A DNA stretch of 32,740 bases, from positions 1-32,740 of the forward strand of contig JAGXAO010000013.1 in assembly GCA_018971565.1 (NCBI GenBank), given 5' to 3'. Under the pieces are notes generated by a model. It was not told where the DNA came from, searched no databases, and worked only from the letters and a program-made list of their open reading frames with translations. Position numbers and translations under genes: made by a program. Position 1 is the stretch's first letter; the number at the start of each line of letters is the position of its first letter. Of this stretch, positions 1 to 32,740 are shown piece after piece. Source of the stretch: Rhodospirillales bacterium (GTDB lineage Bacteria > Pseudomonadota > Alphaproteobacteria > Acetobacterales > Acetobacteraceae).

Positions 1-843
1 TTCTCCTTCACGGACGATGCCACCAACGCCCTGTTCGGTGACGCGCCGGAGAGCCTGCGCCTCGCCAACCCCATCTCCGCCGACCTCAACCAGATGCGCT
101 CCACGCCACTGGCAACGCTGATCCAGGCCGCCGCGCGCAACTTGGCCCGTGGCATTTCGGATTTCGGCCTGTTCGAAACTGGCCCGGCCTACGCGGCGGA
201 TCTCTCGCAGGCGCTGGTGGCCACCGGCCTGCGCGTGGGCGGCACGGGGCTTTCCGCCCTGGCTCCCGGCCGTGCCTTCGACGCCATGGACGCAAAGGCC
301 GATGCCCTGGCCGTGCTCGCGGCGCTTGGCGTGCCGATGGATGCCGTCACCACAATTGCGGGCGGTCCGGTTTATTACCATCCGGGCCAGAGCGGCGCGC
401 TGATGCAGGGGCCGAAAAACATGCTGGCGCGTTTCGGCACGCTGCACCCCGCCGTGGCGGAAAAGCTCGACCTGCCCGCCGGCACCGTGGCGTTTGAAAT
501 TTTCCTGGACGCCATCCCGGAACCCAAACGGCGCAAGAAGTCCGCCCCCGTGCTGCCCGCCTTCCAGCCGCTGCGGCGGGATTTCGCTTTTCTGGTGGAT
601 GAAACGGTGGGCGCCGAAGCCGTGCTGCGCGCCGCAAAGGGAGTAGAGCGCAACCTCGTCACAGCCGCCGTTTTGTTCGACCGCTACCAGGGCAAGGGCG
701 TGCCGGAGGGCAAAATCTCCCTGGCGATCGCGGTTACGCTGCAACCCACAGAAAAGAGCCTGACGGATGCCGAAATCGAAACCGTCTGCGCCAAAATCAT
801 CTCCGAGGTAGGCAAGAAAACCGGCGCCACGCTACGTAGTTAG
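1..843 (+). CDS. pheT: Phenylalanyl-tRNA synthetase beta subunit, C-terminal part (5' truncated by window edge)
   Basis: This is the last 280 codons of the beta subunit of the alpha2-beta2 enzyme that charges tRNA-Phe in the cytoplasm. The reading frame is open from base 1, and the visible part begins inside the catalytic-like core, with the motif NPISADLNQMRSTPLATL followed by ARNLARGISDFGLFETGPAY, typical of bacterial PheT. The last ~95 residues (LPAFQPLRRDFAFLVD to the end) form the ferredoxin-fold anticodon-binding (FDX-ACB) domain, with the expected RDFAF and DRYQGKGVPEGKISLA segments. The gene ends in TAG inside a perfect hairpin that it shares with the convergent gene. Nothing suggests degradation. 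The start and N-terminal domains lie outside the window. Confidence 0.97.
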   Translation, partial: FSFTDDATNALFGDAPESLRLANPISADLNQMRSTPLATLIQAAARNLARGISDFGLFETGPAYAADLSQALVATGLRVGGTGLSALAPGRAFDAMDAKADALAVLAALGVPMDAVTTIAGGPVYYHPGQSGALMQGPKNMLARFGTLHPAVAEKLDLPAGTVAFEIFLDAIPEPKRRKKSAPVLPAFQPLRRDFAFLVDETVGAEAVLRAAKGVERNLVTAAVLFDRYQGKGVPEGKISLAIAVTLQPTEKSLTDAEIETVCAKIISEVGKKTGATLRS

Positions 844-868
844 TTAAGCGATTAACTAACTACGTTTT
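834..868 (+). terminator. Perfect 14-bp hairpin with GCGA loop and T-run between convergent pheT and RHH genes
   Basis: The left arm ACGTAGTTAGTTAA (834-847) and right arm TTAACTAACTACGT (852-865) are exact reverse complements around the GNRA-type loop GCGA. TTTT follows at 865-868, so it fits an intrinsic terminator for the rightward pheT transcript. Leftward it lacks a U-run. The arms contain the stop codons of both genes: TAG of pheT at 841-843, and TAG of the RHH gene at 856-858 on the other strand. Confidence 0.8.
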
Positions 869-1059
869 AGCAGTGCGAACACCCGCAACGCCGAGGCCAG
901 GGGGTTTCCATCCGCGCGCTCGGAATCAATGCGCGTCACCAGCCCCGAGAGCGTGATCCCGTCACGCTTGGCGGCCTCGTCCAGCGCCGCCCAGAACTCC
1001 GGCTCCAGCGCCACGCTGGTCCGATGGCCAGAAAGTGAGAAGCTACGCTTTTCGAGCAT
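856..1059 (-). CDS. Ribbon-helix-helix domain protein (RHH_4 / PF13467-like), 67 aa
   Basis: A small putative DNA-binding protein. The sequence MLEKRSFSLSGHRTSVALEPEFW, then LDEAAKRDGITLSGLVTRIDSER and a C-terminal NPLASALRVFALL, matches the pattern I know for the alphaproteobacterial RHH_4 family: a short beta strand, two helices, then a leucine-rich tail. Its target is unknown. I chose the ATG at 1059 because the family motif begins there; a longer in-frame extension upstream is antisense-like sequence inside hpnN. The start lies 17 bases before the hpnN stop codon, so the genes overlap and are probably translationally coupled as the end of a yggT-hpnN-RHH unit. No strong ribosome-binding site is visible. 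The role is inference from fold only; involvement in regulating hpnN is possible but unproven. Confidence 0.85.
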   Translation of the reverse strand: MLEKRSFSLSGHRTSVALEPEFWAALDEAAKRDGITLSGLVTRIDSERADGNPLASALRVFALLKRS

Positions 1060-3625
1060 TGCCAAGCGTATGCAGCAAAGCTGGCAGGAAACCAAAGGTG
1101 GAAACCAGCACCGCGCCCAGGCTGAGAAAGAGCAGTTCCCCCATGCTGGCCGTGCCGCGGTCGGCTGAAAATGCCAGCGAGCCAAACGCCGTGCCGGTGG
1201 TGAGGGCGGAAAACAGCACCGCCCGCGCCGTGGCTGAGGAAAGAAAGCTGCGCATACCCGCCCGGAAATTCATCACGAAATAGACGTTGAAAGACACCCC
1301 CACGCCCAGCAGCAATGGCAGGGCGATGATGTTTGCGTAGTTGATTGACATGCCTATCAGCTTCGCGAACAGCGCGGTCAGCAGCGCGGAAAGTGCCAGC
1401 GAGGCCAGCACCAGCAGGCTGTCGCGGATATTGCGGAACACCAGCAGTAAAATCACCGAAATCGCCGCAAAGGCCAGAAGCGCCGCCTCCCGGAAAGAAG
1501 CCAAAATTGTTCCCGCGGTGGCAATTGTGGAAATCGCCGGGCCTCCGGCATCAGGTGCTACCTTCAGCACAGCCTTGGCAAAAGCATGCAGGCCCCTGGT
1601 GCTCTGCGCCGCCGCGGTGGGAAAGGCTTCAACCCGTACTTGCCCGTTAGGCAGGAACCAATCGTTTTTAATGTCCGGCGGCAGGTTGGCTTCCGTAATC
1701 CTCGTGGCATTCAGGCTGCCAGCCAGGCGCTGCAATTCCAGCGGCAAAAACCGCGTAATGCCCGCATTCATGGCCATTACCGTGGTATCGTTCTCGCCTT
1801 GCAGGCGTTGCAGCACCGCGCCAAGGCGCAACAATTCGCTGTCCTTCGGCAGCTTTGCCGCCACACTGTCTATGGCGGTGATGGTCTTGGCCATGGCGGT
1901 GCGTATATCCGCGGCCGTCACCGGCTGCGGCGGCGGGTTCGCGGCAGCGGCAAGAGTGGGGGCTAGAATGGTCCGTGCCTGGGCCAGCATCGCAAGCTTC
2001 TGGTCCTGGTTCTGTGGCACGAAAGTACCGCCTGAAATCGCCTGCGAGACCTCCGGAAGCTTGCCGAGCTTCTCTGCCAGCACCCGCGCCGCATCGATAT
2101 TGGGTACCATTGCATCGGCATAGAAGGGGTTGGTCTGCGGGTCGGCAAGCAGCGAGTGGAGCGTGCGCATACTCTCGGTATTCGGGTCCTTTGTATCGAG
2201 AGGATTAGCATCAAAATTCATCGTCACGGCGGATATGACGCCTGCAACAGCAAGAACGCCGAACAACCCCAGCACAAAATGCCGGTGGCGGTGCAGAAAA
2301 TCATCCGCCAGCGCGCCACCTGGCATGCCCACCGGCGTTGTCTCCGGCAGCGGGTTGAATAATCGCAGCAACGCCGGCAGAAACGTAATGGTGCAGAAGA
2401 AGGCTATGAACATGCCCGCTCCGGCAATCTCGCCCAGCTCTGCGACGCCAATAAACGGAGTAGGCGAGAACGCGAAAAACCCGCAGGCCGTGGCCGTGGC
2501 CGCAAGGGCGATCTGCGCGCCGGCTTGCCGCGCGGTTTCCGTTAACGCCGACCCCAAGGCCGGCACCGCATGGCGCACTGCGCGTAATCTCACACAGTAC
2601 TGAATCGCGAAATCCACCGCCAGGCCGATAAACAAAATGGCAAAAGCAACCGAAATCAGATTTATCACCCGCACCGCCAGGGCGGCAAAGGTCATGGTCA
2701 AAATCAACCCCATCACCAGCGTCAGCAAAATGGGTACAATCAGCCGCCAGGAGCGCAACGCAAGATATAGCCACAGCGCAATGAGCACGAGGCTGATCAC
2801 CCCACCCAGCACCAACCCGTGGGTAAGCGAGGCAAATTGCTCGTCAGATAGCGGGATCTGCCCGGTGTAATGCACCGTAACGCGCTTGGCCTGCACATCT
2901 GGCAGGGTGGCGGCAATGCGCACCAAAGCGGCGGTGGCATCGCCACCAGGTTGCAATGTACCCTGGTTCAGGCGCGGATGCGCCAGCACAAACTCCATAT
3001 CGCCCTGGCGCGCCGCATCGCTGGTGATCAGGCTCTGCCAGGAAAGCGGCACGGCATGCCCGTTGGCCGCGGCTTCAAGGTTTTTCCGCACCCCCGCCAA
3101 AGCCGTATCATAGGGCGAAATATCCGCCCCCGCCGCCACACCCTGGGCGATCAGCCCAAGGCCGGTAAACAGGCCGCGCGCAGAAGGGTCCGCCGCAAGC
3201 TGGCCCAGAAAAGGCTGTGCCGAGACAATCTGGTTCAACAACGCTGCCAGATCCGCCACCGGCAACAGCAGCAATCCTTCGTTCTGGTAAAACGGGCTCC
3301 CGGAGGGGTATTGTGAATTCAGAAAATTCGCTTTGTCGGCATTCAGCGCCTCGTTCAACGCGGCGGCGGTTTCCGAAGCCTCTTCCGGTGTGTCCCCGCG
3401 CACCACCGCCACAATCAGATCATTGAATTGAGGGAAATTTTTGTCTTCCAGTATCTGCGCCTGACGCCACGAGAGAGAACTGGCAAAAAGATGGTCGGTG
3501 TCTGTATCTATTCTTAGATTACGAAACGTATAAACAAGGCCGAGCGTACCCATTGCCATGAACAGCAAGATACAAAGCGCTGTATAACGGCGCGCTGCGC
3601 TGACGGTCGCGGCGATGAACGACAC
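1043..3625 (-). CDS. hpnN: Hopanoid transporter HpnN (RND/MMPL superfamily)
   Basis: An inner-membrane RND-superfamily protein of 860 residues, the usual HpnN length. Characterised members in hopanoid producers move hopanoids from the cytoplasmic to the outer membrane. The sequence shows one N-terminal membrane helix (about residues 14-32), a periplasmic domain containing the HpnN-like segment NFPQFNDLIVAVVRGDTPEEA, a helix bundle with LFIGLAVDFAIQYCVRLR, a second periplasmic domain (about 450-690) and a final bundle with ALPLLLGVGVSFNVYFVMNFR. This is the duplicated half-structure of the superfamily. The start is GTG at 3625, preceded by AAGGGGG at good spacing. It lies 44 bases behind yggT and overlaps the RHH gene. 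No squalene-hopene cyclase is in the window, so the main hopanoid cluster must be elsewhere. HpnN is clearly favoured over a drug or fatty-acid MMPL exporter. Confidence 0.93.
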   Translation of the reverse strand: MSFIAATVSAARRYTALCILLFMAMGTLGLVYTFRNLRIDTDTDHLFASSLSWRQAQILEDKNFPQFNDLIVAVVRGDTPEEASETAAALNEALNADKANFLNSQYPSGSPFYQNEGLLLLPVADLAALLNQIVSAQPFLGQLAADPSARGLFTGLGLIAQGVAAGADISPYDTALAGVRKNLEAAANGHAVPLSWQSLITSDAARQGDMEFVLAHPRLNQGTLQPGGDATAALVRIAATLPDVQAKRVTVHYTGQIPLSDEQFASLTHGLVLGGVISLVLIALWLYLALRSWRLIVPILLTLVMGLILTMTFAALAVRVINLISVAFAILFIGLAVDFAIQYCVRLRAVRHAVPALGSALTETARQAGAQIALAATATACGFFAFSPTPFIGVAELGEIAGAGMFIAFFCTITFLPALLRLFNPLPETTPVGMPGGALADDFLHRHRHFVLGLFGVLAVAGVISAVTMNFDANPLDTKDPNTESMRTLHSLLADPQTNPFYADAMVPNIDAARVLAEKLGKLPEVSQAISGGTFVPQNQDQKLAMLAQARTILAPTLAAAANPPPQPVTAADIRTAMAKTITAIDSVAAKLPKDSELLRLGAVLQRLQGENDTTVMAMNAGITRFLPLELQRLAGSLNATRITEANLPPDIKNDWFLPNGQVRVEAFPTAAAQSTRGLHAFAKAVLKVAPDAGGPAISTIATAGTILASFREAALLAFAAISVILLLVFRNIRDSLLVLASLALSALLTALFAKLIGMSINYANIIALPLLLGVGVSFNVYFVMNFRAGMRSFLSSATARAVLFSALTTGTAFGSLAFSADRGTASMGELLFLSLGAVLVSTFGFLPALLHTLGNARKA

Positions 3626-3669
3626 TTTGCCCCCTTGTCCGGCGTATAATTGAGATAGGGACCGTTGCG

Positions 3670-3978
3670 TTAGAAGGCCAGCCCGGACATCGCAAGCCGG
3701 CCGTAAACATCGGCCAGCACCATCTGCAAAGCCTCCAGAAGAAGAATCGCGATAACAGGTGAAATGTCTATATTGCCCATATAGGGAATAACCCCGCGGA
3801 TGGGCCTCAGCACCGGCTCGGTAACACGGTTAAGAAAATCCGCCACCACATACACGACCTGGTTACGCGGGTTTGCAACCCCAAAGGCGATTAACATGCT
3901 CAGCACCGCCGCGGCGATGATCGCGAGGATCAGCAGATGGATCAACTCGCTCGCAAGCCAGAATATCGCGCCAACCAT
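3670..3978 (-). CDS. YggT family integral membrane protein, 102 aa
   Basis: A small inner-membrane protein with two hydrophobic segments: residues about 1-28 ([30 protein letters not shown]) and about 65-95. Between them is the family hallmark [36 protein letters not shown]. YggT proteins have been linked to osmotic tolerance and, in other phyla, to division or thylakoid organisation; no precise reaction is known. The ATG at 3978 is preceded by GGGGAAGA at proper spacing, so the longer in-frame extension upstream is rejected. It is the first gene of the leftward unit with hpnN. In many bacteria yggT sits near pyrroline reductase or cell-division genes; that context is absent here. Confidence 0.9.
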
Positions 3979-4015
3979 GGTCTTCCCCCAAAATATATAC
4001 GCCCAGACAACTAGC

Positions 4016-4051
4016 GGCGGGAATGTGATGAAGCAATGTTGACTTCCCGCC
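4016..4051. repeat. 8-bp inverted repeat GGCGGGAA/TTCCCGCC with 20-nt spacer, upstream of yggT and tRNA-Ala
   Basis: GGCGGGAA at 4016-4023 is the exact reverse complement of TTCCCGCC at 4044-4051. The repeat lies in the 126-base gap between the divergent yggT gene and the tRNA. A TTGACT hexamer (4039-4044) overlaps the right arm and could be a -35 element reading toward the tRNA, but I find no convincing -10. The repeat could be an operator or chance. The rest of the gap holds no gene. Confidence 0.4.
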
Positions 4052-4104
4052 ACGAATGCGCGACATGGCCACCCCCGCATGGTTACCGTGCCTTCGCCGG
4101 GACC

Positions 4105-4180
<76 letters not shown>

Positions 4181-4228
4181 GCGCCTTGCCGCTCTCCCGC
4201 TCATCTGCGCCAGAACCCAGGAACCATC

Positions 4229-5455
4229 ATGGCAGACCCCACCCGCGATTCCGCTTTCTTTTTGCTGCAAGCTGTTCTGGCGAAGGGAAAACCGCTGGAT
4301 GCGGCTTTGGACACGCTGCCCCGTGTAGAACCACGTGACAAGGCAGCAGCCCACCGCCTGGCGGCCTGCGTGCTGCGCCACACGGGTACGCTGGATGCGG
4401 TGCTGGAGCCATATCTACGCCGCGAGCCCCCACCGGAATTGCGAAATATCCTCCGCCTGGGTGCCGCCGGTTTCCTGTTCCTTGAAACCCCGCCGCACGC
4501 GGCGGTGGGTACGGCTGTCCAACTCGCGCGCAGCAAAAAGCTCGCGCCGTTTGCCGGGCTGGTGAATGCCGTGCTGCGCAAGGTGGTGAGCGCCGGACCC
4601 GGGGCGCTGGAAGAACTGGACATGCCCCGCCTGGACACGCCTGCATGGGCCTGGGCAAGCTGGAGCGCCCAAGCCCGGGCCATCGCCACCGCCCATGCGC
4701 ATGAGGCACCACTGGACATTTCTGTGCTGCCTGGCTTCGTGCCGCAAGGTGGTGAAGCGCTTCCCACCGGCAGCTACCGCTTCCCCGCGGGCACGCCGGT
4801 GACCGAAATCCCCGGCTTCAACGAGGGGAAAATATGGGTACAGGACGCTGCCGCCGCGCTGCCCGCCAAACTGCTGGCACCCCAACCTGGTGAGCACGTG
4901 CTGGACCTCTGCGCCGCCCCCGGTGGCAAAACCTGCCAACTTGCCGCCATGGGGGCTATGGTTACAGCCCTAGACCGGGATTCCAGCCGCATGGCAACAC
5001 TCCGTGGCAACCTGGAACGGCTGAAGCTAAAGGCTGAATTGGTCACGGCGGATGGCACAAGCTGGACACCACCGGAAAAATTTTCGGCCATCCTGTTGGA
5101 TGCCCCTTGCAGCGCCACGGGCACCATCCGCCGCCATCCGGAGCTTCTGCATCTGCGCAAAGCCCGCGACATCGAAGCCATGACCGCCCAGCAGGACGCC
5201 CTGCTGGATGCCGCCGCTGGCTTGCTCGCCCCCGGCGGGCGTCTCATCTACGCCGTCTGCTCCCTGCAACCGCAGGAAGGCGCCGCGCGGACAGACGCCG
5301 CCTGTACCCGCCTCAACCTGAAACGCGAGCCGCTAACCTTGCATGAGCTACCGGAAGCCGTGACAGCGCAAGGTGACATCCGCACCCACCCCGGACTATG
5401 GGCGGACAAAGGCGGAATGGATGGGTTTTTCATTGCAAAGCTGGTTCATGCCTGA
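4229..5455 (+). CDS. rsmB: 16S rRNA (cytosine-967 C5)-methyltransferase RsmB, 408 aa
   Basis: A cytoplasmic S-adenosylmethionine-dependent enzyme that places m5C in helix 31 of 16S rRNA. The N-terminal ~130 residues are the NusB-like RNA-binding domain (DSAFFLLQAVLAKGKPLDAAL; AHRLAACVLR; LVNAVLRKV). The catalytic domain has motif I LDLCAAPGGKT (225-235), the motif IV cysteine in LLDAPCSATG (Cys294) and the motif VI nucleophile in YAVCSLQPQEG (Cys344), the two-cysteine arrangement of RNA m5C enzymes. The ATG at 4229 is preceded by CAGGAACC; a longer in-frame reading would run back into the tRNA and is rejected. It precedes rpe and a heparinase-like gene, a neighbourhood I recognise from other alphaproteobacteria, where rsmB, a heparinase II/III gene and purH often sit close together. 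Confidence 0.94.
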   Translation: MADPTRDSAFFLLQAVLAKGKPLDAALDTLPRVEPRDKAAAHRLAACVLRHTGTLDAVLEPYLRREPPPELRNILRLGAAGFLFLETPPHAAVGTAVQLARSKKLAPFAGLVNAVLRKVVSAGPGALEELDMPRLDTPAWAWASWSAQARAIATAHAHEAPLDISVLPGFVPQGGEALPTGSYRFPAGTPVTEIPGFNEGKIWVQDAAAALPAKLLAPQPGEHVLDLCAAPGGKTCQLAAMGAMVTALDRDSSRMATLRGNLERLKLKAELVTADGTSWTPPEKFSAILLDAPCSATGTIRRHPELLHLRKARDIEAMTAQQDALLDAAAGLLAPGGRLIYAVCSLQPQEGAARTDAACTRLNLKREPLTLHELPEAVTAQGDIRTHPGLWADKGGMDGFFIAKLVHA

Positions 5456-5511
5456 AGCCTGATCGGCTGGCGCTTGTCTCACTCACGTTCAGGCGGGTAC
5501 AGATAATCACC

Positions 5512-6219
5512 ATGCCACCCACCCCGACTCGCCCGCTCATCGCCCCGTCTCTCCTCGCCGCTGATTTCTCCCGGTTGAGGGAGGAGGTTGCCGCTATCGA
5601 GCGTGCGGGCGCGGACTGGCTGCATCTGGATGTTATGGACGGGCATTTTGTCCCCAACATCACCTTTGGCCCACTGGTGCTCAAAGCTCTGCGCCCGCAC
5701 ACAAAAATGCCGATGGACGCGCATCTGATGATCGCCCCGGCTGACCCCTACATCGCCGCCTTCGCCGAGGCCGGGGCGGATCATATTTCCGTGCACCCTG
5801 AAGCCGGGCCGCATCTGCACCGCACGCTTCAGCTCATCCGTTCTCTGGGCAAAAAGGCCGGTGTGGTGCTAAACCCCGCCACCCCCATCGAAACCGTGGT
5901 GAATGTGCTGGACCTTACGGACCTCATCATGGTGATGACGGTGAACCCCGGTTTCGGCGGCCAGGCTTTCCTGGCCTCCCAGCTTCCCAAAATCGCCGCC
6001 CTGCGCCGCCTCATCGATAATTCAGGCCGAGACATCGTGCTGCAGATTGATGGCGGCATCACCGCCAAAACCGCACCCTCGGTTCTGCAGGCGGGCGCCA
6101 CCTGCCTCATCGCCGGTACAGCGGTATTCGGCGCACCAGATTATACGGCGGCCATTTCCGCCATCCGCGAGGCTGCTCCCGCCAAGCTGCATGAACTCAG
6201 CCCCAGCCCTGGCGGATGA
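5512..6219 (+). CDS. rpe: Ribulose-phosphate 3-epimerase, 235 aa
   Basis: Interconverts D-ribulose 5-phosphate and D-xylulose 5-phosphate in the pentose phosphate pathway (and the Calvin cycle where present). It is a TIM barrel of normal length. Metal and catalytic residues are visible in WLHLDVMDGHFVPNITFGP (His38, Asp40), DAHLMI (His71) and LQIDGGIT (Asp180), with the phosphate-binding NPGFGGQ loop near residue 146. The start is the ATG at 5512, where family similarity begins (LIAPSLLAADFSRLREEV). The ribosome-binding site is weak: an AGGCGGG lies rather far upstream. The gene ends in ATGA, overlapping the start of the heparinase-like gene by 4 bases, so the two are translationally coupled. 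Confidence 0.96.
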   Translation: MPPTPTRPLIAPSLLAADFSRLREEVAAIERAGADWLHLDVMDGHFVPNITFGPLVLKALRPHTKMPMDAHLMIAPADPYIAAFAEAGADHISVHPEAGPHLHRTLQLIRSLGKKAGVVLNPATPIETVVNVLDLTDLIMVMTVNPGFGGQAFLASQLPKIAALRRLIDNSGRDIVLQIDGGITAKTAPSVLQAGATCLIAGTAVFGAPDYTAAISAIREAAPAKLHELSPSPGG

Positions 6220-7823
6220 ACGAAGGCCCCAATAAAAAAGGCGGTATAGGCCGCCAAGCCCGCACCTGGCTCACCCGGCTGCAAAACCTCCGGCCCGCCG
6301 GCGGGCCGGATGCCCCGGCACTTTCATTGCGGGACCCCTGGCCTGGCGACCCAGCCCGTGGCGCCAGACTGGTAATGGGGGAGCTGGAATTCGGCGGCGC
6401 CGTGCTGCCTGTTCACCATGATATTTTCACCTCCGCTCCCGGCGCCACCCGTATTTTGCGCGCGCATCTGCACGGCTTCACCTGGCTGCGGGATTTGCGA
6501 GCCCTGGGTACGGATGCTGCTCGCTCCCGCGCTCGCGCCCTGGTGCTGGATTTCATGGATACGCCAAAGCCGGAGCCCATTGCCTACGCGCCGGATGTAG
6601 CGGGCGCGCGGCTGGCATCCTGGCTTGGCCATTATGACTTTTTTGCTGCCTCGGCGGATGACGAGTTCCGTCAGGCGCTGATGTCCCGGCTGGTGCAGGA
6701 TGCCCGCACCCTCTCCGCCGCCCTGCCAGCTGAATTCCTGGACGGGCGGGCGCTCACCGCTCTGAAGGGCCTTACCGCCACGTCCATCGCCATGCCGGAC
6801 CATGTGCCACACCTGCCCCGTGTGCTGAAATTCCTGGTGCCGGAACTGGCGCGGCAATTCTACCCGGATGGCTGCCATATCGAGCGCAGCCCGGCGGCGC
6901 ATCTGCTGGCCCTGCAGGACCTTACGGAAATCCGCGCCCTGATGCAGGCTGGCGGCCAAACCCCGCCTGCCGAGCTGCTCACCACCATTGAGCACGCCGC
7001 CGCCGCCATGCGGGCCCTTCGCCATGGCGATGGCGGGCTGGCGCTGTTCAACGGCTCCAAAGAGGATCTGGCCAACCTCATCGATCTCGTTCTGGCACAG
7101 GCAGGGCGGGCGCGCGGCACGCTGGCGCATCTCAAATCATGCGGGCTGTTTCGTCTTGCCGCCGCGAAATCCGTATTGTTCATGGATGCAGGGGCACCCA
7201 CGGCACCGGGGCTGGACCGCTTCGCCCATGCCAGCACGCTGGGCTTTGAATTCTCCTTCGGGAAAGACCGCCTGATTGTGAATTGCGGCGCTGCCCCGGC
7301 TTTGGCCGGAGACTGGACCGCCGCCCTGCGTGGCACCGCTGCCCATTCCACCCTCATCATCGCAGACACCTCCTCCGCCGAGATCAAGGCGAACGGCCTC
7401 GGGAGGCGTCCGCTAAACGTGAATGTCGCCCGGCAGGATGGCGGCGGCATCGCCTGGATCGAGGCTAACCATGACGGCTGGAAGCAGGTTTTTGGTGCCA
7501 TCCATCACCGCCGCCTGGGTCTTTCTGAGAATGGCGAGGAATTGCAGGGCGAAGATGCAATCGAGGCGGAAATTCCCCAGCCTTTCGCCATCCGCTTCCA
7601 TTTGCACCCCAATGTCACCGCCAGCCTGGCGCAGGATGATGAAACCGTGCTGCTGCGCACACCCTCGGGCCTCGGCTTCCGGCTGAAAGCCGAGGGTGCG
7701 GTGCCGCACATCGAGAGTAGTGTATATTTTGGCCAGTCCGAGCCACGCCGGGCGGAGCAGATCGTGCTCTCCGGCCACCAGGATGGTCCGCAGCACATTA
7801 AATGGACCATCACGAAGGCCTGA
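6216..7823 (+). CDS. Heparinase II/III family protein, 535 aa
   Basis: Resembles the alphaproteobacterial heparinase II/III-like proteins encoded next to rsmB and purH. The N-terminal ~300 residues are helix-rich, as in the (alpha/alpha) toroid of polysaccharide lyases (FTWLRDLRALGTDAARSRARALVLDFM; YPDGCHIERSPAAHLLALQDLTEI). The C-terminal half contains FGKDRLIVNCGAAPALAGDWTAALRGTAAHSTLIIADTSSAEI and a beta-rich tail, matching the heparinase II/III C-terminal domain. There is no signal peptide, so it is probably cytoplasmic. The substrate is unknown, and these bacteria are not expected to see heparin; a uronate-containing polysaccharide is a guess. It starts by ATGA overlap with rpe and is followed 3 bases later by galE, so it belongs to the same operon. 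Confidence 0.85.
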   Translation: MNEGPNKKGGIGRQARTWLTRLQNLRPAGGPDAPALSLRDPWPGDPARGARLVMGELEFGGAVLPVHHDIFTSAPGATRILRAHLHGFTWLRDLRALGTDAARSRARALVLDFMDTPKPEPIAYAPDVAGARLASWLGHYDFFAASADDEFRQALMSRLVQDARTLSAALPAEFLDGRALTALKGLTATSIAMPDHVPHLPRVLKFLVPELARQFYPDGCHIERSPAAHLLALQDLTEIRALMQAGGQTPPAELLTTIEHAAAAMRALRHGDGGLALFNGSKEDLANLIDLVLAQAGRARGTLAHLKSCGLFRLAAAKSVLFMDAGAPTAPGLDRFAHASTLGFEFSFGKDRLIVNCGAAPALAGDWTAALRGTAAHSTLIIADTSSAEIKANGLGRRPLNVNVARQDGGGIAWIEANHDGWKQVFGAIHHRRLGLSENGEELQGEDAIEAEIPQPFAIRFHLHPNVTASLAQDDETVLLRTPSGLGFRLKAEGAVPHIESSVYFGQSEPRRAEQIVLSGHQDGPQHIKWTITKA

Positions 7824-7826
7824 TCC

Positions 7827-8840
7827 ATGCGAATCCTGCTCACCGGCGGCGCCGGTTATATCGGCTCCCACACCGCCGCCGTGCTGGCTGAACGCGGGCA
7901 CGATATCGTCATCCTCGATAATTTCGCCAATGCCGAGCGCGATGTGCCGGCCCGGCTGAAACGCCTCACCGGCAAGGATATGACAATCATCGAGGCCGAC
8001 ATACGTGACACGGACACTGTAACGGCGGCGTTGAAAGCGCACCCCGTGGAGGCCGTGATCCATTTCGCCGCGTTAAAGGCGGTGGGCGAATCAGAAGCTG
8101 ATCCGCTGCTTTATTACGACATGAACATCATCGGCACGATCCGCCTGCTGCAATCCATGCAGGCGGCGGGGGTAGGCCGCATCGTGTTCTCGTCTTCCGC
8201 CACGGTTTATGGCCAGCCGGATTCCTCCCCGATTCTGGAAAACGCCCCCACGCGGGTTGAGAACATCTATGGCCGCACCAAGCTGGTGATGGAGGATCTC
8301 ATCCGCGACCTGGCCCGCACCGGCAAGCTGCAAGCCGCCGCTAATCTGCGCTATTTCAACCCGGTGGGCGCGCACCCCTCGGCGCTCATCGGCGAAACAC
8401 CCCGGGGTGTGCCCAATAACCTCATGCCCTACGTGACGCAGGTTGCCACCGGCGAGCGCGCGCATCTCAACGTGTTCGGCAATGACTACCCGACCCGCGA
8501 CGGCACCGGCGAGCGCGACTACATCCATGTCATGGACCTCGCCATGGCCCATGCCTTGGCCGTCGAGCATATCTGCGCCCATGACATCTCCGTCACCGTT
8601 AATCTCGGCACCGGCAACGGCACCACGGTGCTGGAGCTGGTAAAAGCTTTCGAGGCCGCCACCGGCCGGGAGATCCCGCTCAACATCGCCCCCCGCCGCG
8701 CCGGAGATGTCGCCAGCTATTACGCCAATCCCGCTTTGGCCGAGCAACTCTTCGGCTGGAAGGCGGAACTTACCGTGGAGGATATGTGCCGTGATTCCTG
8801 GCGCTGGCAGGCCCGGCGCGCGGGCCGCAACGATGTCTGA
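7827..8840 (+). CDS. galE: UDP-glucose 4-epimerase, 337 aa
   Basis: An extended short-chain dehydrogenase/reductase that interconverts UDP-glucose and UDP-galactose using tightly bound NAD. The Rossmann motif GGAGYIGSHTA is at residues 7-17. The catalytic Ser/Thr region is SSSATVYG (about 122-129), and the Tyr-x3-Lys pair is YGRTK with Tyr148 and Lys152. The later LRYFNPVGAHPSALIGE and GTGERDYIHVMDLA are characteristic of GalE rather than of dehydratases. Length is normal. The start lies 3 bases after the heparinase stop, and the 3' end overlaps the glycosyltransferase start by 8 bases. The pairing suggests that the UDP-sugar feeds the neighbouring glycosyltransferase, but this is inference. 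Confidence 0.95.
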   Translation: MRILLTGGAGYIGSHTAAVLAERGHDIVILDNFANAERDVPARLKRLTGKDMTIIEADIRDTDTVTAALKAHPVEAVIHFAALKAVGESEADPLLYYDMNIIGTIRLLQSMQAAGVGRIVFSSSATVYGQPDSSPILENAPTRVENIYGRTKLVMEDLIRDLARTGKLQAAANLRYFNPVGAHPSALIGETPRGVPNNLMPYVTQVATGERAHLNVFGNDYPTRDGTGERDYIHVMDLAMAHALAVEHICAHDISVTVNLGTGNGTTVLELVKAFEAATGREIPLNIAPRRAGDVASYYANPALAEQLFGWKAELTVEDMCRDSWRWQARRAGRNDV

Positions 8841-9969
8841 TCCCCGCCCCACCCTCGTCTTCCTGCTGATGGAGGACTGGTTTTTCGCCTCGCATTTCTG
8901 GGAGCGCGGGCTGGCGGCGCAGAAAGCGGGCTGGCGGGTGGTGCTGGTCTCCCGGCGGAACCAGGCGGCGGCTGAGATTGAAGCCTCGGGCATCGAATTC
9001 CACGCGGCGGATTTGGACCGTACACGCCTCAACCCGTTCAAGGAGATGGCATTCTCCCTTTGGCTGGCGCGGCTTTACCAGCGCCTGCAACCGGATGTGG
9101 CACACCATGTCGCCCTCAAGCCGATTATTTTCGGCGGCATCGCCGCGAAGCTGGCTCGCGTGCCAGCCGTGGTGAATGCCCCCGTTGGGCTAGGCTTTGT
9201 CTATTCATCGGACAAATTGCTGGCCAAGCTCCTCAAACCCCTGGTCACCTTGGGCCTGCGCGCCACCATGAGCCCGAAGCACGGCGTTGCCATCTTTGAA
9301 AACCCGGACGACCTGGCCGCCATGGTTGAAGGCGGCATGGTGCATCAGGCGCGCACGTGGCTCATCCGCGGTGCCGGGGTGGATGTAACCCGCTTCGTCC
9401 CCGCGCCGGAGCCCGAAGGCCGCATCCGCATCACGCTGGCGGCGCGCCTGATTCGCGAGAAGGGCATTCTGGATTTTGTCGCCGCCGCCCAGTTGCTGAA
9501 AGGCAAGGCCGAGTTCTGCCTGGCCGGCGCGCCAGACCTTTCCAACCCCAACCCGCTCACGCAAGCCGAGCTGCGCAGCTGGGAGGCCGAGGGCCTCATC
9601 AAATGGCTCGGCCCAGTGAAGGACATGGCGGCGCTGCTGCGCCAGACGCATATTTTCACCCTGCCCTCCACCTACCGCGAGGGCCTGCCCAAGGCGGTGC
9701 TGGAAGCCATGGCCGCGGGGCTGCCGGTGGTGGCCACAGACATTCCCGGCTGCCGTGAAGCGGTGATCAACAACGAAACCGGCTTTCTCGTGCCGCCGCG
9801 CAACCCCGCCGCTCTGGCGGATGCGCTGGCCAGACTCATCGCCAGCCCGGCCTTGCGCGCCCGCCTGGGTGCCGCCGGGCGCCAGCGCGTGCTTGAAAAT
9901 TTCTCAGACGAAATCGTCTGCCAGAAAACCATGGAAATTTATGAAACGCTCAGAGCAAAAAAGCCCTGA
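8833..9969 (+). CDS. Glycosyltransferase family 4 protein, 378 aa
   Basis: A retaining GT-B glycosyltransferase, probably acting on the cytoplasmic face of the membrane in surface polysaccharide synthesis. The N-terminal domain begins PTLVFLLMEDWFFASHFWERGLAAQKAGWRVVLVSRRN, as in capsule or exopolysaccharide GT4 enzymes. The C-terminal domain has RITLAARLIREKGILDFVAAAQLL and the donor-binding E-x7-E motif in EGLPKAVLEAMAAGLPVVATD (about 283-291). The ATG at 8833 lies inside the end of galE in another frame; a longer in-frame reading deeper into galE has no family similarity. Acceptor and donor sugars cannot be told. There is no wzx, wzy or other polysaccharide gene nearby, so galE plus this gene look like a two-gene insertion in the rpe-heparinase-purH neighbourhood. 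Confidence 0.88.
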   Translation: MSDPRPTLVFLLMEDWFFASHFWERGLAAQKAGWRVVLVSRRNQAAAEIEASGIEFHAADLDRTRLNPFKEMAFSLWLARLYQRLQPDVAHHVALKPIIFGGIAAKLARVPAVVNAPVGLGFVYSSDKLLAKLLKPLVTLGLRATMSPKHGVAIFENPDDLAAMVEGGMVHQARTWLIRGAGVDVTRFVPAPEPEGRIRITLAARLIREKGILDFVAAAQLLKGKAEFCLAGAPDLSNPNPLTQAELRSWEAEGLIKWLGPVKDMAALLRQTHIFTLPSTYREGLPKAVLEAMAAGLPVVATDIPGCREAVINNETGFLVPPRNPAALADALARLIASPALRARLGAAGRQRVLENFSDEIVCQKTMEIYETLRAKKP

Positions 9970-9988
9970 AGCTACCAGCCAACGGCAT

Positions 9989-10336
9989 TTATTGGCCCGG
10001 CGAAAGCTCGGCAAGGTCTGAATTCACCTGATTCAGCTTGGATTTGCTAAGCTTCCCGCCAGAAAGCGAGGCAAGCTGCGACAGGCTCATGCAGGAAAAT
10101 AACATATAGTGCGGGTTGGACATCACGCCCGGCACATCCCGGTCCAACACCGCTTTGCCGCGCTCATCCGCCGCAATCTTGTCGATCGGCGTCTGGACTG
10201 AAAAGCTCGCCGGAGCAGGGGTAACACCGTTTGAGGCGGTCTGCGCCTTCGGGGTCGAAGCACAGGCGCCAAGGCTGGCCAAGCCAGCGACACTGATCAT
10301 CATGACAGCCTGTTTGCGTCTTTCCTGCCAGATCAT
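9989..10336 (-). CDS. Small putative lipoprotein, 115 aa, unknown function
   Basis: I do not recognise a named family. The protein starts MIWQERRKQAVMMISVAGLASLGACAS: a basic n-region, a hydrophobic core and a lipobox LGAC with Cys25 as the lipidation site, so export and membrane anchoring are likely. The mature part has a low-complexity Ala/Thr/Pro/Ser stretch, then ADERGKAVLDRDVPGVMSNPHYMLFSCMSLSQLASLSGGKLSKSKLNQVNSDLAEL, which looks like a compact conserved helical domain. The ATG at 10336 is preceded by GGAGG eight bases away, a strong site, so the longer upstream reading is rejected. It is convergent with the glycosyltransferase (19-base gap, no terminator seen) and divergent from purH. 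The Asn-Pro-His-Tyr and Ser-Gly-Gly-Lys-Leu-Ser segments would be good search queries. Confidence 0.75.
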   Translation of the reverse strand: MIWQERRKQAVMMISVAGLASLGACASTPKAQTASNGVTPAPASFSVQTPIDKIAADERGKAVLDRDVPGVMSNPHYMLFSCMSLSQLASLSGGKLSKSKLNQVNSDLAELSPGQ

Positions 10337-10522
10337 GCCACCTACCTCCAGAAATGCCTTGGCCAGACATTCAGTTCCGGCCCCGCTCCATTCATGCAGC
10401 ATTATTTGCTTATACTGCGATAATTTTGCCACAGTCGCCAAGCTTTAAATTTTAGACATGCCTGCGTCACGCCCTCCGCAACCTGCTTGCATCCGCTTTT
10501 CGCCCATGCGAAACCGCGCCAT

Positions 10523-10590
10523 CTTCACGTAACTGGCGCTCAGATGGCTACCATCGGGGAGCGTGAAGAAAGCCGCCGCGCGCCTGGGCA
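10523..10590 (+). promoter_or_regulatory. ZTP/ZMP riboswitch (pfl motif) in the purH leader
   Basis: The architecture of the pfl RNA can be drawn by hand. P1 is CTTCACG (10523-10529) with CGTGAAG (10562-10568), 7 bp. A P2 hairpin is GATGG/CCATC (10543-10547, 10551-10555). Conserved strings near consensus are GTAACTGGCG (10529-10538) and CGGGGAGCG (10555-10563). The 3' domain is GCCGCCGCGCGCCTGGGC (10572-10589), whose GCGCC (10580-10584) can form the pseudoknot with GGCGC (10535-10539), closed by a short P3 (GCC/GGC). It ends 30 bases before the purH GTG. ZTP riboswitches sense the purine intermediate ZMP/ZTP, and PurH consumes ZMP, so the context fits exactly. No terminator hairpin follows; control of translation through the ACGGAG site is more likely. 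Confidence 0.87.
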
Positions 10591-10618
10591 TCGCAATATC
10601 GCATTACGGAGCCGCCTT

Positions 10619-12175
10619 GTGTCAGAGATTGTCCCCATCCGCACCGCCCTGATTTCCGTGTCCGACAAAACCGGACTCGTCGAATTCGCCCAGGCGCTAG
10701 CCGCCACGGGCACGAAAATCCTCTCCACCGGCGGCTCGGCCAAAACACTGCGTGAGGCAGGCGTGGCCGTGACCGAGGTTTCCGAACATACCGGTTTCCC
10801 CGAGATTTTGGATGGCCGCGTAAAAACCCTGGTGCCGCAAGTGCATGGCGGTATTCTGGGCAAGCGGCACGACCCCAGCCACATCGCCCAGATGACCGAG
10901 CACGGCATCGAGAGCATCGACCTCGTGGCCGTCAATCTCTACCCGTTCGAGGCCACAGTGGCGCGCGGCGCGGAATTCGACGACTGCATCGAGAATATCG
11001 ACATTGGCGGCCCGGCAATGATCCGTTCCGCCGCCAAGAACCACGAATCTGTGACGGTTCTTACTGAACCGGCCCATTACACCAAGGTTCTGGAAGAAAT
11101 CGCCGCCCATGGCGGCACCACCCTTTCAACCCGCCGGCACCTGGCCGCGAGCGCCTATGCCCGCACGGCGGCCTATGATTCCGCCATTTCCGGCTGGTTC
11201 GCTGCACAGCTTGGCGAGAGCTACCCGGAACGCGTCTCCTTCTCCGGCATTAAGAAGCAGGGGTTGCGCTACGGTGAAAACCCACACCAGTCGGCGGCGT
11301 TCTACACCTCCTCCCCCGCGCGCTTTGGCGTGGCCACCGCCACGCAAGCCCAAGGCAAGGAACTCTCCTACAACAACTATAACGACACCGACGCCGCATT
11401 TGAGTGCGTGGCCGAATTCGATGAACCAACGGTCGTCATCGTCAAACACGCCAACCCCTGTGGCGTGGCCACCGCCGCCAGCATTTCCGCCGCGTGGGAC
11501 CTGGCGCTCGCCTGCGACCCGGTTTCGGCCTTCGGCGGCATTGTGGCGCTGAACCGCACACTGGACGAGGAAACAGCGGCCAAGATCGCCACCATCTTCA
11601 CGGAAGTGATCATTGCCCCGGAGGCGACTGATGGCGCCAAAGCCGTGCTCGCCGCCAAGAAGAACCTTCGCCTGCTTACCACCGGCGGCATGCCCAGCCC
11701 CACGAAGGAAGGCACCACCTTCAAATCTCTCGCAGGCGGCTTCCTGGTACAAAACCGCGATGCCGGGCGCATCACCGCCGAAGCGTTGCAAATCGTTACC
11801 AAACGCGCCCCTACGGCGGCGGAGCTTGAGGATATGCTGTTTGCCTTCCGGGTCGCAAAGCATGTGAAGTCGAATGCCATCGTCTACACCAAAAATCGCG
11901 CCACCATCGGTGTCGGCGCCGGGCAGATGAACCGGGTGGACAGCGCCCGCATCGCCGCCTGGCGCGGCAAGGAAGCGATGCTGGATTTCACCAATTGCGC
12001 CGTGGCCTCGGATGCGTTCTTTCCCTTTGCCGACGGGCTTGAAGCCGCCATCGCGGCGGGGGCGAGCTGCGTTATCCAACCCGGCGGCTCGATCCGCGAT
12101 AAAGAGGTGATTGAGGCTGCGGATGCGGCCGGAATCGCCATGGTGTTCACAAATATGCGGCATTTCCGGCACTAA
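10619..12175 (+). CDS. purH: Bifunctional AICAR transformylase / IMP cyclohydrolase, 518 aa
   Basis: Catalyses the last two steps of de novo purine synthesis, AICAR (ZMP) to FAICAR with 10-formyl-tetrahydrofolate, then cyclisation to IMP. The N-terminal MGS-like cyclohydrolase domain shows [20 protein letters not shown] and [19 protein letters not shown]. The transformylase domain carries the catalytic Lys-His pair in [13 protein letters not shown] (Lys276, His277) and the conserved [23 protein letters not shown] before it. The C-terminus has [35 protein letters not shown], so the gene is intact. I chose the GTG at 10619 because the family sequence starts there, an ACGGAG site lies 7 bases upstream, and the in-frame extension is riboswitch RNA. 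The membrane-protein gene downstream starts 17 bases after its stop. Confidence 0.96.
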
Positions 12176-12192
12176 TCCGCTATAAGGAGTCT

Positions 12193-12636
12193 ATGCCGAT
12201 GACCATGCCTTTCTCTCTGCCTGATTGGATGCCAGGCTGGCTTGTTCTGGCCCTTGCCGTGCCGGCCTTGCTCTGGTTTTTGGCCTTTTTGATGGTCCCG
12301 TTCAGCGTCTTTGGCGTGAAAGCGCGGCTGGAAGCCATCGAAGGGGAACTGGAAAGCCTGCAGGAAGAGCTGCGGGTGATGCAGATGCGCGCCGCGGGAA
12401 TTCTCTCAACCCCCGCCCGGCCGATGGACAGCTACGACGACGTGCCGCACTTCGGCCAGCTAAAGCGCAGCCGTACAGTGCCGGCAGCCGAAGAAGAACC
12501 CTTGGTAACGCGGGCGCCCATCCCTAATCCTGCCCCACGCAGCAGCTTTGGAACGCGGGACATAGCCCCTCGCGAACGGCCTGCCGCACCACCACCGCCG
12601 CCACGCCCGCGCCGCACAGAGCCCCGGCTGGACTAA
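12193..12636 (+). CDS. Single-pass membrane protein with coiled coil and proline-rich tail, 147 aa, unknown function
   Basis: Not assigned to a named family. One strong membrane segment occupies about residues 14-41 (PGWLVLALAVPALLWFLAFLMVPFSVFG). It is followed by a predicted coiled coil (KARLEAIEGELESLQEELRVMQMR, about 43-66) and a disordered C-terminus ending in a run of prolines and arginines. The layout suggests a membrane-anchored scaffold or adaptor on the cytoplasmic side; that is inference. ATG codons occur at 12193, 12199 and 12205. AAGGAG at 12184-12189 is only 3 bases from the first but 9 from the second, so 12199 may be the true start. It follows purH closely and is probably cotranscribed. 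Confidence 0.75.
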   Translation: MPMTMPFSLPDWMPGWLVLALAVPALLWFLAFLMVPFSVFGVKARLEAIEGELESLQEELRVMQMRAAGILSTPARPMDSYDDVPHFGQLKRSRTVPAAEEEPLVTRAPIPNPAPRSSFGTRDIAPRERPAAPPPPPRPRRTEPRLD

Positions 12637-12668
12637 AATACGCCAATTCAGATACCCCGCCGGGCCTC

Positions 12669-12688
12669 TGTGGTATTAAATTACCACA
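12669..12688. repeat. Perfect palindrome TGTGGTA-N6-TACCACA just upstream of the rplM promoter
   Basis: Two 7-bp arms (12669-12675 and 12682-12688) flank the AT-only spacer TTAAAT. The right arm ends 11 bases before the -35 hexamer of the rplM promoter. It is not followed by a T-run, so it is a poor terminator for the upstream gene. An activator or repressor site for the ribosomal protein operon is a reasonable guess; no known family consensus is claimed. Confidence 0.45.
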
Positions 12689-12699
12689 AGCAAAACCCC

Positions 12700-12728
12700 T
12701 TGACCTTTCACTCTGCTTTGCTCATAAG
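12700..12728 (+). promoter_or_regulatory. Sigma-70 type promoter of rplM-rpsI
   Basis: TTGACC (12700-12705), a 17-bp spacer and CATAAG (12723-12728) match a good alphaproteobacterial housekeeping promoter. Transcription would start near 12735, giving a 5' leader of only about 20 nucleotides before rplM. Confidence 0.7.
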
Positions 12729-12754
12729 CCCGCCACTATTCTTTGGGTGAGCAT

Positions 12755-13219
12755 ATGAAAACGACGATTTCCATCAAGCCCGCGGACGTGAAGAAGGACT
12801 GGTTCCTGATCGACGCCGAAGGGCTGATCCTGGGCCGCCTTGCCGCGGTAGTGGCCAGCCGCCTGCGCGGCAAGCACAAGGCAACCTTCACCCCGCATGT
12901 CGATTGCGGAGACAACATCATCATCGTGAATGCTGAAAAGGTGAAGGTAACCGGCAAGAAGGCGGAAGATTCCATCTTCTATTATCACACCGGCTACGCT
13001 GGCGGCATCAAGGGCCGTTCCATCAAAGACCGCCTGGCCAGCAAAAACCCGCAGAGCGTCGTCGAAAAAGCGATAGAGCGCATGATCACCCGCGGCCCGC
13101 TGCAGCGCCAGCAGATGAAGAACCTGCATGTTTATGCCGGGCCGGAGCACCCGCACGCCGCCCAGCAGCCGAAGACCCTCGATGTCGCCGCGCTGAACCC
13201 CAAGAATAAGAGGGCCTGA
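12755..13219 (+). CDS. rplM: 50S ribosomal protein L13 (uL13), 154 aa
   Basis: An early-assembly protein of the large subunit. Characteristic stretches are [73 protein letters not shown] and [31 protein letters not shown]. Its 154 residues are normal for alphaproteobacteria. The ATG at 12755 (MKTTISIKP) is preferred to the TTG 12 bases upstream; GGTGAG lies close in front. The operon with rpsI is the universal pairing (4-base gap). In E. coli L13 represses this operon through its mRNA leader; the leader here appears too short for a comparable structure, so that control may be absent. Confidence 0.97.
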
Positions 13220-13223
13220 GACC

Positions 13224-13715
<492 letters not shown>

Positions 13716-13720
13716 CATGC

Positions 13721-13747
13721 AAAAACCCGGCGAAAGCCGGGTTTTTT
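13721..13747 (+). terminator. Bidirectional intrinsic terminator after rpsI
   Basis: The arms AAAAACCCGGC (13721-13731) and GCCGGGTTTTT (13736-13746) close a GAAA tetraloop, with a run of six T at 13742-13747. The A-run on the left arm makes it work in the other direction too, so it could also stop leftward transcripts coming from comF-hpnK after they pass mop. Confidence 0.93.
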
Positions 13748-13866
13748 ATGTTCAGCCAACGGCTGAAAACCGCGCCGGCCCTGGCCAGACCTGTTTATTG
13801 AAACCTCCCGCGGCACGGCGCTATCTCTATACCGTTGCCAACTGGCACATTGAGAAGGAGAAACAC

Positions 13867-14073
13867 ATGAAACTCAGCGCACGCAACCAGCTTAAGGGCA
13901 CCATCGTTGAAGTGGTGAAGGGTCAGACCACCGCGCATGTGCGGATCGATATCGGCGGCGGCGTCATTGTCACCTCTTCCATCACCAATGCGGCGGTGGA
14001 CGACCTGAGCCTGAAAGCGGGAGATACCGCCTATGCCGTCATCAAGGCCTCAGACGTGATAATCGGCAAGTAG
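13867..14073 (+). CDS. mop: Molbindin-like molybdopterin/molybdate-binding protein (TOBE/Mop domain), 68 aa
   Basis: A single Mop (TOBE) domain, MKLSARNQLKGTIVEVVKGQTTAHVRIDIGGGVIVTSSITNAAVDDLSLKAGDTAYAVIKASDVIIGK, matching Clostridium-type molbindins: SARNQLKG at the N-terminus, then ITNAAVDDLGLKxGD, then KASxVMIG. These small proteins bind molybdate as hexamers and act in storage or homeostasis. AAGGAG precedes the ATG by 8 bases. The last 24 bases overlap the convergent hpnK gene. A possible -35 TTGAAA lies at 13798-13803 with no good -10, and I see no ModE box. moaA (molybdenum cofactor synthesis) is in the same window but far away, so a link is not implied by position. Confidence 0.9.
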   Translation: MKLSARNQLKGTIVEVVKGQTTAHVRIDIGGGVIVTSSITNAAVDDLSLKAGDTAYAVIKASDVIIGK

Positions 14074-14835
14074 CGCCTCAAACTCCACCACGTGCTCGTA
14101 ACCGGGCATGAGCTTTAACAGCGCCTCATCCCGCCGCGTGGCAGGGTGGGTGTAAATTTCAGTCCGGCCCTCAGGCAGATGTTCCAGCAGCCGGGCGATG
14201 CGCTCGCGGGTCATATGCCCTGACCATTTGATCCCGAACACCTGGTCTGGCAGCTCCAGCCCGCGTGCCTGCCAGCGCAGCAACTTCGTCCAGCCATAAA
14301 GGGCACGCTCGCCCAGCGAAACGCGCTCGCCGAGTGCAGCCATCACTTCAGGCGGCTCGGCAGGCACGCGCAGCCGTTTCAGCCCATATTTCCGCCCCAC
14401 CTCTATCATCATCCGCGCGATGGTCGGGTGGAGCAAAAAATGTTTATGCGCGTCGGCATGGTGTAGCTCCAGCCCAGTGGCCGCGAAGGCGGCGAATTGC
14501 GCCTCGATCTCTGCCCGCAGTTGCCGCCGTGCCGCCAGAGAGAAGAAATAGCGCACACCCAACGCCGCCTGATTGGCAGAAAATCGCCCATCCGGCCCGG
14601 TGATATGCGGCAGGCGCGCATGGCCCAGCATCGAATCACCATCCACCAGCACCAGATGCAACCCCACCTTCAGCCCTGGCAGCATTTTGGCCCGGCGCAC
14701 CGCATCCGCGGCGGCGGGGGCAGCCACCATCAGGCTCGCCTGGGTCAGGCAACCTTTGCGGTTTGCCAGCTCCACCGCCTCATTCACCGTCTCGGTGAGG
14801 CCGAAATCATCGGCGGAGAAAAAAACCTGCCGCAA
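14050..14835 (-). CDS. hpnK: Hopanoid biosynthesis-associated protein HpnK (YdjC/ChbG deacetylase-like family), 261 aa
   Basis: Belongs to the YdjC/ChbG-HpnK family of metal-dependent deacetylases; HpnK members occur in hopanoid producers and are thought to act on side-chain intermediates, though the exact step is not certain. Metal-site motifs are VFFSADDFGLTETVNEAV (Asp9, Asp10), GLHLVLVDG (His60) and LHHADAHKHFLLHP (about 125-132). The start is TTG at 14835: the conserved FFSADDFG begins five residues later, and no ATG or GTG is available upstream in frame. The TTG lies two bases after the DUF1178 stop codon, which favours translational coupling, and there is no clear ribosome-binding site. 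It is the last gene of comF-grxC-DUF1178-hpnK and overlaps mop tail to tail. Confidence 0.88.
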   Translation of the reverse strand: MRQVFFSADDFGLTETVNEAVELANRKGCLTQASLMVAAPAAADAVRRAKMLPGLKVGLHLVLVDGDSMLGHARLPHITGPDGRFSANQAALGVRYFFSLAARRQLRAEIEAQFAAFAATGLELHHADAHKHFLLHPTIARMMIEVGRKYGLKRLRVPAEPPEVMAALGERVSLGERALYGWTKLLRWQARGLELPDQVFGIKWSGHMTRERIARLLEHLPEGRTEIYTHPATRRDEALLKLMPGYEHVVEFEALLADYHV

Positions 14836-14837
14836 GG

Positions 14838-15293
14838 TTAGCTGTCGTTGCGCGGCATCCAGGGGATGCGTGCGAAAGCTATGCCATCTTCGGCCAGCGC
14901 CTCGGCATCCTCTTCAGTGCTTTGGCCATAAATACCGCGTGGCACTGCCTCGCCATAATGAATACGCCGCGCCTCATCGGCAAAATTGGTGCCGACATAA
15001 TCGCAATTCTTTTCCACTTCCTCGCGCAGCTTCTGCAAAACCACGCGCACCGAATCCGGCAGCGCGCCACCAGCTGCCTGGGGCGTTGAAACCACAGGCG
15101 GCGGCTCGGCCAGAATAATCTCGCCGCCTTTTCGTGGAATGGCGGGCGCCATCAATGCCCGCGAAACCTCAACACTGCCGCAAGAGGGGCAGGCAACAAA
15201 GCCAGATGCCACCTGCATCTCAAATCCGGCGCTGTTTTTGAACCAACCATCAAACTCATGGCCGGTCTCACAGCGGAGTTGGTAGTGGATCAT
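14838..15293 (-). CDS. DUF1178 family protein, 151 aa
   Basis: A conserved alpha/betaproteobacterial protein of unknown function. The N-terminus MIHYQLRCETGHEFDGWFKNSAGFEMQVASGFVACPSCGS contains Cys8, His12, Cys35 and Cys38, probably a zinc-ribbon-like site. The C-terminal part has LREEVEKNCDYVGTNFADEARRIHYGEAVPRGIYGQSTEEDAEALAEDGI, the most conserved stretch of the family. The start overlaps the grxC stop as ATGA. The order comF-grxC-DUF1178 recurs in many alphaproteobacteria, which hints at a redox or metal-related job, but no reaction is known. Confidence 0.92.
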   Translation of the reverse strand: MIHYQLRCETGHEFDGWFKNSAGFEMQVASGFVACPSCGSVEVSRALMAPAIPRKGGEIILAEPPPVVSTPQAAGGALPDSVRVVLQKLREEVEKNCDYVGTNFADEARRIHYGEAVPRGIYGQSTEEDAEALAEDGIAFARIPWMPRNDS

Positions 15294-15547
15294 GGGGTTA
15301 GCAGTGCATCCAGCTCACCCGCGCGTTCCAGCACCAGCAGGTCATCGCATCCGCCAACATGGCGGCCGCCGATGAAAATCTGTGGAACAGAACTGCGGCC
15401 GCCTGAGCGCCGGATCGCTTCCTCACGCTGCGGCGTACCATGCGGCGCGCTAATCTCCGTAAAGCTCGCAGCTTTACGCTCCAGCACTGCCATGGCGCGC
15501 ATGCAGTATGGGCAGTAGGGTTGGGTATATATCTCGATATCGGGCAT
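15290..15547 (-). CDS. grxC: Glutaredoxin 3 (dithiol glutaredoxin), 85 aa
   Basis: A cytoplasmic thiol-disulfide reductase using glutathione. The CPYC active site is at residues 12-15 (IEIYTQPYCPYCMRAMAVL), the cis-proline is in SSVPQIFIGGRHVGG, and the GSH-contact GGCDDLLVLERAGELDALL follows. This is the canonical dithiol class. The ATG at 15547 begins the beta strand expected for the family; GAGG lies only 2 bases before it, and a TTG at 15559 (giving four more residues) remains possible. comF lies 44 bases upstream and DUF1178 overlaps downstream. Confidence 0.94.
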   Translation of the reverse strand: MPDIEIYTQPYCPYCMRAMAVLERKAASFTEISAPHGTPQREEAIRRSGGRSSVPQIFIGGRHVGGCDDLLVLERAGELDALLTP

Positions 15548-15591
15548 TTCCTCAACCAAATAGCTGAGAGTTTGCCGAATGCAAGATGTAT

Positions 15592-16323
15592 CTATTCCAG
15601 ACGCGGGTCAGCCACGCGCGCCAGGGTAAGCACATCTACCTGTGCCGCCCCACCCTCGCGCAGAGCAACGGCGCATTGGTTTGCGGTGGCGCCGGTTGTC
15701 ATCACATCGTCGATGAGCAGCACGCGCTTGCCTGCCACATCAGCGCCTCTCCTCAGCGATATGGCATCCGCAAGCTCATCCCGGCGCTCCGCGGCATTCA
15801 AACCTTCCAACTTCCGGGTTGCCCGCCAGCGTCGCAGAACATCCAGCCCCAACGGCCGGCCGGTAAGCCGCGCAAGTGCTATGGCCAGCACAGCCGCCTG
15901 ATTGTAGCGGCGTTGGCGCAGCCGGGCGGCGTGCAGCGGCACAGGCACCAGCAGATTTGCCGCTTGCAGCATCGCCTCGCCAGGCCGCCGCATAAGCCGC
16001 GCCAAGCCAGAGGCTGCTTCACTCTGGTCGCCATATTTCAACGGCAGGATCATTTTTTTGGCCGTCTCGTCATAGCGCAGCGCGGCGCGCGCCATCTCAA
16101 AAGCAGGGGAAAATGCCTCGCAGGCAGCGCATATATGGGTCTTGGCGCCGTCCATCACGAAAGGCAGCGGCACGCCGCAGCAATCGCATAAAGGGGCAGT
16201 AACGAAATTCGCGGTGCTGAAGCATTTCAGGCAAAGCTGCCCATCCGTCTGAACCGCCTCGCCGCAAGCGAGACAGGAAGGCGGCAAAACGCTATCCAGA
16301 ACCCAGCGCAATAGGGGCTTCAT
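15592..16323 (-). CDS. ComF family phosphoribosyltransferase-fold protein, 243 aa
   Basis: A ComF/GntX family protein; members take part in natural-transformation DNA processing in some bacteria, and the biochemical role in alphaproteobacteria is unclear. The N-terminal zinc-finger cysteines are in SCLACG (Cys17, Cys20), CLKC (31, 34), CDCCGVPL (46-49) and CAAC (65, 68). Next come LVPVPLHAARLRQRRYNQAAVLA (about 125-148) and the PRPP-binding loop VLLIDDVMTTGATA (201-214). The ATG at 16323 is used because the family start MKPLLRWVLDSVLPPSCLAC begins there. It directly abuts the GTG of the divergent methyltransferase, so its ribosome-binding region lies inside that gene; no strong site is seen. 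It is the first gene of the comF-grxC-DUF1178-hpnK unit. Confidence 0.92.
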   Translation of the reverse strand: MKPLLRWVLDSVLPPSCLACGEAVQTDGQLCLKCFSTANFVTAPLCDCCGVPLPFVMDGAKTHICAACEAFSPAFEMARAALRYDETAKKMILPLKYGDQSEAASGLARLMRRPGEAMLQAANLLVPVPLHAARLRQRRYNQAAVLAIALARLTGRPLGLDVLRRWRATRKLEGLNAAERRDELADAISLRRGADVAGKRVLLIDDVMTTGATANQCAVALREGGAAQVDVLTLARVADPRLE

Positions 16324-17100
16324 GTGCAGAGAATCTTTGACTTTGACGCAATGGTGAAACACCGGAACAGGGCGGCGCGGCGGCTTGCCTCCGTACAGTC
16401 CATTCTGGAAGATCTGGCCGAACGCCTGCTGGACCGGCTGGATGATACCACGCGCCCATTTTCCCGCGCGTTGGATTTTGGCGGGCGCGGCGCTGTAGCC
16501 CCGGCACTCGCCGCGCGCGGCATGCTGGTGGATAGTGCAGATTTCTCCCCCGCCATGGCGGCACAGGCCGGCGGCTGCCCCATCACCCTGCCTGGCACGG
16601 CTGATTTCAGCTTGCCACCGGAAACATACGACGTAATCCTGGCACCCTTTTCACTGCATTTTCTGGATGATTTACCCGGCGCGCTCATCCAGCTTCGCCG
16701 CGCCCTTAAGCCGGGCGGGCTGCTGCTGGCCAGCCTGCCGGTGCTGGGCACATTGCATGAGCTGCGGCTTGCATTGCTGGAGGCGGAAGAACATCTCACA
16801 GGCAAGGTCAGCCCGCGCGTTTCGCCCTTTCCGGAGTTGCGGGATTGCGCCGGGCTGATGCAGCGCGCTGGCTTCGTCCACCCGGTGGCGGATCTTGAGG
16901 AGTTGAACTTCCTGTACGCCAGTCCCTTGGCCCTGCTGCATGAGCTGCGCGATGCCGGCGAGACAAACGCCCTAGCCGGGCGAAGCCGCAAAATCCCACC
17001 GCGCGCATTGTTCCCGGCCACCGTGGCGGCGCTGCCGCAAGTTGAAGGCCGCATGGCGGTAAAATTATGCATGGCGGTGCTCACCGGCTGGGCCTCATAA
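16324..17100 (+). CDS. SAM-dependent methyltransferase, BioC / NDUFAF5-like, 258 aa
   Basis: A class I methyltransferase related to BioC and to the mitochondrial complex I assembly factor NDUFAF5, which in alphaproteobacteria is often encoded next to comF. The N-terminal IFDFDAMVKHRNRAARRL is typical of this subgroup. A SAM-binding region follows (ALDFGGRGAVAPALAARG, 49-66), then DVILAPFSLHFLDDLPGALIQLRRALKPGGLLLASLPVLGTLHELR (about 102-147). The GTG start at 16324 is supported by AGGGG six bases upstream and by the family N-terminus. The 3' end overlaps the radC stop by 6 bases. The substrate is not determined: protein arginine hydroxylation/methylation as in NDUFAF5, or malonyl-ACP methylation, are both possible. 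Confidence 0.85.
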   Translation: MQRIFDFDAMVKHRNRAARRLASVQSILEDLAERLLDRLDDTTRPFSRALDFGGRGAVAPALAARGMLVDSADFSPAMAAQAGGCPITLPGTADFSLPPETYDVILAPFSLHFLDDLPGALIQLRRALKPGGLLLASLPVLGTLHELRLALLEAEEHLTGKVSPRVSPFPELRDCAGLMQRAGFVHPVADLEELNFLYASPLALLHELRDAGETNALAGRSRKIPPRALFPATVAALPQVEGRMAVKLCMAVLTGWAS

Positions 17101-17850
17101 CAAACCCGCCTTACGAAAACTCAACCAGCGGCCATTACCCACGATCACATGGTCGTGCAGCACCACGGCAAGCGCACTGGCGGCCTTTTTGATCTCCTGG
17201 GTCATCGCGATGTCTTCGTCAGAAGGCGAAGGGTCACCGCTGGGGTGGTTGTGGACCAGGATGATCGCGGTTGAATTCAGCTCCAGCGCCCGCTTTACCA
17301 CCTCGCGCGGGTAAACGGGCGTGTGGTTCACCGTGCCGGTGCCTTGCGGCATGTCCGCCAGCAGGCGGTTGCGATTATCCAGGAACAAAACCCTGAATTG
17401 TTCCACCTTTTCCCGCGCCAGCACGGCCTGCAGATATTCCATCAGCCTGTCCCAATTGCTGAGCACCGGGCGGTAGAGCACCTCGGCTTTCGCCAGGCGC
17501 TGCGACGCAGCCTGCACAAGCTTGAGGGCGGAAACCCCGGCCTCCCCCAGCCCCTCAACACCCAGCAGGTCTGGAACCGTAGCTGAAATGGCATTGGCAT
17601 AAGAGCCGAACTTGGCCAGCAGCGCCCGTGCGATGGGTTTGGTGTCCCGGCGGGGCAGCGCCAGAAACAAGGTCATCTCGATCAGTTCGTGGTCCGCCAG
17701 CGCCTCTGGGCCGCCTGCCAAAAACCGTGCACGGAGCCTCGCCCTGTGTCCATCCGTGCCAACACCCAACGGCGCCGGACGTATCTCCGGAGATGGAGCC
17801 TCGATCATCGAAAAATCGGCAAATCCGTGCTGCACTTGCGGCTTCCTCAT
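17095..17850 (-). CDS. radC: RadC family JAB/MPN-domain protein (DNA repair protein RadC), 251 aa
   Basis: The JAMM metal site is complete: HNHPSGDPSPSDED supplies His200, His202 and Asp213, with HDHVIVG further on. The N-terminal helix-hairpin-helix region reads GHRARLRARFL, then LADHELIEMTLFLALPRRDTKPIARALL and a LLGVEGLGEAGVSALK hairpin. The name is historical; no repair activity is firmly shown for the family. Start choice: ATG at 17850 gives MRKPQVQHGF. A GTG at 17868 would add six residues, and neither has a strong ribosome-binding site. The stop overlaps the methyltransferase tail. Upstream lies an AT-rich region with two inverted repeats. Confidence 0.9.
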   Translation of the reverse strand: MRKPQVQHGFADFSMIEAPSPEIRPAPLGVGTDGHRARLRARFLAGGPEALADHELIEMTLFLALPRRDTKPIARALLAKFGSYANAISATVPDLLGVEGLGEAGVSALKLVQAASQRLAKAEVLYRPVLSNWDRLMEYLQAVLAREKVEQFRVLFLDNRNRLLADMPQGTGTVNHTPVYPREVVKRALELNSTAIILVHNHPSGDPSPSDEDIAMTQEIKKAASALAVVLHDHVIVGNGRWLSFRKAGLL

Positions 17851-17858
17851 GAAACCGC

Positions 17859-17898
17859 AAGTTGCCACAACTTTAAATAATTACAAAACCTTATTTAA
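17859..17898. repeat. Two inverted repeats in the radC leader
   Basis: AAGTTG-CCA-CAACTT (17859-17873) is a perfect 6-bp palindrome, and TTAAATAA (17873-17880) pairs exactly with TTATTTAA (17891-17898). Both lie between the end of the efflux pump gene and radC. The stretch is unusually AT-rich for the window, so it probably holds the radC promoter. No T-run makes either a good terminator, and no LexA-type GTTC repeat is present. Confidence 0.4.
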
Positions 17899-17921
17899 TG
17901 TTTCATGGTTGCAGGCGCCGG

Positions 17922-20900
17922 TTAAGCGGCGGGGTGCGCCGTTTCATGCCGATGGGGTGCGGCCAGAAGCATATAAACCGCTGGAACAACAAACAAAGTG
18001 AACAACGTGCCAATGGAAAGCCCGCCAGCGATAACCATGCCCATGGCATAGCGCGAGGCCGCCCCCGCGCCGTTGGCGATGATAAGCGGCAGCACGCCAA
18101 CCACCATGGCCGCCGTCGTCATCAAAATCGGCCGCAACCTTATATTGGCGGCATATTCAATAGCCTGGCGCTTGCCCATGCCGCGCAACCGCGCCTCGTT
18201 GGCCACCTCGGTCATCAAGATGCCGTGTTTGGAAACAAGACCCATCAGCGTCACCAGCCCCACCTCGGTATAGATATTCAGGCTCAACCCGCCGATGCCG
18301 ATGTAAATGAAGGTCAACGCCCCGGCGATCGACATCGGCACCGAAACGAGGATGATGAGCGGGTCTCGGAACGAATTGAACAATGCCGCCAGCGCCAGAA
18401 AGATGATAATGAGCGCGAAAATGAAGGTGAATATGAAGGCGCTGCTGGTTTGCACATATTGGCGGGTCAACCCGCCATAATCGATCGTATCTTCTGGCGG
18501 CAGAATCTGTTTCGCCAGCGTTTGCAGCGTGTTCAGCGCATCCGCCTCGGCCACGCCCGGCGCCACCACCCCGCCCAGTGTTGCGGAATTCTGTTGCTGA
18601 AAATGATTGATCGTTTCCGGAATCACGTTGTTCTGGATCGTTGCGATGGCCGAGAGCGGCACGTTGATGCCGTTTGAGGACAGCACATAGTAATTGTTCA
18701 GGTCCGAAACATTCAGCCGCGCGCTGCGTTGTGTTTGTGGAATTACTTTGTAGGAGCGGCCGTCGAGATCGAAATAATTCACATAGCCGCCGCCCAGCGC
18801 CTGGCCCAGGGCCGCGCCAATCTGGCTCATGTTCAAGCCCAATGCCGCCGCCTTGTCACGGTCGATCACCACGGTTGACTGCGGCTGGTCGATCTTCAGG
18901 TCACTTTGCAGGAAGATAAATTTCCCGCTGGCCAGCGCCGCTTGCAGAAGCTTCTGCGCGTAAGGGTAAAGCACCTGGAAATCGCTGGTGGTTTTAATAA
19001 CGAACTGCACCGGCAAGCCGGAAGAGCCGGGCAGCGGCGGCAGCGGAAAAGCCGCCACCTGCTGGCCGGCATCCACCTTATAGGCCTGGTTCTGCATCAA
19101 CGTTTGCAGCAAGGCGGCGGGGCGGCGCTGCCCCCAGGGCTTCAGCACCGCGCCGAGAATATTGGTGCCTGGCACATCAATCTGGAAGGTGTGGTCAACA
19201 TCCGGATATTTCAGCATCGAGCCGTTGAGATACGAATCCCACATCGCCCGCTGGCCGATCGTCGCATCAGGCGCCGAGGTGCTGGCAAACAGCACCACAC
19301 CCTGGTCTTCCGCCGGGGCCAGCTCGCTTTTCGAGCCCGCCGCCAGGAAATAGATGCTGGTGAGGATGATGACAGCGAACAGCAGCGTCACCGGCAGCGT
19401 ATCAAGGCTGGCATGCAGCAGCCTCGTGTAAACGCGATGGATACGGTCGAAGGCGGCATCGATGAAGTTGATAAGCCGGCCTTCCCAGTTCGGCTGCTCC
19501 CGGTCCACATGCTTCAGAAAGCGTGAGCTGAGCATGGGCGTCAGCGTCAGCGCCACGACGGCGGAAATGGTAACAGAACCCGCCAGCGTGAGCGCAAATT
19601 CGGTGAACAGCGCGCCGGTGAGGCCAGACTGAAACGCGATCGGCACATAAACCGCAATCAGCACAACCGTCATCGCCACGATCGGCCCGGCCAGCTCCGC
19701 CGCCGCCGCCCTTGCCGCCACCAGCGGACTTTCGCCAAGGTCAAGATGCCGGTTGACGTTCTCCACCACGATGATCGCGTCATCCACCACCAGCCCGATA
19801 GCCAGCACCAGCGCCAGCAGGGTGAGCAGGTTGATGGAGAAACCGAACACCGCCATCATCGCGAAGGCGCCGATGAGCGAGAGCGGGATCGCCACCACGG
19901 GGATGAGCACCGAGCGCGGCGAGCCGAGGAACGCGAACACCACCAACGTCACGATCAGCAGCGCCTCCACCAGCGAGGCTACCACTTCATGGATTGAGGC
20001 GTTCACGAACACGGTCGAATCATAAACGATCTGGCCGGTGAGCCCGCTGGGCAGATTAGCCTGAATCCCCGGCATCACCTTGCGCACACCAGAGATCACG
20101 TTCAGCAGATTGGCCTCCGGCGCCACCTTGATGCCGATATAAACACCCGGCTTGTTATCGAAGGTCACATGCTGGTCGTAGGTGTCGGCCCCCAGCGTTA
20201 CGGTGGCGACATCGCGCAGCCGGATGATCGTGTTGTTCTGCTGCTTGATGATCAGCTGGCTGAACTGCTCCGGCGTGTGCAGCCCGGTGGAGGCATCCAG
20301 CGTCACCTGGGTCATGGTGCCCTTGGTGTTGCCAAGGGCGGAGATGAAGTCATTCGCCGCCAGCGCGTTCCACACATCGGTTGCCGTCAGCCCAAAGGCC
20401 GCCAGCTTCTGCGGGTTCAACCAGATGCGCATGGCGTAATCCTCGCCGCCGAGGATCTCCGCCGTCTGCACACCATTCACCGCCTGCAATTGCGGCTGCA
20501 CCACGCGGGTTATGTAGTCGGTAATCTGGTTGGCATTGAGCTCGGCGCTGCGGAAGCCGATATACATGGCATCCACCTCCTGGCCGATAGCCAGGGTGAT
20601 CACCGGCTGCTCGGTGCCGGTGGGCAGTTGGTTCAGCACGGAATTAACCTGTGCCTGAACCTCGGTGAGTGCTGAATCCGGGTTATGGTTCAACACCAGA
20701 TTGATGATGATGGTGGAAACACTCGTCTGGCTGGACGAGGTCATGTAATCAATCCCGTTCACCTGCGCCACGGCATTTTCCAGCGGCGTGGTCACAAACC
20801 CGGCAATGGTATCGGGCGAGGCACCTGGGTAGGTGGTGGTGATGGTAATTGTCGCGTTCTCGGTCTCGGGGAATTGCTGCACCGGCAGCGTGCCCACGGC

Positions 20901-20984
20901 CCGCAGGCCCATCACCAAAATCAGCACCGACACGGCAATGGAAAGTACCGGCCGGGCAATAAAGAGGTCCGTGAATCGTTTCAT
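17922..20984 (-). CDS. RND multidrug efflux pump, inner-membrane permease (HAE1 family), 1020 aa
   Basis: The proton-driven inner-membrane part of a tripartite AcrB/MexB-type system, full length for the family. Signature residues are visible: the first helix after MKRFTDLFIARPVLSIAVSVLILVMG, the TM4 proton-relay pair in AIGLVVDDAIIVVENVNRH (Asp401, Asp402), and the TM10 lysine in GLVSKHGILMTEVANEARLRGM. Two large periplasmic loops lie between TM1-TM2 and TM7-TM8. The gene begins 8 bases after the adaptor stop, so adaptor, pump and channel form one operon. Substrate cannot be told from sequence; it lacks the charged motifs of heavy-metal (HME) pumps and follows the drug-type (HAE1) pattern. 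The end runs toward radC with no clear terminator. Confidence 0.95.
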   Translation of the reverse strand: MKRFTDLFIARPVLSIAVSVLILVMGLRAVGTLPVQQFPETENATITITTTYPGASPDTIAGFVTTPLENAVAQVNGIDYMTSSSQTSVSTIIINLVLNHNPDSALTEVQAQVNSVLNQLPTGTEQPVITLAIGQEVDAMYIGFRSAELNANQITDYITRVVQPQLQAVNGVQTAEILGGEDYAMRIWLNPQKLAAFGLTATDVWNALAANDFISALGNTKGTMTQVTLDASTGLHTPEQFSQLIIKQQNNTIIRLRDVATVTLGADTYDQHVTFDNKPGVYIGIKVAPEANLLNVISGVRKVMPGIQANLPSGLTGQIVYDSTVFVNASIHEVVASLVEALLIVTLVVFAFLGSPRSVLIPVVAIPLSLIGAFAMMAVFGFSINLLTLLALVLAIGLVVDDAIIVVENVNRHLDLGESPLVAARAAAAELAGPIVAMTVVLIAVYVPIAFQSGLTGALFTEFALTLAGSVTISAVVALTLTPMLSSRFLKHVDREQPNWEGRLINFIDAAFDRIHRVYTRLLHASLDTLPVTLLFAVIILTSIYFLAAGSKSELAPAEDQGVVLFASTSAPDATIGQRAMWDSYLNGSMLKYPDVDHTFQIDVPGTNILGAVLKPWGQRRPAALLQTLMQNQAYKVDAGQQVAAFPLPPLPGSSGLPVQFVIKTTSDFQVLYPYAQKLLQAALASGKFIFLQSDLKIDQPQSTVVIDRDKAAALGLNMSQIGAALGQALGGGYVNYFDLDGRSYKVIPQTQRSARLNVSDLNNYYVLSSNGINVPLSAIATIQNNVIPETINHFQQQNSATLGGVVAPGVAEADALNTLQTLAKQILPPEDTIDYGGLTRQYVQTSSAFIFTFIFALIIIFLALAALFNSFRDPLIILVSVPMSIAGALTFIYIGIGGLSLNIYTEVGLVTLMGLVSKHGILMTEVANEARLRGMGKRQAIEYAANIRLRPILMTTAAMVVGVLPLIIANGAGAASRYAMGMVIAGGLSIGTLFTLFVVPAVYMLLAAPHRHETAHPAA

Positions 20985-20991
20985 GGCCGCT

Positions 20992-22137
20992 TCACTCGTT
21001 CGGCGGATTCGGGTTGGGGTCGTTGCTGGGCTGGATGGTGTTGTTCACTGTTATAAGCGAACCGTTATGCAGTTTCACCTGCCCTGCGGTCACCACCTCA
21101 TCGCCCGGCTGCACGCCGGAGAGCACCTGCACCTGGTCGCCGCGCGTCGCCCCCAACGTTACGAAGACCTGAGACGCCACGAGATCCGCATGGCCCTGCG
21201 CGTCAGTGCCGTGCTTCACGATATAAACAGTGTCGCCGTAGGAGCTGTAGGCAATGGCGGTTTGTGGCAGTGTCACGGTATTTTGCGCGGCACCCACCTC
21301 CACCGAAACCGAAGCAAACATGCCGGGGCGCAGGCGCAACGCGCCATTTTCCAGCACAGCCCGCACGGCGAGAGAACGCGTGGCGGCATCAACCGTGGCG
21401 CCGATGGCGACAATCTTGGCCTTATATGTCTGGCCGGGATAGGCATCGAGACTCGCATCCACCACCTGCCCTACTTGCAGGCGCGCGATCTCCTGCTGGG
21501 GCAGGTAGAAATCCACAAATAGCGGGTCGAGCTGCTCCAGCGTTACAATCGCCGTACCAGGCTGGAGATATTGCCCCAGATCCACCTGCCTAATACCTAA
21601 CCGGCCATCAAACGGCGCCCGCACAATCTTCTCCGCCATCGTCGCCTGCTGGGCGGCCACCTGGGCATTGGCGGCGGCAAGGTTGGCGCTGTCCGTATCA
21701 AGCTGCGCCTTGGCGATGGCGTTTGCCATGAACTGCTTCTGGTCACGCGCATAGGTAATCGCGTCCAGCCGGGCCTGGGCCTGCAACTGCGCCAGCACGG
21801 CAGGGTCGTTGTTTGGGCGCAGCGTCAGCAGCACATCGCCCTTCTGCACGTCCTCGCCGGAATGGAAATTGATCGTATCAACAATACCCCCCACCTCGGC
21901 CGAGAGCGAAGCACCGTTAATGGCCGTTAACGTGCCGACTGATTGCACGGAAGGCTGCCATGGCGTCTCCTGCGCCTCGATGGTGGCAACCGTCTGGACC
22001 TGATTGGCGAACCCTTTCAGGAATTTCGCGATAAAGATGCCTCGCAGAAATCCCCAGCCGAACACCAGCCCGAAGATCACCGCCACAATCAGCAGCATGA
22101 TCGTCATCCGCTTCGCCGTCTTGTGCGATTGGCTCAT
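20992..22137 (-). CDS. RND efflux periplasmic adaptor subunit (membrane fusion protein), 381 aa
   Basis: Links pump to outer-membrane channel. There is an N-terminal membrane anchor (about residues 11-33, MTIMLLIVAVIFGLVFGWGFL). Next is a lipoyl-like half motif LSAEVGGIVDTINFHSGEDVQKGDVLLTL and a rather short alpha-helical hairpin (LQAQARLDAITYARDQKQFMANAIAKAQLDTDSANLAAANAQVAAQQA). The second lipoyl half is KIVRAPFDGRLGIRQVDLGQYLQPGTAIVTL, followed by a beta-barrel domain with PLFVDFYLPQQEIARLQVGQ. The lack of a lipobox means it is anchored by the helix rather than by lipid. GAGG lies 9 bases before the ATG. It begins 10 bases after the outer membrane gene. Confidence 0.94.
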   Translation of the reverse strand: MSQSHKTAKRMTIMLLIVAVIFGLVFGWGFLRGIFIAKFLKGFANQVQTVATIEAQETPWQPSVQSVGTLTAINGASLSAEVGGIVDTINFHSGEDVQKGDVLLTLRPNNDPAVLAQLQAQARLDAITYARDQKQFMANAIAKAQLDTDSANLAAANAQVAAQQATMAEKIVRAPFDGRLGIRQVDLGQYLQPGTAIVTLEQLDPLFVDFYLPQQEIARLQVGQVVDASLDAYPGQTYKAKIVAIGATVDAATRSLAVRAVLENGALRLRPGMFASVSVEVGAAQNTVTLPQTAIAYSSYGDTVYIVKHGTDAQGHADLVASQVFVTLGATRGDQVQVLSGVQPGDEVVTAGQVKLHNGSLITVNNTIQPSNDPNPNPPNE

Positions 22138-22147
22138 TGTCCGGTCC

Positions 22148-23650
22148 TCATGGAATCATCCCGCAGCATTGCACCGTAACATCCTGCCGGTGCCACCAGC
22201 CTCCGCCAAGCGCCTGATACAGCGCCGCGGTATCCGAAAGCCGTGCCGCCCGCGCCTTTACCTTGGCCACCAGCGCGTTCTGGTACGTCACCTCCGCCGT
22301 CAGCACAGAGGAAAACGGCTGCCCGCCAAGTTTATATTGCGCCTGTGTTACCGTCAGGCTTTGCGCCGCAGCCGTCTCGGCTTCTTCTGCGGCAGCTAGA
22401 GTCTGCGCATCATACTGCAGCGCCGCCAATGCATCCGCCACGTTCTGAAACGCAGATATCACCGTGGACTGGTATTGCGCACCGGCCACCCGCAGCGCTG
22501 CGATGGCGGCTTTGCGCTGCGCCAGAAGCTGGCCGCCCTCAAAAATCGGCTGGGTGATGCCGGCCACCATATTCCACAGCAATGTCTGCGGCGTGAACAG
22601 CGTATCCGGCGTCAGCGACTCATGCCCGACTTCAGCGGTGAGCTTAATCTGCGGCAGCAAATTCGCATCCGCCACACCCACATTGGCCGAAGCCTCGTGC
22701 AGCTGCGCCGCCGCCGCCGCGATATCCGGCCTCTGCGCCACAATGGCCGATGGCAGGCTGATGGGAATATCCTGCGGCAGCGCCAAATCATCCAGCGTGA
22801 AGCTGCGCAGATGAAAATTCCCTGGGAATTGCCCGGCATAGGCGGCAAGCTGGTTCTGCGCCTGTGCAAGCTGGGATTCCAGCGGCGGCAATGCAGCCTC
22901 CTGCTGCGCCAATGTGGCTTGTTGCTGCAATACCTGCGCCTGCGCCACCCCGCCCAGGCTGGCTTGAGTTTGCAGGATGGAGAGCAACTGCTGTTCATCG
23001 GCTATAAGCGCCTGCGTCGCCTGAATCTGCGCGTTCAGCGAAGCCTCGTTTACCGCCGCGGTCACGATATTGGATGTCAGTGTGAGATAAGCTGCTTCCA
23101 GCTCCCAACGCTGATATTCAGACTGCGCCTCGATATTCTCGATCTGCCTGCGCTCGCCACCAAATACATCCAGTGAGTAGGAAACCGAAAGCGAGGCATT
23201 GTAGAGCGTATAGGCCGGGAGAGACGTTTCACCCGCGCTGCCATTTCCAAAGGCAGCCAGGCCGGCGCCGGAGCCTTTGTCCCGCTGCACGCCGAAACTA
23301 CCGGAAAGCGTGGGCAGCAAGCTGCCTTGCGCGGCGCGCACATTCTGCTCGGCCTCCAGCAAAGTATCCTGCGCCGCGGCCAGATTAGGGTTATTCTCGA
23401 ACGCCCCAGCAATCAACGCATCAAGCTGCGGAGACTGAAACAGGTGCCACCAATCGCCCGGAATATCCGCCCCCGGCACAAAATTTTGTGCCAGCCTTCC
23501 AGCTTTTACGGTAGATGACGGCAAGGGCTGGGGCGTCAACGTCACATTGGGTGCTGCGGGATGATGATAATCAGGCCCTACCGCACACCCCGCCAGGACG
23601 AACGATAAAGCCGCGAGGCAAACCCCATTTCGGAAACCAAGTGGTTTCAT
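22148..23650 (-). CDS. Outer membrane efflux lipoprotein (TolC/NodT family), 500 aa
   Basis: The outer-membrane channel of the efflux system. The signal peptide MKPLGFRNGVCLAALSFVLAGC ends in the lipobox LAGC with Cys22, followed by AVGPDYHHPAAP, the hallmark start of NodT-type factors. Two repeats of the OEP domain are seen, with helices such as LLEAEQNVRAAQGSLLPTLSGSFG and VADANLLPQIKLTAEVG. It is the first gene of the operon and is divergent from tetR. The start ATG at 23650 is fixed by the signal peptide. GAGGT sits unusually close (about 1 base) to the ATG, and a TTGACG/TAGCTG promoter candidate would place the transcript start almost at the ATG. Confidence 0.95.
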   Translation of the reverse strand: MKPLGFRNGVCLAALSFVLAGCAVGPDYHHPAAPNVTLTPQPLPSSTVKAGRLAQNFVPGADIPGDWWHLFQSPQLDALIAGAFENNPNLAAAQDTLLEAEQNVRAAQGSLLPTLSGSFGVQRDKGSGAGLAAFGNGSAGETSLPAYTLYNASLSVSYSLDVFGGERRQIENIEAQSEYQRWELEAAYLTLTSNIVTAAVNEASLNAQIQATQALIADEQQLLSILQTQASLGGVAQAQVLQQQATLAQQEAALPPLESQLAQAQNQLAAYAGQFPGNFHLRSFTLDDLALPQDIPISLPSAIVAQRPDIAAAAAQLHEASANVGVADANLLPQIKLTAEVGHESLTPDTLFTPQTLLWNMVAGITQPIFEGGQLLAQRKAAIAALRVAGAQYQSTVISAFQNVADALAALQYDAQTLAAAEEAETAAAQSLTVTQAQYKLGGQPFSSVLTAEVTYQNALVAKVKARAARLSDTAALYQALGGGWWHRQDVTVQCCGMIP

Positions 23651-23656
23651 ACCTCG

Positions 23657-23749
23657 CAGCTAAAGGCGTTTTTTCCATACGTCAAGATGCATTTTTCTTA
23701 CATCACCTGCATTTGAAAACTTGAGAGTTTACTTAGCGTGCAATATAAC
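23657..23749. promoter_or_regulatory. Divergent promoter/operator region of the efflux operon and tetR
   Basis: Rightward: TTGAGA (23721-23726), a 17-bp spacer and TATAAC (23744-23749), a good promoter for tetR with start point near 23756. Leftward: TTGACG (reverse of 23680-23685), 17 bp, then a weak TAGCTG (23657-23662). AAACT-N4-AGTTT (23717-23730) overlaps the tetR -35 and could be the repressor site. TGCATTT occurs twice as a direct repeat (23688-23694, 23708-23714), 20 bp apart, between the two promoters. Which element the TetR protein binds cannot be told from sequence. Confidence 0.55.
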
Positions 23750-23756
23750 GCTTTTT

Positions 23757-24404
23757 ATGGAGCCGGATGGTCACCCCTCCCCTGAGCCTAAAGCCGCGCC
23801 GGAGTTACCTCTCAACCCGCGCATGGAAAGCCTCGTCACCGCCGCTGAAACCGTCTTTCTATCAAAAGGCTACCATAACGCAACAATGTCGGACATCGCA
23901 CGCCAGGCCGGCATGTCCAAACGCACCGTCTACACGCTGGTGGAATCCAAGGTTGAATTATTCGCTGAGCTTCTGGCCCATCGCAAATCCAAAGTGCAGT
24001 TCCCCACCCCAGCGCCCGATGAGCCGGTTGAGGAAACGCTCTGCGTAAATCTGCTCTGCCTGGCGAAGTTTTTGCTGGACCCGGTGCAGATCGCCATCAG
24101 CCGTATGGTGATTACGGAATATGCGCATAACCCGGAATTCAGCAGCATCTTTCTTTCAAGCCGCTTACGTAAAGCGCATTCTCATCTTGAAAATTGCTTT
24201 TTGGAGCTTGCTCTCGCCCATGGCGCCACGCGCGAGCAAGCGCGCGAATCCGCCTCCATGTTGTTTGGCATGGCGCTGGGAGATTTTATTTTCAGCACAT
24301 TGTCGGGCTTTCGCGCCCTGCCCAGCTTAAAAACAGTTGAAGAACGAATTCGCGTCTCGGTTCGTATTTTTCTCGCCGGGTGCGCGGCAAAATACGGCTG
24401 TTAG
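23757..24404 (+). CDS. TetR/AcrR family transcriptional regulator, 215 aa
   Basis: Probable local repressor of the divergent efflux operon. The DNA-binding domain reads [51 protein letters not shown] (about 23-73), with the helix-turn-helix in [21 protein letters not shown]. The C-terminal ligand-binding domain is divergent and contains [23 protein letters not shown], as in AcrR-C members of the TetR_C_7 type. The ATG at 23757 has no ribosome-binding site. It sits about 7 bases after the -10 hexamer, so the mRNA may be leaderless. An in-frame TTG at 23721 would overlap the -35 and is rejected. The stop overlaps the moaA stop by 3 bases in the convergent arrangement (TTAG at 24401-24404). Confidence 0.9.
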
Positions 24405-25372
24405 CCGCCTGTAACAGACATATGCCTAGGCACCGCCACCCGGCCAATATCAAAATCATGCCCTTTGGGCTTGGCGGCAATGCCCCGGTTTATTGCCGCC
24501 TCCAGCGCCTCGTCATCCGTGCTGGCGCGCAAGGCTTTGCGTAAATCCACAGCGTCTTCCTGGCCCAGGCACATATAAAGCGTGCCGGTGCAGGTAAGCC
24601 GCACACGGTTGCAGGATTCGCAGAAATTATGGCTGAACGGGGTGATAAAACCTAGTTTCTGGCCCGTTTCCTCCACTGTTACGTACCGCGCCGGGCCGCC
24701 TGTGGCGTAATTACTGGGCAGCAGTGTCCAGCGCCGTGCTAGGTCCGCACGCACATCGCCAAGCCGCAGATGGGTTTCCTCCCGGTGTGTTACCTCGCCC
24801 ATCGGCATGGTCTCGATCAGGCAGAGATCCAACCCCTCGCGCCCGCACCATGCCAGCATATTGTCGAACTCATCATCGTTCACGCCTTTCAGCGCCACCA
24901 TGTTGATCTTGATGGCGAGCCCGGCGGCCTTGGCAGCGGCGATGCCCTCCAGCACTGGCCCCAACCGCCCCCAGCGCGTCACGCGGGCGAACTTGGTTTC
25001 GTCAAGCGTATCCAGGCTGACATTGATGCGCCGCACGCCGGCCTGCGCCAGCCCTTGCGCATGCTTGGCAAGCTGGGAACCGTTGGTGGTAAGAGTCAAC
25101 TCCTCCAACCCATGGCCCAAATATTGGCCCAACCCCTCGATCAGGCTCATCACATTCCGCCGCACCAGCGGCTCGCCGCCAGTAAGCCGCAGCTTGGTCA
25201 CACCCATGCGGATGAAGGCCGCGCAAAGCCGCTCCATCTCCTCCAACGAAAGCAGGTCGGCCTTTGGCAGAAAGCTCATGTCTTCCGCCATGCAATAGAC
25301 GCAGCGAAAATCACAGCGATCTGTCACTGAAATACGCAGATATGAAACGTGCCGGCCAAACGGGTCTATCAT
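24401..25372 (-). CDS. moaA: GTP 3',8-cyclase MoaA (molybdenum cofactor biosynthesis), 323 aa
   Basis: A radical-SAM enzyme that with MoaC turns GTP into cyclic pyranopterin monophosphate, the first step of molybdenum cofactor synthesis. The first 4Fe-4S cluster is C-x3-C-x2-C in [15 protein letters not shown] (Cys20, Cys24, Cys27). The second is [18 protein letters not shown] (Cys251, Cys254, Cys268, the expected C-x2-C-x13-C). The protein ends in the conserved Gly-Gly needed for activity (VTGG). The ATG at 25372 gives [20 protein letters not shown], the family start; the longer in-frame reading is rejected. It follows the DUF3553 gene by 38 bases and is the last gene of a long leftward cluster, without moaC or other moa genes alongside. 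Confidence 0.96.
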
Positions 25373-25410
25373 GGTGGTCTCTATTTCGGGCCTATCGGGT
25401 CTTTTTGCAA

Positions 25411-25587
25411 TCACGCGGGCTCGGCATGCTCCAGTATTACCACGCTGGTATCCACCAGCACCTTACCCGCATGTTCAAAATTCACCGTTACCCGTTTACC
25501 GGCGGCACTCTGCACCTGCCCCAGCCCCCAATCCGGGCGGCCTGGGTGGCGCACATATTGGCCGGGTTCATAGTCAGAGCGTTCCAA
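25411..25587 (-). CDS. DUF3553 family small protein, 58 aa (TTG start)
   Basis: The sequence [52 protein letters not shown] matches the DUF3553 pattern, a small SH3-like beta barrel resembling the CarD/UvrD C-terminal tail. Function is not established; similar domains bind proteins or nucleic acids. The TTG at 25587 is chosen because GGAGG lies 6 bases upstream and the conserved domain begins right there; an apparent longer ORF upstream is the antisense-frame shadow of rluA. It overlaps the last 14 bases of the rluA-like gene. Its size and TTG start make it easy for gene callers to miss. Confidence 0.87.
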
Positions 25588-26215
25588 GGCAAGCCTCCAC
25601 AAATGGCGCCATATGCGCAGGCGGCGGGGCAGTGGCAGAAATGGGCGCAGCCAAAGGCAAAGCCAGCCTGCGTGCCAGCAGGCACATCTGCCCCTGGCCG
25701 CTACCATAAACAACATCGCCCCGCACCGGGTGGCCCAGATGCGCCGCATGAACCCTTATTTGATGTGTGCGGCCGGTGAGGAGCACAAACTCCACCAGCG
25801 CATTGCCCCCATGCGCGCCCAGCACCCGCCAGAGCGTGCGCGCGGGCTGGCCATCCGCCACCACCGCCATGCGCCATTTCCGCCCTTCGATAATTTTGGC
25901 CAAAGGCGCGTTAATCTCGCCAGCGTCTCCTTTCGGCACGCCATGTAAAATGGCCCAGTATATCTTCTCCGCCCCGCTTGCCGCCATCAGCGCCTGGGCC
26001 TCCAGCAGAAACGCCTTCTTGCGCGCTACAAGCAAGCAGCCGGCCGTATCCTGGTCCAGCCGGTGCGCCAACCAGGGGCCGGTTTTGCCGCGCCGCCAGA
26101 GGGGGAAGAAATCTTCAACGCTCTCACCTCCCGCACGGCCTGCATAAACCGGCATTCCGGCAGGCTTGTTCACCACCAGCGCCCGGTTGTCGGAAAATAG
26201 AATATCCAGTCTCAG
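25574..26215 (-). CDS. RluA-family pseudouridine synthase, about 213 aa, start codon unclear
   Basis: Converts uridine to pseudouridine in rRNA or tRNA; the target is not known. The catalytic motif is LAHRLDQDTAGCLLVARK (Asp in HRLD), with the RluA-type NKPAGMPV near the start and LLTGRTHQIRVHAAHLGHPVRGDVVYG toward the end. The conserved N-terminal strand ([19 protein letters not shown]) is translated in frame, but no ATG, GTG or TTG exists between the in-frame stop at 26228-26230 and the GTG at 26176. That GTG would remove the strand. I place the start at CTG 26215, which overlaps the GNAT stop as CTGA; ATT at 26203 is another candidate. It has no S4 domain, like short stand-alone members. 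It lies between GNAT and DUF3553 in one operon. Confidence 0.82.
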   Translation of the reverse strand: MRLDILFSDNRALVVNKPAGMPVYAGRAGGESVEDFFPLWRRGKTGPWLAHRLDQDTAGCLLVARKKAFLLEAQALMAASGAEKIYWAILHGVPKGDAGEINAPLAKIIEGRKWRMAVVADGQPARTLWRVLGAHGGNALVEFVLLTGRTHQIRVHAAHLGHPVRGDVVYGSGQGQMCLLARRLALPLAAPISATAPPPAHMAPFVEACLGTL

Positions 26216-26808
26216 CCCCGTAAATGCTCAGGAATGGTAAAGCCGAGCCGAGCCGGAATATCCCATTCCTCCCTGGCACGGCGGTATTCAGTGAAGCCTG
26301 CGGCAAGGTAATTGGGTAAAGCGCGAGGATGGTCCGCATTGCAGGTGTTCACGCTCATGCCACGCAGCGCCGTGGCACCCTCGAACACCGTATCCACAGC
26401 GAAATCCAGCAGGGGCTTACCCAGGCCCCGCCCGATGAAACGCGGCAAAAGTCCGAAATAATTAAGATTCACATAAGGCCAGTGGCCGGCATCGAGTTCA
26501 AAAAACCCGGCGGGCTCCCCCTCCACCCGCAGCACATGCACAGAGACAGTGCTGCTGGCGAGGTGCCTTTCCAGCAGATGATCCGGCATCACCCGGCGCA
26601 GCCACCAAAGCCACGGGCCACCAACTTCCGTATAAAGCGTGCGATATTGCGCGATATCCGGCCGCTCTCGCGTAACGCATACACCCTGTGGAAACAAAGC
26701 CTTAGGGCGATGGGGCCGGTGCATCATACGCAGGAACACCACATTCACCACAGCACGCTGCGTCGCTTCTCCAGGGGCAGGCCGCGCGTAATCCAGCATT
26801 TCAGGCAT
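26212..26808 (-). CDS. GNAT family N-acetyltransferase, 198 aa
   Basis: Acetyl-CoA-dependent transferase fold. The acetyl-CoA pyrophosphate-binding region is [22 protein letters not shown] (Arg/Gln-x-x-Gly-x-Gly/Ala type). Before it lie [42 protein letters not shown] and [11 protein letters not shown], and the C-terminal [26 protein letters not shown] closes the domain. The substrate is unknown. The start is ATG at 26808, with GGTGGGG upstream; a GTG at 26817 is less likely. It begins 44 bases after rpoD with no convincing terminator between, and ends overlapping the start region of the rluA-like gene. Confidence 0.85.
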
Positions 26809-26852
26809 CTGCCCCACCTTCTGCTATATGCGGCTTCGCCTCACTGTAACCC

Positions 26853-28757
<1,905 letters not shown>

Positions 28758-28787
28758 GGTCAGGTAAGGTCTCCGGTCTAGGCGGCT

Positions 28788-28817
28788 CGTATATTTTACA
28801 AGTCAATAACTAAGCAA
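28788..28817 (-). promoter_or_regulatory. Candidate internal promoter of rpoD
   Basis: Reading leftward, TTGCTT (reverse of 28812-28817), an 18-bp spacer and TATACG (reverse of 28788-28793) lie in the AT-rich gap between dnaG and rpoD. An overlapping TTGACT is also present but lacks a -10 at proper distance. Internal promoters in front of rpoD are common in this operon type. Confidence 0.4.
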
Positions 28818-28836
28818 CATGTGCGCCCGATTCGAG

Positions 28837-30669
28837 TCAGATTTCTTCAAGCCCGGTTGCACCTGAGCGCGCGCGGGTCAAAAGCTCGTTATAGCGCATC
28901 AGCCGGTCACAGGCGGCACGGTCGTCGGGGTTGGCAAGCCACAGCGCCTGGGCTTCGTCACGCTGCGTCCGCAACATGTCGATGCTGAAATCCATCAATT
29001 CATACAAGCTCCACCAGTTCCGCGCGGCTTCAGCCGGGCTAGCACCCGGCGCCAGGCGGAATTCCGCCCGCGTCTGCTCCTGCAGCGCGCGGGCCTGGCC
29101 ACCCAGGCCGAGGCTGTCGAGATGGGTGAACAGGGAGGACGTGTCAAGGGTTTTGGCCCGCGAAACGAAACCATGCAGCGCCTGCCGCAGCGGTTCGTCC
29201 GCCACTGGAAGCCGGACATGGGAATAGGCTTCATCCACATCCGGAAGCAGCGTCGGGAAAGCCAGCAAAACCGACAGCATGAGCCGCGCACGGCGGAACT
29301 GCGCAGCCTCAACATCCGGGGCTGTACGCGGCGGAATTGGCACAGGCGGTGGCGCCGGAACAAAACGGCCTTGTGAATTTTTAATCCATTGGCTGCGCTC
29401 TGATTTGGCCCTGCCTGATTTATCTTTAGGATTATATTGGTTTTTCAGTAAGTTATAATATTCTGTGGATAGCACTTTGTTCGGAATGCTATTCGCGGCC
29501 GCGGCCAACCGCTCCCAAAATTGCGCCCTCCCTTCGGGTGTCGAGAGATTTTGGCCCAGCTTCAACATATCGAACAAAACCGCCGAAAGCGGTCGCGCCT
29601 TGGCAAGTTCCGCTTCAAAGGCCTGGCGGCCGCCGCGCTTTATCAAACTGTCTGGGTCATCCTTGGGCGGCAGGCTCAGGAATTTCAGAGATTTTTCGGG
29701 GCTCAGCTGGGTCAGTGCCAGCTCGGCGGTTTTCAGCGCGGCGCGCTGACCCGCCCCGTCGCCATCAAAGCAGATAACCGGCTCGGGGGAGAGCTTCCAT
29801 ATCTCCTCCAGGTGCTCCTCGGTCAGCGCCGTGCCCAGCGGCGCCACGGCGCCGGTAAATCCGGCCTGGGAGAGGGCAATGACATCCATATACCCCTCGG
29901 CGATAATCATCGCCGCACCTTTCCGCACCGCGTCCCGCGCCAGATTCAGCCCATAAAGCGAGCGCCGCTTGGAGAACAAAGCCGTTTCCGGCCCGTTCAC
30001 ATATTTCGGCTGGCCATCGCCCATAATCCGCCCACCGAAGGAGATCAGCCCGCCCCGCCGGTCGCGGATGGGAAACATCACCCGGCTGAAGAACATATCC
30101 ACCGGTCCGCGCTCGCCCTGCTTCATCAGCCCGGCCTCAATCAGCTGGTCCGGCTTGATATTCTGCCCGCGCAGGGCCGCCGCCAGAGCGCCCCTGCCCT
30201 CACCAGACCAGCCGAGCTGAAACCGGCGGATGGTATCGTCCGCCAGGCCCCGCCCGCGCAGATAATCCAGGGCTGGCCTGCCCACCTCGCCCCAGAGCCA
30301 GAGCTGGTATTCCTTACAGGCTGCCTCCAGCACCTCGGCAAGCCCGGCCCGGCGCGCCTCGGCCTCGGCGGCCTGGGGGGTGGGTTTGGGTACGTCCAGC
30401 CCCGCCTGGGCGGCAAGATCCTCCACCGCCTCCATGAAGGCGGCACCCGTGCTCTTCATCACAAAGGTGATTACATCGCCATGCTCACCGCAGCCAAAGC
30501 AATGGTAATGGTCGTCATATACATAGAAAGAGGGCGTCTTTTCCCCATGAAAGGGGCAGCAGCCCTTCCAGTCCCGGCTGGAGCGGGTGAGCTTCACGCT
30601 CCGCCCAATCACCGCGGCGATCGGGGTGCGTGCCCTCAACTCATCGAGAAAATTGGCCGGAAGCGCCAT
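28837..30669 (-). CDS. dnaG: DNA primase DnaG, 610 aa
   Basis: Synthesises RNA primers at the replication fork together with the DnaB helicase. The CHC2 zinc finger is complete (Cys38, His41, Cys57, Cys60 in GCCPFHGEKTPSFYVYDDHYHCFGCGEHGD). Then come the primase N-subdomain (VMFPIRDRRGGLISFGGRIMGDGQPKYVNGPET) and the TOPRIM domain MIIAEGYMDVIALSQAG with CFDGDGAGQRAA (about 254-305). The C-terminal DnaB-interaction domain, from about 440, is weakly conserved, as usual. The ATG overlaps the yqeY stop by one base (TAATG), giving translational coupling. Length is normal for alphaproteobacteria. Confidence 0.97.
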   Translation of the reverse strand: MALPANFLDELRARTPIAAVIGRSVKLTRSSRDWKGCCPFHGEKTPSFYVYDDHYHCFGCGEHGDVITFVMKSTGAAFMEAVEDLAAQAGLDVPKPTPQAAEAEARRAGLAEVLEAACKEYQLWLWGEVGRPALDYLRGRGLADDTIRRFQLGWSGEGRGALAAALRGQNIKPDQLIEAGLMKQGERGPVDMFFSRVMFPIRDRRGGLISFGGRIMGDGQPKYVNGPETALFSKRRSLYGLNLARDAVRKGAAMIIAEGYMDVIALSQAGFTGAVAPLGTALTEEHLEEIWKLSPEPVICFDGDGAGQRAALKTAELALTQLSPEKSLKFLSLPPKDDPDSLIKRGGRQAFEAELAKARPLSAVLFDMLKLGQNLSTPEGRAQFWERLAAAANSIPNKVLSTEYYNLLKNQYNPKDKSGRAKSERSQWIKNSQGRFVPAPPPVPIPPRTAPDVEAAQFRRARLMLSVLLAFPTLLPDVDEAYSHVRLPVADEPLRQALHGFVSRAKTLDTSSLFTHLDSLGLGGQARALQEQTRAEFRLAPGASPAEAARNWWSLYELMDFSIDMLRTQRDEAQALWLANPDDRAACDRLMRYNELLTRARSGATGLEEI

Positions 30670-31127
30670 TACCCTGCCAGAGCCGCCTTCACCGCGGCCG
30701 AGGCCACCCCCATGTCCAAAGCCGCGCCGTGCTTGGCCTTCAGCGCGCCAATCACCTTGCCCATGTCCTTAGCGCTGGTGGCACCAGTAGCGGCGACGGC
30801 CTCTTTAATCGCGGCCTCCAGCGCCTCGCCTTCCAGCGTCTGGGGCAGAAACTCGGAGATCACCGCAATCTCATGCTCTTCCTTGCCCGCCAGATCCTCT
30901 CGGCCGCCCTGGCGGTACATCGCCACCGAATCCCGGCGGGATTTGATCATGGAGCGCAGCATGGAAAGAATTTCCTCATCCGGGATCTGCTCGACACCCT
31001 TCGGGCGGGCGGCGATATCCGTATCCTTCAGCTTGGCCTGGATCAGGCGCAGGGCAGAGGTACGCTCCGCGTTGCGGGCCAGCATCGATTCCTTCACGGA
31101 AGCGGTCAATTTCTCACGTAGGCTCAT
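30669..31127 (-). CDS. GatB/YqeY domain-containing protein, 152 aa
   Basis: A YqeY-family protein that shares a helical tRNA-binding-like domain with the tail of the GatB amidotransferase; free-standing members have no firmly known function. Characteristic pieces are the start SLREKLTASVKESMLARNAERTSALRLIQAKLKD, then DEEILSMLRSMIKSRRDSVAMYRQGGREDLAGKEEHEIAVISEFLP and the C-terminal TGATSAKDMGKVIGALKAKHGAALDMGVASAAVKAAL. GGAGA precedes the ATG at 31127 at good spacing. It leads the dnaG-rpoD operon, in the place that rpsU holds in E. coli, and is divergent from carA. Confidence 0.93.
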   Translation of the reverse strand: MSLREKLTASVKESMLARNAERTSALRLIQAKLKDTDIAARPKGVEQIPDEEILSMLRSMIKSRRDSVAMYRQGGREDLAGKEEHEIAVISEFLPQTLEGEALEAAIKEAVAATGATSAKDMGKVIGALKAKHGAALDMGVASAAVKAALAG

Positions 31128-31143
31128 ATCTTCATCTCCGGGT

Positions 31144-31199
31144 CCGGAAAAAATTTCCGGTGTTTATATAGTATCGTTGAGGCCGGAAGAAAATTCCGC
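31144..31199. promoter_or_regulatory. Two copies of CCGGAA-N5-TTCCG(G/C) in the carA / yqeY divergent promoter region
   Basis: Site 1 is CCGGAA-AAAAT-TTCCGG (31144-31160) and site 2 is CCGGAA-GAAAA-TTCCGC (31183-31199), 39 bp apart in the same layout. Between them lies the AT-rich core TTTATATAGTAT (31163-31174). Leftward, TATATA with a weak TTTTCT -35 could serve yqeY, with site 1 near the transcript start. Rightward, TTGAGG (31177-31182) and TAGAGA (31200-31205) could serve carA, with site 2 exactly filling the 17-bp spacer. Both promoter calls are weak; the paired palindromes are direct observation. Confidence 0.7.
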
Positions 31200-31212
31200 T
31201 AGAGAGGTTACC

Positions 31213-32541
31213 ATGCACACGCCCATCGATGAAATCCTGCGCCGCCTCGGCGGCAACGAGGCTGCCGCCACCCTCACCGGCGTCTCTCCTGAAGCCGTCC
31301 GCAAATGGCGCAGCGCCGGGTCCATCCCGCCGCGCCACTGGCCCGCCATTATGGCCGCAACCGGCCTGGCTTGGGAAGATTTTTCGGGCGTGCCGGAGGG
31401 CACCGAAGCACCGCCGGGCGCCACCGCCGCCCTGGTGCTGGCCGATGGCAGCGTGTTCTGGGGCCGTGGCTTTGGCGCCTTCGGCACCACCAAGCCTTCC
31501 GAGCTGTGCTTTTCCACCGGCATGACCGGGTATCAGGAAACGCTGACCGACCCCTCCTTTGCCGGGCAGATCGTCACCTTCACCTTCCCGCATATCGGCA
31601 ATGTGGGCACGAACAAGGAAGACATGGAGGCCCCGCAGATTTTCGCGCGCGGGCTGGTGACGAAAGAGGATTTCACCGCCCCCTCCAACTATCGCGCCAC
31701 GAATAACTTCGGCGGCTGGCTGAAGAGCCTGAACATTCCCGGCATTTCCGGGGTGGATACGCGGGCACTCACCTTACGCATCCGCGACCTCGGCGCGCCC
31801 AACGCGGTGCTGGCCTACCCGGAGGATGGAAAGTTCGATTTGAAGGCGCTGGCCAAACAGGCGGCGGACTGGGCCGGGCTGGAAGGGCTGGACCTGGCCA
31901 AGGAAGTTTCCTGCACTCAGGCCTACAAATGGGCGGACGGCACCTGGAGCTGGGAGAACGGCTTCGCCGAGACCAATGGCGGCAAGCGCGTGGTGGCCAT
32001 AGATTACGGGGCCAAGCGCAACATCCTGCGCTCGCTGGCTTCCGCCGGGTGCCAGGTGACGGTGGTGCCCGCCACCCACACCGCCCAGCAGATTCTGGGG
32101 CTGGTGCCGGATGGTGTGTTTCTCTCCAATGGCCCCGGAGACCCGGCGGCGACCGCCAAATACGCCGTGCCGGTGATCCAGCAATTGATGCAGGCGGGAG
32201 TGCCGATTTTTGGCATCTGCCTTGGCCACCAGCTTCTGGCCACCGCCCTTGGCGGCAAGACCTACAAGCTGGAGCGCGGCCACCGCGGCGCCAACCAGCC
32301 GGTGAAGGACCTCACCACCGGCAAGGTGGAAATCACCTCGCAGAATCACGGCTTCGCGGTGGATGAAAAATCCCTGCCGGAAGGCGTGGAGGTGACGCAT
32401 GTCTCGCTGTTCGATGGCTCGAACGAAGGCATCCAGGCCAAGGCGAAGAAAGTGTTCTCCGTGCAGTATCACCCCGAAGCAAGCCCGGGGCCGAGCGACA
32501 GCGCCTATCTGTTCAAGCGTTTTGTTGAGCTGATGGGCTGA
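31213..32541 (+). CDS. carA: Carbamoyl-phosphate synthase small subunit with N-terminal helix-turn-helix domain, 442 aa
   Basis: The glutamine amidotransferase subunit that feeds ammonia to CarB for pyrimidine and arginine synthesis. The CarA core starts near residue 71 (TAALVLADGSVFWGRGFGAFG) and contains MTGYQETLTDPSFAGQIVTFTFPHIGNVGTN. The triad is intact: Cys336 in GICLGHQ, and His420 and Glu422 in QYHPEAS, each offset by 67 from E. coli Cys269, His353 and Glu355. Residues 1-60 (DEILRRLGGNEAAATLTGVSPEAVRKWRSAGSIPPRHWPAIMAATGL) are an added Cro/YdaS-like helix-turn-helix, absent from E. coli CarA. The ATG at 31213 has GAGAGG upstream; the frame stays open far back over dnaG, but that is antisense shadow. 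It is followed, with a TGATG overlap, by a HI0074-like gene rather than carB. Confidence 0.95.
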   Translation: MHTPIDEILRRLGGNEAAATLTGVSPEAVRKWRSAGSIPPRHWPAIMAATGLAWEDFSGVPEGTEAPPGATAALVLADGSVFWGRGFGAFGTTKPSELCFSTGMTGYQETLTDPSFAGQIVTFTFPHIGNVGTNKEDMEAPQIFARGLVTKEDFTAPSNYRATNNFGGWLKSLNIPGISGVDTRALTLRIRDLGAPNAVLAYPEDGKFDLKALAKQAADWAGLEGLDLAKEVSCTQAYKWADGTWSWENGFAETNGGKRVVAIDYGAKRNILRSLASAGCQVTVVPATHTAQQILGLVPDGVFLSNGPGDPAATAKYAVPVIQQLMQAGVPIFGICLGHQLLATALGGKTYKLERGHRGANQPVKDLTTGKVEITSQNHGFAVDEKSLPEGVEVTHVSLFDGSNEGIQAKAKKVFSVQYHPEASPGPSDSAYLFKRFVELMG

Positions 32542-32740
32542 TGATTGATCTTTCCTCCCTCAACCGCGCCTTGACCACGCTTGATGAAGCACTGGCCGCG
32601 CAGGCCCACGTGCCGGAGGATAAGCTGATCCGTGATGCCTGCATTCAGCGGTTTGAGTATAGCTACGAGCTGAGCCACAAAATGCTGCGGCGCTATCTGG
32701 AAGCCAGTGAACCGGCGGAAGTTCACCAACTCTCTTTCCC
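32541..32740 (+). CDS. Nucleotidyltransferase substrate-binding (HI0074/HEPN-like) protein, 5' part (cut by window edge)
   Basis: 66 codons are visible. The sequence MIDLSSLNRALTTLDEALAAQ, then LIRDACIQRFEYSYELSHKMLRRYLEASEP, resembles the HI0074 family (NTase_sub_bind), HEPN-fold helical proteins that pair with minimal nucleotidyltransferases such as HI0073. Such pairs act as type VII-like MNT/HEPN toxin-antitoxin modules in characterised cases. The usual R-x4-6-H catalytic motif and any partner gene lie beyond the window, so activity cannot be judged. The ATG overlaps the carA stop as TGATG, so it is translated from the carA message. No strong ribosome-binding site is visible. Confidence 0.8.
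   Translation, partial: MIDLSSLNRALTTLDEALAAQAHVPEDKLIRDACIQRFEYSYELSHKMLRRYLEASEPAEVHQLSF

Follow-up and report, generated by a model that had tools for sequence, protein, structure and literature searches.

Does an enzyme subunit that carries its own DNA-binding head read the promoter of its own gene? The question is raised by the window analyzed here (the whole stretch of 32,740 nucleotides), in which a carA gene whose product begins with a helix–turn–helix (HTH) head is preceded by two palindromes. A preliminary description proposed that CarA binds these palindromes, regulates its own gene and, through the same switch, the yqeY-dnaG-rpoD genes on the other side. Named relatives, among the best 80 of 294 matches, place the host genome within or beside Acidocella in the family Acetobacteraceae; two of these 80 records are titled Nitrosovibrio and Acidobacteriaceae, and are probably mislabelled bins.

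Results

The locus and the CarA head

The 85-bp gap between the starts of yqeY (31127, minus strand) and carA (31213, plus strand) contains both palindromes (Table 1). The two 17-mers, their spacing of 39 bp from start to start and the length of the gap are as first described, whereas the word “identical” was slightly too strong because site 1 is a perfect CCGGAA-N5-TTCCGG and site 2, ending in CCGC, has one mismatch. Promoter elements were assigned from conservation, and a scan with the sigma-70 consensus gave no match at the putative carA promoter. Since the start of carA sits 7 nt past the putative −10, its mRNA is probably leaderless.

Table 1. Features of the carA–yqeY region in the window
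Feature	Position	Strand	Evidence
yqeY, divergent neighbor ahead of dnaG and rpoD	30669..31127	-	tie to operators not conserved
Far operator (site 1), candidate	31144..31160	.	CCGGAAAAAATTTCCGG; GGA and TCC kept in 35/35 Acidocella upstreams
Putative −35 of carA, TTGAGG	31177..31182	+	TTG kept in 35/35 Acidocella and 102/141 family loci
Near operator (site 2), candidate	31183..31199	.	CCGGAAGAAAATTCCGC; fills 17-bp promoter spacer; GGA and TCC kept in 35/35 Acidocella upstreams
Putative −10 of carA, TAGAGA	31200..31205	+	TA kept in 35/35 Acidocella and 94/141 family loci; inferred
carA, carbamoyl-phosphate synthase small subunit with N-terminal HTH	31213..32541	+	TIGR01368, 454.1 bits; PF00988, PF00117
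carph-isopro HTH domain, CarA aa 5–57	31225..31383	+	NF046037, 64.5 bits (curated cut-off 38)

CarA contains both the CPSase small chain and the class-I amidotransferase domains, and its head is a member of carph-isopro (NF046037) above the cut-off, an entry that names the domain only. An AlphaFold2 model of the head (mean pLDDT 79.8) has helices at residues 5–12, 15–22, 26–35, and 40–50, of which 26–35 is the predicted recognition helix. Profile comparison with solved Cro proteins gave E values of 2.4e-4 (2hin), 0.0038 (3bd1), and 0.13 (1rzs), and the best Foldseek match was N15 Cro on operator DNA (6on0, E 4.1e-3), with none at or below 0.001. The likeness to P22/N15-type Cro is clear but modest, as the Pfam P22_Cro score of 21.8 bits falls below its cut-off of 30.2.

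Directly downstream of carA (32541–32740) there is no carB, and a frame reading MIDLSSLNRALTTLDEAL (by eye) leaves the window. The carB of the host genome is on another contig, close to its edge; three loose operator matches there are all within the coding region, with none in the 647 bases upstream. Elsewhere, carA and carB are separated by an 85-base gap (L264, L265) or by about 0.7–1 kb with differing genes (L266, L267, L268).

Conservation of the paired palindromes

All 35 Acidocella upstream regions have both palindromes, with GGA-N7-TCC invariant in each, a spacing of 38–40 bp and 11–14 nt between the near palindrome and the ATG of carA; in every one the near palindrome has TTG in front and TA behind. 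The preliminary description had called for a search before other HTH-carA genes, and across Acetobacteraceae, whose members include Acetobacter, Gluconacetobacter, Acidiphilium, and Acidocella, the palindromes did recur: among 141 distinct upstream regions (35 from Acidocella, 61 from other family genomes, and 45 named), which are mutually related so that counts are not independent trials, 141 have at least one AT-rich GGA-N7-TCC palindrome and 126 have two. One such site was found in 1.4% of control windows (n = 4268) and two in none; for shuffled sequences the figures were 1.2% and 0/7050. The 141 remained from 176 rows, all with a recognized head and helix, once rows that duplicated another over their last 120 bases were removed. 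Three loci were excluded beforehand, namely L208 and L212, where the script saw no HTH, and L218, because of its helix pattern. L218 has two sites, and longer fetches from the genomes of L208 and L212 (L353 and L354) also have two each, with a script-detected head in L354 and none in L353.

The sites are 37–41 bp apart in 106 of the 126 two-site loci and 48–50 bp apart, about one helical turn more, in 11. Clusters at 38–40 and 49–50 bp recur in several genera, and another at 44 bp comprises six loci, five of them Acetobacter. Among the 15 loci with a single site, all but one have a partner 38–41 or 49 bp away, with one mismatch in 12 and exact but less AT-rich in two; by estimate, some one-mismatch partner would be met by chance across 46 offsets in about one locus in five, and less often at these spacings. 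L187 has a single clear site. With respect to the promoter, the near site fills the conserved TTG-17-TA gap in 91 of the 141 loci, and the sites of those named Acetobacter loci that were fetched are 66–143 bp upstream.

A carA-level match was obtained in 116 of 120 family genomes searched. Most matches begin at residues 1–5 and the rest are split in two; in the sample of split matches checked, the head was located upstream. In three of the family genomes (G447, G456, and G486) the gene is cut by the contig. A class-wide search for the domain matched 115 of 385 genomes, and of 46 loci taken from these, four encode CarA, all in Acetobacteraceae.

The pair goes with the head

Comparison of carA genes with and without the head, as the preliminary description had suggested, indicates that the pair accompanies the head. 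Fourteen carA genes of other families lack the head, their matches beginning at residues 54–74, and none of the 14 has a site pair, with a single weak site in one. Within Acetobacteraceae, two small genomes of one genus (G450 and G533; loci L344 and L345) have a head-less carA that is still divergent from yqeY-dnaG, and no operator site was found in 2.5 kb at these genes. As both belong to one genus, this counts as one event of head loss. In the CarA tree they sit on a long branch beside L186, a locus with both head and sites, so that their exact place is unsure.

We also considered whether the operator might accompany all carph-isopro genes. This was ruled out, as a site was found upstream in 0 of 28 credible-head loci encoding carph-isopro proteins other than CarA outside Acetobacteraceae (42 scanned; the script found a head in 29, of which L180 looks spurious). 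In L057, L065, L074, and most of L158–L182, also outside Acetobacteraceae, the HTH domain heads a long protein that by eye resembles a coiled-coil membrane protein, with no operator site upstream in those of the loci that were scanned.

Specificity of the operator across genomes

In 12 family genomes, chosen mostly for few contigs, the exact operator TGGGAAN5TTCCCA has 13 occurrences, of which 12 precede carA; four of the 12 genomes have no exact copy, and the reversed control pattern occurs three times in the same set. For the Acidocella type, the strict 17-mer CCGGAAAWWWTTTCCGG is present in 12 of 35 carA upstream regions. The strict 15-mer CGGAAAWWWTTTCCG gave 51 sites in 26 of 38 Acidocella genomes, 18 at carA and 33 elsewhere, and none of these 33 extends to the 17-mer. 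Thus the full 17-bp operator is not, as the preliminary description had allowed might be the case, equally common genome-wide. The looser 15-mer is less exclusive to carA, and this counts against the autoregulatory reading, as does the lack of an exact TGGGAA-type copy in four of the 12 genomes. Of its off-carA copies, 32 each lie inside a frame that stays open for 171 codons or more, which is weak evidence in GC-rich DNA, and the 33rd (G000 C7, L005) lies inside a frame of 273 codons; nine of ten such frames tested carry a Pfam domain.

With up to two mismatches the window has seven motif matches against 1.95 expected, a number reached in 0 of 100 shuffles, and with up to one mismatch the host genome (2.15 Mb) has 24 sites against eight for the reversed pattern. 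The other copies in the host genome are mostly inside mechanical reading frames, with at least one (C128) between frames, so that the motif by itself is weak evidence and conservation decides. The idea of a regulon, in which the motif would mark many promoters of the host genome, was dropped for the same reason. A uvrC-like frame holds two near-matches 40 bp apart (L008 1501–1517 and 1541–1557; G000 C29:11761 and 11801).

Recognition helix and operator type

Operators are mostly of the CGGA type in Acidocella and Acidiphilium and mostly of the GGGA type in most other loci, with mixed forms between. This type is tracked by two residues of CarA, residue 25 immediately ahead of the modeled helix 26–35 and residue 34 close to its end. 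The mean fraction of G at the base before GGA is 0.87 with G25/Q34 (26 loci), 0.58 with G25/T34 (three loci), 0.44 with S25/Q34 (18 loci), and 0–0.01 with S or T at 25 and S, A, T, or H at 34 (45 loci). There are exceptions to the trend, namely L220, which combines Q34 and a CGGAA operator, and L290 and L309 (G25/Q34), whose far sites are CGGA on both sides. A formal covariation test on the CarA tree gave a sign-test p = 1 for the residue-34 class and p = 1 for residue 25. As the covariation rests on two changes of residue-34 class in the tree, it may reflect shared ancestry; that helix and operator vary together is suggestive, with too few branches for a formal test.

Discussion

Proposed mechanism

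Taken together, the sequence comparisons make it very probable that HTH-CarA regulates its own gene via the paired palindromes at carA. What the sequences show directly is that the head and the operator-like palindromes are present, that the palindromes come in pairs and strongly favor carA, and that they are missing where the head is missing. Own-promoter candidate operators co-occur with a DNA-binding domain in the encoded protein, the pattern that marks an autoregulatory enzyme at the sequence level. Binding of CarA and autoregulation, as first proposed, are well supported by sites at HTH-carA genes, by the lack of a pair where the head is lacking, and by the 12 of 13 exact copies that lie at carA.

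In the mechanism we propose, the CarA enzyme of Acetobacteraceae would carry a transcription regulator within itself. Through the Cro-like HTH at its N terminus it would bind the carA promoter, one dimer on each of the two 17-bp operators, which are spaced by about 39 bp. At most loci the near operator lies between the putative −35 and −10, where CarA would exclude RNA polymerase once bound, and plentiful CarA would then lower carA(B) expression. The signal could plausibly be free CarA or the allosteric state of CarAB (UMP, ornithine). We infer that CarA binds, that it does so as a dimer, that it represses rather than activates, and that it responds to such a signal.

A more speculative form of this proposal, possible but doubtful at present, is that CarAB itself is the sensor, with pairs of heads in (CarA-CarB)4 bridging operators 39 bp apart and the UMP or ornithine state tuning DNA binding. 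If so, enzyme allostery and transcription control would be a single event in one protein throughout the whole family.

Alternative explanations

A conserved link to yqeY-dnaG-rpoD found no support. A bidirectional switch, with a selected role in linking carbamoyl-phosphate synthesis to these genes, would fit site 1 lying 16 bp in front of the yqeY start and the gene order, as yqeY is divergent upstream of carA in all 35 Acidocella (gaps of 77–143 bp) and stands beside carA in 71 of 80 named loci (the best 80 of 294 matches). However, all nine named loci without yqeY found beside carA still have at least one site at carA. In seven of these nine genomes yqeY is located elsewhere, and none of the seven separated genes shows a site in the 300 bp before it (132 bases in one case); the other two genomes gave no yqeY match, and their dnaG is still close to carA. 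How far the far site lies from yqeY also varies widely. The sites therefore appear to go with carA and not with yqeY, and selection for a bidirectional role is unlikely, although in Acidocella, where the gene order is kept throughout, site 1 may have an effect on yqeY.

Could the palindromes serve carA through something other than a repressing CarA? A separate transcription factor encoded elsewhere might bind them and control carA, given that the case for CarA as the binder is drawn from sequence. We consider this very improbable, as nearly all exact operators in the 12 family genomes lie at carA, the pair occurs where CarA has the head and is missing where CarA lacks it, even inside Acetobacteraceae, and the outer base of the operator tracks the CarA recognition helix, if over few branches. 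It is hardly credible that the palindromes act as core promoter elements or form RNA structures (a terminator or leader hairpin) in place of serving as protein operators: site 1 scores as terminator-like and site 2 sits between the conserved TTG and TA, but there are two like copies at near-constant spacing, their placement relative to the start shifts between loci while the palindromes stay, and no pair occurs at head-less carA. Rfam models at gathering scores gave nothing at the palindromes. The reading of site 1 as a terminator was rejected because of this pairing and placement. As to direction, a dimer bound in the spacer between −35 and −10 usually blocks RNA polymerase. Autorepression by CarA is thus the likelier direction, because the near site usually fills the TTG–TA gap (91/141 loci), and the same placement makes it improbable that HTH-CarA binds these sites to activate transcription, an option in keeping with loci whose sites are farther upstream, such as those of Acetobacter.

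Relation to known systems

PutA and BirA are metabolic enzymes with their own DNA-binding domain that regulate their own gene, the domain of PutA being a ribbon–helix–helix. HTH-CarA differs from both in its domain and in its pathway, being a subunit of carbamoyl-phosphate synthase. In E. coli, carAB is controlled by several separate proteins, among them PepA, an enzyme that represses its transcription (PMC6245113). PepA is an aminopeptidase unrelated to CarA; it lacks a canonical DNA-binding motif and deforms some 230 bp of DNA, whereas here CarA itself bears the HTH head. The head resembles P22/N15-type Cro in HTH fold and sequence, and the candidate sites are palindromes of similar length to Cro operators, which in PY54 are palindromic and 16–18 bp long (PMC4488713). 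In contrast to these Cro proteins, the head is fused to a biosynthetic enzyme, with candidate operators at the promoter of that enzyme. In the open-licence literature, we found no paper on the carph-isopro domain under its names, and none, by title or start of the abstract, describing HTH-CarA autoregulation or its operators.

In Acetobacteraceae, then, the regulator of carA seems to be part of the enzyme subunit and to have an operator pair of its own. HTH-CarA would offer a compact and testable case of an enzyme reading its own promoter, and the natural variants of helix and operator are material for a recognition code of Cro-like proteins. Elsewhere in the window, a ZMP/ZTP riboswitch is present at 10519–10596 on the plus strand (53.7 bits against a cut-off of 39).
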